The notes under the pieces: model-generated | Databases searched by the model: none | The model's input: only the letters and a program-made list of their open reading frames with translations | What the model was told of the DNA's origin: nothing | Position numbers and translations under genes: made by a program | Part shown: positions 1 to 59,159 of the stretch, piece by piece | How positions within the stretch are numbered: position 1 is the stretch's first letter | How the letters are laid out: every line of letters starts with the position of its first letter | Assembly (NCBI GenBank): GCA_021776805.1 | Contig: JAJFFD010000076.1 | Span: forward strand, 1 to 59,159 | Length of the DNA: 59,159 nt | Reading direction: 5' to 3' | Origin: Planctomycetota bacterium | GTDB lineage: Bacteria; Planctomycetota; UBA1135; UBA2386

Positions 1-1
1 G

Positions 2-457
2 AAGTCTTTGGGGGTGCAGGTGACGCTCTGCTTCGAGCAGCTCTACACCGAGGTGGATGGCGATTCCGCGTCCTGTGCCGAACTCTTGGCCATGCTCTCC
101 AGCCTCGCCCGGGTCCCGATCAACCAGGGCTTTGGGATCACAGGCTCGATCAACCAAAAGGGCGATGTGCAGTCGGTCGGTGGGCTCAACCAGAAGGTCG
201 AGGGCTTCTTCCGCACCTGCCAGGCCCGGCGCCTCAAGCGGGGTCAGGGCGTGATCCTCCCACGGAGTAACGTGGTGGACTTGATGCTGGCGCCAGAAAT
301 CGTTGCTGCAGTGGAAGCTGGGAAATTCGAGATCCACGCAGTGGACCACGTCTTCGAAGCTCTGGCGATCATCACTGGCAGGGATGCCGCCGAAGTCATG
401 GCCAAGGTTAGAGATAGCTTGGATGGCTTCGCCAGGATGCGTGATTCGGAGGACTAG
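2..457 (+). CDS. Lon-like (LonB/COG1067-type) ATP-dependent protease, C-terminal fragment
   Basis: This is the 3' end of a gene that enters from the left edge; the frame is open from base 2, so the start is outside the window. The visible 151 or so residues form a peptidase S16 proteolytic domain. The nucleophile serine sits in DGDSAS and the partner lysine in GGLNQKVEGFF, with GITGSINQKGDVQSVGG between them. This is the Ser-Lys dyad arrangement of Lon proteases. The wording (GDSAS rather than the GPSAG of classic Lon, and INQKG before the lysine) is closer to the LonB/YcbZ-like AAA proteases than to LonA. The expected role is cytoplasmic ATP-dependent degradation of damaged or regulatory proteins, with the ATPase part lying upstream of the window. 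It is followed by about 160 bp before the next gene, in which I see no clear terminator. Confidence 0.85.
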   Translation, partial: KSLGVQVTLCFEQLYTEVDGDSASCAELLAMLSSLARVPINQGFGITGSINQKGDVQSVGGLNQKVEGFFRTCQARRLKRGQGVILPRSNVVDLMLAPEIVAAVEAGKFEIHAVDHVFEALAIITGRDAAEVMAKVRDSLDGFARMRDSED

Positions 458-618
458 CCGCCGACCGTGGCTCGCTTGTCCCGGCCTGATCTCCAGGCAA
501 AAGTCCCAGCTACCTGGCCAGAAAATTCCCGTATTCATGCGTCAACTCATGCTCGCCAGGGCCATTCAGGCATAATTCTCCCCGTACCCCCGCCACGAGC
601 CTGCGAACAAGACTCGAT

Positions 619-3246
619 ATGGCCAACCAACAACGCCTCGTAGAAGCAATCCTGCTTCCTTCTCTCGCATCGCTGTTCCTGAGTGGCCCTGCGCTTTCCC
701 AGGATCGAGAACCGTCCCCATTCGATGCCGCCAACATCGTCCTCGACGATGAGTTCAGTCGCATCGATGCACTGGTGGATATCAATTGGGATGGAGTCAT
801 GGACGGAGTGGGATTCTTCGTCAGTCCTGACGATGCCCTCAAGGGTGAGCTGCGGACCTTCATCAACGATGGTAAAGGTAGATTCAGCGCGACCGTCCTG
901 GCCAGCCTCGACATTGTGCGCAATCAGCCGGTGAACCAGCTCGTCGTCGGCGACTGGAACGGAGACGGACACGACGACTTTGCCCTGCTCGGCTCCGCCA
1001 AGATGCTGAGCTATCTGAGCAAGGGTGCTGATCAGCCTCTGCCTTACGGGCTTGTCGCCCTAAACTCAGACCCCCTGAGTCTCGCCGTCGGCGACTTCGA
1101 CGATGATGGGAAGGATGATATTGCCGCACTCTCCCTCGAGGGATTGCGCATTCATGACCATGGTCTGGTTGCGTCGACCTTGTTGCCATCGCCTCTCGGT
1201 ATTCTCTTGGCTGGCGAATTCACCGGCGACGATGTCATCGACATCGGTTTGGAAGGTCTCGGCCGGCTACAGATCATCAGGCACGATCCTGATCTCGATA
1301 GCTATGTGGATGGTCCGGAGTACTTGCATCCGAGTATGCAAAACGCACTTGTAAGTGTTGGTGACATCGATCGAGACGGGGACACGGACGTGACCTTCTT
1401 CGGTCCCCAGAGCTACATAGTCATGCGCCGTACAGGCTCGCAGACCTTTCAGGTCGAGGCTCAAGTCGCGGGTGGCCCGGCAGAGCAGCTCATCGACGTC
1501 GATGGGGATGGTGACCTGGATGGTGTCTGTTGCGGGGGTGGTGGTGGCACGCCGGTCCCCAGTCGCAATCGCGAACGCAACTACTTCCACATTGCGATCA
1601 ACGACAGCCCCAACATCGGAAGCAACAGCTTCCGGCCTGCGGTCCGCGTGCCTAGTCTCGGTGCTCGGCATTTGGCTGGGGCGAGCGATATAGATGGTGA
1701 CGGGAGAATCGATTTGGTTGCCGGTCGCTCCGTGCTCTTCGGCCGAGATGAACTGCCTGGTGACATGAAGCCCATGTCGGTGAATAACACCTGGCTGGTT
1801 CACGACCTGGACATGGACGGGGATCCAGACTTTGACTTCGGCCTGAACAACGCCCAGTTCAACGCGGGCGACGGCGCCTTCAATCAACAGGCTCCGCGCA
1901 TGCCCGCTCCGCCGGCAGGAGGCATCTGGAAGGCCCCCTACATCCGTGGTGACTTCGATGCAGATGGGGCGGTGGACATGATCGTCGGACACTACGTGGA
2001 AGACGGCGGGTTCCAACCTCCCTTCAAGTCCATGCGCTTCCTCCGCAACTGTGGTGGTGGCCACTTCGTGGATGCAGGACCAGCTGGTGCTGACGGTGAC
2101 TACTTCAAGCCCCCTGCGCCTTTTGGAGCCGGCTTCAACAATGCCCCACCCTTCCTGATCGCGGACATGAATGCGGACGGGGTCAATGACATCGCCGCCA
2201 ACACGGCTGGGGCGGCCTTCTCGCCGGATACGGTCTGGGTCTGGCACAACGACGGCAGCGGCTTCTTTACCCGGGTGATCAGCTACGAAGGGTCGCTCGT
2301 GTTGGCAGCAGCCAATTTCGATGGCGATGCCTATGGGGACCTGATCCTTGGCAGCTCCAGCGCCTACTTCCTGAGGCGTGGGGGCCCGAGTGGCTACGAA
2401 CCAGCTGTCCAGATCGGCACGCGTTTTCGAGCCAGCATCCCGGTGGTTGGAAACTTGAACGGCGATGCCTACCCGGATCTCTTCGGCATTCAGGGTAGCG
2501 GCAGCGGCCTCGGCAGCTCCGATCCGACCATCTTCTTCGGCGGGCCCAGCGCCTTTGTCGATGTCCAGACCATCGAAGGGGTTGTCTTGGAGAGTGCATC
2601 GGGTTCGACGCCCTTCGGTCTGTTTACCGGCGACATCGACGGGGATGGCAGGGGTGACCTGGCCATCAACGCGACCGGCGGAAGCAATTGGGGACTCGGC
2701 GCCTGGACTGCTCTACAGGACGATCAGGGTGGTTTTGCCTTCGTTCGCCAGTACCTGGATCTCCAACAGTTGGCTGATCTTGACGGCGACGGCGACCTGG
2801 ATGTGGTCGGTGATCTGCAAGTAGCGAACTTGACCGAGAGTGGCGCCAGTGCCGGCTACCGCCAGCAGTACGGCCTGCCGAGCGCAGGCACTGACGGTAT
2901 TGCACCGACACTCGGGGCGACCGGCCCCTTCCGGGCGGGCGAGACCCTGGACCTGCATTTCAGTGGCGGCCTGGGTGGCACAGTTGGCGTCTACTGGATC
3001 GGCGCTGGCAGCAGTGATCAGAGTCTTGCCGGTCTGAACATCAACATCTGGCCGCTGCGTACGAGTCGCAGGGTCATCCTCGACGGGGAGAATGACGAAG
3101 CGGGCGGAGGCAACGCCCTGCGCAGTCACCCCCTGCCCCTCGAGCTGATGGGTTCGGATCTCTTTCTGCAGGCCTTCTTCCTGGACCCACTGGGACCCCT
3201 TGGCATCAGCGCTAGCAATGGACTGCAACTGAGCATCGGCCACTAG
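619..3246 (+). CDS. Exported FG-GAP/VCBS repeat protein
   Basis: An 875-residue exported protein. An N-terminal hydrophobic stretch ending in PALSQD looks like a signal peptide with cleavage after ALS. The body carries about 14 FG-GAP/VCBS-type units with calcium-binding loops of the D-x-D-x-D-G kind, for example GDWNGDGHDDF, GDFDDDGKDDI, GDIDRDGDTDV, SDIDGDGRIDL, GDIDGDGRGDL and ADLDGDGDLDV. Such repeats usually fold as an integrin-like beta-propeller. The last roughly 110 residues (from about residue 763) read PTLGATGPFRAGETLDLHFS and end LFLQAFFLDPLGP..LQLSIGH. This resembles the C-terminal beta-domain seen on many planctomycete exoproteins and on the protease at 13992-15500. The start is ATG with no clear Shine-Dalgarno. 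Only 10 nt separate its stop from the sigma-fusion gene, so the two are probably cotranscribed. Substrate or ligand is unknown. Confidence 0.8.
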   Translation: MANQQRLVEAILLPSLASLFLSGPALSQDREPSPFDAANIVLDDEFSRIDALVDINWDGVMDGVGFFVSPDDALKGELRTFINDGKGRFSATVLASLDIVRNQPVNQLVVGDWNGDGHDDFALLGSAKMLSYLSKGADQPLPYGLVALNSDPLSLAVGDFDDDGKDDIAALSLEGLRIHDHGLVASTLLPSPLGILLAGEFTGDDVIDIGLEGLGRLQIIRHDPDLDSYVDGPEYLHPSMQNALVSVGDIDRDGDTDVTFFGPQSYIVMRRTGSQTFQVEAQVAGGPAEQLIDVDGDGDLDGVCCGGGGGTPVPSRNRERNYFHIAINDSPNIGSNSFRPAVRVPSLGARHLAGASDIDGDGRIDLVAGRSVLFGRDELPGDMKPMSVNNTWLVHDLDMDGDPDFDFGLNNAQFNAGDGAFNQQAPRMPAPPAGGIWKAPYIRGDFDADGAVDMIVGHYVEDGGFQPPFKSMRFLRNCGGGHFVDAGPAGADGDYFKPPAPFGAGFNNAPPFLIADMNADGVNDIAANTAGAAFSPDTVWVWHNDGSGFFTRVISYEGSLVLAAANFDGDAYGDLILGSSSAYFLRRGGPSGYEPAVQIGTRFRASIPVVGNLNGDAYPDLFGIQGSGSGLGSSDPTIFFGGPSAFVDVQTIEGVVLESASGSTPFGLFTGDIDGDGRGDLAINATGGSNWGLGAWTALQDDQGGFAFVRQYLDLQQLADLDGDGDLDVVGDLQVANLTESGASAGYRQQYGLPSAGTDGIAPTLGATGPFRAGETLDLHFSGGLGGTVGVYWIGAGSSDQSLAGLNINIWPLRTSRRVILDGENDEAGGGNALRSHPLPLELMGSDLFLQAFFLDPLGPLGISASNGLQLSIGH

Positions 3247-3256
3247 GGTCCGATCC

Positions 3257-5434
3257 GTGGCCCGCAAGATCGATCGAGCCTTCGAGGCTTTCGTCAAGCG
3301 CGGAGATCCGGAGGCTCTGTCCCGTGTCTTCGATGCGACTGCCGGCGAGCTTCTTCGCGTCGGCAGTCATTTGGTCAAGGACCTGGCCAGTGCGGAAGAT
3401 CTGGTGCAGATGACCTTCCTCGCGGCTATCGAGGACCGTGGGACGCACGTCCCGGGAAGGCCGGTCCTGCCCTGGCTGCTCGGCATCATGGCCAACCGGG
3501 CGCGCAATATGCGCCGGGTCGAGAGGCGGCGGCCCGACCCCCAGCGTTTGCAGGCTGACCTTCCGGTGGGACCCTCCGAGCAGGCCCAGGCCAGCGAACT
3601 GAGCGCGGCGGTGGAAGATGCTGTCGCCAATCTTCCGGATCCGTATCGGCCAGTGCTCAATCTGCATCTTCGTCACGGTCTCTCAGCGGCCGAAATAGCG
3701 CTCTCTCTGGAGCGACCTCAGGCTACGGTTCGCAGCCAACTCGCTCGTGGAATGGACCGCCTGCGCAGAGCCTTGCCGGCAGGATTCGCAACCGGTTTCG
3801 CCATGCTGCCTACGACTCGAGGTATGGCCGCCATCCGCCAGGAAGTCCTGGATCAGGCACAGGAGCTCAGGCCTGTCGAAGCTGAGGTCCTGGCTACGGG
3901 GAGCAGCAGCTTGATCCTGAGTCTGATAGCTCTCGGCCTGGTGCTCCTCTCTGGATTCTATTTCTGGCAGCCGGGAGATGCGGAGCTGCCCCTCGACTCA
4001 GACTCGAGCAGCCTCGCTGAAAACACAGGAGCGGCACCAGCGCCAGTAATCCGAGACGAGCCGTTCTTTCGCATAGTTCGGACTGGAGCTCCGTCCCCAG
4101 AGGCCAAGTCTGCCTTGGCGAGTCTTCTCGTCCGAGCTCGTCTGGCGGATGGCAGTCTTGCAGCCGGCGCCCCGGGCCTACTCATCTCTTCCAACGGCGA
4201 AATGGGTGTCGATGAGCAGAGCTTGCGCTTCGATGCAGAGGGAGAACTGCGCGTCGAAGGGCTGGAGCCTGGCCATTATTTCGTGCACGGGCTTCAGGGC
4301 GGTACGGTCGATCTGGAACTCGGTCCGGGGGATGAGGGCGAGGCCAGCTTGGAGATACCCGCAGGCCTTTCCGTGTCGGGACAGGTTGTCGATGCCGAGG
4401 GTAGAGCCCTGGCCGATGCAGCCATCCTGCTCTGCTACAGCATCTTTGCTCTGGAGCGCCGAGAAGAAGTGACGCGCAGTGACTCGCAGGGTCGCTTCCG
4501 CGTCGAGCATCTGCAAGCCGGGCGCGCCCTGACCGCGGTCGGCGCAAGCGGGCTGCCGGCGAGCATCCACTGGGTGCAGGCGGGGAAGACTGAAGAAGAG
4601 CTGATTCGCCTGCAGGTCGGCGGCAGCGAGGCAAGCTTGCAGGGGGTGGTTCGGGCCTTCGACGGGAGTCCGATTGCCGGTGCCCGAATCCAGGTCGGTG
4701 CCTCGACCCTGGCCACGGATGGCTCGACCAGCTTGCCGCCATCGACGGCGGTCAGCGGAAAGGGCGGCAGCTTCTCCCTGGCCTCGGTGCAAATTGGCGC
4801 GGCGATTCCGATCTGGGTACGTGCGGTGGGTACGGCTCCCTGGCACCGGGTCTTGAACCTCGCAGCCGGCGAATCGGTGGAGATCCAGGTCGAGCTCGGG
4901 CCGGGTGCGACCCTGAGAGGACGGGTGGATGACGGGCTCGGGCGACCCATACACCGCGCCCTGATCTCGATCACGTCTCCCCGGATCCACCCGGTCTCGC
5001 AGCGCAGCCCGCGCTGGGCCGGGGGGGATGCCTGGACCGACGCTGGGGGACGCTTCGAGATTCGTCATCTCGTCCCCGGCGAGGCCAGCCTCTTGGCCCG
5101 TCACAGCGAGCATCGTGCCCTGGAGCAGACGATGAACTTCCAGCATGGCAGCGATCGCGAATGGTACCCGGTGCTGGGCAAGGGTCTGATGATCCGTGGT
5201 CTGCTCCTGGACGCGCAGGGCGAGGCCCTGTCGGAGCGGTTCGTGCGGATCTACGACCCGAGGGATCTGTACAGCCACCGTCTCACCAAGAGCAACGCCG
5301 AGGGTCGCTTCCTCTTCGACACCTGTGACGATGTGATCTACCAGCTGAGTGTGGGGTTGAAGGAGGAGGAGCTGAGCCTGGTCCTGCCGGAGATCAGCCC
5401 GGGACCGGAGCTGCACCGGGTCGTCCTGCGCTAG
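3257..5434 (+). CDS. ECF sigma factor fused to membrane helix and carboxypeptidase-regulatory-like repeats
   Basis: A 725-residue fusion starting at GTG. Residues about 5-90 form a sigma-70 region 2 (SAEDLVQMTFLAAIED, then LPWLLGIMANRARNMRRVERRR). Residues about 118-172 form region 4 with its helix-turn-helix (LPDPYRPVLNLHLRHGLSAAEIALSL, then ATVRSQLARGMDRLRR). A transmembrane helix follows at about 217-237 (SLILSLIALGLVLLSGFYF). The remaining roughly 490 residues would be extracytoplasmic and contain about five carboxypeptidase-regulatory-like beta-sandwich repeats, with signatures such as VSGQVVDAEGRALADAAI, LQGVVRAFDGSPIAGARI and LRGRVDDGLGRPIHRALI. This suggests a membrane-tethered sigma factor whose outer part could sense or bind something. 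A cleavage-released form is possible but unproven. It lies 10 nt after the FG-GAP gene. A second protein of the same architecture is at 25666-28818. Confidence 0.82.
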   Translation: MARKIDRAFEAFVKRGDPEALSRVFDATAGELLRVGSHLVKDLASAEDLVQMTFLAAIEDRGTHVPGRPVLPWLLGIMANRARNMRRVERRRPDPQRLQADLPVGPSEQAQASELSAAVEDAVANLPDPYRPVLNLHLRHGLSAAEIALSLERPQATVRSQLARGMDRLRRALPAGFATGFAMLPTTRGMAAIRQEVLDQAQELRPVEAEVLATGSSSLILSLIALGLVLLSGFYFWQPGDAELPLDSDSSSLAENTGAAPAPVIRDEPFFRIVRTGAPSPEAKSALASLLVRARLADGSLAAGAPGLLISSNGEMGVDEQSLRFDAEGELRVEGLEPGHYFVHGLQGGTVDLELGPGDEGEASLEIPAGLSVSGQVVDAEGRALADAAILLCYSIFALERREEVTRSDSQGRFRVEHLQAGRALTAVGASGLPASIHWVQAGKTEEELIRLQVGGSEASLQGVVRAFDGSPIAGARIQVGASTLATDGSTSLPPSTAVSGKGGSFSLASVQIGAAIPIWVRAVGTAPWHRVLNLAAGESVEIQVELGPGATLRGRVDDGLGRPIHRALISITSPRIHPVSQRSPRWAGGDAWTDAGGRFEIRHLVPGEASLLARHSEHRALEQTMNFQHGSDREWYPVLGKGLMIRGLLLDAQGEALSERFVRIYDPRDLYSHRLTKSNAEGRFLFDTCDDVIYQLSVGLKEEELSLVLPEISPGPELHRVVLR

Positions 5435-5443
5435 TCGCTTCTC

Positions 5444-6184
5444 TCAGCGGCCGGGCTTGGGGCGCAGGCTATCGAAGGGCCGTTGGCTCCATGCGGCTCG
5501 CCAGGCGAGTTTGAATTCCCCTTCGCTGGGGTTTCCCCGCAGCATCACGCTGGCAACCTGAAAGCGTCCCTCGCCCCGAGCCCGGTTCAGCAGGTCAGAT
5601 CCTGCCAGGATCAGCTTGCTCTGACTGACGCCGTGGGCGTCCGCCATCGGCACCTTGTGCTCTGCGGCCAGATCCGCGGTGGCCTGCAGGTAGCGGCTCC
5701 AAAGCTCTTCGTCTTCACCCTCGGGTCGCTGCGAGAGGGTTTCACAACCCTCATGGGTGAGGACCAGGCAGAGCGACAGGCGATGCTTGCGGAGGGCGCG
5801 CTCGATAAGGCTCAGGTCCCGAGCTTCGATCCTGGGACCGGGGCTGGCGAGGATGAGCAAGTCCGTACGTTTCTGACCGAAGATTTTGGCAGGATCGAGG
5901 TCTGCGTCCGCGCAAACCACCACCGCGGCCAGGTAGCGGCCAGCGCCCTCCGGCTTTCGACTGCTTTGTTCTGCGGCCTGCTCGGTCAACGCCTGGCGCC
6001 GACGGCTCTGTGCTTCGGCCTTGGCCGCGCCAAATTTCATGACCTGCAGGGCGTCGATTGGAAACAGACCCAGCCTCGGTCGGTGCAGGGGAGGTCGATC
6101 CTTGGGGTCATTGGCCTTCTGTCGGGCATCCTGGGCGGGCGCGAGGGCGGTCAGAGAAAGGGCGAGGAGGATGATCCGGCGCAT
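5444..6184 (-). CDS. Exported beta-carbonic-anhydrase-like protein, divergent
   Basis: A 246-residue protein with an N-terminal signal peptide (MRRIILLALSLTALAPAQ, probable cleavage near Ala17). The middle resembles the beta-carbonic anhydrase core. VVVCADADLDPAKIF corresponds to the family's CSDSRxxPxxIF segment, then DLLILASPGPRIEARDLSLIERAL to the DLFVxRxAGN..SxEYA segment, then LCLVLTHEGCETL to the LGHxxCG segment. The zinc ligands of the family are therefore present: Cys91, Asp93, His144 and Cys147. The arginine that normally pairs with the aspartate (CxDxR) is Asp95 here, and the GN turn is not kept. It could be a periplasmic carbonic anhydrase, or a metal-binding relative that lost activity. 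It is convergent with the sigma fusion, with 9 nt between stops. Family placement is my inference from motifs only. Confidence 0.5.
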   Translation of the reverse strand: MRRIILLALSLTALAPAQDARQKANDPKDRPPLHRPRLGLFPIDALQVMKFGAAKAEAQSRRRQALTEQAAEQSSRKPEGAGRYLAAVVVCADADLDPAKIFGQKRTDLLILASPGPRIEARDLSLIERALRKHRLSLCLVLTHEGCETLSQRPEGEDEELWSRYLQATADLAAEHKVPMADAHGVSQSKLILAGSDLLNRARGEGRFQVASVMLRGNPSEGEFKLAWRAAWSQRPFDSLRPKPGR

Positions 6185-6482
6185 GCCTACTCATCGAGAG
6201 CTACAGCGTGGGGGGTTGAATGGCCTCTGACTGCGTTCCCGAGAGTCCCATCGCAGGGGGGCTTTGGCCACGGGCAAGTCCAGGCGGGGGCGGCCCGCGC
6301 CGCCGGAATCCCTGAGCTGGCTAGCCCGGGAGTTGAGCATGGAAGCGCTCCGCCGCGCGGAGTATAGATAGGCGATTCGCCTGCCTTCCCTCGTTCCGGA
6401 AGGGGCTCGGGCCTCCGGTCTATCGCCCCCTCGCCGCAGCGCTATAGTACCCGCCCCAACACGGGCATTTTACCGAGATCAG
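6185..6482. other. Divergent intergenic region upstream of korA
   Basis: About 298 bases separate the start of the exported minus-strand gene from korA. No convincing ORF is visible. A TATAGT hexamer at 6443-6448 lies about 34 nt before the korA ATG and could be a -10 element, but I see no good -35 at 17 nt upstream. A second TATAGA-like hexamer is at 6363-6368. The region presumably holds promoters for both flanking genes. Confidence 0.35.
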
Positions 6483-8366
6483 ATGACAGAGAGTGAGACC
6501 GAGCCTCAGGCCAAGAGCACCAATCGCGAGGAACTGGAGCAGGTAGTCATCCGCTTTGCGGGCGACTCCGGCGACGGCATGCAGCTCACCGGCGGTGAGT
6601 TCACGCGAACCTCTGCGGTCATGGGCAACGACCTGGCCACATTCCCGGACTTCCCCGCGGAGATTCGCGCTCCAGCCGGCACCCTACCTGGGGTTTCCGC
6701 CTTTCAGTTGCGCTTCTCCAACTTCGACATCCATACGCCGGGTGATCATCCGGACGTCTTGGTGGCGATGAATCCGGCTGCACTCAAGGTGCACCTGCGG
6801 GAACTCAAGAAGGACGGCATCCTTCTGCTCAACACGGCGAAATTCCGTCCCGCTGATCTGAAGAAGGCCAAGTACGAGCAGAATCCCCTGGAGGATGGCT
6901 CCCTTGAAGGATGGCGCGTAATCAAGGTTGACCTGGAGAAGTTGACGCATGAGGCCCTCGCAGAGTCGCCTCTGGACAAGCGTTCCAAGGACCGCTGCAA
7001 GAACATGTACGCCCTCGGCATCCTCTACTGGCTCTTCAGCCGAGACATGGAGCCGAGCCTGCGTTACATCGAGACCAAGTTCGGCAAGAAGCTGCCGGAG
7101 GTCGCTGCGGCGAACAAGCGCGTGCTGCAGTCGGGCTTCAACTACGCCGACATCAGTGGCATCTTCCAGACCGCCTACAAGGTGGCGCCGGCCACTTTCA
7201 TGAAGCCCGGTCGCTACCGCAACATCATGGGATCCCAGGCTATGTGTTTGGGTCTGGTGGCCGCGTCCAAGCAGTCCGGTTTGCCGATCATGCTCGGTTC
7301 CTACCCGATCACTCCGGCCAGCGAGGTTCTGCACCAGCTCAGCAGCTACAAGCATCATGGTGTGGTCACATTCCAAGCGGAGGATGAGATCGCCGCGGTT
7401 TGTGCGGCCATCGGCGCGTCCTATGTCGGCAAGATTGGGATTACCTCCACCAGTGGTCCAGGTCTGGCACTCAAGGCTGAAGCGATCGGGCTGGCAGTGA
7501 TGACCGAGCTGCCCCTCGTCGTCATCAACGTGCAGCGAGCCGGACCGAGTACCGGCCTGCCCACGAAGACCGAACAGGCAGATCTCTTGCAGGCCATGTT
7601 CGGGCGGAACGGCGAGTGTCCGGTGGTGGTGCTCTCGGCGACCATGCCTTCTGATGCCTTCGATATCTCCTTCGAAGCCGTGCGCATCGCCCTCAAGCAC
7701 ATGACCCCGGTCATCTTGCTCTCGGATGGCTACATCGCCAACGGCGCCGAACCCTGGCTCATCCCCAACGCGGCTGATTTGCCGGAGATCAATGTTGAGT
7801 TTGCTACGGCGCCTCCAGAGGGTGAGGAATTTCAGCCCTATGCCCGCGATCCGGAGACCCTGGCTCGTCCCTGGGCCTTGCCTGGTACGCCGGGTTTGAT
7901 GCATCGCATCGGTGGCCTCGAGAAGCAGGATGGCACCGGCAACATCTCCTACGATCCGGACAACCACGAGCACATGGTGAAGACCCGTGCGGAGAAGGTA
8001 GCTCGTGTCGCCAATGACATCCCGCCCGCCACAACCATCGGCCCAGAGAGCGGTGATGTCCTGGTCCTGGGATGGGGCTCGACTCGGGGCGCCATTACCG
8101 GCGCAGTGACTCGATTGCAAAAGGCTGGTCACAAGGTCAGCGGTTGTTCAATTCAGTATCTCAATCCACTTCCCCCCAACCTCGAGTCCTTGATGCGCTC
8201 CTTTGACAAAGTCATCCTTCCCGAAATGAACATGGGGCAGCTATCCCTCTTGCTTCGTGCTCGCTTCCTGATCGACATCGAGTCCTTCTGCAAGGTGCAG
8301 GGGCAGCCATTCAGCAGTGACGAGATCGAAGAGCGTGTGCTCGCGAGCCTCGCGGAGGTGAAGTGA
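6483..8366 (+). CDS. korA: 2-oxoglutarate:ferredoxin oxidoreductase, alpha subunit with fused gamma domain
   Basis: A 627-residue 2-oxoacid:acceptor oxidoreductase subunit. Residues about 20-200 form the gamma domain (VIRFAGDSGDGMQLTGGEF, then FPAEIRAPAGTLPGVSAFQL). From about 240 comes the alpha, pyrimidine-binding domain (GSYPITPASEVLH, FQAEDEIAAVCAAIGASYVG, TSTSGPGLALKAEAIGLA, QRAGPSTGLPTKTEQADL). The C-terminal transketolase-like part includes VLGWGSTRGAI. With KorB it catalyses CoA- and ferredoxin-dependent oxidative decarboxylation of 2-oxoglutarate to succinyl-CoA in the TCA cycle, or the reverse. Substrate choice within the family is inferred from the gamma-alpha fusion plus beta layout typical of KorAB. 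The stop codon overlaps the korB start by one base, so the two are translationally coupled. Aconitase is encoded elsewhere in the window (20083-22776). Confidence 0.93.
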   Translation: MTESETEPQAKSTNREELEQVVIRFAGDSGDGMQLTGGEFTRTSAVMGNDLATFPDFPAEIRAPAGTLPGVSAFQLRFSNFDIHTPGDHPDVLVAMNPAALKVHLRELKKDGILLLNTAKFRPADLKKAKYEQNPLEDGSLEGWRVIKVDLEKLTHEALAESPLDKRSKDRCKNMYALGILYWLFSRDMEPSLRYIETKFGKKLPEVAAANKRVLQSGFNYADISGIFQTAYKVAPATFMKPGRYRNIMGSQAMCLGLVAASKQSGLPIMLGSYPITPASEVLHQLSSYKHHGVVTFQAEDEIAAVCAAIGASYVGKIGITSTSGPGLALKAEAIGLAVMTELPLVVINVQRAGPSTGLPTKTEQADLLQAMFGRNGECPVVVLSATMPSDAFDISFEAVRIALKHMTPVILLSDGYIANGAEPWLIPNAADLPEINVEFATAPPEGEEFQPYARDPETLARPWALPGTPGLMHRIGGLEKQDGTGNISYDPDNHEHMVKTRAEKVARVANDIPPATTIGPESGDVLVLGWGSTRGAITGAVTRLQKAGHKVSGCSIQYLNPLPPNLESLMRSFDKVILPEMNMGQLSLLLRARFLIDIESFCKVQGQPFSSDEIEERVLASLAEVK

Positions 8367-9385
8367 TGAGTAGCTCTGGAGTGAGTCTCAACAAGAAGGA
8401 CTACAAGTCCGATCAGGATGTGCGTTGGTGCCCGGGTTGTGGTGACTACGGCATCCTCAATTCGGTGCAGGCGGCCTTCGCCGACATGGGCAAGGATCCG
8501 GCCAAGACATTGATCATTTCAGGGATCGGCTGCTCCAGTCGCTTTCCCTACTACATGAACACCTATGGCTTCCACACCATCCACGGTCGCGCGCCAGCGT
8601 TGGCTACGGGAGCCAAGTTGGCGAACCCGGATCTCGATGTCTGGGTGGTGACCGGGGACGGAGATGGTTTGTCGATTGGCGGCAACCATCTGATCCACGC
8701 GCTGCGACGCAACGTTGGCGTCAAGGTGCTGCTCTTCAACAATCGCATCTATGGCCTGACCAAGGGGCAGTACTCACCGACTTCTGAGCAGGGCAAGATG
8801 ACCAAGTCCACGCCGCTCGGTTCGGTGGACTTCCCTTTCAAGCCCATCGCTCTGGCCCTCGGTGCGCGTGCCTCATTCGTGGCGCGGTCCATCGACATCA
8901 TGGGTAAGCACCTGGAGGAGATGCTGAAGCGTGCGGACGAGCACGAGGGCACTGCCTTCATCGAGATCTATCAGAACTGCAACATCTTCAATGATGGGGC
9001 CTATGCCAGCTTCACCGAGAAGGCTGTGCGTCCGAACCGGATTCTCGAAGTAGAGCACGGCAAGCCTCTTATCTTCGGGGCTGAGCGCAATCAGGCCCTG
9101 CGTTTCACCGAGAACCTCGAGCCGCAAATCGTGAAAGTGGGCGAGGGCGGTGTCGATGCCGGTGATCTTCTCCCTTGGGATGTGCACAACCCCAACTCTG
9201 CCCTGGCAATGGCGCTCGCCAATCTGGATGAAGCGCAGTTCCCGGTGCCCATCGGTGTTCTCCGCAGCATCTCGCGTCAGGCTTACGAGACGGGGGTGAC
9301 CAGTCAGATCGCCATCGCCCAGGAGCGCAAGACAGAAACCCTGGACGAGCTTCTGACCGGCGGCGAGACCTGGGAAGTCAAGTGA
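8366..9385 (+). CDS. korB: 2-oxoglutarate:ferredoxin oxidoreductase, beta subunit
   Basis: About 339 residues from the ATG at 8366, whose A is the last base of the korA TGA. A GTG three bases earlier is also possible. It is the thiamine-pyrophosphate-binding beta subunit. VRWCPGCGDYGIL gives a CxxC near the N-terminus and GIGCSSRFPYYMNTYGFHTIHGRAPALATG follows. The ThDP/Mg motif is GDGDGLSIGGNHLIHALRRN followed by LFNNRIYGLTKGQYSPTS. The N-terminal cysteines and the GCS cysteine fit the iron-sulfur ligands expected for this oxidoreductase class. Electrons would go to ferredoxin. Cytoplasmic, acting as a complex with KorA. Confidence 0.93.
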   Translation: MSSSGVSLNKKDYKSDQDVRWCPGCGDYGILNSVQAAFADMGKDPAKTLIISGIGCSSRFPYYMNTYGFHTIHGRAPALATGAKLANPDLDVWVVTGDGDGLSIGGNHLIHALRRNVGVKVLLFNNRIYGLTKGQYSPTSEQGKMTKSTPLGSVDFPFKPIALALGARASFVARSIDIMGKHLEEMLKRADEHEGTAFIEIYQNCNIFNDGAYASFTEKAVRPNRILEVEHGKPLIFGAERNQALRFTENLEPQIVKVGEGGVDAGDLLPWDVHNPNSALAMALANLDEAQFPVPIGVLRSISRQAYETGVTSQIAIAQERKTETLDELLTGGETWEVK

Positions 9386-9401
9386 GGGGGGAGGGGTCGG
9401 T

Positions 9402-9920
9402 CTGAGCGCCTCGGTTCGTACGGCGCGGCCGGAGGACCTCTCCCAGCTCCTGCGGATCTACAACCACTACGTCGAGCACAGTCATGTGACTTTCGACTTG
9501 GAGGCGCAAAGCCTCGCAGCGCGGCAGACTTGGTTCGATGCTTTCGCCACAAGCGGCCCCTATCGCTTGCTCGTGCTCAGCGAGGCCGAGCACTGTCTCG
9601 GCTATGCTTCCAGTGTTCGCTTCCGTCCCAAGCCGGCCTACGCGAGTACCGTGGAGACAAGTGTCTACCTGGCAGCGGAGCAGAGGGGCCAGGGGCTCGG
9701 CGAGTTGCTCTACCGCAGACTCTTGGATGATCTGCTGGCCGAGCCAAGCGTGCATCGGGCCATTGCTGCCCTGGCCATGCCCAATCCCGGCTCGCGTTCG
9801 CTGCATGAGCGCCTTGGTTTCCGGGAGATCGGGACCTTCTCGGAGTCGGGCAAGAAGTTTGGGCGCTACTGGGACATCACTTGGATGGAGCGCGATCTCC
9901 AGTCTGGCCCGCCTGCCTGA
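9402..9920 (+). CDS. GNAT N-acetyltransferase, phosphinothricin/methionine-sulfone acetyltransferase-like, apparent CTG start
   Basis: About 172 residues of the GNAT fold, closest in wording to the Pat/MnaT group. The N-terminus SVRTARPEDLSQLLRIYNHY is followed by SHVTFDLEAQSL, then TVETSVYLAAEQRGQGLGELLY (acetyl-CoA pyrophosphate loop, QRGQGLG), NPGSRSLHERLGFREIG and KKFGRYWDITWMERDL. The conserved N-terminus lies upstream of the first canonical start (GTG at 9486). Between the preceding in-frame stop at 9354 and 9486 there is no ATG, GTG or TTG. CTG at 9402 has GGAGGG at 9390-9395 with 6 nt spacing, so I take it as the start. The likely reaction is acetyl transfer to a small amine such as a toxic amino-acid analogue; the substrate is not known. 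The 3' end overlaps the convergent membrane glycosyltransferase gene by 44 nt. Confidence 0.8.
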   Translation: MSASVRTARPEDLSQLLRIYNHYVEHSHVTFDLEAQSLAARQTWFDAFATSGPYRLLVLSEAEHCLGYASSVRFRPKPAYASTVETSVYLAAEQRGQGLGELLYRRLLDDLLAEPSVHRAIAALAMPNPGSRSLHERLGFREIGTFSESGKKFGRYWDITWMERDLQSGPPA

Positions 9921-11319
9921 TCTCTGCATCGATGCAGACAATGCTCAGCAGGAATGCCGGTCCGAGCCAGTGCAGAAGCAGGCGGTCCATGCTCGCACGT
10001 AGATGATGCTCCAGATCGGCTTCCGGTGAAAAGAAGAAGGGCATGCAGATGCTCATGATTCCCAACAGCATGAGCGTTGCGAGTTCGGGGCTAGAGAAGC
10101 GACGCTTCCGGAGCAAGATCCCCAGGCTCATGACTGCCAGCAGGGTGTATGCGAGTGCGAATCGCCCGTGCAACAGGCCCCGTTCGATGAGTCCGTAGAG
10201 TACCAAGGGGATGCGCGGCAGGCGCTCCAGGGGGCGACTCAAGTCGGAAAGATAGATGCCGAGGGTGCCGCTCTCGTTTCCCAAGGCGCCGACCAGAACC
10301 GGTGCGCATAGCAGGGCGGTGATGCCGAGGCTGGCCAGGCAGAGCCAGCGGCCACGAGGGCTCATTGCCAGGCGATGCATTAGCAGGTCGCCAAGGACAA
10401 GGACTAGAGCGAAAGCCATGAGGCCGAAGACGATCGGTATGGCGATGCTCTCTGCCCTGCCGAGTTGTTGCAGGTCGTGCTGCAGTGGGAGCCATACTGC
10501 GAGGCCGAGGCAGCAGGCGGCCAGGCTCACGTACATGGCCGATCGATCTTCGCGACACCAGAACAGGACCAGTGGCAGGAGCGCATAGGCTGTTCCCTCC
10601 GGTTTGACCAAGACCGTGACGACGGTCGCAGCGGCCAGGAGAGGCAGATCTCGCAGCAGGACGCCCGTGGCCAGGCCCATGACGCCGACCGCCAGGAAGA
10701 GATCGGCGAAGCCGGAATCCGCACCGCCCATGACCGGATTGGTCAGCATTGGCGTCAACCCCAGGGCAAGCATGCCTAGCCAGGGCAAGTAGCCTTGCTG
10801 GCATCTTTGCCGGCAGGCGATGCCAAGGAATGCCAGCAAGAGGAGGTAGAGACATGGAAAGAGAAACCTACCCATGCCCTCGCCGAGCAGGCGATTGCCG
10901 GCGGCCAGGCAGAGAGGCTGGAGAAGGGGGTAGTCGCGGCTGTGGTGAAAGACTTCCTCAGCCCGAAAGAAGTCCTGCTCCAGACTGGGTTCGAGTGTCA
11001 GATACCAGGCCTTGAGTTCCCAGGCGACGGCTCCATCCCAGTGTCGCGACGGAGTGATGCCAGAGCCATAGGCCAGGGCGATGAGCACTGCGCCCAGGAG
11101 GAGGAGGCAGATCAACTTCACCCAGGGGGGGCAGGCCTGGTGTTCTGCCGAGGGATTGAGCTTGGGGGCAGAAGCGAGAGCGAAGCCGAGGACCAGGGCG
11201 AGGGGCAGGCTCGCTGCCCAGAACTCGAAGCCGAGGAGCAGGAGCAGGTAGTTTAGAAGGCCGAATGCGGCGATGCCGATCATGCTCCCGGTGGTCAGGC
11301 GGTTGACCAGTGGTCTCAT
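9877..11319 (-). CDS. Polytopic membrane protein, probable GT-C-fold glycosyltransferase
   Basis: A 480-residue protein with about 10-12 predicted membrane helices. The first extracytoplasmic loop contains SRHWDGAVAWELKAWYL, where an acidic residue early in loop 1 is what GT-C enzymes (PMT/ArnT-like, using polyprenyl-phosphate sugar donors) typically show. Further on are a YPLLQPL segment and a VKPEGTAYALLPLVLFW segment. It is the last gene of a minus-strand operon with a GT2, a GT4 and a small membrane protein, and its start overlaps the preceding stop by 4 nt (ATGA). A role in adding sugars to a cell-surface glycan outside the membrane is likely. The donor and acceptor are not deducible. 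An oligosaccharide ligase or polymerase of the O-antigen type is the alternative. Confidence 0.6.
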   Translation of the reverse strand: MRPLVNRLTTGSMIGIAAFGLLNYLLLLLGFEFWAASLPLALVLGFALASAPKLNPSAEHQACPPWVKLICLLLLGAVLIALAYGSGITPSRHWDGAVAWELKAWYLTLEPSLEQDFFRAEEVFHHSRDYPLLQPLCLAAGNRLLGEGMGRFLFPCLYLLLLAFLGIACRQRCQQGYLPWLGMLALGLTPMLTNPVMGGADSGFADLFLAVGVMGLATGVLLRDLPLLAAATVVTVLVKPEGTAYALLPLVLFWCREDRSAMYVSLAACCLGLAVWLPLQHDLQQLGRAESIAIPIVFGLMAFALVLVLGDLLMHRLAMSPRGRWLCLASLGITALLCAPVLVGALGNESGTLGIYLSDLSRPLERLPRIPLVLYGLIERGLLHGRFALAYTLLAVMSLGILLRKRRFSSPELATLMLLGIMSICMPFFFSPEADLEHHLRASMDRLLLHWLGPAFLLSIVCIDAEIRQAGQTGDRAPSK

Positions 11320-11753
11320 CGCAGCTCCAGGTCCAGGGAATCGCCCAGGCCAATCAAGACGAAGCTGCCGGCGAGGCCAGGGGCCAATTCACCACGGGCG
11401 ATCGGTCGGTCCAAGAATTGGCGGGCATCTGCAGGCACTCGCCAGTCTTCAACGAGGAGCCGTGGTGCGATAAGTAGGGGCACGAATTCGACGCATCCCT
11501 TCCACTCCCCTCGCCAGAGGATCACCGCATCCGGACTCGTTTCGGCGAGGAGCTTCTCGATGATCCGCGCGCCCTGGCGGTGATTGTTGCCCAGGTGGTA
11601 AGCGGGAGCTCCAGACTCGAGATACCTCTCGATGTTGTCCATGCGCCGGCCATAGACCCGCCCCGGAATCCGTATGCTCCCCCAAAGGATGTGCCCGAGC
11701 AGGATCGCACAGAGGAAGGTTGGCCAGCGGGCAGTCTTGGTCGGCAACTTCAT
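11316..11753 (-). CDS. Small membrane-anchored protein of the glycan operon, unknown function
   Basis: A 145-residue protein with one N-terminal hydrophobic segment (FLCAILLGHILWGSI), probably a membrane anchor or uncleaved signal. The remainder is a soluble domain with PAYHLGNNHRQGARIIEKLL, DAVILWRGEWKGCVEFVPLLIAPRLL and SFVLIGLGDSLDLELR. I do not recognise a family. It overlaps the GT4 gene upstream and the GT-C-like gene downstream by 4 nt each (ATGA junctions), so it is translationally coupled to both. It may be an accessory subunit of the GT-C-like protein, which follows it directly. Confidence 0.6.
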   Translation of the reverse strand: MKLPTKTARWPTFLCAILLGHILWGSIRIPGRVYGRRMDNIERYLESGAPAYHLGNNHRQGARIIEKLLAETSPDAVILWRGEWKGCVEFVPLLIAPRLLVEDWRVPADARQFLDRPIARGELAPGLAGSFVLIGLGDSLDLELR

Positions 11754-12931
11754 CGGTCAGCGAGCTCCTGATAGAGGGCCTCGAGTCGATCCACTGTCGG
11801 GCCGAGGGCGAACTGTTCTCGCACCATCTTGGCGGCATTTGCTCCCTGTTCTCGTCGCCTCTGCGGATTGGCAAGCATCTCGCGGATACTCCGGCGCCAG
11901 ACCTCTGGCTGCAGGGACAAGACCTGTCCCGCATCGTTATCCCGGACCTCTGGAAGATGGCAGCCTTCGCTGAGCAGGAGTGGTAGGCCGGCGGCACCGG
12001 CTTCGAGGGCGGCCAGGGGCAGGCCTTCGGATAGGGATGGCAGTAAAAAGACATCGGCGCTTTGCAAAGCTGCCCTCCGGTCAGGCGCAGCGATGACTCC
12101 GGGAAAGTGCACCTGCTCGTTCACTCTGGCACGCCGGGCGGTCGCCATGAGCTCCGCTTGGCATCCCTCGTCCGGGCCCGCGAAGATCATGTGAACATCC
12201 TGCTGTGCACCTAGAATCTCGAGGCTCGCTTCCAGAAGCAGGTGAACGCCCTTCATGGCATTGAGTCTGCCAAGGAACAACAGGACACAGGCCTTGTCCG
12301 GAATACTCAGGCTGTTGCGCAGGGAGAGGTCTGTCCCATGTTCGGATGCTGCAGTCATTGGTACTGCGTTGGGGATGACGTGGATCTTCTCGGGCATGGC
12401 TCCCTGCCGAATCAGATCCTGTCTCTCCTTGGCAGTGACCGCATGTAGGGCACTCGCTTCGCGGATGATTCTCCTCTCAACGAGTCGTAGGAATACTGAC
12501 TTGGCCAGTCGCTTCTGCCGCAGCCGCAGAGGGCAGAGTGCCCCTTCGGCGTTGTAGACGTAGGGGAGGTCTTGCGCCCTTGACAGCTTGCGCAGTTTGC
12601 TGTTCAGCAGAGTCAGACCGACGTTCATGCAGAGCAAGTCAGCTTCCTGCATGGCGGGCAGAATGGTCTCTTCTGTGCATGCTGATGGGTACGGTGGTCG
12701 CGTGCAGGCACCCTTCGCGCTGGCGTAGAAGACTCGGTAACCCTTGCGATCGACCCAGCGGTCTCGGGCCATGTCCGCGTCGATACCGAGGTCGCTGGTC
12801 AAGATGCTCACCTGGTGTCCACGGCTAGCGAGTTCCTCTGCTGTTGCAGCTGACTGCGCCACACTTCCGCCGAAGCTCTTGGCCGGCTCGAAGAAGGGAA
12901 TGACGCGCAGGATCTTCAGGCGGCTGCTCAA
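11750..12931 (-). CDS. Glycosyltransferase family 4 (GT-B fold)
   Basis: A 393-residue GT4-type enzyme. The N-terminal acceptor domain starts ILRVIPFFEPAKSFGGSVAQS with EELASRGHQVSILTSD. The linker has HVIPNAVPM, and the C-terminal nucleotide-sugar domain has VLLFLGRLNAMKGVHLLLEA and the E-x7-E type motif in LPSLSEGLPLAALEAGAAGLPLLLS. It would transfer a sugar with retention from a nucleotide donor to a glycan or lipid-linked acceptor on the cytoplasmic side. It is the second gene of the operon, overlapping the GT2 gene upstream and the small membrane-protein gene downstream by 4 nt each. Confidence 0.88.
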   Translation of the reverse strand: MSSRLKILRVIPFFEPAKSFGGSVAQSAATAEELASRGHQVSILTSDLGIDADMARDRWVDRKGYRVFYASAKGACTRPPYPSACTEETILPAMQEADLLCMNVGLTLLNSKLRKLSRAQDLPYVYNAEGALCPLRLRQKRLAKSVFLRLVERRIIREASALHAVTAKERQDLIRQGAMPEKIHVIPNAVPMTAASEHGTDLSLRNSLSIPDKACVLLFLGRLNAMKGVHLLLEASLEILGAQQDVHMIFAGPDEGCQAELMATARRARVNEQVHFPGVIAAPDRRAALQSADVFLLPSLSEGLPLAALEAGAAGLPLLLSEGCHLPEVRDNDAGQVLSLQPEVWRRSIREMLANPQRRREQGANAAKMVREQFALGPTVDRLEALYQELADR

Positions 12932-13794
12932 GAGAGCCGGCCCTCCTGCCTGGATTTGGACGTCGGTCGACTGCTGAGGTTCGTCATGCGGAAGAGTCTC
13001 AGGACCATCGGCGCAGGCATGCGCAGGAGGGCCTGCTCTCCGAGAATTCGCAGCCGTTCGCGTGCAGTGAAGCGCGGACCGAAGTACTTCTTCTTGATGC
13101 GGATGCTGTCCGCCAAGGTTTGCCGCAGTTTGCGGCTCTTCGTGCTGCCCCCGTGGAGACGGTACTGCAGGAGGACTTCGGACAGGTTTGCGAAGCGGGC
13201 CGAGGAGCTTGCCAGTCGCGACCAGAGATCGTAGTCATCGCAGACTCCGCCGCTCGCCGGGTCATAGCCGCCGGCAGCGAGAATCGCCGACTTGCGCATC
13301 ATGATGCTCGGGTGCGCAAGGGGATTGAAGCGGCGCATGGCCTGGCGAATGGCCTGGTCCTGCAGCGGGTACTTGCGAAAACCACGGCTCTCGCCCGCGG
13401 CGTCGATCAGGCTGATTTGGCTACCAAGTACGGCGACATCCCCCTCTGCCTGCATGAATGCGTACTGTTTGGCCAAGCGTTCCGGGTGGCAAATGTCGTC
13501 CGCATCCATCACCGCCAACAGTTGACCGCGAGCAAGCTCGATGCAGCGATTGCGCGACTCGGCCAGAGAGACATTCTCTGGATTGCGCCGGTAGATGATC
13601 CTCGGATCATCAAACTCGGCGACCAGGGATTCTGCAGAAGTGGGCGAAGGATCCTCGAGAACGATGACTTCGAAGGTCCGGTAGCTCTGCTGTAAGAGAC
13701 TCTCGATAGCGCCCCGCAGGTACCCCAAGTCCGGTTCGAGAATGGACATGAGGACACTGACAGGCGGTTGAATCTGTTTTTTAGGGCTGCTCAC
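12928..13794 (-). CDS. Glycosyltransferase family 2 (GT-A fold)
   Basis: A 288-residue GT2 enzyme starting at GTG. PPVSVLMSILEPDLGYLRGAIESLL and TFEVIVLEDPS form the nucleotide-binding half. SLAESRNRCIELARGQLLAVMDADD carries the DAD (DxD) metal motif, and GGYDPASGGVCDDYDLWSRL is the acceptor-side loop with an acidic catalytic candidate. It would be an inverting transferase building a surface polysaccharide. This is the first gene of the four-gene operon running 13794 to 9877. The 185 bp upstream are shared with the divergent protease gene and should hold the promoter, though I cannot point to clear hexamers. Confidence 0.88.
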   Translation of the reverse strand: MSSPKKQIQPPVSVLMSILEPDLGYLRGAIESLLQQSYRTFEVIVLEDPSPTSAESLVAEFDDPRIIYRRNPENVSLAESRNRCIELARGQLLAVMDADDICHPERLAKQYAFMQAEGDVAVLGSQISLIDAAGESRGFRKYPLQDQAIRQAMRRFNPLAHPSIMMRKSAILAAGGYDPASGGVCDDYDLWSRLASSSARFANLSEVLLQYRLHGGSTKSRKLRQTLADSIRIKKKYFGPRFTARERLRILGEQALLRMPAPMVLRLFRMTNLSSRPTSKSRQEGRLS

Positions 13795-13991
13795 CGGTTC
13801 TCGCGAGATTGGGCTGCCGCAGAGAATCCCTGCCAGGGGGCATTCCGGACAGGGGAAACCGGCGGATCCTGGAGCTTGTGACAGGGGAGAGAATAGCTGC
13901 TAGAACTCACTGCACTTGCCCACTTGCCCTCCATGGGGGCAAAATGGCGGCAATCACGCCCTCTCTCTGACCAAGCCCATTGGAGGCTCAC

Positions 13992-15500
13992 TTGTCAGCT
14001 ATTTCCGTCAAGGCCCTCGGCCTAGCCAGCGTTCTCCTTCTGAATCCCCTCACTGCTCAGGTCGCCGCCGTGATCGAGCAAGACCATCCGGTCGCTCTCG
14101 ACTCCGGATACCTGGATCACAGTGGTCCAGGTGAGACCCTGGTCTTTGAAAGCAAGGTGCGAGTGGACGATGCTCCGATCATCCGATTGCAGTTCGGGAT
14201 CTGCAATCTTCCCAAGGGTAGTCGACTGGAGATCACGTCCTTGGAGGACGGAGCCATGCAGCGCCTGGACGGAGTCAGTCTCGAGCACTACGACAATAGT
14301 TCAGCCTACTTCAATGGCAGCGAAGTCAGCATCAAGTTGATCGCCGGCCCTGGAACTATCGGCAATCGCCTGGAAGTGATCGGCGCGACCGCAACCGAGT
14401 ATCCCATGGATGAATCCATCTGTGGTCCCCTCGATGATCGCAGCCCCAGCTTTGACAATCGTCAGGGTCGACTCTCCTCCGGTTGCACCGGCTGGATGAT
14501 CGGCAACAACATGGCTCTGTCCGCTGGTCACTGTGGTGCAGCCGGCCGCAGCATGATCCTCAGCTTCAAGGTGCCACTCTCCGCCACCAACGGTGGTCTG
14601 CGCGCCGCGCATCCCACGGATCAGTATCCCTACCAGGTCTTGGCTGCTTTGGCCAACGGTGTCGGTGCCGACTACGGCGTGGCGCGAGTGAGTCCCAACA
14701 GCAACACGGGGCTCCTTCCCCCGCAGGCCTACGGCGAAGGCTTCTATCAGTTGGCTCCGCCGCCAACTTCTCCCCTCAGTCAGATCATTCGCATCACTGG
14801 CTACGGTTCGGTTCCCAGTGATGGCAATCTTCCGCGCAGCCTCAATCAGGTGCAGAAGACTCACTTCGGCCCCATGCGCTTTGTCGGCAGCACGAGCCTG
14901 CAGTACGCCACGGACACCACCGGCGGCAACTCGGGCTCACCGATTATTCAAGAGAACACCGGCGCAGCCATCGGCATCCATACTCACGGCGGCTGTGATG
15001 GCGGGGGCGCAAACTCGGGCACGCGCATTGATCTGCCCGGGCTGCTCGGGGCCATGGCTCTCTTCGCGAGCAGTCTGCCCAATCCTCCTCAGGCCTCGCT
15101 GTATGGCACGGGTTGTGAGAGCAGCAAAGGCATCGGCAATATGGGGATCTCCGGAGCCCCTGTCGTCGGCGGGATCTTCTCCCTCGACCTGGACAACCTG
15201 CCCATTGGCATGGCAGGTGGGGTCTTCCTGGGCTTCTCGAAGGACCAGTGGGCCGCCGCCGGCGTTCCCCTGCCCTTGGATCTCGATCAGTTCGGTCTGC
15301 CCGGCTGTGAGCTGCTGGTCTCTCCCGATCGCTTCTTCCCGCGGGATACCTGGATCGGCACCACCAGTCTGGTCATGCAGGTTCCTGCTGAAACCACCCT
15401 CATCGGCCTGGACGTTTATCTCCAGTACGCCTTTGTCGACCTCTTCATAGGTGGTCTCCTGCGCACGACCAACGCGGTCGAGATCAAGATCGGCGGCTAG
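13992..15500 (+). CDS. Secreted trypsin-like serine protease with C-terminal planctomycete-type beta-domain
   Basis: About 502 residues from TTG at 13992, chosen because GGAGG at 13982-13986 sits 5 nt before it and a signal peptide begins there (ISVKALGLASVLLLNPLTAQ). A TTG at 13980 is in frame but overlaps the Shine-Dalgarno. The protease domain has the S1 triad: His180 in ALSAGHCG, Asp227 in GADYGVARV and Ser314 in TGGNSGSPII. A prodomain-like region lies at about 25-160. The C-terminal roughly 130 residues start YGTGCESSKG and end VEIKIGG, with VGGIFSLDLDNLP and PLPLDLDQFGLPGCELL. This matches the GTGC-type beta-domain common on planctomycete exoproteins and possibly used for secretion or surface retention. 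Extracellular peptide hydrolysis is expected; specificity is unknown. Confidence 0.85.
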   Translation: MSAISVKALGLASVLLLNPLTAQVAAVIEQDHPVALDSGYLDHSGPGETLVFESKVRVDDAPIIRLQFGICNLPKGSRLEITSLEDGAMQRLDGVSLEHYDNSSAYFNGSEVSIKLIAGPGTIGNRLEVIGATATEYPMDESICGPLDDRSPSFDNRQGRLSSGCTGWMIGNNMALSAGHCGAAGRSMILSFKVPLSATNGGLRAAHPTDQYPYQVLAALANGVGADYGVARVSPNSNTGLLPPQAYGEGFYQLAPPPTSPLSQIIRITGYGSVPSDGNLPRSLNQVQKTHFGPMRFVGSTSLQYATDTTGGNSGSPIIQENTGAAIGIHTHGGCDGGGANSGTRIDLPGLLGAMALFASSLPNPPQASLYGTGCESSKGIGNMGISGAPVVGGIFSLDLDNLPIGMAGGVFLGFSKDQWAAAGVPLPLDLDQFGLPGCELLVSPDRFFPRDTWIGTTSLVMQVPAETTLIGLDVYLQYAFVDLFIGGLLRTTNAVEIKIGG

Positions 15501-15629
15501 CAGCGGGATCCGCGTACCCTTTTCGCTTCTCCTGGCATCTGGTGGGTGGACGACTCTTCGGCTCGGCGTCCCGCGACGTAGCGGGCGTCGAGTCGATACT
15601 GCACAGCAGACCCCAGTTAAGGAGAAGCG

Positions 15630-16202
15630 ATGAAGATCACAGCTGCCCTGATGACAGGCATTTGCCTGGCCGCATTCACTTCGGCTCCCGTAGCCCAAGA
15701 AAACGCCCGCCTGGCGCAACTGAAGACCGCGAGTACGAAAAAGGCCAAACTGGCTCCTAGCGCCGAAGCTGCTGCTCTTGGGCAGAAGATCAAGAAGGTG
15801 ATGGCCGCGCTGCCGGAGGATCTCCGTGCCAGCATCAAGAGTGGCGAGAAGATCGACGCAAAGATGCTCGACGAGTCCGAGATCGTCCTTCTGAAGAAGG
15901 TCAAGATGCTCAAGAAGGACTATTCGCGTCAGGTCCAGTTCGACGGTCTTCAGCACAAGCTGCTGTCGCTCAAGACAGACATGCCGGCCAGTCTCCAGAA
16001 GCGCTACGCGGCCAAGAAGGCCGGTGATACAGCGGCATTCGAGGCTCTCAGTGAGAATGAGCAGGCCTACCTTGGCAAGATGAAGAAGATCCAGGCAGCT
16101 CAGAAGGAGCTCATGTACTCGGACAAGAAGAAGGCCGCAAAGCAGAAGTATCCCTGGACCATCGTCGAGAAGTCCAAGGCCAAGAAGGTCAAGGGCTTCT
16201 GA
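15630..16202 (+). CDS. Exported lysine-rich helical protein, unknown function
   Basis: A 190-residue protein with a good Shine-Dalgarno (AAGGAG) before ATG and a signal peptide (MKITAALMTGICLAAFTSAPVAQ). The mature part is very rich in lysine and alanine, almost free of cysteine and aromatic residues, and looks largely alpha-helical or coiled coil (ALGQKIKKVMAALPEDLRAS, EIVLLKKVKMLKKDY, ENEQAYLGKMKKIQAAQKEL). Its C-terminus is basic (KKAAKQKYPW, KSKAKKVKGF). I recognise no family. It stands alone, followed by a strong hairpin at 16223-16246. Confidence 0.7.
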   Translation: MKITAALMTGICLAAFTSAPVAQENARLAQLKTASTKKAKLAPSAEAAALGQKIKKVMAALPEDLRASIKSGEKIDAKMLDESEIVLLKKVKMLKKDYSRQVQFDGLQHKLLSLKTDMPASLQKRYAAKKAGDTAAFEALSENEQAYLGKMKKIQAAQKELMYSDKKKAAKQKYPWTIVEKSKAKKVKGF

Positions 16203-16222
16203 TCCGCAGCGTGCTCGCTCAG

Positions 16223-16246
16223 GCGCCGGGGGGAAACCTCCGGCGC
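16223..16246 (+). terminator. Strong GC hairpin with GAAA tetraloop, probable terminator
   Basis: A 24-nt inverted repeat forms 10 base pairs (one G-U) closed by a GAAA tetraloop, 20 nt after the stop of the lysine-rich gene. The downstream bases (GCAATAATTCC) are A/T-rich but not a run of T, so intrinsic termination is plausible rather than certain. Confidence 0.45.
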
Positions 16247-16301
16247 GCAATAATTCCAGAATCCGGTACCCTTCTGATCATCCCCGGCAACTTTGTCCGA
16301 G

Positions 16302-16874
16302 ATGACCAGCGCCAGTCCCGAACCTGAGTCTCAGCAGCAGACCGAGCTCATGCCTGGTCCAAATCCCGTTGCACGCGAGGCTGAGTGGATAGGGGAGCAT
16401 CAAACCGGAGTCTGGCGTTTCCTCCGCTACCTGGGCTGTTCCCCATCCCTGGCTGAGGACCTGACGCAGGAGACCTTTCTTGCGGCTCTGGAAAAAAACC
16501 TGGTTGATTTGGGGCATCGGGCGGCCTCCGCCTGGCTGCGAACCACCGCGCGCAACCTCTTCTACATGCAGCTTCGGACGGATCATCGCAACCCGGTGCG
16601 ATGCGAAGGAAGGAAGATGGAAAGCTACTGGTCGGAATCTGTGGCTGAGGATCAAGGTGATCGTTATCACGCGGCCCTCGAGCTCTGTCTGCAAGGTCTG
16701 GATGGCGAGCATCGTCAGGCGCTAGCCATGCGTTATGGCGAGAGCGCATCACGGACTGAGATGGCCCAGGCTCTGCACATCGGTGAAGCTGGGGTCAAGG
16801 CACTGCTTCGCCGCCTGCGCGCAAAGCTCAAGCATTGCATCCAATCTCGTCTCCGCCTGGAGGCAGCGGAATGA
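16302..16874 (+). CDS. ECF-family RNA polymerase sigma factor
   Basis: About 190 residues from ATG at 16302 (a TTG nine bases earlier is possible; neither has a clear Shine-Dalgarno). Region 2 is seen in TGVWRFLRYLGCSPSLAEDLTQETFLAALEKNL and AASAWLRTTARNLFYMQLR. Region 4 is ALELCLQGLDGEHRQALAMRYGES, then SRTEMAQALHIGEAGVKALLRRLRAKL. It would direct RNA polymerase to a stress- or envelope-responsive regulon. The stop codon overlaps the start of the next gene in an ATGA, and that gene encodes a membrane protein with an LRR domain. The layout is that of a sigma factor with its membrane regulator. Confidence 0.88.
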   Translation: MTSASPEPESQQQTELMPGPNPVAREAEWIGEHQTGVWRFLRYLGCSPSLAEDLTQETFLAALEKNLVDLGHRAASAWLRTTARNLFYMQLRTDHRNPVRCEGRKMESYWSESVAEDQGDRYHAALELCLQGLDGEHRQALAMRYGESASRTEMAQALHIGEAGVKALLRRLRAKLKHCIQSRLRLEAAE

Positions 16875-18769
16875 ATCCTGCCTGGAACAAGTCTGGTGAG
16901 AAGTCCAAAGATCCAGCGGACCGCCTGCTCGAATCCGCCCTGGAAGAGAGATTCTCCGCTGAGCATGCACCGGACCTACGGCACCGAATCCTGAGCGCTT
17001 CTCCCGGGGCGCGATGGGAGGCGGTCAGGAATGTCGACCTGGCAGCGGGGCGGGCTCCCCTAAGGCGATCGAGTCGCCTGCCAGCGGCTGCGCTGCTGCT
17101 CTTCGGCTTTGGTCTGCTTTGGCTAGTCCTGCAGCTGCGCAATGCCGGGGGCGAGAACGCGCCGGATGTCGCTGGCGAGATCAGGCTGCTGCGTCCGACC
17201 GATGTCGCCGAGTTCAGTCGGCTGCTAGCGAATGTCGACCGAATCTCGATCCGCTCCCTCGTCAGCCAGGAGAAGTCAGTGGATCTGAGTTCCGGACCCG
17301 GCGGCATGATCGAGATCGAGACCGCTGGGCAGGTGACCGAACTGAAGAAGGCCATGCTGGCTTCCACCGAAGCTCATCCCGTGGCGGGATGGAATTGGTT
17401 ACACCGCATCAACCTGCATCTGGCCGATGGGCAGGTGATGCATGCCTCCCTGTACATGTTCGGCGAGCAGCGCTGGGCCGTCGATGGACTCGGCGATCTG
17501 CGCGCCAGCGCCGGGTTGAATGAGCGTCTGCGTCCCCTGATCGCCGCGGCTGAATTCGACGCCCGAAGTCGACAGGGGATCATCTTCGGCGGGGATGAGC
17601 TGCGCAATGAAGGCGACTTCCCCAGCGATTTGAGCAAGCTGGTTTGCTTCGATCTGGTGGACGAGGATCTGCCGAGCCTGGCACGCTTTGCCAGATTGAC
17701 CAGCCTGGACCTCAGCGGCTCGGCCGCCAACCTGAGTAGCGAGGCGCTGGCCGCTGGCCCGCTCCTGGCCGATCTGCGCGAGTTGCGCTTTCGACAGGGC
17801 ATGGTGAGCAACTCGGTCCTCGAGAGCCTCGCCAAGTTGTCCAGACTGGAGATTCTTGATCTGTCGGGTACGGCCTGGCTGCCGAGCAACCTGGGCAAGA
17901 AGCCGGCGGGGACTGCCAAGTTGAGTGCGCAGGAGCTCGCAAAACTCAAAGAGCAGACGACGAAGGAACCACCGGGGGGAGGCTTCGCGGCTTTTGTCCC
18001 TGGCGGCAGACTGCGCGAGCTCGATCTCTCCTACTCGGATCTGCGCAGCGACCAGGCCTTGGGTGCTTTGTCGCGCTTTGCGAATCTACAGCGTCTGAAC
18101 TTGCGTGGTCGTGAGTCCGGCTGGTTCACCGCTGAGGGCCTGCGCTCCCTCGGACGTTCGAGCTCCATCGAGGATTTGGATCTCCGCGATCTTACTTGTG
18201 ATCTCGACGCGGCCCTCGCTCACTGGCAGAGTTTCGACTCCTTGCGGGTCTTGCAGCTGGGTGCGAGCAAGATTGGATCTGTCGGCGTCGAGAACTTGCC
18301 AGCGGGCCTGCTCGAACTCGATCTGACCCGCTGCCGCCAACTGAGTGATGCGGGGGTGCTGGCTGTGGCCAGGCTGAAGCATCTACAGTCCTTGAGCTTG
18401 CAGGACACAGGGGTGAGCGCCAAGTCTCTCGCGGCCCTTGCAGGGCTCTCCGACCTGCGCCGTCTCAATTTGCGTGGGCTCAAGCTCAGCGGCGAGGCCG
18501 GCCTCTGGTTGAGCCGCTTGCAGAATCTGCAGTCTCTGGACCTGGGCTTCACGGCTACCGACGACCGGATGCTGCTGACCCTGTCCCAAGTTCCAAGTCT
18601 GCAGGAATTGATCTTGGTGGCCTGCGATGATTTCGGTGATGTGGGCCTGGCCGCGCTTGGGTCTGCGAGCAGCCTGCGCCTGCTCAATCTGAAACTCTGC
18701 GATGGCTTCACCGCCGAGGGTTTGGCAGCCTTTGCCAAGTTGCTCCCGGATTGTCAGCTGCTGCGTTGA
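16871..18769 (+). CDS. Membrane LRR protein, probable anti-sigma partner of the upstream ECF sigma factor
   Basis: About 632 residues from ATG at 16871, which overlaps the sigma stop (ATGA). An upstream in-frame ATG inside the sigma gene is unlikely. Residues 1-68 are a charged cytoplasmic segment with DRLLESALEERF and APDLRHRIL, reminiscent of the short sigma-contacting region of planctomycete anti-sigma-like proteins. I see no zinc-binding HxxxCxxC. A transmembrane helix spans about 70-89 (LPAAALLLFGFGLLWLVLQL). The extracytoplasmic part, from about residue 260 onward, holds roughly 12-14 leucine-rich repeats of the kind LRxLDLSxxxxLSxxG (for example LLELDLTRCRQLSDAGVLAV and LQSLDLGFTATDDRMLL). 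I infer signal sensing by the LRR domain and sigma control by the N-terminus. Sigma inhibition has not been shown. Confidence 0.7.
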   Translation: MNPAWNKSGEKSKDPADRLLESALEERFSAEHAPDLRHRILSASPGARWEAVRNVDLAAGRAPLRRSSRLPAAALLLFGFGLLWLVLQLRNAGGENAPDVAGEIRLLRPTDVAEFSRLLANVDRISIRSLVSQEKSVDLSSGPGGMIEIETAGQVTELKKAMLASTEAHPVAGWNWLHRINLHLADGQVMHASLYMFGEQRWAVDGLGDLRASAGLNERLRPLIAAAEFDARSRQGIIFGGDELRNEGDFPSDLSKLVCFDLVDEDLPSLARFARLTSLDLSGSAANLSSEALAAGPLLADLRELRFRQGMVSNSVLESLAKLSRLEILDLSGTAWLPSNLGKKPAGTAKLSAQELAKLKEQTTKEPPGGGFAAFVPGGRLRELDLSYSDLRSDQALGALSRFANLQRLNLRGRESGWFTAEGLRSLGRSSSIEDLDLRDLTCDLDAALAHWQSFDSLRVLQLGASKIGSVGVENLPAGLLELDLTRCRQLSDAGVLAVARLKHLQSLSLQDTGVSAKSLAALAGLSDLRRLNLRGLKLSGEAGLWLSRLQNLQSLDLGFTATDDRMLLTLSQVPSLQELILVACDDFGDVGLAALGSASSLRLLNLKLCDGFTAEGLAAFAKLLPDCQLLR

Positions 18770-18781
18770 GCTCGCCTGCTC

Positions 18782-20053
18782 TCAGGCATTCAAACCAGCC
18801 AGCCGCCCGGTGGCGAAGGCAGCTTGGAAGTTGAAGCCGCCGATGGGCCCGTCCACATCCAGAATCTCGCCGCAGAGGTAGAGGCCGGGCCGGATGCGTG
18901 ACTCCATGGTCCGTGGGTCGACCTCGTCCAGGGGCACGCCACCGCGGGTCACTTCGGCGTGGTCCATGCCGAGGCTCCTGGACACCGAGATACGTAGGTT
19001 CTTGACGCAGTCGAGCAGACTTTGGCGGCCCTTCTTTTCGAGTTCGGCGATGGTCAGGGGACGTCTCGGGCCCTTCGTCGCAAAGGCGACTCCGGCCAAT
19101 TCACAGAGGCTTTGCCGCAGGCGCTCCGGAAGTTCCCTGGGCAGGAGACTGCTGATTCGTGCACGGCCGGAGTGCTTACTTCTGAGCAGCCAATCCGCTT
19201 CGAGGGCTTCGCGCTTGAGCATGGGCAGGAAGTCCAAGACCAGCTCACATTCTCTCGGGTTCTCTTCGACGAAGCCCGCGAGGTCCATGGCCGCCGGACC
19301 CGAGAGTCCCTTATGAGTGAAGAGGATCGGGCGCTGTCGCCGGCAGAGGACTTCGCCAGTCGCCTTGTCGGCGACTGCCAGACTGCTGTGCTGGAGGACG
19401 ATGCCGGCGAGTGCATGCACCCATGCGGCCTCGATCGCAAGGGGAGCCAGGTGGGGAACTCCGGGAATGATGCGATGCCCAAACTGTTTGGCGACCCGGT
19501 AGCCGTCACCGGTGGAGCCGGTTTTTGGATAACTCAAACCGCCAGTTGCCAGAATCAGGGACTCGCCGCGAAAGCTAGCGTCAGCGCTGTGCACCAGGAA
19601 TCCAGCGCCCCTCGGCTCTCCTTCTACCGAGTCCATGGCCGCGGTCGTTCGCAGATCGACGGCCTTGCTCGCGGCGAGATTGAGAATGGCGTCGAGAACA
19701 TCTCGGGCCTTGCCGGAGCAGGGGAAGATCTTGTCCAAGTCTTCTTCTCTCAGAGGTACCCCTGCCGCCTCGATCATGCGGACCAGGTCCTTTGGTTGGA
19801 AGGCTCTGAGTGCGTGCAGCAGCCATCGTCCGCGCTGCTTGCCGTACTCCGCTTCGAGGGCCTTCCCCGTCTTGGTCGTAGTCAGATTGCATCGACCACC
19901 GCCGCTGATGAGGATCTTCAGTCCGGGGCGCGCGTTCTTTTCCAGGAGCAGAGTTCTGCGACCGCGGTCCGCGGACTGAATGGCAGCCATCAGCCCGGCT
20001 GCACCGGCACCCACGACGATGACTTCGTACTCCGCTTGCTCGGCTGCGGACAC
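18782..20053 (-). CDS. NAD(P)/FAD-dependent oxidoreductase, HI0933/YhiN family
   Basis: About 423 residues from GTG at 20053. Longer frames back to 20164 would overlap the aconitase gene, and the conserved protein begins here. The dinucleotide-binding motif is EVIVVGAGAAGLMAAIQSA, followed by TLLLEKNARPGLKILISGGGRCNLTTTK, the hallmark HI0933 segment. Later motifs are LILATGGLSYPKTGSTGDGY, FTHKGLSGPAAMDLAG, VTRGGVPLDEVDPRTMESR and PGLYLCGEILDVDGPIGGFNFQAAFATGRLAG. It is a cytoplasmic flavoprotein; one family member (BaiN) reduces bile-acid intermediates, but the physiological substrate of most is unknown. It lies 29 nt after aconitase on the same strand. Confidence 0.88.
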   Translation of the reverse strand: MSAAEQAEYEVIVVGAGAAGLMAAIQSADRGRRTLLLEKNARPGLKILISGGGRCNLTTTKTGKALEAEYGKQRGRWLLHALRAFQPKDLVRMIEAAGVPLREEDLDKIFPCSGKARDVLDAILNLAASKAVDLRTTAAMDSVEGEPRGAGFLVHSADASFRGESLILATGGLSYPKTGSTGDGYRVAKQFGHRIIPGVPHLAPLAIEAAWVHALAGIVLQHSSLAVADKATGEVLCRRQRPILFTHKGLSGPAAMDLAGFVEENPRECELVLDFLPMLKREALEADWLLRSKHSGRARISSLLPRELPERLRQSLCELAGVAFATKGPRRPLTIAELEKKGRQSLLDCVKNLRISVSRSLGMDHAEVTRGGVPLDEVDPRTMESRIRPGLYLCGEILDVDGPIGGFNFQAAFATGRLAGLNA

Positions 20054-20082
20054 TGGAGATCGATTGGCGCTAGGAGCGGAGG

Positions 20083-22776
20083 TCAGAGCAGCTTCCGTAG
20101 GACAGTCTGCAGAATGCCGCCGTTGCGGTAGTACTCGACTTCTACCGGTGTGTCGATGCGACACATGGTGGCGAATTTGGTGACGCTGCCAGTCTTCGGG
20201 TCCTCAGCTTTGACCTCGAGTTCCGCACCTGCTTGCAGGTCCTCGCCCAATTCGACGGAGAAGATTTCTTCGCCACTGAGGCCGAGACTCGCCACCGATT
20301 CTCCAGCCTTGAACTGCAGGGGGAGAACGCCCATGCCGACCAGGTTGCTGCGGTGGATGCGTTCGTAGCTCTCCACGAGGACGAACTTCACCCCGAGGAG
20401 CATGGTGCCCTTGGCTGCCCAGTCGCGACTCGAACCTGTGCCGTACTCCTTGCCGGCCAAGACCATCAGTGGAGTGTTCTCTTCCTTGTAGCGCTGGGCA
20501 GCCACAAAGATGGGGCAGACTTCGTTGCTTCCCAGGTGCCGGGTCATGCCGCCCTCGGTGCCCGGAGCCATCTGATTGCGGAGGCGAATGTTGGCAAAGG
20601 TGCCGCGGGTCATGACCCGATCGTTGCCTCGGCGGGATCCATAAGAGTTAAAGTCACGGGTCTCGACGCCGCTGGCCTGCAGAAACTCGCCGGCTGGACT
20701 GTCCGCCTTGATCGCTCCAGCTGGGGAGATGTGGTCAGTTGTGGTGGAGTCGCCGACCTTCACCAGGCAGCGCGCGCCCTGGATCGACTGAATACTGCCG
20801 ACCTCCCGGTCCATGTCCTGGAAGAAGGGTGGTTCCTGGACATAGCTGCTGTCCTGATTCCAGGCGTAGATCTCGCTGGCCTCGACCTTGATGGCCTGCC
20901 ACTCCGGAGGACCATCCATCTGCCCGTAGCGCTCACGAAACATGTCCGGGCTGAGGCAAGTCTCCAGGGTCGCCTGGATCTCCTGATTGCTCGGCCACAG
21001 GTCCTTGAGAAACACATCTTGGCCATCCGCATCCTGCCCCAGGGGCTCGCTCACCAGGTTCAGATCCACGCTGCCGGCGAGGGCATAGGCCACGACCAGA
21101 GGTGGCGAGGCCAGGTAGTTCGCCCGCACATCCTGGCTGATGCGACCCTCGAAGTTGCGGTTGCCGCTGAGGACCGAGGCTGCAACCAGGTCGTTCTCAC
21201 GCACCGTCTTGGCCACAGCATCGGGCAAGGGTCCGCTGTTACCGATGCAGGTGGTGCAACCGTAGCCGACCACTTCGAAGCCCAGGGCGTTCAGGTCAGC
21301 GTCGAGCCCTGCCTTGATCAGGTAGTCGGTGACCACTCGTGAGCCAGGTGCCAGGCTGGTCTTGACCCAAGATGGCACCTTCATGCCCCGGGCCCGGGCC
21401 TTGCGGGCGAGCAGGCCGGCCGCAAGCAGGACGCTCGGATTGGAAGTGTTCGTGCAGGAGGTGATGGCGGCGATGACTACGGCACCATGACCGAGATCGT
21501 GCTTGCTGCCGTTTTCCTGATAGGGCCCGGTCTTGGTCAGTTGCGATCCCTGCAGGGCAAAGCCGCGTTCCTGCACAGGTTTGGCGAGGCTGGCTTGGAA
21601 CTCGCTCTGCATGTCCCTTAGAGCGACTCGATCCTGCGGGCGCTTGGGTCCCGCCAGACTTGGCACGATTGCGCTCAGGTCGAGGCCAATCTGCTCGGAG
21701 AACTCCGGCACCGGAGACTTCTCGTCGGCGAACATCCCCTGGGCCTGCATGTAGTCCCGCACGAGGCTGATCTGTGCTGAATCGCGGCCGGTCAGGGCGA
21801 GATAATCGAGGGTAACCTGGTCCACCGGGAAGAAGCCCATGGTGGCGCCGTACTCCGGCGCCATGTTGGCGATGGTCGCCCGGTCCGCGAGGCTCAGATT
21901 GCGCATGCCTTCGCCGTAGAACTCGACAAACTTGCCGACCACGCCCTGGGCTCGCAGCATCTCGACGATGGTCAGGACCATGTCGGTGGCAGTCGCGCCC
22001 TCCGGGAGTCGGCCGGTCAACTCGAATCCGACCACCTCGGGCATGAGCATGTAGACCGGTTGGCCGAGCATGACGGCCTCGGCTTCGATGCCACCCACGC
22101 CCCAGCCGAGCACCCCGATGCCGTTTATCATGGTGGTGTGGCTGTCCGTTCCCACCAGGGAGTCGGGATAGGCGACGCGCTCCCCGTTCTGGTCCTTGCT
22201 CAGCACCACGCCGGCCAGGTACTCGAGGTTGACCTGGTGAACGATGCCCGTCGCTGGGGGGATCGTTCGGAAATTGCTGAAGGCGCCCTGTCCCCACTTG
22301 AGGAACTCGTAGCGCTCGCGATTGCGCTCGAACTCCCTTTCCACGTTCTTGGCCATGGCGTCCGGACTGCCGAAGTAATCCACCTGCACCGAGTGGTCGA
22401 TGACCAGATCGCAGGGGACCAGCGGATTGATCTTCTTCGGATCGCCACCTAGGCGCTGCATGGCGGAGCGCATGGCGGCCAGGTCGACGACGCAGGGGAC
22501 GCCGGTGAAGTCCTGCAGAACCACCCGGCCGGGCATGAAGGGAATCTCCTGCTTGCCGGCCTTCTCAGGTCCCCAGGCGGCTAGATTGCGCACATCCTCC
22601 TCGGTGACAACGAATCCATCCACATTGCGTAGAGCGGCCTCGAGGAGCACGCGGATGCTATAGGGAAGGCGGCTGGTAGCGCCCAAACCGGCAGATTCGA
22701 GGGCGGAGAGGCTGTAGTAGGTGAATTCGCCGGCCTCGGTCACGAGGCGGGACCTGGCGCCAAAGGAGTTGCTCAT
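20083..22776 (-). CDS. acnA: Aconitate hydratase A
   Basis: An 897-residue aconitase, the usual length for AcnA/IRP-type enzymes. The start MSNSFGARS at 22776 is preceded by AAAGG; a longer frame to 22863 is probably a shadow. The [4Fe-4S] ligands are one Cys in [10 protein letters not shown] and two in [12 protein letters not shown]. Substrate-binding segments include [27 protein letters not shown] and [17 protein letters not shown]; the C-terminal swivel domain is complete. It interconverts citrate and isocitrate through cis-aconitate in the TCA cycle and links functionally to KorAB at 6483-9385. It is divergent from the EVE-domain gene, with 55 bp between them. Confidence 0.97.
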
Positions 22777-22831
22777 ACTGCCTTTTTTATCCTGCCGCCG
22801 ATTAGGATTCGAGGGCGACCGAGACACAGGG

Positions 22832-23332
22832 ATGGCGAACAAGAAAGCAAGAGCGAGCGGCAAGCGCAGTTACTGGTTGTTCAAGAGCGAACCCGGAGCC
22901 TATTCCATCGACGATCTGGTCCGCGACAGGCGGACCTGTTGGGATGGCGTGCGGAACTATGAGGCGCGAAATCTGCTGCGAGACGATGTGAAGATCGGCG
23001 ACGGGGTGCTCTTCTACCATTCGAACGCCCGTCCCTTGGCTGTGGTCGGCGTTGCGGAGGTAGTGCGAGAGGGCTATCCGGACTACACCGCCCTCGATCC
23101 AGCCAGCAAGTATCACGACCCGAAGAGCGATCCGGAGAACCCGGCATGGTTCATGGTCGATATCAAGCTAGTCGCCAAGATGCCGCAGCCGGTGACACGG
23201 GAGTCGATGATGGGCGAGGTGGCGCTGAAGGACATGATGCTCCTCCGGCGTGGTGCCCGGCTTTCGATTCAGCCGGTTAGCAAGCGGGAATGGGATCGCA
23301 TCATGAAGCTGGCCGGGCTCAAGCTCGGCTAG
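22832..23332 (+). CDS. EVE-domain protein (thymocyte nuclear protein 1 family)
   Basis: A 166-residue EVE protein from ATG at 22832. Signature segments are [80 protein letters not shown] and [12 protein letters not shown] domains share the PUA-like fold of YTH domains and bind modified bases in nucleic acids; the cellular role in bacteria is unsettled, with links to DNA-modification and RNA-processing contexts. No restriction or modification genes are nearby. Its 3' end overlaps the convergent MATE gene by 14 nt. Confidence 0.92.
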
Positions 23333-24656
23333 CAGCTTGAGCATCCTTGGCCGCCGCGTTGCGCAAGATTCGATTGGCCATGGACCAGGTCATCAGCGAG
23401 GCTGCGCCGCTGGCCAGGATCAGACCACAGATCATGCCGCTGAGGGGAGCGAAGCCCATGGCTTCCGCCGCGTAGCGCCCGCCAACCAGCAGCGGCAGAG
23501 AGAAGACCACAAAGCGGAGAATGGAGACCTGGATCCCGCGCCGAGGTTGCTGCAGGGCCTCGAAGACCGGGCGCATGAAGAGGAAGGGCAGTGCCGCAAG
23601 AGCCGCGAGCGGCAGAAAGCGCAGCACTTGAAGGTTGCCGTCATCGAGCACGAAACCGGCTGTATCCCCCTGGGCGAGGAAGAACTCGGCCACCGGACGG
23701 GCAAAGAACCAGCCCGTAGGAAAGGTGAAGAGGAGGGCGAAGATCGCGACCATCCCCATGGTGCGCCCGAGATCATTGCGAATGTGATCGTGCCGTCCTT
23801 CGGGTACGAACCGTCCCAAGTAGGGAAGGAGCGCCACGGATGATGCCACCGCCGGCATCAGGGAGAGCATCAGAAGTTGGTAGTAGACCCCATAGGAAGC
23901 GATGGCCAGGGTCGAGTCGGGCATGCTGATGAGGACTCGATTGATGACCGCACCTTCCCCCGCGGTCAGGGCATAGGTGAGGCTGGCGGGCACCGAGAGC
24001 TTGAGGATGTTTCGCACCGGTGAGGAGTATCCCGCGCCTGGTCCGCGATCGTAGTCAGGGGTCTGGCGGGCATGCTCGAGGGCTCGACAGCGGTAGCTCG
24101 CGTAGCCCAGGCTGGCGAAGCGGGACAGCACCGTGGCCAGGGCGATGCCGAAGATGCCCATGCCGAAGGCGAATACAAAGAGGGTGTTGAGCAAGACATT
24201 GGTCACGCTCGCCAGCAGCCCCGCAAACATGGTGCTGCGCGTGTCGTGGTGAGCCTTCACCACCGAGTCTGGATAGATCGACCAGAAGCCGGTGAGCGGC
24301 AGCCCGATGAGCAGGGTCATGCCATAGATCTGGAAGGCCTCCGCCAAGCCCGGCTCGAGACCCAGGTGGGGCACCAGGAAATAGAGGCTTCCACCCAGCA
24401 CGGTGAGGCAGGGGATCAGTGTGAAGAAGATGCGCATGATGCCCTTCTTCAGCGACTTGATCCTGGACTCATCCCGGTTGCCAAAGGCCGCGGAGAGGCT
24501 GGCGGTGAAGCCTGCGGAAAGTCCTACCCAGACGGCGATGTAGACCGCATTGAAGGGGATGTAGAAGGCGATCGCGGCGACTTCGTCCCGCCCCAGCACG
24601 CTGGCATAGGCCAGGTCCACGAAGCTGAATAGGAAGCGAAAGGTGAAGGAAATCAC
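23319..24656 (-). CDS. MATE-family multidrug/sodium-coupled efflux transporter
   Basis: About 445 residues from the first canonical start (GTG at 24656), with 12 predicted membrane helices. FTFRFLFSFVDLAYASVLG and FGMGIFGIALATVLSRFASLGY fit the MATE fold, with two homologous six-helix halves. It would export cationic compounds by Na+ or H+ antiport. The family-typical N-terminus TLPRLALPLV continues in frame upstream of the GTG to a stop at 24708, with no ATG, GTG or TTG in that stretch. An ATC at 24704 lies 7 nt after GGGAG, so the true start may be non-canonical and the protein about 461 residues. An early frameshift is the alternative. Convergent with the EVE gene. Confidence 0.85.
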   Translation of the reverse strand: MISFTFRFLFSFVDLAYASVLGRDEVAAIAFYIPFNAVYIAVWVGLSAGFTASLSAAFGNRDESRIKSLKKGIMRIFFTLIPCLTVLGGSLYFLVPHLGLEPGLAEAFQIYGMTLLIGLPLTGFWSIYPDSVVKAHHDTRSTMFAGLLASVTNVLLNTLFVFAFGMGIFGIALATVLSRFASLGYASYRCRALEHARQTPDYDRGPGAGYSSPVRNILKLSVPASLTYALTAGEGAVINRVLISMPDSTLAIASYGVYYQLLMLSLMPAVASSVALLPYLGRFVPEGRHDHIRNDLGRTMGMVAIFALLFTFPTGWFFARPVAEFFLAQGDTAGFVLDDGNLQVLRFLPLAALAALPFLFMRPVFEALQQPRRGIQVSILRFVVFSLPLLVGGRYAAEAMGFAPLSGMICGLILASGAASLMTWSMANRILRNAAAKDAQAASRA

Positions 24657-24779
24657 CAGGGGCAGAGCCAGGCGGGGCAGAGTCTTGGGCGAGCTATCTA
24701 CGATGGTTCATCTCCCGAGCGGCATATGCTTGGGGTCGGAAGGATAGCGAGCCCGGAGTCCGGTCGATACCATGGAAGC

Positions 24780-25091
24780 ATGGCTCCAGACTTGCTGATC
24801 CAATGCGCTGCCAAGACCGTCGAGCAGACGGACACGGATGTTCGCAGCCAGCTCGCTCGTCCCTGGAAGGTCGTCGTGCACGATGACCCAGTCACCCTCA
24901 TGAGCTACGTCACCAAAGTCTTCATCGAGACCTTTGGATATCCCGAGAGCAAGGCCAGGCAATTGATGCTCGAAGTGCATCAGAAGGGTCGGTCGGTAGT
25001 CTGGACCGGTGGTCGGGAACAGGCGGAGGTCTACACCAGCAAGCTCCAGGCGCGGCATCTTCTCGCTACCCTCGAGCAGGTCGAAGACTGA
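24780..25091 (+). CDS. clpS: ATP-dependent Clp protease adaptor ClpS
   Basis: A 103-residue adaptor from ATG at 24780. The core PWKVVVHDDPVTLMSYVTKVF, then FGYPESKARQLMLEVHQKGRSVVWTG, then AEVYTSKLQARHLLATLEQ matches ClpS, and the D-D-P in the first segment corresponds to the usual N-degron pocket entrance. It would deliver substrates with destabilising N-terminal residues to ClpAP or ClpCP. The DUF2017 gene follows after 8 nt, an arrangement also common in actinobacteria. The sequence resembles the actinobacterial ClpS type in the SYVTKVF stretch. Confidence 0.92.
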   Translation: MAPDLLIQCAAKTVEQTDTDVRSQLARPWKVVVHDDPVTLMSYVTKVFIETFGYPESKARQLMLEVHQKGRSVVWTGGREQAEVYTSKLQARHLLATLEQVED

Positions 25092-25099
25092 GCCCGCCT

Positions 25100-25588
25100 A
25101 TGCACCTGGAGATCGACAGCCAGGGGAATTTCTGCTTTCGCAAGTTATCCCCCGTATGTGCAGAGAGCCTCTTGCAGATCCCCCGGCTCCTGCGCAGCAA
25201 GGATCCACGGGTCCGATCCAGGCTCCTACCGGAGACATTCAGTGACCCCGAAGAGGAGGAGCAGTGGCGGCGCTTCGGCGCGGATCATCTGGAGCATCTC
25301 TTTGCCTCGCGCATCGAATTGATCGAACAGGACCTGCGTAGCCTGGAGGATGATGGTGAGCGCAGCTTTCGCCTGCCGATCCGGGCTCTGCACCGGGCCG
25401 CCTGGCTATCGGGTCTGAACGCTGCCCGACTGACCCTCTTCATCGTCAATGATCTCTGCGCGGCGGACATGGAGAAGGATCCCGGGCTCATTGGCGACTA
25501 TGAGAAGGACGTGGCTCTCCTCCGCATTCACCTGCTGGCATATATGCAGGAACTCATGCTCGAAGGGCGGTCGGACTCGGAGGGCTAG
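25100..25588 (+). CDS. DUF2017 family protein, clpS-linked
   Basis: A 162-residue soluble, mostly helical protein. RLLPETFSDPEEEEQWRRFG is the DUF2017-like signature, followed by a helical C-terminal half (RALHRAAWLSGLNAARLTLF and EKDVALLRIHLLAYMQELML). DUF2017 proteins are usually encoded next to clpS, and here the gap is only 8 nt, so the pair is surely cotranscribed. The function is unknown; a role in Clp-dependent proteolysis is suggested by context alone. Confidence 0.75.
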   Translation: MHLEIDSQGNFCFRKLSPVCAESLLQIPRLLRSKDPRVRSRLLPETFSDPEEEEQWRRFGADHLEHLFASRIELIEQDLRSLEDDGERSFRLPIRALHRAAWLSGLNAARLTLFIVNDLCAADMEKDPGLIGDYEKDVALLRIHLLAYMQELMLEGRSDSEG

Positions 25589-25665
25589 GACTGGGGGCTG
25601 GGTCGGCTAGTTTCTTTGCTGGATCTGAGTCCGATTTACTCGGTCTGGGGATCTGACTGCTGAGC

Positions 25666-28600
25666 ATGGATCCCGAATTCTCCCAAGCTCTGGATGCCGC
25701 TACCTTGCGCCGTGAGACCGCCTCCCTGCGGGCTCTGGCTCGGCAGTTAGTTGGTGATGAGCAAGCCTCCGAAGACCTGGTGCAGGAGGCCTGGCAGCTG
25801 GGTCTGCAGAACAGTCGGCCGCCTCGGACTCTGGCTTGGTTGCGCGGCACCCTGCGAAATCTCGCCCGGCGACATCAGCGTGACCAGTCGCGGCGCCGTC
25901 GGCGGGAGCAGGCATCGGCGGAGGAAGGTTTCGCCGTGCCAGCCGCCGAGCTGGTGGCGCAGGCGGCCATGCAGCGTGATTTGGCCCAGGCCGTCTTCGA
26001 ATTGGAGGAGCCCTATCGCCAGGTTCTGCAGCTGCGGTTCTGGCACGAGGAACCGCCGCGTCGAATCGCGAGCATTCTCGGCCTGCCTCTCGCCACCGTG
26101 AAGACGCGTTTGCAGCGTGCTTTGGGCCAGCTGCGAGGCAGGCTCGACAGTCGCTACGGGGATCGAAGTGTCTGGTCCGCAAGCTTGCTCAGCAGTCTCG
26201 GCATGCGGCTGGATGGTCTGGGATTGCAAACTCCATGGTTCCCCCAGTTGATTCACTTGACGCTGATCATGAAGACCAAGAAGGCGATCCTCTTCCTCCT
26301 CCTGCCCCTGCTGCTGCTTGGCGCATGGGCGCTTGCAGTGATTTTGCCGGGCGAACTGGATTCCTCAGGCGGAGGGTTGGCAGCGCCCGCAGTTTCGCTG
26401 GCGCATGAGCCGGAGAACTTGGCTGTGGACTTGCCTGTGCTGGAAGAGGAGTCCAGTCCCAGTCGATTCCCCGTCGCCGGTTCGGGCGTCGAGACCAAGG
26501 CGGATGACGATCTAATGCTCATCCTCGCTCAGGTCGTGGATGCGGAGAGCGGACTGCCTCTGCCGGATGCCCGCCTCGAGTTCATGCGCCCACTCGAGCC
26601 CGGGGATGCGGCCACTCTGCGCCGGGACTTCGACAAAGAGGGGCGCCTGCGCTGGGACTTGCGCTACGCGGACCGGGAGGGCTTCTCCATGCAAATGGCG
26701 CAGGTTTCTGCGCCGGGGCATGCCAGCTGGCAGCACGAGTTGCCGTACGTGTTGCTTCGGGAGGGGGTGATGGACCTGGGTCGCATCGCTCTCGAGCGGG
26801 GTACAGCGGTCAGCGGTCGGATCTTCCACGCGGATGGTCGACCTCTCCGCCAGGCAGCTCTCATTTTCCATTTGGATGATCAGTTCGGCGGCAGCTTCAT
26901 CCGTCTCTTCACGGCCTCTCGCCTGCTCGGACGCAGCGACCTCGATGGTCGCTTTCGACTCGAAGAGCGTCTACCGGCACCGCGTGCTGGCGCCCACAGC
27001 CTGGTGGCCATCACTGCAGAGGACATGGGTTGGCTGCGTTTCAGCACCGGACGCGGTGAGGAGAAACTCGAGGATCTTCGCCTCATTCTGCAGCCTCGCG
27101 CGGAGATTCGTGTCCAGGTAGTCGATGAGCTTGGCGATCCGGTCGCAGCCGCGCAGGTCTACGCCCTCCCGCAGTTCATGCCCTTGGGCATGCCCGCCGG
27201 CTGGAAAATGGGCGGACGAGCTCGCGTGCCCGCCTTCCCAGAACTGCGTAATCACTTCCAAGGCGAGACTGATTCGCAGGGCATCGCGCGCTTTCCCTTT
27301 CTCACCAGCACTGCGGACATGGAGCTGGGATTCTGGCTTGGCCGAAGCGATGAGGATCCGCCGCCCGGCTATGCGGTTGGCGCGAGCAAGTCGGGCTGGA
27401 CCAGCGCTTGGCTGCAAAATATTCCGAGTTCGGCTGCGGCCCCGGTCGAACTTCGCATGGTCCTACGTCAGCTGGGAGCAGCACGGGTTCAGGGGGTTGT
27501 CCGAGATGTGCAGGGTCGTCCAATGCCTGGGGTGAGGATTGAGGAGTTCGAGGCAGGGCTGTCGACTCAAAGTGATGAGCTCGGCCGCTACCAGCTCGAG
27601 GAGCTGCGGTTCACCGGGGATGTTGCCTGGCTCGAGGCCCGAGCCAAGGGCTTCCTGCCCGAGACTGTCAAAGTGCCCATGCCGATAAGGGGTCAGAAGC
27701 AGGTGGAAGTCGATGTGGTCTTGCGCCGCTTGGCGCCCATCGAGGGTCGGGTTGTTGATCAGGAGGGGCAGCCGGTTCCGGGTGTCTTCATCAACTGCTT
27801 CCAACTCGAGGATGGCAGTGGCAGCTACTCGGACTTGCCCACGGACGAGGCGGGGAGGTTTCGAATCTCCGAGTGCACGGCAGGGCCGGTGTATCTGCTG
27901 CTGGAACCGCCGGCACCCCTGCATCGCTGGGCCGCGCCTTGGTACAGTCGAGCAAGCGCCGGTGATCGGGATCTGCGCATCGTGCTGGCACGGGAGAGGG
28001 AGGCTCCTGCGGAGCTTGAAGTCGATCTCTTCGACCTGCAGAGCGGTGATCCTCTGACCGCCAGTACTGCGCAGCTGTACCGCCTCCCCGCAGGGGATCA
28101 GCCAAGATACATTCGGCCACCGGCTTGCGAACGGCCACATGGCGCGGTTCTCGCCACGGGACTCATACCCGGCCCGTATGTCCTACACGTGCAGAGCACG
28201 AGCGGTGCCATGGCGGATCTCAGCTTTGATGTCCTGCCCGGACAGGAGAAGGTAGAAGCCAGTTTGGGGTTGATGGCACCGGGCTTCCTGCGCGGGCGGT
28301 TGGTGGCGGCTGAAGGCCAGGCCCTTCCGGTGGGTGGTCTCTCGGGCAGTCTCAGTCTCTGGGATCCCCAGCGGGAGATCCCTGATCTGGAGTTGCGTCG
28401 CAGCGAGCAGCGCCTCATCGAGTCTGCAGCTTTCAGCTGGGATGCGGTACCCGCTGGCAAGAGTTTGCTGCTCCGCTGCGTTGCCCCCGGCTGGCACGGG
28501 GAGACTTTGGTCCAAGTGCAATCAGGAGTAGAGACCGAGGTGGAACTGGTCATGCGGCGCAGTGCCGGACTCCTGGTCGATTTGGCGGTTGGCGAAGTCA

Positions 28601-28818
28601 ATGGCGAGCTGCGACTGCGAGTTCGCAAGGCCGATGGTCCCTGGTCGGTCTTGCTCGACGAGATTCTCTATCCCGAGATACGCCGGCCGATCTCACTTCC
28701 CAGTGGCAGTTACCAATGGGAGGCAGAGTTCGAACCTCTGATCCCCGGGCGCATTCGTAATTGGTCCGGGGAGATCCGGGTCAAGGCCACTGCGGCCGTG
28801 TCCATCGAACTGAGGTGA
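25666..28818 (+). CDS. ECF sigma factor fused to membrane helix and long carboxypeptidase-regulatory-like region
   Basis: A 1050-residue fusion. Residues about 16-80 are sigma region 2 (ASEDLVQEAWQLGLQ, RTLAWLRGTLRNLARRHQRD). Residues about 100-160 are region 4 (VFELEEPYRQVLQLRFWHEEPPRRIASILGL, PLATVKTRLQRALGQLRGRL). A transmembrane helix lies at about 206-226 (AILFLLLPLLLLGAWALAV). The remaining roughly 820 residues carry several carboxypeptidase-regulatory-like repeats, for example VQGVVRDVQGRPMPGVRIEE, EGRVVDQEGQPVPGVFINCF and VSGRIFHADGRPLRQAAL. Architecture matches the 3257-5434 protein with a longer outer part and little sequence identity by eye, so the pair look like old paralogs. The stop abuts the convergent BNR gene's stop in a TGATCA palindrome. 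Confidence 0.82.
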   Translation: MDPEFSQALDAATLRRETASLRALARQLVGDEQASEDLVQEAWQLGLQNSRPPRTLAWLRGTLRNLARRHQRDQSRRRRREQASAEEGFAVPAAELVAQAAMQRDLAQAVFELEEPYRQVLQLRFWHEEPPRRIASILGLPLATVKTRLQRALGQLRGRLDSRYGDRSVWSASLLSSLGMRLDGLGLQTPWFPQLIHLTLIMKTKKAILFLLLPLLLLGAWALAVILPGELDSSGGGLAAPAVSLAHEPENLAVDLPVLEEESSPSRFPVAGSGVETKADDDLMLILAQVVDAESGLPLPDARLEFMRPLEPGDAATLRRDFDKEGRLRWDLRYADREGFSMQMAQVSAPGHASWQHELPYVLLREGVMDLGRIALERGTAVSGRIFHADGRPLRQAALIFHLDDQFGGSFIRLFTASRLLGRSDLDGRFRLEERLPAPRAGAHSLVAITAEDMGWLRFSTGRGEEKLEDLRLILQPRAEIRVQVVDELGDPVAAAQVYALPQFMPLGMPAGWKMGGRARVPAFPELRNHFQGETDSQGIARFPFLTSTADMELGFWLGRSDEDPPPGYAVGASKSGWTSAWLQNIPSSAAAPVELRMVLRQLGAARVQGVVRDVQGRPMPGVRIEEFEAGLSTQSDELGRYQLEELRFTGDVAWLEARAKGFLPETVKVPMPIRGQKQVEVDVVLRRLAPIEGRVVDQEGQPVPGVFINCFQLEDGSGSYSDLPTDEAGRFRISECTAGPVYLLLEPPAPLHRWAAPWYSRASAGDRDLRIVLAREREAPAELEVDLFDLQSGDPLTASTAQLYRLPAGDQPRYIRPPACERPHGAVLATGLIPGPYVLHVQSTSGAMADLSFDVLPGQEKVEASLGLMAPGFLRGRLVAAEGQALPVGGLSGSLSLWDPQREIPDLELRRSEQRLIESAAFSWDAVPAGKSLLLRCVAPGWHGETLVQVQSGVETEVELVMRRSAGLLVDLAVGEVNGELRLRVRKADGPWSVLLDEILYPEIRRPISLPSGSYQWEAEFEPLIPGRIRNWSGEIRVKATAAVSIELR

Positions 28819-31545
28819 TCAGCGCCCGAGGGGAGGGTGCATGCGGAAGACCTTCTCCACCCGCCGTTCGCCGTGCTGAATGCGCAGCAGGTACTGGCCA
28901 GGCGCCGCTGCCGGGCCACTGGCCCGTCCGCGGCCACCGCCACCTGCGAAGAGGGCGGCGAAACCGCCGCGGCCACCTCGGGCGCGGGCCATGACCACCT
29001 CGTGGAGTCCGGCCTCGTTTTCGCCGCGCTTGCTGAAGACCTGCTCACCCTTGGCATTGAAGACCTTGATATCCACCGCCTCGTCGCTGTCCTGACTCAG
29101 GTAGTAGCGGAAGATCGGATTCTGCTCGGCGCGATCGGCGCGCCAACCGGCTGCTGCCTGGTAGCGGATCGTTGGGAAGCTGCTACCTGGAGTGTGTCCG
29201 TCCCGGGCTGGGAAGACATGGAAAGCTTGGCTGAGAATCTGTGGGTTCATGTCCGCGAGCGCAGCGATGTCCAGGATGTAGAAGCCGCGACCATGAGTGC
29301 CGATGACCAGGTCGTCCTCCCGCGGGTGCACGAGGAGATCGTGCACCGGGTTTGTGGGGAGATTGCCCCCGAGCTCGTGCCAATTGCCTCCGGAATCCAC
29401 GGAGACCATGACGCGGAACTCGGTGCCAACGAAGAGGACCGAAGGGTTGCGAGGGTGCTCGCGAACAACGTTGATGGGTTCTTGGGGGAGATTGTTGGCG
29501 ATGGAGCGGAAGCTCTCACCGGCGTCGCTAGTCATGTAGAGGAAGGGCTGCCGGATGTCCTCACGGTAGCCGGTGAAGGCTATGTAGGCTGTATCCGCGT
29601 CGCTGGCTGAGGCCTCGACGCGACTGACCCAGAGTGCTGGGGGTAGGTCGGGGAAGCGCGCGGAAAGATCGGTCCAGCGTCCACCGCCGTTGCGACTGGT
29701 CCAGACCTTGCCGTCATCGGTGCCCACCCAGAGCAGGTTCCGCTGCAGAGCGGATTCGGCGATGCTGGTAATCGTGCAATGCGGCACGTTGCCCTTGATC
29801 TTCTCTGGATCAGCGGTGCTCAGGTCCGGACTGATAGTTTCCCAGAGATCGCCGCGGTTGACGGAGCGGTGCAGGTACTGGCTGCCGAAGTAGACCGTGC
29901 TCGAATTGTGGGGCGAGATGAGGATGGGGGAGCTCCAGTTGAAACGCAGGGCTGGGCTGCCTTTTTCGGCGCTGGGTCTGATCCGCGTATTGCTGCCGGT
30001 CTTGAGATCGATGCGGCTGATGTTTCCGAACTGACTTTCGCTGTAAATCACGTCCGGGTCGCTGGGGTCGACTTGGACATAGAAGCCGTCGCCGCCATTG
30101 ATGCGGAATGCATCCCGATTGCGCAAGGAGTCACCGGTCACGGATCGCGAGGGGATCCCCCAGGATCCGTTGTCCTGGGTGCCGCCGTAGACTGTGTAGG
30201 GCTGCCGATTATCCACGGCCACCGTGTAGAACTGGGCGAGGGGGAGATCGTCGTGGTAGATCCAGCTCCCGCCACCGTCCCAGGTTTCGCCCAGGCCGCC
30301 ATCATTGCCGAGCAGTGCATGGTCCGGATTGCTCGGATCGAGCCAGAGGGCGTGGTTGTCAACGTGCAGGCCGCTGCCATAGCTGGCGTCCCAGGTCTTG
30401 CCCGCATCCCGCGAGCGTGCCACTCGCATGCCGATGACGTAGACGACATTGGAACTCTTCGGATCGACGCGTACCTGGCCGTAGTAATAGTGTGGGCTGC
30501 CACCGACAGGCTCGCTGTTCATCTTCGTCCAGCTCTCGCCATGGTCCTCGCTGCGGTAGAGTTCGCCGCCGACGCTGCGGCGCCGGGCAACTCGATCCTG
30601 AGCTTCCACGTCGTTCTCGGGCGCCGAGTCCTTGCCGCCATTGTTGGCGGCTTCGGTGGCGCGGCGTGCTGGTGGCCGCCGCTCGGCCGCTGCGGGATTG
30701 ACGTTCTCGATGAGGGCATAGACCACCCGCGGTTCCTGCGGCGAGATGGCCAGGCCGATGCGTCCGATCTGGCCGCTGGGAAGATTCTTGTCCAGCTTCT
30801 CCCAGTTGTCGCCACCGTCGCTGGTCTTGTAGATCCCAGAACCAGGGCCGTACTCGTAGAAGTGATGCGCCCGACGCCGTCGTTCATAGGCTGCGGCGTA
30901 CAGAATCTTGGGATTCTCCGGATCCATGGCCAGGTCGACGAAGCCCACATCCTCGCTGATGAACTTCACCAATTCCCAGCTGCTGCCGCCGTCTTGGCTG
31001 CGGTACAGGCCACGTTCCTGGTTGCTCTTGTAGAGGGCGCCCAGGGCGGCCACATAGACCAGGTCAGGATTCTCGGGGTGCACCAGAATGCGACCGATGT
31101 GTTCCGTGCCCTCGAGACCGACATGCTCCCAGGACTTGCCCGCGTTCGTCGACTTGTAGACGCCGTTGCCCCAGTACGAGCTGCGTTGGTTGTTGGCCTC
31201 ACCGCTGCCCAGATAGAGCACCTGAGAGTCGGAGGGGGCGATCGCAATATCCCCGATTGAGATGACGGCTTCTTTTTCGAAGACGGCTTCGAAGCTAGTG
31301 CCGTCGTTGATCGTCTTCCACAATCCGCCGCTGCCCGAAGCGACGTAGTAGGTGCTCGGGTTGTCGGCAACTGCTTCGATGTCGACTACCCGGCCGCTGA
31401 AGGTGCTCGGTCCGATCGACCGCCACTTCATCTGGGCGAAGACGTTGTTGCGCAGGAACTCCGAGTCCTGTTGGCCATGGAGGTCCGCTGTAGACAGGAG
31501 GCAAAGCAGGCCGCTGGTAACGATGGTCGTCCTCAGGTTCTTCAT
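28819..31545 (-). CDS. Exported BNR/sortilin-like beta-propeller protein
   Basis: A 908-residue exported protein with signal peptide (TSGLLCLLSTADLHGQ). The body is made of BNR/Asp-box repeats with the S-x-D-x-G-x-(S/T)-W pattern: KSTNAGKSWEHVG, RSQDGGSSWELV, KTSDGGDNWEKLD, RSEDHGESWTKM, TSRNGGGRWTDL, VSVDSGGNWHELG. This fits the VPS10/sortilin or xyloglucanase-like ten-bladed propellers often misnamed glycosyl hydrolases; I see no catalytic residues that prove hydrolysis. A Gly/Arg-rich linker near the C-terminus (RARGGRGGFAALFAG) precedes a short C-terminal beta segment. Start ATG has a strong GAGGAGG Shine-Dalgarno inside the end of the upstream paralog, 3 nt away. The pair is translationally coupled. 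Confidence 0.85.
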   Translation of the reverse strand: MKNLRTTIVTSGLLCLLSTADLHGQQDSEFLRNNVFAQMKWRSIGPSTFSGRVVDIEAVADNPSTYYVASGSGGLWKTINDGTSFEAVFEKEAVISIGDIAIAPSDSQVLYLGSGEANNQRSSYWGNGVYKSTNAGKSWEHVGLEGTEHIGRILVHPENPDLVYVAALGALYKSNQERGLYRSQDGGSSWELVKFISEDVGFVDLAMDPENPKILYAAAYERRRRAHHFYEYGPGSGIYKTSDGGDNWEKLDKNLPSGQIGRIGLAISPQEPRVVYALIENVNPAAAERRPPARRATEAANNGGKDSAPENDVEAQDRVARRRSVGGELYRSEDHGESWTKMNSEPVGGSPHYYYGQVRVDPKSSNVVYVIGMRVARSRDAGKTWDASYGSGLHVDNHALWLDPSNPDHALLGNDGGLGETWDGGGSWIYHDDLPLAQFYTVAVDNRQPYTVYGGTQDNGSWGIPSRSVTGDSLRNRDAFRINGGDGFYVQVDPSDPDVIYSESQFGNISRIDLKTGSNTRIRPSAEKGSPALRFNWSSPILISPHNSSTVYFGSQYLHRSVNRGDLWETISPDLSTADPEKIKGNVPHCTITSIAESALQRNLLWVGTDDGKVWTSRNGGGRWTDLSARFPDLPPALWVSRVEASASDADTAYIAFTGYREDIRQPFLYMTSDAGESFRSIANNLPQEPINVVREHPRNPSVLFVGTEFRVMVSVDSGGNWHELGGNLPTNPVHDLLVHPREDDLVIGTHGRGFYILDIAALADMNPQILSQAFHVFPARDGHTPGSSFPTIRYQAAAGWRADRAEQNPIFRYYLSQDSDEAVDIKVFNAKGEQVFSKRGENEAGLHEVVMARARGGRGGFAALFAGGGGRGRASGPAAAPGQYLLRIQHGERRVEKVFRMHPPLGR

Positions 31546-31548
31546 GGC

Positions 31549-34500
31549 TCAGTTCCTCCTCGCTGCAGGGCGAGAGTAGCCGGCTGGGTGCGTGCTTGTG
31601 CGGCGTTGCAGGGGTGATTCACCGTCCAGTGGGTCTGCTTCCAAGAGCAGGGCCTGAACTCGAGTCTCGCCGCCATGCTGCATGCGAACCGAGTAGTTGC
31701 CGGCTGGAGCTTGTCGCCCGCCGAAGCCGCCGCGGCGGCCACGCCCGCGAGCCGCGCGATTGCCCTCGGGGCTGGCGATGCGCCCGTTCCACTGCAGAGC
31801 CTGCAGCCCCGCAACTGGCTCACCGGTAAGTTTGGCGATCTGCTTGCCGGAGATATCGTGCACGGTTACTTCCGGCGCTGCCTCAGGTGCCGTACGCAGA
31901 TAGATGTAGATTGCGATACCCGGTGGGGGATTGGGCGCTGTCCAGGTGTCGTGACCTTGGATGCCGCGCCGCATGCTGCGCCAAACTGTGAGCCGATCCG
32001 GTTCAAAGAGGTGAGCATCCGACTGGGCGATGGCTTTGGTCATCTGCGCTAATGGGCTGATGTCCAAGAGCCAGATACCGCGGCCATGAGTCGCAGCGAT
32101 GAGCTCACCTTCGCGTAGTTGAATGTCCAAGTCTCTGACCGCCAGGTTGGGCAGGCCAGAGCCCAGCTTGAACCAGGCCTCGCCACGGTCCAGGCTCACA
32201 TAGCTGCCAAACTCGGTGCCCAGGAAGAGTAGGTCACCACTGGGGCCGCGGGGGTACTCGCGGAGTACATGGACCGGAGTCTCCGGGAGGTTCGCGAGCA
32301 GAGACTTCCAGGTATTGCCGCGATCCTCAGAGACAAAGACATAGGTGGATAGATCGTCGGAGCGATGGCCATCGAAGGTGATGTACAGCCGGTCTTCTTG
32401 GTGGCTAGAGGGCTCGATATGGCTGACGTAGCGTGGGCCGGGCATCCCCAAGACCTTCTCGTGCAGGGCAGTCCAATTTTCGCCGGCGTCTTCCGAGCGC
32501 CAAAGGGCGCCGTCGTCGGTGCCCACATAGAGCAGGCCCTCCACCAGCGGAGATTCGGCGAAGGCGGTTGCGCTGCCACGATCGCTGCGGCCGAGCTCAG
32601 GCGAAATGATGCTGCTGCTCCCACCTCGATTCAGGGAGCGACAGGCGACGTTGCCTGCGTAGTACAGGATGCGCGAATTGTGCGGCGAGAGGAAGAAGGG
32701 CGTGTCCCAGTTAAAGCGCGTGCCACTCGGCTTGCTGATCCGCCCTCTGCTTCTACCGCCGGCCATGTCGACCCTCCCCATACCACCATTTTGGCTGGTT
32801 GCGAAAACCACACTCGGGTCCTCGGGATCGATGCGCGCGCGGAAGCCGTCTCCACCGAAGATGGTGACCCAGTCGTCGATGCTGGTCCCTTCTGCATAGC
32901 GTGTGCGTGAGGGACCGCCCCAAGTGCCGTTGTCTTGCAGCCCACCGTAGATGCGGTAGGGGTGGGAGTTGTCTGCGTTGGCGTGATAGAACTGCCCGGC
33001 CACGAAGTTGTTCATGGCGCGCCAGGTCTTGCAGCGGTCATAGGTCTCGTAGAGTCCGCCGTCCGATCCGAGTAGCAGGTGATCCGAGTTGCGTGGGTCG
33101 ACCCAGACCGCGTGGAAGTCCGAGTGAATGCCTGCTTGAACTGTCCTGAAGGACTCGCCGCCGTCTTCGCTGGCATAGAAGGCGACTCCACAGGAATAGA
33201 TGTTCTCTGCGTCCTGCGGGTCCAGAGCTATGACGCTGTAGTAGAAGGGCCGCTCGGTGAGGCTGTTGATCCGTTGCCAGGTCTCCCCCTGGTCATCGGA
33301 GCGGAAGATGCCGCCGGTCTCGAAGCCGTCTTCCCCTTGCGCGCTCTGGACGTTCGGATTCTGCCCGCCGAGTCGTCCTGAGTATGGACCGCTCTGATTC
33401 TCTGCGGCTGCTTCGCGTTTGCCAAAGGTCAGTTTGACCGTCTTGCTGATCCCATCGCGGTTGTAGCTGATGTCGGTCTCGCTGCCGCCCTTGGCCTTGC
33501 CCACGTGACTGCTCAAGTCGGTGTACTTGCTGATGGTCTGATCGCCGATCTTCGTGATCAGGTCGCCGGGGGAGAGGCCGGCCTCGTCACCGGGGCCGCC
33601 AGGCGTCACCAGAGTCAGCTTGGCGCCGCCTTCCCCATCCTGGCCGCTGATGCCCATGTAGGCGTCGCCACGCTTGTTGGACTTCTTGACCCGTTCGTTG
33701 CCGGTTGCCCAGCCGTTGCGCTCGGTTTCGATGATCGCGAAGAGACTGCCATTCGGGTGCAGGTTCAGACCCGTGCGTCCCCACTTGACCGTTGGCAGAC
33801 CCTTATCGAGTCTCTGCCAATTGTCGCCGCCATCGTCGCTGCGATAGAGACCTGAGCTGGCGCTGAAGCGCACAGCTGGATCATTGCTATCGAATCCGTC
33901 ACGCATGCGCTCGTACATCGCCGCATAGACTCGCTGCGGGTTCGCCGGGTCGATGCGCACATCGATGCAGCCGGTTTTGTCATCGATGTAGAGGACCTTC
34001 TCCCAAGTCTTGCCGCCGTCCTTGCTGCGAAAGACCCCGCGGTCCGGATTGTGTCCCCAGAGTCTGCCGAGAGCGGCGACGTAGATAAGGTCCGATTGCT
34101 GAGGATGGATGGCGATATGACCGATCTGAAAGGTCTCCCGCAGCCCCATGTGGGAGAAAGTCTTGCCGCCGTCGGTCGACTTGTAGACGCCGTCTCCCCA
34201 GCTTACCGAGTTGCGCGCATTCTCCTCGCCAGTCCCGACCCAGACGATGTCCGAGTTCGAGGGGGCGACCGCGACGTCACCGATGGAGATCGTGGATTGG
34301 TTCTGAAAGAGGGCTTCCCAGGTTGTGCCCGCGTTCATGGTCTTCAGCAGACCACCGCCGGCGGTTGCCACGTACCAGGTGCTGTACTTGGGAGCGACGA
34401 TCTCCAGGTCCGTGATGCGTCCACCCATGTTTGCCGGGCCGAGCATGCGCCATTGCAGGGCGCGGACTTGGTTGGCGTCAAAGCTCGCCGCGGATTGCTC

Positions 34501-34563
34501 CGCTTCCTGGGCGGCGAGGCTGGAGGTGAACAGAAGGAGGGAGAGAATGGGGAGGCTGCGCAT
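31549..34563 (-). CDS. Exported BNR/sortilin-like beta-propeller protein with inserted PDZ domain
   Basis: About 1004 residues from ATG at 34563, chosen for the AAGGGAA Shine-Dalgarno and the signal peptide that begins there (MRSLPILSLLLFTSSLAAQ). It is a paralog of the next gene, with the same order of BNR blades (KSTDGGKTFSHMG, RSKDGGKTWEKV, RSDDGGDNWQRLD, RSDDQGETWQRI, RSEDAGENWTAL, VSEDRGNTWKSL). A PDZ domain is inserted at about residues 301-382 (AYMGISGQDG, GGPGDEAGLSPGDLITKIGDQTI, VGKAKGGSETDISYNRDG), a feature lacking in the downstream copy. The C-terminus again has an Arg/Gly-rich segment (RGRGRRGGFGGRQ). Extracytoplasmic protein binding or processing is likely; the substrate is unknown. 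Confidence 0.85.
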   Translation of the reverse strand: MRSLPILSLLLFTSSLAAQEAEQSAASFDANQVRALQWRMLGPANMGGRITDLEIVAPKYSTWYVATAGGGLLKTMNAGTTWEALFQNQSTISIGDVAVAPSNSDIVWVGTGEENARNSVSWGDGVYKSTDGGKTFSHMGLRETFQIGHIAIHPQQSDLIYVAALGRLWGHNPDRGVFRSKDGGKTWEKVLYIDDKTGCIDVRIDPANPQRVYAAMYERMRDGFDSNDPAVRFSASSGLYRSDDGGDNWQRLDKGLPTVKWGRTGLNLHPNGSLFAIIETERNGWATGNERVKKSNKRGDAYMGISGQDGEGGAKLTLVTPGGPGDEAGLSPGDLITKIGDQTISKYTDLSSHVGKAKGGSETDISYNRDGISKTVKLTFGKREAAAENQSGPYSGRLGGQNPNVQSAQGEDGFETGGIFRSDDQGETWQRINSLTERPFYYSVIALDPQDAENIYSCGVAFYASEDGGESFRTVQAGIHSDFHAVWVDPRNSDHLLLGSDGGLYETYDRCKTWRAMNNFVAGQFYHANADNSHPYRIYGGLQDNGTWGGPSRTRYAEGTSIDDWVTIFGGDGFRARIDPEDPSVVFATSQNGGMGRVDMAGGRSRGRISKPSGTRFNWDTPFFLSPHNSRILYYAGNVACRSLNRGGSSSIISPELGRSDRGSATAFAESPLVEGLLYVGTDDGALWRSEDAGENWTALHEKVLGMPGPRYVSHIEPSSHQEDRLYITFDGHRSDDLSTYVFVSEDRGNTWKSLLANLPETPVHVLREYPRGPSGDLLFLGTEFGSYVSLDRGEAWFKLGSGLPNLAVRDLDIQLREGELIAATHGRGIWLLDISPLAQMTKAIAQSDAHLFEPDRLTVWRSMRRGIQGHDTWTAPNPPPGIAIYIYLRTAPEAAPEVTVHDISGKQIAKLTGEPVAGLQALQWNGRIASPEGNRAARGRGRRGGFGGRQAPAGNYSVRMQHGGETRVQALLLEADPLDGESPLQRRTSTHPAGYSRPAARRN

Positions 34564-34591
34564 GGTTCCCTTCCGAACTGGGGGCTCTTGG

Positions 34592-34612
34592 GAGCGGGCG
34601 GGGGACCCGCTC
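34592..34612 (-). other. 7-bp GC hairpin upstream of the BNR/PDZ gene
   Basis: GAGCGGG and CCCGCTC separated by 7 nt form a perfect stem in the 144-nt gap between the AhpD-like gene and the BNR pair. There is no T-run on either side, so it may be a transcript-stabilising or rho-related structure rather than an intrinsic terminator. Function not inferable. Confidence 0.3.
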
Positions 34613-34707
34613 GGGCCAGCATACGCCAAGTCCGGGCAAGGTGTTGGGCCGCTTTCCAGGCTCCGGAGGGCCGTATCAGGCATGTATCCGTGCTTGCTGG
34701 CGCCGCG

Positions 34708-35253
34708 TCAGTCCTGCATCTCGGCTTCGAGATCCACACCCAATGCGTCCGCGACTCGGTTGATGTAATTGAAGTACGCAGCGACTTGCACGGTGGCATG
34801 GATCTCTTCGTCGCTCGCGCCTTGTTCTCGCAGTGCAGCAATGTCTTCTCGGCAGCAGGCTGCAGGTGTCCTGGTCAGTTTCAAGGCATAGGCGAGCAGG
34901 GCCCGGTAGCGCTCGTCCAGTGCAGCTTCCGGGTTTGCGGAGAGCAGTTGGTCGCGCAGTTCTTCGGGAGCCTGTGCACGCAGGTCCCAGCTATGCGCCT
35001 GCGTTCAATAGAAGCAATCGTTGGCTGCGGATACCTTGACCGCCACCAGTTCGCGAAACCAACGGGGCAGAGGGGAGCGTGGCGTGGTCGTTACGGCAGC
35101 ATAGAAGGTCATGGATGCATCCAGGATCTCAGGCTGGATGGACATCAATTTGATGATGCCGAAGACTCTTCCGGCGCGGGCGATGGCCGCCTGATAAATC
35201 TTGCCAATACGACCCTCGGTCTCTGTGTCGGGAACGGTGCGGATCCAAGCCAC
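34708..35253 (-). CDS. AhpD-like (carboxymuconolactone decarboxylase fold) peroxidase-related protein, probable selenoprotein (CxxU)
   Basis: Read through an in-frame TGA at 35005-35007, the frame encodes 181 residues, the normal length of the peroxidase-related AhpD-like family. The TGA is codon 83 in the context NDC80-F-Y-U83-T-Q-A-H87, exactly the second cysteine of the family's CxxC redox motif. Glu68 and His87 are spaced from it as Glu118 and His137 are in M. tuberculosis AhpD (C130/C133, as I recall). Beyond the TGA, family-like sequence continues (ALLAYALKLTRTPAACC, then GASDEEIHATVQVAAYFNYINRVADALG) to a stop at 34708. Start GTG has AAGGAG 8 nt upstream and lies 3 nt after the tgt stop. 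A bSECIS-like hairpin is at 34966-34988. The role would be thiol/selenol-dependent peroxide or disulfide chemistry in the cytoplasm. A nonsense-mutated pseudogene or base error is the alternative. Confidence 0.8.
34966..34988 (-). promoter_or_regulatory. Candidate bacterial SECIS element
   Basis: On the transcript the sequence GGGACCUG, loop CGUGCA, CAGG-C-UCCC forms 8 base pairs with a single bulged C. It begins 16 nt after the in-frame UGA, so the apical loop starts 24 nt after it. The loop has 6 nt with G as its second base. Published consensus features for bacterial SECIS elements, as I recall them, are a loop about 16-37 nt after the UGA and a G in the first two loop positions; both hold. 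It overlaps codons for residues 89-96, as expected for a bSECIS inside the coding region. An alternative 7-bp stem starts directly after the UGA (ACGCAGG with CCUGCGU) and would compete. Confidence 0.65.
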
Positions 35254-35256
35254 GAT

Positions 35257-36333
35257 CTAAGCTCCTTCGATGTCGGCGCGGATTTCGCGCATCAAGTCCT
35301 GGAAGTAGTGCAGGTTGTGCAGGCTGAGCAGAATTCCCGCGAGCATTTCACCCGAGACCGCAAGGTGGCGGAGGTAGGCGCGGGAGAATTCACGGCAGGT
35401 GTAGCAGGAACAGGCCTTGTCCAAGGGACCGAGGTCTTCGACATACTGCTGATTGCGCAACTTCAACGTGCCTTCCCGAGTGAATGCCTGGTTGTTGCGA
35501 CCATGACGAGTTGCGGTGACGCAGTCGAAGAGGTCGACGCCTGCGCTGATCGCACGACGGAAATCCTCAGGAGTTCCGACCCCCATGAGATAGCGGATCT
35601 TGTTGCTGGGCAGTTCGTCCACCGCTGCGTCCAAGGCGACCTCCATCTGCATCTTGGTCTCGCCGACGCTCAGTCCACCGATGGCGTAGCCATCGAACTC
35701 GAGGGCGCTCATCTCCCGCGCAGAGCTGGCGCGAAGCTCCGGATCGGGTCCGCCCTGAACGATGCCGAATAGGGCCTGGCCGCGTTCCGAGTCACCCCAT
35801 TGGCGATGGATCTCCCGTGCCTCGCGAGCCCAACGTAGGCTGCGATCATTCGCCTGCCGGACGCGCTCAGAAGATGCGTCACCGGCCGGACACTCATCCA
35901 AGACCATGGCGATGTCCGGTCCGAGATCGCGTTGAACTTCAAGGGCGAGGCCCGGAGTCAGTCGCTGTTGGGAGCCATCGATGATGGATCGGAAGCTGAC
36001 ACCGGCATCGTCGACCTTGCTTAGGTGACTCAGGGAGAAGATCTGATAACCACCCGAGTCGGTGAGGATGGGTCCATCCCAAGCCATGAAGCGATGCAGG
36101 CCACCGCAGCGTTTGATGAGCTCATGCCCAGGGCGGAGGAATAGGTGGTAGGCGTTGGCGAGGATGAGCTCACTGCCCGTTGTGCGCAGCTGCTCAGGGG
36201 TAATGCCCTTCATCGCGGCACGCGTTCCAACCGGCGCAAAGCAGGGAGTCTCGAAGCTGCCGTGAGGAGTGTGGTAGCGACCGCGACGGGCGCGACCCTT
36301 CTGCTGCAGGAGTTGGTAGCCGAATGCAGGCAC
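35257..36333 (-). CDS. tgt: Queuine/preQ1 tRNA-guanine transglycosylase
   Basis: About 358 residues from GTG at 36333, 4 nt after the ruvB stop; the longer frame into ruvB is a shadow. The conserved TGT segments are present: YHTPHGSFETPCFAPVGTRAAMKG, LILANAYHLFLRPG, DGPILTDSGGYQIFSL (first catalytic aspartate), DLGPDIAMVLDECP, GYAIGGLSVGE and GVDLFDCVTATRHGRN (second aspartate). The zinc site is CSCYTC followed by the LHNLHY histidine. It exchanges guanine-34 of tRNAs with GUN anticodons for preQ1 in queuosine synthesis. It is cotranscribed with ruvB upstream and the AhpD-like gene downstream. Confidence 0.96.
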   Translation of the reverse strand: MPAFGYQLLQQKGRARRGRYHTPHGSFETPCFAPVGTRAAMKGITPEQLRTTGSELILANAYHLFLRPGHELIKRCGGLHRFMAWDGPILTDSGGYQIFSLSHLSKVDDAGVSFRSIIDGSQQRLTPGLALEVQRDLGPDIAMVLDECPAGDASSERVRQANDRSLRWAREAREIHRQWGDSERGQALFGIVQGGPDPELRASSAREMSALEFDGYAIGGLSVGETKMQMEVALDAAVDELPSNKIRYLMGVGTPEDFRRAISAGVDLFDCVTATRHGRNNQAFTREGTLKLRNQQYVEDLGPLDKACSCYTCREFSRAYLRHLAVSGEMLAGILLSLHNLHYFQDLMREIRADIEGA

Positions 36334-36337
36334 GGGC

Positions 36338-37351
36338 TCAGTCGAAGGGCAGTTCTGCAGAGGCTTGTTCGCCTCTGGCTTCGAGGCCCAGGTGTTGCCG
36401 GGCCCGGTCGGTGGCCAGGCGGCCTCGGGGTGTCCGCAGGATGAGGGCGCAGCGCAGTAGATGCGGCTCGAAAACCTGTTCCAGGGTGTCCTCTGCCTCA
36501 TCTACCATGGCCGCAAGAGTCTTGAGTCCGGTGGGCTCCTGCCGCTCGATCAGAGCACGGAGGATGCGGCGATCCATCTCCTCCAGGCCGAGCTCGTCGA
36601 TGCGCAGACGCCGCAGGCCTTCTTCCACCGCTGGCAGGTCGATCTCTGCCTTGCCCTGCACCTGGGCGAGATCGCGCACCCGGCGTAGGAGGCGCAGCGC
36701 GACGCGGGGTACCCCGCGGCTGCGATCGGCAAGCAGGGTCGCTGGTTCGGCAGCGATCTTGACTTCCAGGCGGTCGGCAGCCAGTTCGAGGATGCGGCGG
36801 ATCTCCTGTGCGGGATAAGGATCAAGGCGCTCGATGAGGCCGAAGCGGCTGCGGAATGCGCCGCTCAGGAGCCCTTCTCGAGTGGTTGCTCCGACCAGGG
36901 TGAAGGGCGCCAGGCTGACCCGGACACTGCGGCCGGCGGGACCCTGCTCGAGCACCACGTCGATCGCACTGTCCTCCATCGCCGAGTAGAGATACTCCTC
37001 CACAGCTCTGGGCAGGCGATGGATCTCGTCCACGAAGAGGATGTCGCTGCGTTCGAGTCGGGTCAGGGTGCCCATCAGATCCTTGGGGCTGCTCAGGGCC
37101 GGGCCCGAAGTCGCCACCAGGGCGCTGTCCATGGAGCTGGCGATGAGGTGAGCCAGGGTTGTCTTGCCCAGTCCGGGAGGGCCGGCGAAGAGCAGATGAT
37201 CCAGAGGTTCCTGCCGCTGACGAGTTGCTTGGATGGCTACGCGCAGGTTTTCACAGGTGCGTTCCTGGCCGATGAAGCCGCTGAAACTGGTCGGTCGAAG
37301 TGCCCGGTCGTAGTCCTGCTCGTCGGGCTGCGCCTGGGCGTCGAAGATCAT
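36338..37351 (-). CDS. ruvB: Holliday junction branch-migration helicase RuvB
   Basis: A 337-residue AAA+ motor with Walker A LLFAGPPGLGKTTLAHLIA, Walker B DILFVDEIHRLPRAVEEYLY, sensor 1 FTLVGATTREGLLSGAFRSRFG and the arginine of sensor 2 in SRGVPRVALRLLRRVRDLA. The C-terminal winged helix has GLKTLAAMVDEAEDTLEQVFEPHLLR. It drives branch migration with RuvA, which is not in this window. First gene of the ruvB-tgt-ahpD-like operon on the minus strand. Confidence 0.97.
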   Translation of the reverse strand: MIFDAQAQPDEQDYDRALRPTSFSGFIGQERTCENLRVAIQATRQRQEPLDHLLFAGPPGLGKTTLAHLIASSMDSALVATSGPALSSPKDLMGTLTRLERSDILFVDEIHRLPRAVEEYLYSAMEDSAIDVVLEQGPAGRSVRVSLAPFTLVGATTREGLLSGAFRSRFGLIERLDPYPAQEIRRILELAADRLEVKIAAEPATLLADRSRGVPRVALRLLRRVRDLAQVQGKAEIDLPAVEEGLRRLRIDELGLEEMDRRILRALIERQEPTGLKTLAAMVDEAEDTLEQVFEPHLLRCALILRTPRGRLATDRARQHLGLEARGEQASAELPFD

Positions 37352-37398
37352 CGCGGTAGGCTAGCAGGAGCCTGCGCGGATGCACGCGCGCCCTCTCA

Positions 37399-37416
37399 TC
37401 GTGCGATGCCGCACGA
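37399..37416. other. Perfect 7-bp inverted repeat upstream of ruvB
   Basis: TCGTGCG, loop ATGC, CGCACGA. It lies 48 nt before the ruvB start, so it would be in the ruvB leader or overlap its promoter. It could be an operator half-site pair or an RNA hairpin. No T-run follows. Confidence 0.3.
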
Positions 37417-37513
37417 GAATTGTACGGTCTGCCACATGGTTCTCTGCGGGCAGCCGCAGCGATTGACCCCAGGAAGGCTATTTAGAGCCGTGGAAGAGCT
37501 CCCGAATGTGCTC

Positions 37514-37542
37514 TTGACCCTTGCGAATAAGTGAGTTATGAC
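37514..37542 (+). promoter_or_regulatory. Candidate sigma-70 promoter for the lipoprotein gene
   Basis: TTGACC at 37514-37519, a 17-nt spacer, then TATGAC at 37537-37542. This gives five of six and four of six matches to the housekeeping consensus, in a GC-rich background where such hexamers are uncommon. It implies a leader of about 130 nt before the ATG at 37682. Confidence 0.4.
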
Positions 37543-37681
37543 CATACGGGATAGGGCCTAGGGGCGATTCGGCTTTGTCGGGCCCGATTCTTGTTTGATG
37601 GCTAGCCTACGATAAGTTTCTCGGACCCCTCACCCCAGCGCCAAGACGCCTCCCGCTTCGCGCCGCGGAGGCCCCCCTGCT

Positions 37682-40600
37682 ATGAAGACGACGCAATTGA
37701 GCAAGTTGCTCCTCGGCATTCCGATCCTCTCCGCCCTCGTAGTCACCAGTGGTTGTAGCGGTGGCGGTAGCAGCAGTAGTGGAAACCGTGGCGAGTTCAA
37801 CGTCTCGTTGATCTCAACAGGGCAAGGTCAGATCTTTCCCTACCGCATCCGCACGACGGACAGCCTGGGAGTGCCCACGCCAAACATCGTCAACATCGAG
37901 TCCATCGATACCTTGCAGATGTTTGCTAGCTCCAGCAATGGCGTGTTGCCGGTGGCGGTCTTTCCTACTACCCCGACTCTGCCCGATGGATCGCCTGGCA
38001 ATCAGTTCATCCTGACGCGCTTTTCGAACAACGTGTTGGTCGAGTCCATCCTCAGTGACTCGCTCTTCAACGCCAGCACCAACTCGGGCCTGACCACTGC
38101 GGTGAGTTTGCTGAACTACGATCCGGGCACCGAGACCCAGACCGTGATTCGGGGGCGTGGCTTCGTAGGCGGCTTTACCTTCATCAACGTCGGTGGACAG
38201 CTGCAGAAGGTCAAAGCTTTGGAGGCCAAGTCGAATGGCGCCGTGACCTTCGTGCATCCTGTGGGCAATGGTTTTCCAGGTGCCATAGACGATGCTTCTT
38301 GGGATCCAAATAATCCTACGGCCCCGGCCTTCAATGGCGTAGCGGATCTCGTAGCGCCCAACAGCTTCACTTTCGTTGCCGACACCAACGGTGCTCTCTC
38401 AGGAGCTCCGGAGCGCTTCGATCCTGCTAGCCAGAACCTCCTGCTGCGCATTGAGGTCAACAACGGCGTCCGCAACACGGACGGCAAGATCCTCGAGCAG
38501 AATCTCTGCACGGCGACGACGGTTGGCGCCGACCCCAATCCGCCGGACGTCTTCGGCTATACCGGCGTGCCGGCGATCTCTCCGGGCAATGGTCAGACCA
38601 ACGTGGATCCCGCCCAACCAATCTTGGTGAGCTTCAACAAGCCCGTTCAACCGACCGATGTGGGCACCTTCTTTTCCACGACCAACCTGACACCCCAGTC
38701 CGGTGGAGTGGCGCTCACCGTGACGGCTGCGGCGCAGACCTTCACCGTGCTGTACTACGCGGATCCGCTGACCTTTGCTGACTACTGCAATTTCCGGCTC
38801 ACCCCGGCCTACGTGCTGCCTGGCGATGCCAATGTGAGCGTCGACGTAAACGCCTCCAGTATTCATGGTCTGAATGGGCCGACCTTGGCCAACTCCGTGA
38901 GTTCCCCATACACCACTGGTGAGGGGCCTGGCCTGGTCAACGCACCGGTTGCTCCGGACGCGATCTATGTGGGCATCGGCGGTTCTGAGCCCGGTGTCGG
39001 TGTGATCGATCTCAACGGTTACGGCCAGGGCACGAGCACTGCGGATCCTGCTACCTCGAACTTCACCAACGATCCCAACATCGGTCAGGCTGGCGTGGTT
39101 CCCACGCTGTCCCAAGGCACCGGTCCAATCGACGCAGGCAGTAGGGGTCGCCTCACCATGGTTGAGGACACCAAGGGCAGCATCCGACTGCTCTCGAGTC
39201 CGCAGGTTGGTGAGGTGGGTGACATTCATATCGGTCCACCCCTGGACCTGGTGTTCAACAACCTGAACATCAATATCAACGTCAACTCATCCAACCAGCT
39301 GAACCCGTCTCTGGTGGTTTCTCAGCCCGGCAACAGCATCTCCATTGCTCCTCACCCGAATCCTCCGAAGCTGATCTTCCCACCGCCGAACGTGGCCATG
39401 GGCATCTTCGGTCAAGAGCCGAGCGTGACGTCTTCCCTCGGCCAGTCCGCCGGACTCACGACGGGTTCGCCGCCATGCCTTTCCGTGGGTCTCAACCTGC
39501 TGATCCAAGGCACACGGCCGGACTTTCCGGCCCACCAGTTCGATGGCAAGTTTGTCGGCCCACAGCCGCCGCCGACTTCGCCGCCGCCACCGCCGGTATT
39601 CTGCCCCTTCTCCTCGAGGCAGCAGATCGGACACTTCCTCTATGTCCTGGATCGACAAAACGACACCATCCTGGTGGTCAACAGCAACCGCTTCACGGTG
39701 CTCGACTCCATCAAGTTGAGTGACCCATTCAACATGGCCTTCTCGCCGACCCTGGCCTTGGCTGCGGTGACCAACTTTGCGTCCTCGACGGTTAGCTTCA
39801 TCGACACCAATCCGCTCAGTCCCACCTTCAACAAGGTGGTCGGTGAGGTGCGTGTCGCACCTGGCCCGACGGAGGTTGCCTGGCAGCCCGATGGCGAGTC
39901 GATCCTGGTGTTGAGCCCCACGAGCAACACCCTGACGACCATTCTCTCCGCTGACCTCAGTCTTCAGAAGGAAGTCTCGGGCAACTTGAATGCGCCGATC
40001 GCCATCGCGGTCACGAGCCGTCAGGTTGCGACGGGCAATACCAGTGGCGTGTATTACGCCTATATTCTGAATGCCAACGGCACCATCGCCGTCTTCGAAT
40101 CCGGCCCGGACGGTGTGAATGGCATCGGCTTCAACGACATGATCGGGACCACCGAGCAGGACTTCCGCCGGGCACGCTTCCTGACCTTTGACTACAACAC
40201 CCAGCAGACCGGTGTCATTGTCACCCATGTGGACGAGTCGGGCCTCGGTGTGGTGTCGCGAATTGAGTTGACTGCCTCGCCGGCAGGTCAGCAGCCTCTC
40301 ACCCAGTTGGCTGGTGGCTTCATCCAGGCGCCGACCTTCCGCCAGAAGATCTGGTCAGTAACTCGCCAAATCGGTGGTGCCAGCCCCAATCAACCGCTGG
40401 GCTCACTGCTCTCGGGTAACACCGCGGTCTCTGTCGCTTTCGACGAGTCCTTCAACAACGGCGTCACCGGCAACCAGATCACGCCCTTCAATACGGGTGT
40501 CTCTGAGTCCTTTATTGGCCACTCCAGTAAGGGCGCCATCTTGCAGGCCGTGTCCTTCGGTGTGTTGGTGCCTTACCGGCCAAGATTCATGTTCATCGCC

Positions 40601-40708
40601 TTGCCCGATGCCGGCGTGATCGATGTCTTCGACCTGGAGTCGCGGGCCAAGATCACCTCGATCCCGGTTCCGCAGGCGAGAGTGCTCGCGACCTACTGGC
40701 GCCAATAG
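37682..40708 (+). CDS. Large lipoprotein with Ig-like and YVTN-type beta-propeller regions
   Basis: A 1008-residue protein with a lipoprotein signal ending in the lipobox VTSGC (Cys25), followed by a Gly/Ser linker. GGAGG lies 10 nt before the ATG. Around residue 300 is a Big_5-like Ig segment (ISPGNGQTNVDPAQPILVSF then NKPVQPTD). From about 650 on there are YVTN/NHL-like repeats: LYVLDRQNDTILVVNSNRF, TVLDSIKLSDPFNMAFSPT, VSFIDTNPLSPTFNKVVGEV and EVAWQPDGESILVLSPTSNT. A proline-rich stretch (PQPPPTSPPPPPVF) divides the two halves. Planctomycetes encode many such membrane-anchored propeller proteins. The ligand is unknown; it may bind surface polymer or act as a structural envelope component. 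Confidence 0.75.
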   Translation: MKTTQLSKLLLGIPILSALVVTSGCSGGGSSSSGNRGEFNVSLISTGQGQIFPYRIRTTDSLGVPTPNIVNIESIDTLQMFASSSNGVLPVAVFPTTPTLPDGSPGNQFILTRFSNNVLVESILSDSLFNASTNSGLTTAVSLLNYDPGTETQTVIRGRGFVGGFTFINVGGQLQKVKALEAKSNGAVTFVHPVGNGFPGAIDDASWDPNNPTAPAFNGVADLVAPNSFTFVADTNGALSGAPERFDPASQNLLLRIEVNNGVRNTDGKILEQNLCTATTVGADPNPPDVFGYTGVPAISPGNGQTNVDPAQPILVSFNKPVQPTDVGTFFSTTNLTPQSGGVALTVTAAAQTFTVLYYADPLTFADYCNFRLTPAYVLPGDANVSVDVNASSIHGLNGPTLANSVSSPYTTGEGPGLVNAPVAPDAIYVGIGGSEPGVGVIDLNGYGQGTSTADPATSNFTNDPNIGQAGVVPTLSQGTGPIDAGSRGRLTMVEDTKGSIRLLSSPQVGEVGDIHIGPPLDLVFNNLNININVNSSNQLNPSLVVSQPGNSISIAPHPNPPKLIFPPPNVAMGIFGQEPSVTSSLGQSAGLTTGSPPCLSVGLNLLIQGTRPDFPAHQFDGKFVGPQPPPTSPPPPPVFCPFSSRQQIGHFLYVLDRQNDTILVVNSNRFTVLDSIKLSDPFNMAFSPTLALAAVTNFASSTVSFIDTNPLSPTFNKVVGEVRVAPGPTEVAWQPDGESILVLSPTSNTLTTILSADLSLQKEVSGNLNAPIAIAVTSRQVATGNTSGVYYAYILNANGTIAVFESGPDGVNGIGFNDMIGTTEQDFRRARFLTFDYNTQQTGVIVTHVDESGLGVVSRIELTASPAGQQPLTQLAGGFIQAPTFRQKIWSVTRQIGGASPNQPLGSLLSGNTAVSVAFDESFNNGVTGNQITPFNTGVSESFIGHSSKGAILQAVSFGVLVPYRPRFMFIALPDAGVIDVFDLESRAKITSIPVPQARVLATYWRQ

Positions 40709-40723
40709 GCGCTAGGCCCAGCA

Positions 40724-40770
40724 AAGCCGAGCTGATCCTGAGAGCAGGCTTCCAAGATCAGCTCAGGCTT
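40724..40770 (+). other. Long imperfect hairpin (14 bp) downstream of the lipoprotein gene
   Basis: AAGCC-GAGCTGATC pairs with GATCAGCTC-A-GGCTT, giving 14 base pairs with a single bulged A and an 18-nt loop, 15 nt after the lipoprotein stop. No T-run follows, so it may be a processing or rho-related structure rather than a classic terminator. Its right arm covers the TTG at 40769, which argues against that codon as the menG start. Confidence 0.4.
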
Positions 40771-40810
40771 GGCTCTGGTTCAACGGCGCTGCCTCAGTCA
40801 TGATGCGCAG

Positions 40811-41509
40811 ATGCCCAGGTCAGCAGAGGTTCGCGACATGTTTGCCCGGGTCGCGCCGCGCTATGACCGAGCCAATCATCTCCTCTCCATGGGGATCGAC
40901 GCAGTGTGGCGTCGCCGTGCTGTCCGCGTAGCTGGTCTGCAATCAGGCGAGCGTGTGCTCGACATCTGCGCCGGGACCGGCGATCTCTCCCTCTGCCTGG
41001 CCCGTCACGGCGCGGAGGTCCTGGCTAGCGATTTCTGCCCGGAGATGATCTCGCGGGCGGCGGCCAAGTCCAAGTCTCTTCCGCAGGCTCGGCGCCCGCG
41101 ATATCTGGTGGCGGACAGCATGTCCCTACCCTTTGCAGATGGGCACTTCGATCTGGTCACCGTCGCCTTCGGGATCCGCAATGTGGAGGATCCGGTTCGT
41201 GGTCTGAGAGAAATGGCGCGGGTGCTGCGTCCCGGTGGGCGGGTCATGGTTTTGGAGTTCAGCAAACCCAAGTTCCCTCTCTTGCGGGGGGCCTATCTGT
41301 TCTACTTTCGTCGCATGTTGCCGAAGCTGGGTAGCTGGATCACCGGCGATCGCAATGGGGCATATGAGTACCTGCCCAGGACTGTCATGGCCTTTCCTGA
41401 GGGTGGGGAATTCTTGGCTATGATGGAGGAGGCCGGGCTACACTCGCCGACGGTCACGCCGGTAAGCTTTGGCATCGCATCGATCTACAGAGCAGAAAGA
41501 CAGTCCTGA
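40811..41509 (+). CDS. ubiE: Demethylmenaquinone (or ubiquinone) C-methyltransferase UbiE/MenG
   Basis: About 232 residues from ATG at 40811 (an in-frame TTG at 40769 sits inside a hairpin). The class I SAM methyltransferase motifs are VRDMFARVAPRYDRANHLLS, GERVLDICAGTGDLSLCLARHG, YLVADSMSLPFADGHFDLVT, FGIRNVEDPVRGLREMARVLRPGGR and VLEFSKP, all typical of UbiE/MenG. It methylates the ring of the prenylated quinone precursor, the last step of menaquinone synthesis. Neighbouring UbiX- and UbiA-like genes support quinone work. The 3' end overlaps the next gene by 41 nt if that gene starts at TTG 41469. Confidence 0.92.
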   Translation: MPRSAEVRDMFARVAPRYDRANHLLSMGIDAVWRRRAVRVAGLQSGERVLDICAGTGDLSLCLARHGAEVLASDFCPEMISRAAAKSKSLPQARRPRYLVADSMSLPFADGHFDLVTVAFGIRNVEDPVRGLREMARVLRPGGRVMVLEFSKPKFPLLRGAYLFYFRRMLPKLGSWITGDRNGAYEYLPRTVMAFPEGGEFLAMMEEAGLHSPTVTPVSFGIASIYRAERQS

Positions 41510-42215
41510 AGCAGAATCGGGATACCTGGGCTGGTCGCGGGATCCTGCCGTCGGGATCTTTGCGGTGCTGCCCCTCTGGCTACTCTACGAAGGTCTCCGT
41601 CTCAGCTTGGCGCCCCAGGAGCGCAATGGCGCCGAGGCGCTGATTACCGACTTCCTTGGTGAGATCGGGCCCCATGCCTTCACGGTGGTGCGGATCGCGA
41701 TGATGTGCGTCATTCTGGTTTCCGCCTGGTCAATCCACCGTCGGCAATTGCCCTGGGGAAGAGTAGTCCTGGTGTCTGTTCTCGAGGGTGCAGTCTATGG
41801 ACTCATGCTCGGACCGGTCACCGCAGCGCTTACCCTGCAGTTCGTGGATCCGGGCAAGCCGCTGATGGCGAGCGCGCTGGTTGTGGATCTCATCGGTTCT
41901 CTAGGCGCTGGGATTTTCGAAGAGACTCTCTTCAGGCTCGGACTGCTCTCCTTGCTTGCTCTCTTGCTGCAACGTGCCTGCCGGGCCATGTCCGTTCACC
42001 CTCTGGTGGGCACATCTCTAGCAGTTCTGATCTCTGCCCTGCTATTCTCCCTCTTCCACCACGTGGGCATCGGTGCGCACCCCTTCGAAATTCATGAATT
42101 CGTTTTTCGCGCCGTGGCCGGGATCATTCTCGGTGCCCTGTTTGTCCTGCGTGGATTCGGCGTCTGTGTCTATACGCACGCCATCTACGATCTGCATTTC
42201 TACCTGACGAACTGA
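41469..42215 (+). CDS. CPBP (CAAX-protease-like) intramembrane metalloprotease
   Basis: About 248 residues with 6-7 membrane helices. The Abi/CPBP motifs are in order: EETLFR (ExxxR) in GIFEETLFRLGLL, FSLFHH in ALLFSLFHHVG, and HxxxD in YTHAIYD. Only TTG at 41469 offers a canonical start, which means a 41-nt overlap with ubiE. Family members are intramembrane glutamate proteases involved in membrane-protein or peptide processing or immunity to bacteriocins. Why it is embedded in a quinone block is not obvious. Its TGA overlaps the ubiX-like ATG by one base. Confidence 0.82.
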   Translation: MASHRSTEQKDSPEAESGYLGWSRDPAVGIFAVLPLWLLYEGLRLSLAPQERNGAEALITDFLGEIGPHAFTVVRIAMMCVILVSAWSIHRRQLPWGRVVLVSVLEGAVYGLMLGPVTAALTLQFVDPGKPLMASALVVDLIGSLGAGIFEETLFRLGLLSLLALLLQRACRAMSVHPLVGTSLAVLISALLFSLFHHVGIGAHPFEIHEFVFRAVAGIILGALFVLRGFGVCVYTHAIYDLHFYLTN

Positions 42216-42856
42216 TGGCCAGCTACTTTCTGGGATTCTCCGGGGGCTCGGGGGCACCCATCGCTCTGCGGCTCATGGAGCAGCTGCTGGAGCGGGGAGA
42301 TTCCCTGCAGCTCGCGGTCAGTGATGCGGGCCGTCAAGTCCTGCGCCATGAAGCGGGCATCCCTGCGGATGACCCAGGCTTTGATCTAGGGCACTTGGTT
42401 GCCCCGGAACTGCGTGCAAACTTGCAGGTGCACGATCTTGGAGCAGTCGCAGCGGCGCCGGCCAGTGGCAGCGCGGAGATCGATGCGGTCCTGCTCTGTC
42501 CATGCAGTATGGGCACCCTCGCGCGAGTGGCGCATGGCTTCAGCAGCAACCTCATTGAACGTGCCGCAGATGTCGCCCTCAAGGAGGGACGTCGCCTGAT
42601 TCTGGTGCCGCGGGAGACACCCTTGTCGAGTATCCACCTGCGCAACATGACTTTGCTTGCGGAGGCTGGGGCGGTGATCTTGCCCGCGATGCCTGGTTGG
42701 TACCATCGCCCGCAGCGGGTGGAGGATCTCATCGACTTCGTCGTCGCCAGGATCCTGGATACCCTCGGCATCGATCACGAATTGGTTCGGCGTTGGCAGA
42801 CTCCCGAAACTGGGACCGGCAGTCCTTGGGACGAGGGCGAAGTGGCCGGCAGCTGA
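42215..42856 (+). CDS. ubiX: Flavin prenyltransferase, UbiX family
   Basis: A 213-residue UbiX-type protein. FLGFSGGSGAPIALRLME is the N-terminal FMN/phosphate-binding start, CPCSMGTLARVAHGFSSNLIERAADVALKEGRRLILVPRETPLSSIHLRNM contains the classic family core, and MPGWYHRPQRVEDLIDFVVARILD forms the C-terminus. It makes prenylated FMN, the cofactor for UbiD-type decarboxylases. In the futalosine route the pair would act on the prenylated quinone precursor. One-base overlaps (TGATG) with both neighbours show tight coupling. Confidence 0.93.
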   Translation: MASYFLGFSGGSGAPIALRLMEQLLERGDSLQLAVSDAGRQVLRHEAGIPADDPGFDLGHLVAPELRANLQVHDLGAVAAAPASGSAEIDAVLLCPCSMGTLARVAHGFSSNLIERAADVALKEGRRLILVPRETPLSSIHLRNMTLLAEAGAVILPAMPGWYHRPQRVEDLIDFVVARILDTLGIDHELVRRWQTPETGTGSPWDEGEVAGS

Positions 42857-43725
42857 TGGTCAGCCCCTCGCAAACTGGCAAGTATCTGTCCCTGATCAAG
42901 TTCTCGCACTCGGTCTTCGCTCTGCCATTCGCCTTGATGGCCTATCTGCTGGCGACGGGCGGAGAGCTCCGGCCGCAGGTTTTGGCCCTCGTGGTCTTGG
43001 CCATGGTTGCAGCGAGATCGGCGGCGATGGCCTACAACCGATTCGCGGATCGTGAGTTGGACGCCGCCAATCCGCGTACGGCCGGTCGGGAGATTCCCAG
43101 TGGTCAGGTCAGCCCTGCAGGGGCTCTGCTTCTGACTGTGCTCGCCTCGCTGGTCTTCATCACCAGCACCTGGTTCCTTGGCGGCGCCTGCTTCTGGCTG
43201 TCCTTCCCCCTGCTGGCCTTTCTCCTCGGCTACAGCCACAGCAAGCGTTTCACCGCATGGTCTCATCTTTGGCTGGGGATCGCCCTGGGTTTGTCTCCGC
43301 CGGCAGCCTGGTTGGCGGCAGAAGGCGGTGAGGTTGGTCTCAGCATCCTGCAACCCCTGGTTCTCGGACTTGGCGTGAGCCTCTGGGTCGCCGGTTTTGA
43401 CATCCTCTATTCCTGCCAGGATGAGGACTTCGACCGGAACTACGGTCTGCACTCTCTGCCTGTCCGTATCGGTCGGACTGCTGCCATGCGCTTGGCCAAG
43501 TTTTTCCACATCGGCGCGGTGCTCTGCTTTGCCGGCTTCGGCTTCGTGGTCGGCCTCGGCCCCATCTACCTCTCAGGGGTCACGCTCTGCGCTGGCTTCC
43601 TTGTCTACGAGCACCGCTTGGTTTCTCCTGGCGAGCTCGGGCGCATCGGGGCTGCCTTCTTTACCATGAATGCCATCGTCAGCCTGGTCCTGATGAGCTT
43701 CGCAGTCCTCGATCTCTACCTCTGA
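42856..43725 (+). CDS. UbiA-family polyprenyltransferase, probably MqnP type
   Basis: A 289-residue membrane enzyme with about 8-9 helices. LIKFSHSVFALPFALMAY is typical of the UbiA/MqnP subgroup. The two Asp-rich motifs are in AYNRFADRELDAANPRTAGREIPSG (NxxxDxxxD) and in YSCQDEDFDRNYGLHSLPVRIG (DxxxD). It transfers a polyprenyl chain to an aromatic acid in the membrane. With UbiX- and MenG-type neighbours I favour the futalosine menaquinone pathway; 4-hydroxybenzoate prenylation for ubiquinone is the alternative. Confidence 0.85.
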   Translation: MVSPSQTGKYLSLIKFSHSVFALPFALMAYLLATGGELRPQVLALVVLAMVAARSAAMAYNRFADRELDAANPRTAGREIPSGQVSPAGALLLTVLASLVFITSTWFLGGACFWLSFPLLAFLLGYSHSKRFTAWSHLWLGIALGLSPPAAWLAAEGGEVGLSILQPLVLGLGVSLWVAGFDILYSCQDEDFDRNYGLHSLPVRIGRTAAMRLAKFFHIGAVLCFAGFGFVVGLGPIYLSGVTLCAGFLVYEHRLVSPGELGRIGAAFFTMNAIVSLVLMSFAVLDLYL

Positions 43726-43750
43726 CTGGCCCGAAAGGCGAATCCAGAGC

Positions 43751-44845
43751 ATGGCAATTCCGAATCCTGAGCGCGAACTGACCCGTCTCAAGCAAGTGCT
43801 GAGCAAGAAGCAGCCTGGCCTGGTACTGCTGATGGGTGGCAGTGAGTTCTTTCGTGGCGAAGCCTTTGAGTTGGCTCAGACTGCCATCCCCGAGAGCGCC
43901 GATTTGCGCGGCAAGGATGGTCGGGAGGATAGTGATGGCAGTGAACTCCAGGACCTCCTCGGCGCCGGCCTCTTCGGTAGTGGCAGCTGGCTCTGCGTGC
44001 GACGGGGTGACCCCTGGCTCAAGCAGCATGGCGCGGAGTTGCAGTCCTATGTGGGCAAGATTGCCAAGGGCTGCGGTCTGGTTCTCGAGATCGGCAAGCT
44101 CGACAAGCGCACCAAGATCGCGAAAGAGCTGAAGGCGCATGGCGAGATCTTCGAGTTCAGGGATCTCTATACCGAACCCTACGATCGCAGCCGCAGCCCC
44201 TTGGAGTCAGAAATGGTCGGCTGGTTGGTGGAGCGTTCCCGTCGAATGCAGGTGCCGGTGAGTCCGGAGGCGGCCTTCCTGCTCATGAGCACTGTCGGTC
44301 AGAACCCCGCCGAACTTCTCGCCGAATTGCGTCGCTTGCAAGATGTCTTGCAGGCAGCAGGCATCGAGACCCGCAAGGCCCTTGGAGCACGGGAGCTCAG
44401 CGGCCATCTCACCATCAGCTTCGAGTCCACTCCATTCGAGTTTGCAGAGGCGCTGTTGGCCTTCGATCGACGTAGGTCGATCCGCTCCCTGCACGCCATG
44501 TATGCGCGCGGCGTGCGTAGCAAGGATGGTACTCGCGTCGAGGCTGGCGGCTTGTTCCCCTTTGTGACCAGCTGGTTGATGCAGAGTCTGGACAAGTTGC
44601 ATCGCGCGCGCTGTCGCCTCGATTCTGGACAGAACATCGAGATGGTCTGTCAAGAGATGGGCGTGCGCGTCTTTGTCGACCGGTTTCGCGAGCAGTTGCG
44701 CCGCAATCCCGAAGCCCGCCTGCGTGCTGGGTTGGGCATGCTCATGGAATGTCAGCGCGATCTGCGGCGAAGCGGTGAAGACCCGGAGCTCCTCTTGGAG
44801 CGTTTCCTCGCCACCTACTTCGGTCAGTCTGAGGAAGTCGCATGA
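43751..44845 (+). CDS. holA: DNA polymerase III subunit delta
   Basis: A 364-residue clamp-loader delta subunit. The order fits HolA: an N-terminal degenerate AAA domain (GLVLLMGGSEFFRGEAFELA), DLLGAGLFGSGSWLCVRRGD, SEMVGWLVERSRRMQVPVSPEAAFLLMSTVGQNPAELLAELRRL and the C-terminal collar region with ARLRAGLGMLMECQRDLRR. It opens the beta sliding clamp with delta prime and gamma/tau. It overlaps mutL by 4 nt (ATGA), putting replication and mismatch repair in one transcript. Confidence 0.88.
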   Translation: MAIPNPERELTRLKQVLSKKQPGLVLLMGGSEFFRGEAFELAQTAIPESADLRGKDGREDSDGSELQDLLGAGLFGSGSWLCVRRGDPWLKQHGAELQSYVGKIAKGCGLVLEIGKLDKRTKIAKELKAHGEIFEFRDLYTEPYDRSRSPLESEMVGWLVERSRRMQVPVSPEAAFLLMSTVGQNPAELLAELRRLQDVLQAAGIETRKALGARELSGHLTISFESTPFEFAEALLAFDRRRSIRSLHAMYARGVRSKDGTRVEAGGLFPFVTSWLMQSLDKLHRARCRLDSGQNIEMVCQEMGVRVFVDRFREQLRRNPEARLRAGLGMLMECQRDLRRSGEDPELLLERFLATYFGQSEEVA

Positions 44846-46599
44846 TTCGCGTGCTGCCGCCGGTCGTGGTCAATCAAATCGCCGCCGGTGAGGTCATCGA
44901 ACGACCGGCTTCGGTGGTCAAAGAGCTAGTGGAAAACAGTCTCGACGCGGGGGCGCGCAGTCTTCGTGTTGAGATCAAAGATGGTGGCCGCGAGCTCATT
45001 CGCATCATTGATGATGGTGCCGGATTCTCTGTGGAGGATCTGCCCCTGGCATTTGTCAGCCATGCGACCAGCAAGCTGGCCGAATTGGGTGATCTTGACC
45101 ACATCGCGTCCTTGGGCTTTCGCGGCGAAGCTCTTGCCTCCATAGGTTCGGTAGCACGCTGCAGCATTCGTTCACGGGTTGCGGGGGAGGACTCGGGCCA
45201 TGAGATCCACTGCGAGGGTGGAGAGCTCTCGACGCCCAAACCCTGTGGTTGTCCGATCGGCACTCAGCTCGAGGTGCGGGAGCTCTTCTTCAACACCCCT
45301 GCCCGCCGCCGGTTTCTCAAGCGTGGTTCTGCCGAGCGGGCTCGCATCCAGGACTTGCTCATGCGCATGTCCTTGATGGACTTGGACCTGGCTCTGATAT
45401 TGAGCGTGGACGATCGCGAGGTCCTCAATCTGCCGAGCGGCGAGAGTCTCGAGGATCGCGTCGCGCGCTGTTTTGGTCGAGAGCTACGCGGGGCACTGAT
45501 CCCGGTGCAGCGCGGTATCGAAGACTATCGCCTCAGTGGTTTCGTCGCGGATCCGGACCTGGCTCGTCGAGATGGAACCCGTGAGCTCTTGTACATCAAC
45601 GGTCGCCTTGCCCGTGACCGAGCCGCACAGCAGGCCATCCGTCAGGCATTTCGGCCCTACTTGATTCATGGCCGCTTTCCGCAGTACTTCTTGATGCTCG
45701 ACCTGCCACCGGACCAGGTCGACGTGAATGTGCATCCAAGCAAGGCGGAGCTACGCTTTCTCCAGGGCCGCCTGGTCTGCGGCATGCTGCATGCGGCTGT
45801 TGCCGAGGGTCTCGCTTCACGAGGACTGGTGCAAACCGAGTCGTCCGGTTCCCTGTCGGTGGCCGAGGGCAAGCCACGTGCACACTCCGGTTTTCCCGAC
45901 TTGCCAAGTGATCTCTTTGCGCGCCCGACTGAGCGCCAGGAACCCTTGCCTCTGCAGAAGAGTGCCACCACTCGCGTAGATGCTGCGCCGAGCGCTGAGC
46001 CGAGTTCGCCCTTCAGCGAACTTGCCGAACGTCAGTTCTTGCAGATCATGGATCTGTACCTGGTCTTCGAGGGTAGGGATGAGATGGTGGTGATCGACCA
46101 ACATGCCCTGCACGAGCGAGTTCTCTACGAAGACTTCAAGGCTCGGCAGGCCGGAAAGCCCGTGCAGGTCCAGCGACTACTCGTGCCCGAAGTCGTCAGC
46201 CTCTCTGCGGGGGATAAGGAATACCTCCTCAGTGCACGTGCGATACTGGCCGAGGAGGGCTTTCTCATCGACGACTTTTCCGGGGATGACCTGGCCATCC
46301 AGGGCATCCCTGCCCTACTCCGCAGGGCGCGACCGGCGGCTCTGCTCGAGTCCTTCTTGCGAGGAGGAGTTGAAGGTGATGCCAGACCGCGAGCGAAGGA
46401 AGCCATTGTCGAGCGCTTCCACTCCATGGCTTGCCGCTCGGCGATCATGGCCGGAGATAGACTCGGCGAAGAAGAGATCCGCAGCCTCCTCTTGGCATCG
46501 CGTGAGCTCGATCATCCTCATCACTGCCCGCACGGACGGCCAACTGTGTTGCGATTCGGGCGTTCCGAATTGGAGCGCTTTTTTCGCAGAAGGGTCTGA
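44842..46599 (+). CDS. mutL: DNA mismatch repair protein MutL with endonuclease motif
   Basis: A 585-residue MutL. GHKL ATPase motifs are LVENSLDAGA, RIIDDGAGFS, SHATSKLAEL and GFRGEALASIGSVARCS; PPDQVDVNVHPSKAELRF marks the transducer domain. The C-terminal domain carries DQHALHERVLYE, the DQHAxxExxxxE endonuclease signature, plus ACRSAIMAGDRL and CPHGRPTVLRFG. This is the nicking type of MutL found in bacteria without MutH. It is coupled to holA by a 4-nt overlap and convergent with infA, with 18 nt between stops. Confidence 0.96.
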   Translation: MIRVLPPVVVNQIAAGEVIERPASVVKELVENSLDAGARSLRVEIKDGGRELIRIIDDGAGFSVEDLPLAFVSHATSKLAELGDLDHIASLGFRGEALASIGSVARCSIRSRVAGEDSGHEIHCEGGELSTPKPCGCPIGTQLEVRELFFNTPARRRFLKRGSAERARIQDLLMRMSLMDLDLALILSVDDREVLNLPSGESLEDRVARCFGRELRGALIPVQRGIEDYRLSGFVADPDLARRDGTRELLYINGRLARDRAAQQAIRQAFRPYLIHGRFPQYFLMLDLPPDQVDVNVHPSKAELRFLQGRLVCGMLHAAVAEGLASRGLVQTESSGSLSVAEGKPRAHSGFPDLPSDLFARPTERQEPLPLQKSATTRVDAAPSAEPSSPFSELAERQFLQIMDLYLVFEGRDEMVVIDQHALHERVLYEDFKARQAGKPVQVQRLLVPEVVSLSAGDKEYLLSARAILAEEGFLIDDFSGDDLAIQGIPALLRRARPAALLESFLRGGVEGDARPRAKEAIVERFHSMACRSAIMAGDRLGEEEIRSLLLASRELDHPHHCPHGRPTVLRFGRSELERFFRRRV

Positions 46600-46617
46600 G
46601 AGAGCGCGCGGACCTTG

Positions 46618-46833
46618 CTAGTTGCGGTAGGTGATGCGGCCGCGACTGAGGTCGTAGGGAGAGACTTCGATGGTCACCGTGTCCCCGGGGAGGATACGGA
46701 TGAAGTGCTTGCGCATCTTGCCGGAGACATGGGCCAGGATGGTGTGCCCATTGTCCATCTCCACCCGAAAACGGGCGCCGGAGAGGGCCTCGACAACTTT
46801 GCCCTGTAGGGTGATCGCTTCTTCTTTCGCCAA
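46618..46833 (-). CDS. infA: Translation initiation factor IF-1
   Basis: A 71-residue OB-fold protein with the full family sequence: [40 protein letters not shown] and [15 protein letters not shown]. It binds the ribosomal A site during initiation. The homologous N-terminus (MAKEEAI) fixes the start at TTG 46833; no ATG or GTG is available there, and the Shine-Dalgarno is weak (AAGGCGAG, distant). A transcription terminator for the gene upstream lies at 46860-46883. Confidence 0.96.
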
Positions 46834-46859
46834 ATCGTTCTCGCCTTGGATCCGCGCTG

Positions 46860-46883
46860 AAAAAGGCCCGGACCGGAAGGCCT
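46860..46883 (-). terminator. Intrinsic terminator for the 46946-47788 gene
   Basis: On the minus strand AGGCC, a 10-nt loop containing CCGG elements, then GGCCT is followed by a run of five T. It lies between the secreted protein's stop and the infA start, so infA probably has its own promoter between this hairpin and its start or relies on read-through. Confidence 0.55.
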
Positions 46884-46945
46884 AGCTTAGGCGCCGGCGC
46901 CGCAAAGGCAACAGACTCGCTGGTCCCCGGCCCAGTCCTCGCCGC

Positions 46946-47788
46946 CTAATCCTTGGGTCGGGCCATCTTTTCCTTGGTCAGACCCGGGGCCAGATCGATC
47001 TCGAAGACCTTGACCGTCACGTCCGGCAGCATTCTGCCAATCCCGACGATGCGAAAGCTGGTGAGCCTGGTTGGGAGCATGCGCCCATTCTGCTCGGCGT
47101 AGTCTTCGATCAGCACCAGCTCACCGCTGCTCATGGGAGCCCCCTTATCGTCCAGGGGAACGAGCTGCATGGCCGCCAGCAACTTGTCCTCCGGGTCGAT
47201 CATCATCTTGATGCGCACGCTGGCTGGCTCCTCTTCCAGGGCGTGCATGGGGAAAGATGCCAATTCACCGGAAACGGTGATCAGCTTGCGCATCTTGCCA
47301 CGCGGGGCGTAGGGCAGGGATTCGGTCCGAACCGGGCTCGGTTCTTTCAGGCTACGTAGCACGGCTCCCGGATCTATGAAGCGCAGCAGCTGCTGGGCGA
47401 GTCGGCGGTGCCTGGCCACCTGTGCCCGATCCTCTTGGTATTCCATGCCGCCGAGGGCATGCACGTCATCGCCCACCCGGTCCCAGGCGCCGATGCCATC
47501 CCAGCCACGCTCAATGATCTCGCCTTCCTCTTCGACGCGATAGCGGATCATCCTGGGCGCCAGGTACTGAGCACTCAATTCGATTTCGATGCTGTCCTTG
47601 TCTCGGCCGCGACTTTCGATGCGCAGGATGCCGCTGAACTGATCGAGCTTCTTGGCGTCAGCCCCTGGGCGATGACTCTTGTCCAGCTCCTTGGCCAGGT
47701 CGGAAACCGCCGCCGGTATCTCAGTCTTCTCCTGGCTGGGAATGACCGAAGTCATGAGGACGAAGAACAGTGAGTCGCGGAGATACAT
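46946..47788 (-). CDS. Exported protein of unknown function
   Basis: About 280 residues from ATG at 47788, where a signal peptide begins (MYLRDSLFFVLMTSVIPSQ); the upstream extension to 48094 is a shadow of the divergent peptidase. The mature part is mostly beta with some helical stretches: DQFSGILRIESRGRDKDSIEIEL, ARHRRLAQQLLRFIDPGAVLR, ASVRIKMMIDPEDKLLAAMQLVP, MLPTRLTSFRIVGIG and DVTVKVFEIDLAPGLTKE. This looks like an outer-membrane lipoprotein-sorting or DUF-type fold (LolA/LppX-like tone), but I cannot assign it. Divergent from the M16 pair, with 97 bp between. Confidence 0.65.
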   Translation of the reverse strand: MYLRDSLFFVLMTSVIPSQEKTEIPAAVSDLAKELDKSHRPGADAKKLDQFSGILRIESRGRDKDSIEIELSAQYLAPRMIRYRVEEEGEIIERGWDGIGAWDRVGDDVHALGGMEYQEDRAQVARHRRLAQQLLRFIDPGAVLRSLKEPSPVRTESLPYAPRGKMRKLITVSGELASFPMHALEEEPASVRIKMMIDPEDKLLAAMQLVPLDDKGAPMSSGELVLIEDYAEQNGRMLPTRLTSFRIVGIGRMLPDVTVKVFEIDLAPGLTKEKMARPKD

Positions 47789-47885
47789 GCGGGTCCAGCC
47801 TAGGGGAAGGGATCCGTGCTGCAACGAAACTCGCTGTCCAAGACTCCGCATTGCATGCCGGGCGTCGCAGCCTACCCTTGCAGCC

Positions 47886-49178
47886 ATGACCCAGCAGTTT
47901 GCCGGCTTTCGCCAGGACGAGGTAAACGGAGTGCCGCTGCTCTGGCGCCAGGATCGGCGTTTCAAGACCTTTAGGCTCACGCTCCATGCCAGCCGACCGC
48001 TCGACAGCAGGGCGGCAAGCCGCTCTCTGCTGCCCGGACTCCTGCTCCTGGGCACTGAAAAGGATCCGGATCGCCCAGCGCTTTCGCGCCGCATGGAGAG
48101 TCTCTACGGAGCCGCTGTCTATCCCTCGGCGGTGAAGCTCGGCGAGACTCACAGCTTTCGCCTGGGGCTGGATGCAGTCTCCGGTCGCTTTCTTCCGGGC
48201 CGCCCGGACCAGCTCGGTGAGGGTCTCAGTTTTCTGACCGACTACCTGTCCCGCCCCAGTTTGGAGGGTGGAGGATTTCCCGAGGATCGCTTCGAGCGAG
48301 AGCGCAGCCAGGCAGCCAACGCAGTGCGGGCTCTCGAGGACGACAAGACAGCTTGGGCTCGGCAGCGAGCCTTGACTCTCGCCTGTGAAGGTGAGCCCAT
48401 GGCCATTCCGGAGCATGGTGGCCTCGAGGCGATCGAGGCTCTGCGGCGGCAGGATCCGGAGGAGGCGCGGAAGGACTTTCTCGAGCGTGGCGAGATGTGG
48501 GCAGTTGCAATGGGTGCGATCGATGGCAATGAGCTCATCGACCGCGCCGCCCAGATGCTGCAGGAGTTGCCCGAGCGGCGACCCGAACCCATCCCCGATC
48601 CGGTCGCGGTGGAGAAGCGTGAGCGACGCAGTCTGGTCGAACGTCGCGAGCTGCAGCAGTGCAAGCAGGTTCTTATCATGCGCCAGCCGCGCTGCGAATC
48701 GGTTGAGACCTGGGTGGGAAGGCGACTCTTCTTCAGCATGCTCGGCGGAGGCCCCCACTCGCGACTCTTTCGCGAAGTGCGCGAGAACCAGTCGCTGGCC
48801 TACTACGTCAGCGCCAACGCGGATCGCAACAAGGGCATCGCAGTGGTTCAGCTCGGTCTCGATGAAGAGGCCGCTGAGAAGGCCGAGGCCGAGATCCTTG
48901 CGCAAATCGCCGACCTGCAGGCAGGCAACTTTGAGGAGCAAGAATTGGAAACTGCCAAAGCCGGAATCCTCTCCGGCTTGAAGGCTGTGGATGACTCCAT
49001 TGGCCAGCGCTGTGCCTTCACTTCGGAGCAGTGGTTACAGGAGGCGGATCGGAGTCCGGCACAGCAGGCTGAACTCTACGCCAAAGCGGACAAGGCGCAG
49101 GTTCTCTCCGGAGCACAGGATCTCTGGTTGGACTACAGCTACCTGCTCGCCGGCGAGCAGAAGGGAGCGGCATCATGA
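47886..49178 (+). CDS. M16-family peptidase-like protein without zinc motif (YmfF-like)
   Basis: A 430-residue M16-fold protein from ATG at 47886. RSLLPGLLLLGTEKDPDRPALSRRMESLYGAAVYPS occupies the place of the metalloprotease N-terminal domain, but the HxxEH zinc motif is absent. The C-terminal half has FFSMLGGGPHSRLFREVRENQSLAYYVSANADRNKG, the usual M16 second-domain motif with the conserved R and Y. It is likely the non-catalytic partner of the next gene, as in YmfF/YmfH-type and mitochondrial processing peptidase-type pairs. ATGA overlap with that gene. Confidence 0.85.
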   Translation: MTQQFAGFRQDEVNGVPLLWRQDRRFKTFRLTLHASRPLDSRAASRSLLPGLLLLGTEKDPDRPALSRRMESLYGAAVYPSAVKLGETHSFRLGLDAVSGRFLPGRPDQLGEGLSFLTDYLSRPSLEGGGFPEDRFERERSQAANAVRALEDDKTAWARQRALTLACEGEPMAIPEHGGLEAIEALRRQDPEEARKDFLERGEMWAVAMGAIDGNELIDRAAQMLQELPERRPEPIPDPVAVEKRERRSLVERRELQQCKQVLIMRQPRCESVETWVGRRLFFSMLGGGPHSRLFREVRENQSLAYYVSANADRNKGIAVVQLGLDEEAAEKAEAEILAQIADLQAGNFEEQELETAKAGILSGLKAVDDSIGQRCAFTSEQWLQEADRSPAQQAELYAKADKAQVLSGAQDLWLDYSYLLAGEQKGAAS

Positions 49179-50440
49179 GCGATTTTGAAGTGATCACCGA
49201 TCCGGTTCTTGGCGAGGAGATTTGGTTGACCCGGACCAGCAAGGGACTGCCCCTGCGTGTCCTCCCGAGCCAGCGCTTCGCCGAGATCGCGGCGGTTGTA
49301 TCGATCGGCTATGGCAGTACGGATCTGGGCTTCGACCTGAACGGTGAAAAACGGCGCAGCCCGGAAGGTGTGGCCCACTACCTGGAGCACAAGCTCTTCG
49401 AAGACGAGGATCTGCACGTATTCGAACGCTTCGGTCAGCGCGGTGCGGACGTGAATGCCATGACCGGGTTCACGCGCACGACCTACTACTTCACTGCCAC
49501 GAGCATGCTCGAGGAGAACCTCGATGATCTGCTCACCCTCGTTTCCAAGTTGCACATCACCGACGAGAATGTGGACAAGGAGCGCGGCATCATCGAGCAG
49601 GAGATCCGCATGTACGAGGACTCGCCGGAGTACCGCGGCTTCTTCGATCTGCTGCGTTGCTTCTACGGGGAACACCCGGTGCGCAATCCGGTGGGTGGCA
49701 CGGTCGAATCAATCCAGGGTATCGATGTGGAGGAGTTGACTGCCTGTCATCGTGCCTTCTACCGCACGGGTAACGCCGCCCTAGCGGTAGCCGGCCCGGT
49801 GGATCCGAAGATCGTTCTCGAGTTGGCCGAAGCCTGGGAGCTGCCCGAGGGTGCTGCCCCCGCGAGCAAGTTTCCCGAGGACCTGGCCGCAGTGCGAAGC
49901 GCGAGTGGCCATAGTAAGATGACCGTGGCGCGACCGCGGCTTCTTCTCGGCTTCAAGGATCGGGATCTGCTTACCGATCCCTTGGAGCGTCGGGATAGGC
50001 AGTTACACAGCCAGATCATTCTCGATCGCATCCTCGGTGGCTCCAGTGAGATTCGCGAGGACTTACATCAGCGCGGTCTGTTGGATGATTCTCTCAGCGC
50101 CAGCTACATGGGGGAGCGCAGCTTCGGATTCACCGTGCTGGCATGCGAGACAGAGGAGCCGGAGAAGCTCGCTGGAGTCCTCAAGGAAGTTCTCATGCAG
50201 CCCATGCAGATCGATGAGGAACATCTGGAGCGTGCCCGCCGCCGAGCACTCGGCCAGTATGTGCGGTCCTTCGATTCACTGAGCAGCCTCGCCTTCGGCC
50301 AGGGCGAAGAGGCCTTGGAAGGGATCAAGCCCTTCGCTCTGATCGAAAGGCTGGAGAAGCTGAGCTGCGCGGAGCTGGTGGAGAGACATCGGGAGATGTT
50401 CCGCGAGGATTCGTACGCCATGGTGGTGGTGGGGGGCTGA
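49175..50440 (+). CDS. M16-family zinc metallopeptidase, catalytic partner (YmfH-like)
   Basis: A 421-residue M16 peptidase. The inverted zinc motif HxxEH is seen as His68-Tyr-Leu-Glu71-His72 in EGVAHYLEHKLFED. The third ligand is a downstream glutamate in IEQEIRMYEDSPEYRGFF (most likely Glu143). The second domain has RILGGSSEIREDLHQRGLLDDSLSASYMGERSFGF. With the preceding gene it would form a heterodimeric clamshell that cleaves small unfolded peptides. The start overlaps the previous stop by 4 nt (ATGA). Confidence 0.92.
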   Translation: MSDFEVITDPVLGEEIWLTRTSKGLPLRVLPSQRFAEIAAVVSIGYGSTDLGFDLNGEKRRSPEGVAHYLEHKLFEDEDLHVFERFGQRGADVNAMTGFTRTTYYFTATSMLEENLDDLLTLVSKLHITDENVDKERGIIEQEIRMYEDSPEYRGFFDLLRCFYGEHPVRNPVGGTVESIQGIDVEELTACHRAFYRTGNAALAVAGPVDPKIVLELAEAWELPEGAAPASKFPEDLAAVRSASGHSKMTVARPRLLLGFKDRDLLTDPLERRDRQLHSQIILDRILGGSSEIREDLHQRGLLDDSLSASYMGERSFGFTVLACETEEPEKLAGVLKEVLMQPMQIDEEHLERARRRALGQYVRSFDSLSSLAFGQGEEALEGIKPFALIERLEKLSCAELVERHREMFREDSYAMVVVGG

Positions 50441-50461
50441 GGGGTCAGCCGACGACCTGTT

Positions 50462-51331
50462 CTACAGGCTCTCCAAGCCCCAGGCCGCCAACAGCGCCAG
50501 CGCCAACAACACCGGCGCCACCAAGACCCCAGGCACGCCCCAGTTCATCAGGATGTGCGAGAGGTGCCGGCGATCCGCAGTCCAGGGCGTGTAGCCCAAA
50601 TGCACTCGCATGAGGATCACCTGAGTAAAGTCGAGCGCCAGCAAGCTGCAGGGTGCCAGTGCCATCATCAAACTGCACTCGCCACCCTGGCATGCGCGCC
50701 AGAGACAGGCATAGGCGACACAGATACCCAAGGCCAGGGCGCCCTGGTCCCCCAGGAACAAGACCGGCCGCGGCCAGTTGAAAGGCAGGAAGGCCAGCCA
50801 GGCAAAGCCCAGCATCGCCAACTCGCCATCCAATCCGGACACCCAAAACAGAGCCGCGACTCCCAAACCAGTCGCCAGGCCATCGCAGTTGTCCAAGAAG
50901 TTGAGCGCATTGGCCAGGCAGAAGATCGCGCAGCCAGCCAGGGCCGCAACCTGCCAGGTTATGCCGGTTACTACCTGAACTTCGATCGCCACCAGCACTG
51001 CTGCCAGCAACATGCCCAGTCCCTTGATGCGCCAGCTGATGCCATCGCCCTTCTCCTTATCCCAGTCGTCGTAGAGGCCGACGCCAATCGAGACGAGGAT
51101 GCCCAAGGCCAGGAACTCGCGATCCAGGTACCAGGCGATTGCGACGGACAAGGTTGCCGGCAGCATGCCCGCCATGGGGGTCGGTCGCAGGTGACGCTTG
51201 CGTCCGGCCCCCGGCGCATCCTCCGGTAGCCAGGCGCGCAGGCGACGGTGGCTGATCAGGGCGAACAGGAGGAGAAGGATGCTGGCAGGGAGCACAGCCA
51301 GCGGCATGGGCCACAGCTGTTCCAAGTTCAT
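50462..51331 (-). CDS. Polyprenyl-phosphate sugar-1-phosphate transferase, WecA/MraY superfamily
   Basis: A 289-residue membrane protein with about 9-10 helices; ATG at 51331 overlaps the nadD stop (ATGA). Superfamily motifs in order are KRHLRPTPMAGMLP, GVGLYDDWDKEKGD (the DD pair), ANALNFLDNCDGLATG (N-x-x-D-x-x-DG) and TPWTADRRHLSHIL (HLSHI). It would attach a sugar-1-phosphate to undecaprenyl phosphate, starting a surface glycan. The final histidine motif is more WecA-like than MraY-like. No polysaccharide genes are adjacent; the glycan operon is at 9877-13794. Confidence 0.85.
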   Translation of the reverse strand: MNLEQLWPMPLAVLPASILLLLFALISHRRLRAWLPEDAPGAGRKRHLRPTPMAGMLPATLSVAIAWYLDREFLALGILVSIGVGLYDDWDKEKGDGISWRIKGLGMLLAAVLVAIEVQVVTGITWQVAALAGCAIFCLANALNFLDNCDGLATGLGVAALFWVSGLDGELAMLGFAWLAFLPFNWPRPVLFLGDQGALALGICVAYACLWRACQGGECSLMMALAPCSLLALDFTQVILMRVHLGYTPWTADRRHLSHILMNWGVPGVLVAPVLLALALLAAWGLESL

Positions 51332-51936
51332 CCGCTGTAGAGCCCCGCCAGGCATATGTAGTCGAGTACCGCGGGCTCGAGTTGATCGCTTTGCCGGCGG
51401 ACTGCCAGGTCGGCGCGCACTGCCGTTGCGCTCACCGCGTCCTCCGCCATAGGCAGCAGCCCGCGCAGGAGGTGTTCGCAGTGGCCGGCGTCCAGGCCGG
51501 AGCGAGCCAGGCTACTGGCGTCACAGGGGAAGTCTGCCCGTGGGAAGACCAAGATCTCTGCCAGTTCGAAGAGTCTTGGGTACTCGTGCCAGTGAACGAG
51601 ACCGCCAATGTTGTCACTACCGATCAGCAAGAAGAGGCGCTGCTCATCTGGCAGCTTGCTGCGAAACTCCTCGAGAGTGTTCACCGTGTACGACTTGCCC
51701 GGCCGATGCACTTCGAAGCCGTCCACCTCCACTCGCGGCAAGTCGGCGAAGTTCAGTTGGCACATGCGCAGGCGCTGCTCCGCGCTGGCGATGGCCGTCG
51801 ACTTGATTGGGTGATCACCGCAGGGAAGCACGATGAGGCGATCGAGTTCGCAGACTTCGACCACCTGTTTGGCGATACGCCTATGGCTGCGATGGGGGGG
51901 ATCGAAGGCGCCACCGAAGAGGCAAGTGCCAGCCAT
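51328..51936 (-). CDS. nadD: Nicotinate-nucleotide adenylyltransferase
   Basis: A 202-residue nucleotidyltransferase. The N-terminal GGAFDPPHRSHRRIA is the GxFxPxHxxH motif and VSATAVRADLA the C-terminal SxTxxR motif; GSDNIGGLVHWHEY matches the NadD-type segment. It adenylates nicotinate mononucleotide in NAD synthesis. Three nt separate hisS from its ATG and the stop overlaps the next gene, so hisS-nadD-transferase form one unit. Confidence 0.92.
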   Translation of the reverse strand: MAGTCLFGGAFDPPHRSHRRIAKQVVEVCELDRLIVLPCGDHPIKSTAIASAEQRLRMCQLNFADLPRVEVDGFEVHRPGKSYTVNTLEEFRSKLPDEQRLFLLIGSDNIGGLVHWHEYPRLFELAEILVFPRADFPCDASSLARSGLDAGHCEHLLRGLLPMAEDAVSATAVRADLAVRRQSDQLEPAVLDYICLAGLYSG

Positions 51937-51939
51937 GAT

Positions 51940-53217
51940 TCAGCTCTGCTCGAGCCTCGCCTGCAATGCGCCGGCGAGTTCTGCGTCGTCGGCCAGCTCA
52001 AACTCTTCACCGCTGGTGAAGTCCTTGACCTTGACCACGCCACGGGATTGCTCGTCTGCGCCGAGCATGAGCATCAACTTCAGGCCGCGCTTGTTGCCAT
52101 ACTTGAACAGGGCCTTCAGTGACTTGTTCTCGAAGTCTGTGTCCGTGGCCAGTCCAGCTTGGCGCAGGCGATCGGTGAGCAAGAAGGCTGCCTCACGTTG
52201 AGCATTGCCAACTGGTGCGACGAAGATCGGCAGCTCTGGGGCTTGTGGGCTGGCCATGGGGTGGCCTTGCGTCTCGAGAGCGAGCATGCTCGGGGTCACG
52301 CCGATGGCGAAGCCGACGGCGCCCAAGTCCGGGCCATCCAGGTCGGCGATGAGTCCGTCGTAACGACCGCCACCGCAGATGGCATCGCGGGCGCCCAGGT
52401 CCGGGCAGCGAACTTCGAAGACCGTGTGGGTGTAGTAGTCGAAGCCGCGAACGATGCCTGGGTCGCGTTCATAGGGGATGCCCATGGCATCCAGAGCATG
52501 CAGGGTCGCGTCGAAGCGCTGCAGGCTTTCCTCGCCGAGGTGGTCGAGGAATTGTGGCGCCGCCTTGTTGCTAGGTTGGCAGCCACGGACCTTGCAGTCG
52601 AGCATACGAAAGACGTTGCGTTCGAAGCGGCCCTGGCAATCCTCGCAGCGCTCGTCAAGCAGCCCTTGCATGTACTCCTTGAGGACGACCCGATAGCGAT
52701 CGCGATCGCTGTCATCCCCGATGCTATTCAGGTGCAGTTTGAAGTTCTTCAGGCCCATGGCCTCGAAGCAGCGCTGGGCGCAGGCGATGACCTCCGCATC
52801 GAGCAGAGGGCTCGCCGATCCCAGAGCTTCGATGCCGATCTGATAGAACTGCCGCGAGCGCCCGGCCTGTGGCCGCTCAAAGCGGAACATGGGGCCCATG
52901 TAGTAGAACTTCTGGAAGGGGCGTTGCTTGTCCAGATTGCGCTCCAGATAGGCGCGCACCACGGGGGCCGTGCCCTCTGGTCGAAAGGTCAGATCCGTGT
53001 CGCCGCGTTGGATGTTGAACATCTCCTTCTGGACCACATCCGTGACTTCCCCCAGGGAGCGCACGAATAGGCTCGTGTCCTCCATCATGGGTGTGCGAAT
53101 CTCGCCGTAGCCGGCCCCCTCGAGGACCAGGCGGCAGCTGCGGAAGATGTGCTCGAAACAGGGGATACGATCAGGGAGGAGATCCTCCGTGCCCCTTGGT
53201 GCGCGGCGACGGGCCAT
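51940..53217 (-). CDS. hisS: Histidyl-tRNA synthetase
   Basis: A 425-residue class II synthetase. Motif 1/2 sequence is seen in RPEGTAPVVRAYLERNLD and FYYMGPMFRFERPQAGRSRQFYQIGIEALGS, the histidine-binding loop in DPGIVRGFDYYTHTVFEV, and motif 3 in DAICGGGRYDGLI, DLGAVGFAIGVTPSML. The C-terminal anticodon-binding domain is present. The start is ATG and the first gene of a minus-strand operon with nadD and the WecA-like transferase. Confidence 0.97.
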   Translation of the reverse strand: MARRRAPRGTEDLLPDRIPCFEHIFRSCRLVLEGAGYGEIRTPMMEDTSLFVRSLGEVTDVVQKEMFNIQRGDTDLTFRPEGTAPVVRAYLERNLDKQRPFQKFYYMGPMFRFERPQAGRSRQFYQIGIEALGSASPLLDAEVIACAQRCFEAMGLKNFKLHLNSIGDDSDRDRYRVVLKEYMQGLLDERCEDCQGRFERNVFRMLDCKVRGCQPSNKAAPQFLDHLGEESLQRFDATLHALDAMGIPYERDPGIVRGFDYYTHTVFEVRCPDLGARDAICGGGRYDGLIADLDGPDLGAVGFAIGVTPSMLALETQGHPMASPQAPELPIFVAPVGNAQREAAFLLTDRLRQAGLATDTDFENKSLKALFKYGNKRGLKLMLMLGADEQSRGVVKVKDFTSGEEFELADDAELAGALQARLEQS

Positions 53218-53392
53218 GTTTGGGAGGCTACCGCCGATGGCCCTCCACCGAAAGAAGCGAAAAGCACTGGGGCCCAGGTCCAGGCCAAAATCACCGCTTG
53301 CACGACCTCTCCAGGGAAGCTAACTTGCCCATCCCTCTGGGCCTAGGCACCCCCGCCCTGGCCATAAGTTCCTCTCGCAAGAGCCTCAAGAC

Positions 53393-53764
53393 ATGCGCAC
53401 ACTCGCACTGTTGGTCCCCCTGCTGTTGCTGGCAACAGCTTGTCAGGGATTCTCTTGGGTCGATCAGAATTCGCGCAATGCTGTCCGTGGCGATGGGCCG
53501 CTGACAGTGCAGGACGTGAACAGTCTGATCCAGTCCTACAACACCCAGCAATTTTATCGTCAAGTGCGCGACCGTTCGAACGGGCGATCCGCGGCATTCA
53601 GCCGGGATATGTCCAGCATCCGTCGGACAATCGATCGCCACTTCTTCAACTACGACTGGGACGATCCCTACCTCAACCCAGCTGGCGGTGGCCAGGGCCT
53701 CTTCGGTGGCAACCTGGGCCTCATCACGACGGCAATCGTCGATTCGGTCATTCCGGTCCGCTGA
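53393..53764 (+). CDS. Small lipoprotein, unknown function
   Basis: A 123-residue protein with lipoprotein signal peptide and lipobox LATAC (Cys17). The mature part is polar, with FYRQVRDRSNGRSAAFSRDM and RRTIDRHFFNYDWDDPYLNP, then a Gly-rich stretch (NPAGGGQGLFGGNLG). I recognise no family. It is divergent from hisS and 37 bp upstream of another lipoprotein gene. Confidence 0.7.
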   Translation: MRTLALLVPLLLLATACQGFSWVDQNSRNAVRGDGPLTVQDVNSLIQSYNTQQFYRQVRDRSNGRSAAFSRDMSSIRRTIDRHFFNYDWDDPYLNPAGGGQGLFGGNLGLITTAIVDSVIPVR

Positions 53765-53801
53765 GCGCGGCTGCACCTCATAACCAAGCGAGGACAATCC
53801 A

Positions 53802-54221
53802 TTGAACCTGCGCAGAATCACTTTTGTCGGACTCGTACTATCTCTCGTTCTCCTCAGTAGCTGTGGCGCGACGCGGCGCTTCGGCAAGGACGTGAGCATG
53901 GCGGCACTCTCGCCGGCATTGACCATCTACGGCGGTGCCACGGATGCCTATGCCGGATCCCAGGACGTAGCAGAAGGACTCGGGGGTGGTTCCCTCACCC
54001 AGTTCTTTGCCTTCCCACCCCTCTTCATCGTGCACGGCATCAAGCACCTGCTCTATGGCGTGGTGCACCTGGTGGACGGAGTCTTCTATCCCTTCTACGG
54101 TGCTGTCGAATTGAATCCGGACGGTCCAGGGGTCGAGCCTCTGCAGATCTACACGGGCACCTGGTTCGATAAGCCTGCTGAGAAGTCGGGAACGGACGCG
54201 CAGAGCGGCGAAGGCCGCTAG
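53802..54221 (+). CDS. Small lipoprotein with hydrophobic amphipathic core, unknown function
   Basis: A 139-residue protein starting at TTG with a good GAGGA Shine-Dalgarno. Lipobox LLSSC (Cys21). The centre is unusually hydrophobic and aromatic for a lipoprotein: FFAFPPLFIVHGIKHLLYG and VVHLVDGVFYPFYGAVEL, which could insert in or lie on a membrane. No family recognised. A terminator follows at 54242-54264. Confidence 0.7.
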   Translation: MNLRRITFVGLVLSLVLLSSCGATRRFGKDVSMAALSPALTIYGGATDAYAGSQDVAEGLGGGSLTQFFAFPPLFIVHGIKHLLYGVVHLVDGVFYPFYGAVELNPDGPGVEPLQIYTGTWFDKPAEKSGTDAQSGEGR

Positions 54222-54241
54222 CAGTCCCTAGCTCGAATGTC

Positions 54242-54264
54242 AGGGCCCGGTTGATCCGGGCCCT
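54242..54264. terminator. Bidirectional intrinsic terminator
   Basis: Perfect 9-bp stem (AGGGCCCGG / CCGGGCCCT) with a 5-nt loop, 20 nt after the lipoprotein stop and 12 nt from the end of the convergent sulfotransferase-like gene. TTT follows on the plus side. The T-run is short, but position between two convergent genes fits termination of both. Confidence 0.65.
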
Positions 54265-54276
54265 TTGCATGTACGC

Positions 54277-55302
54277 TCAGCTTCGGTCCGGGTCCGAGCC
54301 CTCTGCATCGACGGCCTCGGCACAGAGGCGGTCGATGGCGCTGAGGCTGAGCGCCTCATCCGTGTCCCGATCCTGACTCTCCTGGCGGCGGTCAGCGGCA
54401 GTGATCCGCTCCCATTGATCCAGGGCATGCCCATCTCCCAGCCCATGCTCGGCGAAGAGCATGGCATTGGCAGGGTGGTACTCTGCGATGAGCGCGGCGC
54501 GTTCCCCGTCGTCCAAAAAGCGGCGATGGGGGCAGCTAATGGCTGGAAGGGCGGCGCCCTTGGCGAAGAGCTGCAGGAGAATCTGACGCTGCTCCCTGCC
54601 GCGATGCAGGTTGCAGAGTCGCAGCATCTCCATCTGTGCTGCACTCAGGCTGGTGTTCTCCTGGGAGGAGATGATCGTCGCGGGAAGCTCGGGGATCCCC
54701 AGCGAGGTCAAGAAGTCGCGGAAGACATCGCCCTTTTCTCGCACGCGATCGAAAAGGCGCAGGATCATCTTTGCCTCGGGATAGAGGGCAGCCAGGTTGG
54801 CCAGCTTGGCATGCCAATCGAGAATGCGCCGCATGTCGCCGGCGGGCGAGCTGCAGTATTCGGCGAAGGTCTCGGCCAAGCCGTGCTTGAGAAGTTCCTG
54901 ATATGCGGACTCGATGAAGCGGTCCTGGCGCCGGACATAGAGGACGAGAGTCTGGCGCGCGAAGCCGGAGAAGAGGAAGGGGCCGACAGCTTCGTCTTGC
55001 CCCCAGTTCTCCCAGAAGGGGTGACTGATCGCTTCGCCGGAGATGATGATGTTGCCGGCACTCGCTTGACTGGCCCAATGTCGAAAGTCCCGGCGCAGGG
55101 CATGGAGATCCAGGTCGGCCGCTTGCAGTCCGTAGGCCTTGGGGTTGAAGGCCCGATGTAGGTCGCGGAGATCGCGGTGCAGAACCGCCGGACAATAGTC
55201 GCGTTCGGCGAGGAAGGCGGCGTGGATCTGCAGTGAATCCTGGATCGCTGTGGTGCCCGTCTTGTGGGTGCCGGCGTGGAGGATGAGGTGCTTGTCGATC
55301 AC
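54277..55302 (-). CDS. Sulfotransferase-like P-loop protein
   Basis: A 341-residue protein from GTG at 55302. LILHAGTHKTGTTAIQDSL is the PAPS-binding 5'-phosphosulfate loop, and GNIIISGEAISHPFW and TLVLYVRRQDRFIESAYQELL correspond to the 3'-phosphate-binding and downstream sulfotransferase regions (the R-x-x-x-x-x-S pattern). It would transfer sulfate from PAPS to a glycan or other acceptor. Which acceptor cannot be told. Single gene, convergent with the lipoproteins. Confidence 0.75.
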   Translation of the reverse strand: MIDKHLILHAGTHKTGTTAIQDSLQIHAAFLAERDYCPAVLHRDLRDLHRAFNPKAYGLQAADLDLHALRRDFRHWASQASAGNIIISGEAISHPFWENWGQDEAVGPFLFSGFARQTLVLYVRRQDRFIESAYQELLKHGLAETFAEYCSSPAGDMRRILDWHAKLANLAALYPEAKMILRLFDRVREKGDVFRDFLTSLGIPELPATIISSQENTSLSAAQMEMLRLCNLHRGREQRQILLQLFAKGAALPAISCPHRRFLDDGERAALIAEYHPANAMLFAEHGLGDGHALDQWERITAADRRQESQDRDTDEALSLSAIDRLCAEAVDAEGSDPDRS

Positions 55303-55332
55303 TGGGGACAGGCTCTTCGGCCTTTGATCATC

Positions 55333-55983
55333 CTAGGCATGCCGGCCGTAGCAGGCGAGCTTGCGTTCCCTTCCAGCGGGCTCCGGCAGGGAGTACCGCA
55401 GCTCTTCCTGGAGCAGTATTTGCTTGCCGAGGCGGGCGGGCGCCTGACTCTCGCCGGCAAGCCAGAGCAGGAGGTTGCCCGATCCGGTCAACATGCGGGC
55501 GGCGATTGGGCCGATCTCTTCTGGGCTGGCGACAGCCCGTGCGGTGATGAGATCGAAGCGGTGTTTGTTCTCCTTGCGGCTCGCTGCTTGCCGAGCGTCC
55601 AGGTCGATGAACTCCACCGACGCTTGTCCTGCTGCCTGCAGAATTCGCTCGATGGCGCGCAGCTTCTTGCCGGTGCGATCCAGCAGGTAGAGTTCGACTT
55701 CGGGATAGAGGCTGCGCAGAGCGATGCCGGGGAAGCCATTGCCGCTGCCCAGGTCCAGGGCGCGACGCGGTGCCAGAGCGAGAGGCGCCGGAGACAGGCT
55801 ATCCAGGGCATGCAGAATGAGCGCCTGCTCCGGATCACGGATGGAGGTCAGGTTGATGCTCTGATTCTCCAAGAGCATGGCATCCAGATAGGCGAGCAGA
55901 GGCTCGACCTGCTGGCTCGGTAGCTCCCAGCTGCGCTCGGCCAGCCAGGACTCCAGGCGGGCGAGCCGGGGATCGGATGCCAT
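55333..55983 (-). CDS. rsmG: 16S rRNA (guanine-527 N7) methyltransferase RsmG
   Basis: A 216-residue SAM methyltransferase; ATG at 55983 shares a base with the upstream transporter stop (TGATG). Key segments are LENQSINLTSIRDPEQALILHALDSL, RALDLGSGNGFPGIALRSLYP (SAM motif), ELYLLDRTGKKLRAIERIL and FDLITARAVASPEEI. It modifies G527 of 16S rRNA; loss gives low-level streptomycin resistance in other bacteria. Confidence 0.93.
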   Translation of the reverse strand: MASDPRLARLESWLAERSWELPSQQVEPLLAYLDAMLLENQSINLTSIRDPEQALILHALDSLSPAPLALAPRRALDLGSGNGFPGIALRSLYPEVELYLLDRTGKKLRAIERILQAAGQASVEFIDLDARQAASRKENKHRFDLITARAVASPEEIGPIAARMLTGSGNLLLWLAGESQAPARLGKQILLQEELRYSLPEPAGRERKLACYGRHA

Positions 55984-57644
55984 CACTTGTAGGGCTTGAT
56001 CTCGCCGGAACGCAGACCCGCCTCGTAATCATCCAGGTCCTTCTTCACCATGCCCTTCAGGAAGTAGAGACCGAGGATGTTCGGGAAGGCCATGATGAGG
56101 ATCATCAAGTCGCCGAACTCGAGCACCTTGGTGGCGCTCAGAATCGATCCCAACACCACGAAGATGAGGAAGAGGAACTTGTAGCTGAGGGATGCCCTCT
56201 GCCCGAAGATTCGCGTCCAGCAGCGTTCGCCGTAGTAGGACCAGGAGATCATGGTCGAGAAGGCGAAGAGCACCATGGCGGCGAGAAGGATCGGTGGGAA
56301 CCAGCTCGACATCCAGTCGACGGAAGCGAAGGCCTCGCTGGTGAGGGCAGCGCCCTTGTTGTTGGCGATCAGGTCGACGTATTCCGGGTTGTTGTAGACC
56401 CCGGTGATGACGATCACCAAGGCGGTCATGGTGCAGACCACCACCGTATCGATGAATGGCTCGAGCAGGGCGACGATGCCTTCACGCACCGGATACTCGG
56501 TGCGTGCCGCCGAGTGGGCGATGGCTGCCGAGCCGATGCCAGCTTCATTGGAGAAGGCTGCGCGCTGGAAGCCGACCACCAAAGAGCCGATGAAGCCGCC
56601 ATACATGGCATCAGGAGAGAAGGCGCCGCCGAAGATCGCGCCAAAGGCAGCGGGCACTGCATCGAGGTTGTTGAAGATGACCAGCAGAGCTCCGGTCACA
56701 TAGACCAGGCACATGGTGGGCACGATCTTCTCGGCAGTCTTGGCGATGCTCTTGATGCCGCCGATGATGACGATGCCGACCATGATGGCCATGACCACGC
56801 CATAGACCCAACCGTTGTCGGCGAAGAACTCGTAGCGATCGGCGAGCACGCCCAGGGACTGGTTGACCTGGAAGGCATTGCCGCCGGCGAGGGAGGCGCC
56901 GATGCAGAAGATGATGAAGAGGCCGGCGAGGAGGCTGCCCAGCACGCCGAAGCCTTTCTCCGCGAGGCCGTCGCGGAGATAGTGCATGGGGCCGCCGGAG
57001 ACGCGACCTTCGGAATCGATCTTGCGGAACTTCTGTCCCAGGGTGCACTCGGTGAACTTCAGGGTCATGCCGAGAAGGCCGGCACAGATCATCCAAAAGG
57101 TGGCGCCGGGTCCGCCCATGGACACAGCGATGGCCACGCCGGCGATATTGCCTAGCCCAACGGTCGCCGAGAGTGCGGCGGCGAGGGCCTGAAAGTGGCT
57201 CACCTCACCGTGATCATCCGGGTTGTCATACTTCCCGCGCACCACGGCGATGGCGTGGAAGAACATGCGCAGGTTCACAAAGCGCATGCCCAAGGTCAGG
57301 ATGATGGCGGCGATCACCAACCAGAGCACAACGAAGGGGAGTTTGGTCTGTACTGCTTCCCCAGTGGGCCCTCTGGGGATCTCGCCGGCAGCGACGCCAG
57401 CGGCCAGCTCTTCCGGGGTCTTCTCGTTGAACCAGAGCAGATTGAAGAAGGGGACGAAGTTGCCCCAGTCGAGGGCGACGCCGAAGGCATCGTCGATGCT
57501 CTTTTCCCAGCCCGCCAGTTCTTCACCGGCTTCCTCGATAGCTTCTTGGGCCATCTGGGCTTCGGTCTGTTCCTGCTGTGCGCGCAGGCCGCCTCCAGCG
57601 AAGCAGAATCCCAGGGCGAGGGAGAGGAGAAGGAGCTTTCTCAT
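55983..57644 (-). CDS. Sodium:alanine (AGCS-family) amino-acid symporter with exported N-terminal extension
   Basis: A 553-residue transporter, about 100 residues longer than a typical AGCS protein. The extra part is an N-terminal signal-peptide-like segment ([16 protein letters not shown]) followed by an acidic helical stretch ([19 protein letters not shown]) before the first transport helix. The core shows family motifs: [71 protein letters not shown] and [14 protein letters not shown]. It imports alanine or glycine with Na+. The stop is fused to the rsmG start. Confidence 0.93.
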
Positions 57645-57706
57645 AGGGGTCTCGCGGTCTCAGGCCGGAATGCGATCACGGGATCTTCACGAGTGGCGGC
57701 CCCCTG

Positions 57707-58618
57707 TCAACCGTGGAGCTGTTTCAGGGCTGCATCAGCGGGCATATCACCGGGAATCCAGGTGATTTCGGCGATACGACGCAGCCAGGTGGTCTGACGC
57801 CGAATGAGTCGGTGGGTGGCGCGACGGATCCGGTTGCGCAGCTCCTCCTCGTCCTTGAAGGGCTTCTCCAGGTGGCGCAGACATTCTGCATAGCCGATGG
57901 CCGCCGCGGCCTGCGGCGAAAACCCTACATCTGCACGGATTTGACGGACTTCGTCGAGCAGCCCGGCGGCCAGCATGGCGCGGGTGCGCAGCTTCACTCG
58001 CTCATGGAGCTCCTCCCGGCTACGGGATACTGCCAGGATACGACAGGGTCGCCGCCAGGTCGGTGCTTCGAAGCTCGTCTGCTGTGCCGAGATCTTGTTG
58101 CCGCTGTGCCGGATCACCTCGAGGGCGCGCACCAAGCGGCGTTGGTCATTGCGATGGATACGTTCTGCCGCCTCAGGATCCTCTTCGTAGAGGCGCCGAT
58201 GCAAGCTGCCTGGCTCGGCCTCCTCCTCCGCCAGCAGGGCTCGGCGCAACTCCTCATCAGCAGCCGGGCCGGCCATCATGCCCTTGAAGAAGGCCATCAG
58301 ATAGAGTGGCGTGCCGCCGACGAACAGTGGGCGAGCGCCGCGAGTGGACATTTCCTCCAGTACTGCCTCGGCGGCCGCGCAGTAGCGAGCCGTGTCGAAG
58401 CTCTGGCTGGCATCGATCAGATCGATGAGATGGTGTGGCCGGCGACGACGATCTTCTGCCGATGGCTTGGCAGTGCCGATATCCATGCGCCGGTAGATGG
58501 CCATGGAGTCCATGGACAGGATCTCCAAGCCTTCCCGCTCAGCGACTTCCAGGGCCAAAGCGGACTTACCTGCTGCCGTTGGCCCGGTCACGACCCAGAT
58601 TGGTTCGGCAGGGGACAT
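57707..58618 (-). CDS. miaA: tRNA dimethylallyltransferase MiaA
   Basis: About 303 residues from ATG at 58618. The P-loop VTGPTAAGKSALAL, then SMDSMAIYRRMDIGTAKPSAED, PHHLIDLIDASQSFDTARYC, LFVGGTPLYLMAFFKGM and TTWLRR match MiaA. It adds dimethylallyl to A37 of tRNAs reading UNN codons. A perfect TATAAT (58626-58631 on the minus strand) lies 7 nt before the ATG, suggesting a very short or absent leader. Confidence 0.94.
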   Translation of the reverse strand: MSPAEPIWVVTGPTAAGKSALALEVAEREGLEILSMDSMAIYRRMDIGTAKPSAEDRRRRPHHLIDLIDASQSFDTARYCAAAEAVLEEMSTRGARPLFVGGTPLYLMAFFKGMMAGPAADEELRRALLAEEEAEPGSLHRRLYEEDPEAAERIHRNDQRRLVRALEVIRHSGNKISAQQTSFEAPTWRRPCRILAVSRSREELHERVKLRTRAMLAAGLLDEVRQIRADVGFSPQAAAAIGYAECLRHLEKPFKDEEELRNRIRRATHRLIRRQTTWLRRIAEITWIPGDMPADAALKQLHG

Positions 58619-58682
58619 CCTGCTGATTATAGGGGGCTTCGCCTTTCCCCTGGCCAGAGCCCTCGCTACTTTCCCCCCCTCG

Positions 58683-59159
58683 ATGATCGCCTTCATTTCC
58701 GATCTGCACAGCAACACCGAGGCGCTCGCCGTGGTCTTTGCCGAAATAGAGCGCTTGGGCGTGGATCGGATCCTCTGCCTCGGCGATGTCATCGGCTACG
58801 GACCCGAGCCCCGGGAAGTCCTGCAGAAGGTAATCGATACCTGCGAATTCTCCCTGCTCGGCAATCACGAGCAGGGATGCATGTTCTATGCCTCCGATTT
58901 CAATCCGCGAGCACGGGCAGCAATCGATTGGACCCGTGACCAGCTCAACCGAAGGGATTGCCCAAGGGAGCAGAACGCATTGTTCTGGAACTATCTGGAC
59001 GGCATGCCTGACCGCTATCGGGAGGACGACATCCTCCTGGTGCATGGTTCGCCGCGGGATCCGGTGAAGGAATACATGGTGCCCTCCGACGCCGAGCAGA
59101 AGGAGAAGATGCGCGGCTGCTTCGATCTCTTCGATGGCGCTCAATTCTGCTTTGTGGGC
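58683..59159 (+). CDS. Calcineurin-like metallophosphoesterase, 3'-truncated by window end
   Basis: The visible 159 residues from ATG at 58683 have the phosphoesterase ligands in order: D and H in FISDLHSN (DxH), GD in LCLGDVIGYGPEP, GNHE in LLGNHEQG and H in LLVHGSPRDP. This is the YfcE/MJ0936-like subgroup, hydrolysing phosphodiesters or phosphomonoesters in a two-metal active site. The C-terminus lies beyond the window. Divergent from miaA, with 64 bp between. Confidence 0.88.
   Translation, partial: MIAFISDLHSNTEALAVVFAEIERLGVDRILCLGDVIGYGPEPREVLQKVIDTCEFSLLGNHEQGCMFYASDFNPRARAAIDWTRDQLNRRDCPREQNALFWNYLDGMPDRYREDDILLVHGSPRDPVKEYMVPSDAEQKEKMRGCFDLFDGAQFCFVG

What the first reader, a model, noticed from the sequence alone, without database searches (positions are those of the whole stretch)
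34708..35253. Unannotated selenoprotein: AhpD-like gene with UGA at the second redox cysteine (CxxU)
The frame stops at TGA (35005-35007) in NDCFY-stop-TQAH, precisely where family members have the second Cys of CxxC. Downstream reading keeps the family sequence for 98 residues to a normal stop. Glu68 and His87 keep the AhpD catalytic spacing relative to Cys80/Sec83. An ordinary caller reports an 82-residue truncated protein and leaves the rest as a gap. AhpD-like selenoproteins are, as I recall, known from marine metagenomic surveys, so the family is plausible; this operon context (ruvB-tgt) is new to me.
Basis: partly seen in the sequence, partly recalled or inferred. Interest (0 to 1): 0.92.

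Follow-up and report, generated by a model that had tools for sequence, protein, structure and literature searches.

The report
AhpD-like selenoprotein with CxxU site
A stop codon in the middle of this planctomycete gene very likely inserts the selenium amino acid selenocysteine into a predicted peroxide-reducing enzyme; the same in-frame codon sits at that spot in all 80 named relatives examined, and the enzyme family is already on published selenoprotein lists, so this is a well-supported new member rather than a new kind.

Summary
On the minus strand, 35253-34708, an AhpD-like (TIGR01926) frame runs through TGA 35005-35007, where solved homologues have the second Cys of CxxC, then 98 more residues to a TGA stop. 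The genome has selA, selB, selD (itself with an in-frame TGA) and a UCA tRNA-Sec. All 80 named-genome loci examined, and the 30 best loci from 61 kin genomes (one is the window's own), carry TGA at this column; the few Cys forms found nest among Sec forms or in a sister clade. Behind the UGA lies a 6-bp hairpin with covariation (83.8% of cells paired, 0 of 500 shuffles as high) and strong synonymous-codon bias; the window's copy has a both-sides change at the loop-closing pair. Two alternative hairpins fail that test. Weak points: the window's RNA folded alone is unremarkable (z -0.49) and prefers another helix, RNAalifold predicts nothing, and no protein evidence exists. The family is catalogued: AhpD-like, TIGR01926, CxxU (PMC13188914, citing PMC1088965). 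The ruvB-tgt neighbourhood is not conserved. Added here: near-fixation of Sec in this clade, the covarying hairpin, and a second AhpD-like Sec gene in the same genome. Real, new member of a known kind, modest interest.

The parts
34708..35253 (-). AhpD-like selenoprotein gene, 181 residues read through UGA, GTG start, TGA stop (34708-34710)
   Evidence: TIGR01926 above cut-off; PF02627; AlphaFold2 mean pLDDT 94.8
35005..35007 (-). in-frame UGA, predicted selenocysteine (Sec83 of C80-F-Y-U83)
   Evidence: same TGA in 80 of 80 named loci and in 30 of 30 best loci of 61 genomes, own included
34966..34988 (-). candidate bacterial SECIS hairpin: 8-bp stem with one bulge, 6-nt loop CGUGCA (34975-34980), 24 nt between UGA and loop
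   Evidence: -10.6 kcal/mol for this segment; covariation over 99 sequences; codon bias; not the best fold of the full 48 nt
35262..35267 (-). AAGGAG, Shine-Dalgarno-like, 8 nt before the GTG start
   Evidence: read from sequence
35257..36501 (-). tgt, tRNA guanosine(34) transglycosylase; its stop TAG ends 3 nt before the GTG start
   Evidence: TIGR00430 446.9 bits, cut-off 306.75
36338..37351 (-). ruvB, upstream of tgt
   Evidence: TIGR00635 382.1 bits, cut-off 299.05

Best explanation
The gene at 35253-34708 carries an in-frame UGA where solved relatives have the second Cys of CxxC, and it is very likely translated through as selenocysteine to give a 181-residue AhpD-like selenoprotein. Inferred mechanism: SelB carrying Sec-tRNA(Sec) would bind the hairpin that spans nucleotides 17-39 after the UGA while the ribosome waits there, so this UGA is decoded as Sec, while the UGA at the end of the same gene stops translation. 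Predicted chemistry: Glu68 and His87 serve the AhpD proton relay, Sec83 attacks a hydroperoxide as a selenolate, the selenenic acid is resolved by Cys80 to a selenenylsulfide, and an unknown thiol donor reduces it. Shown: the frame, the conserved TGA, the machinery genes, the covarying hairpin, the residue spacing. Inferred: Sec insertion itself and peroxidase activity.
For: TGA at the column in 80 of 80 named loci and 30 of 30 best loci of 61 genomes, own included. selA 478.5 bits, selB 349.1, selD 353.2 with one internal TGA in SCAGUAAK, tRNA-Sec 72.8 bits, all over their cut-offs, anticodon UCA. Hairpin: 83.8% of 594 cells paired against 80.9% shuffled (0 of 500 as high), 5 of 6 pairs with changes on both sides; slid versions at most 52.4%. 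Leu codon CTC in 89 of 96 Leu, 40.6% elsewhere in the genes; Arg codon CGT in 51 of 92 Arg, 9.8% elsewhere. 69 of 99 sequences have their best hairpin within the published limits with the loop at position 28 or 29, against 34 of 594 control stretches of the same genes and 105 of 495 synonymous shuffles (limits from PMC13188914, passages). Glu-12-Cys-3-Sec-4-His spacing equals Glu118/Cys130/Cys133/His137 of AhpD (PMC3141380, passages). Fold: best chains of 3c1l, 2prr, 6k40, 2oyo at TM 0.84-0.88.
Against: No peptide, ribosome-profiling or 75Se data. The window's 48 nt from UGA folded alone is no more stable than shuffles (z -0.49, 58 of 200 as good) and prefers another helix, ACGCAGG with CCUGCGU; the SECIS hairpin has pair probability 0.09 in that fold and 0.99-1.0 once the first 12 nt are left out. 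RNAalifold predicted no structure on the 99 sequences. Against its own synonymous shuffles the window's segment is not exceptional (20% fold as well). 12 of 99 sequences keep 3 or fewer of the 6 pairs, and 17 of 99 meet the published limits nowhere in my scan. The shuffles do not keep relatedness. selA is found in 59 of 61 relatives, so co-occurrence cannot discriminate.
Confidence: 0.95

Rival explanations
1. Sequencing or assembly error: the true codon is TGC or TGT and the protein is an ordinary CxxC AhpD.
For: The window lies in a draft assembly of 228 contigs, and reads were not available.
Against: The same TGA in 80 of 80 named loci from many assemblies and several phyla, with a covarying hairpin behind it.
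Confidence: 0.01
2. Pseudogene: a nonsense mutation has killed the gene.
For: A stop in the frame.
Against: The 98 downstream residues keep the family sequence and end at a normal stop; the stop is at the catalytic column in the relatives read; synonymous codons behind it are biased.
Confidence: 0.01
3. The organism reads UGA as tryptophan, or near-cognate tRNAs leak through, without selenium.
For: 4 of 8 near-full-length database homologues have Trp at this column (P0004, P0005, P0009, P0011), which a gene caller set to UGA=Trp would print (inference; their DNA was not seen).
Against: 27 of 37 large non-overlapping window ORFs end in TGA, and so does this gene; selA, selB, selD and tRNA-Sec are present; the column is Cys in the three solved relatives aligned.
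Confidence: 0.02
4. It is a selenoprotein but not a peroxidase: the AhpD fold serves another thiol/selenol reaction such as disulfide relay or reductive dehalogenation.
For: A debrominase, Bmp8, is among the structural matches (6ohi, TM 0.77); TIGR01926 is named only 'peroxidase-related'; the electron donor is unknown and no search for ahpC was made.
Against: Full Glu/Cys/Sec/His relay spacing and best matches to AhpD-type proteins.
Confidence: 0.25

Closest known systems
AhpD-like selenoprotein family (TIGR01926, CxxU), Sargasso Sea and later lists
   Same: TIGR01926 member, Sec at the second redox position, hairpin behind UGA. Listed as AhpD-like protein, TIGR01926, CxxU in PMC13188914, citing PMC1088965 (passages); 27 sequences in PMC1088965 (passages).
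   Different: No defining difference seen; their sequences were not compared here. This copy has a C-G to G-C change at the loop-closing pair. The clade here has few Cys forms, whereas PMC2398784 lists 299 Sec and 902 Cys for AhpD-like 1 (passages; COG2128, not shown to be the same subset).
NF041238, alkylhydroperoxidase-related (seleno)protein, CFYUT motif
   Same: The window protein has the same C-F-Y-U-T motif.
   Different: Model of 357 positions; window protein scores 71.7 bits with Cys for U and 64 in the genome scan, cut-off 175; no gene of this genome passes.
Cys peroxidase-related proteins of known structure (3c1l, 2prr, 6k40, 2oyo)
   Same: Fold (TM 0.84-0.88); Glu, Cys, His positions in the three shown as alignments (6k40, 2oyo, 3c1l).
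   Different: Cys in place of Sec; 26-32% identity.
Second AhpD-like Sec gene of the same genome (G000:C30:22797-23342)
   Same: CxxU, similar length, TGA at the same column.
   Different: 36% identical, separate clade, CHYU-LVHHRRG, and a perfect 7-bp hairpin with GGUCU loop.

Membership tests
Bacterial selenoprotein | in-frame UGA aligned with a redox Cys of homologues | tested here: met
Bacterial selenoprotein | selA, selB, selD, tRNA-Sec in the same genome | tested here: met
   each over its curated cut-off; UCA anticodon
Bacterial selenoprotein | bacterial SECIS: 4-16 bp upper stem, 3-9 nt loop, G in first two loop positions, 16-37 nt from UGA to loop, at most -7.5 kcal/mol (limits as printed in PMC13188914) | tested here: met
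   8 bp, 6-nt loop CGUGCA, 24 nt, -10.6 kcal/mol for 34966-34988; the limits are loose (186 of 594 control stretches pass) and this is not the best fold of the whole 48 nt
Bacterial selenoprotein | Sec present in the protein | not testable with these tools
   needs mass spectrometry or 75Se
TIGR01926 peroxidase-related enzyme | score above curated cut-off | tested here: met
   112.5 bits, cut-off 81.8, with Cys for U
NF041238 AhpD_rel_CFYUT | score above curated cut-off | tested here: not met
   71.7 of 175 bits; 64 bits in genome scan
AhpD-type peroxidase | Glu/Cys/Cys(Sec)/His relay spacing | tested here: met
   invariant in 14 of 14 rows and in 30 of 31 rows of A3, the exception being a row I took from a wrong place; spacing as in PMC3141380
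AhpD-type peroxidase | hydroperoxide reduction | not testable with these tools
   no assay

The most novel reading that the evidence does not exclude
This marks a clade of AhpD-type enzymes, spread over Planctomycetota, Acidobacteriota, Armatimonadota and others, in which selenocysteine is fixed and effectively irreplaceable, with a clade-specific SECIS (GAYCUC-CG[UG]NNN-GAGRUC) that evolves by compensatory change, and Cys arises only as rare secondary loss; the chemistry would then be one that Cys serves poorly.
Probability: 0.4. Interest if true: 0.5.

Novelty: new member of a known kind. Interest (0 to 1): 0.33.

Why it matters
It is a clean case where annotation cuts a likely working gene in two: of 120 database proteins listed for the read-through query, 111 are fragments under 150 residues. 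The alignment and hairpin would help annotators recognise such records, and a clade that keeps Sec almost without exception is a good place to ask what Sec does that Cys cannot.

Tried and rejected
Alternative hairpins: columns 17-21/25-29 (60.4% paired, 155 of 500 shuffles as high) and columns 4-10/24-30 plus a small one (55.7%, 390 of 500): rejected as the common element. RNAalifold on 99 sequences gave no structure. Co-occurrence with selA was uninformative: 59 of 61 relatives have a match, 57 over the cut-off; the two without are 73% and 56% complete, and one of them (G011) carries the Sec gene. A conserved tgt-ruvB operon: in none of 133 other loci. Other Sec genes in the window: nine of the ten gaps over 300 nt between large ORFs (1-618 left out) were read in six frames with TGA as U and looked over by eye, without a homology search; nothing else stood out. 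Rows dropped: 28 repeated stretches among 127 TGA loci before the hairpin count (99 kept); the 25 loci missed by the first motif search were read by tblastn and are not in the hairpin count. Weak matches without stops (E of about 1e-12 and weaker) were not read. The tree left out L083 (Leu) and five database proteins with Trp or Arg. One of 31 rows of alignment A3 (L033) was taken from a wrong place and is not the protein; it went into the structure prediction, which was not repeated. One search translated the wrong strand and was not used.

Full report
What is there. On the minus strand a GTG at 35253, 3 nt behind the tgt stop and 8 nt behind AAGGAG, opens a frame that meets TGA at 35005-35007 after NDCFY and, read on, runs 98 residues to TGA 34708-34710. 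Read with Cys at the TGA, the protein passes the cut-offs of PF02627 (59.9 bits, cut-off 23) and TIGR01926 peroxidase-related enzyme (112.5, cut-off 81.8) and falls short of NF041238 (71.7, cut-off 175). Nine distinct solved sequences match; the three shown as alignments have Cys at this column. Its AlphaFold2 model (31 rows, one of them wrong, see below; mean pLDDT 94.8) matches the best chains of 3c1l, 2prr, 6k40 and 2oyo at TM 0.84-0.88.

Machinery. The window's assembly (5.2 Mb, 228 contigs, 91% complete) has selA 478.5 bits, selB 349.1, selD 353.2 with one internal TGA, and tRNA-Sec 72.8 bits, each over its cut-off; weaker matches to selB, selD and tRNA-Sec ring in all 14 control genomes, so the cut-off is what counts. 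ARAGORN calls the tRNA-Sec with anticodon TCA. selA and selD lie side by side on C93; selD's TGA stands in SCAGUAAK. UGA is also the commonest stop in the window: 27 of 37 non-overlapping ORFs of 150 or more residues, picked mechanically.

Conservation. In 61 genomes (own, same family, same order) 46 have a match at E 0.001. The 30 best loci, one of them the window's own, were fetched: 30 of 30 have TGA at column 84 of the query (27, 3). Weaker matches of the same search, at about 1e-12 and beyond, include several without stops and were not read. In 392 genomes of the phylum 140 match at 1e-15; the list is cut, and among the rows shown I noted eight full matches without a stop, fetched on purpose: seven have Cys, one Leu. 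In named genomes 80 loci were kept as the best of 295 relatives, found by two C-terminal patterns: 80 of 80 have TGA (74, 6; recounted). Of all 154 loci read (L021-L174, some places held under two or three ids) 146 have TGA, 7 Cys, 1 Leu. One relative, G046, has a frame break behind the TGA. Genome G013, of the window's family, is the record JANQJF010000029 named Planctomycetota (L023 lies in L096), so the window is from a planctomycete.

Proteins in databases. A search of 5.8 billion proteins gave 151 hits at 1e-10, 120 listed. 8 are near full length; at the Sec column they have Cys (3), Trp (4) and Arg (1); one more of 178 residues aligns over 39% only; 111 are under 150 residues. Trp is what a caller set to UGA=Trp would print (inference, DNA not seen).

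Tree. 119 rows (109 Sec, 10 Cys): the window's clade has 106 rows, 103 Sec and 3 Cys (P0003, P0008, L078), each Cys row apart from the others among Sec rows; the label needs 5 changes, starred branches force 3, 0 of 500 shuffles as low. The bootstrap had not settled, the root is a midpoint, several forks there are open, L078 has a long branch, and the Cys rows were partly chosen by me, so the direction Sec to Cys is likely, not proven. A second clade holds this genome's other Sec gene (C30:22797-23342) with five Sec relatives, beside Cys rows.

The hairpin. Counting T of TGA as 1, columns 22-27 pair with 34-39 around a 6-nt loop. Over 99 distinct sequences 83.8% of 594 cells pair (shuffles 80.9, 0 of 500 as high), 5 of 6 pairs show a change on both sides, and partners slid by 1-3 columns reach 52.4% at most. 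The shuffles do not keep relatedness, and part of the high base level comes from the conserved Asp-Leu-Arg. Codon choice adds a second line: Leu is CTC in 89 of 96 (40.6% elsewhere in the same genes); Arg is CGT 51, CGG 38, CGC 3 of 92, against CGC 51%, CGG 25%, CGT 10% elsewhere. Against synonymous shuffles the 99 segments fold better on average (mean z -0.91, 49 below -1, 16 above 0), the window's own only slightly (20% of shuffles as good). With the published bacterial limits (PMC13188914, passages) 82 of 99 have a qualifying hairpin in my scan, 69 with the loop starting at 28 or 29; in-gene control stretches give 186 of 594 and 34, synonymous shuffles 260 of 495 and 105. The limits alone are therefore loose; the fixed place of the loop is the signal. 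In 16 of 99 the loop region reads CGGUCG, which can close to a GGUC loop; in the window it is CGUGCA, and the closing pair is G-C, alone among the 99, where 89 have C-G.

Against. The window's 48 nt fold no better than shuffles (z -0.49, 58 of 200 as good) and prefer a helix of ACGCAGG with CCUGCGU. The SECIS hairpin has probability 0.09 there and 0.99-1.0 when the first 12 nt, which a ribosome at the UGA would cover, are left out. That the ribosome opens the rival helix is inference. 12 of 99 sequences keep 3 or fewer pairs, 17 of 99 meet the limits nowhere, and RNAalifold gave no structure.

Function. Glu68, Cys80, Sec83 and His87 are invariant in 14 of 14 rows (there numbered one higher) and in 30 of 31 rows of A3, the exception being a row from a wrong place. 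The spacing is that of the relay Glu118, Cys130, Cys133, His137 described in PMC3141380 (passages); the fifth relay position is Tyr82 here, as Tyr50 in PA0269 of that paper. That Cys133 is the residue attacking peroxide is recalled, not read. Sec at that place would be expected to react faster. The electron donor is unknown.

Literature. PMC1088965 (passages) reports 27 AhpD-like CxxU selenoproteins; PMC2398784 (passages) lists AhpD-like 1 and 2; PMC13188914 (passages) lists AhpD-like, TIGR01926, CxxU, citing PMC1088965. PMC4807772 (passages) reports selenoproteins in two planctomycetes; 'AhpD' does not occur in its main text, and its tables were not seen. The listings, over open PubMed Central text only, showed no title on fixation of Sec in this clade; that is a thin search.

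Noticed in passing
G000:C30:22797-23342 (L075): Second AhpD-like gene of the same genome with TGA in CHYU and a perfect CCGGCGC-GGUCU-GCGCCGG hairpin behind it; separate clade.
   Followed up: partly
L010:1531 (G000:C93): selD itself has an in-frame TGA in SCAGUAAK and lies beside selA.
   Followed up: partly
L043 (G039) around the TGA: A relative with TGA whose hairpin loop reads GAAAAA in place of CGUGNN; only 3 of 6 pairs kept.
   Followed up: no
L060, L154, L158, L163, L164 and L166: The GAG arm is missing or weakened; GGAG-GAU-CUCC (or GAG-GAU-CUC) just upstream could form a shorter hairpin instead, possibly a second SECIS type.
   Followed up: partly
L036 = L086 = L129 (G046:C37:21703-22226): The gene is in two frames (residues 2-109 and 116-181 of the query), a frameshift behind the Sec codon or an assembly error.
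   Followed up: no
28819-34683 minus: Two large repeat proteins of 908 and 1044 aa (NF045728-like, below cut-off; the larger with a PDZ/HtrA-like stretch) lie downstream; both also match next to the Sec gene in L025, the only one of 133 other loci.
   Followed up: partly
P0004, P0005, P0009, P0011: Database proteins of this family with Trp at the Sec column, probably UGA read as Trp by the gene caller.
   Followed up: no
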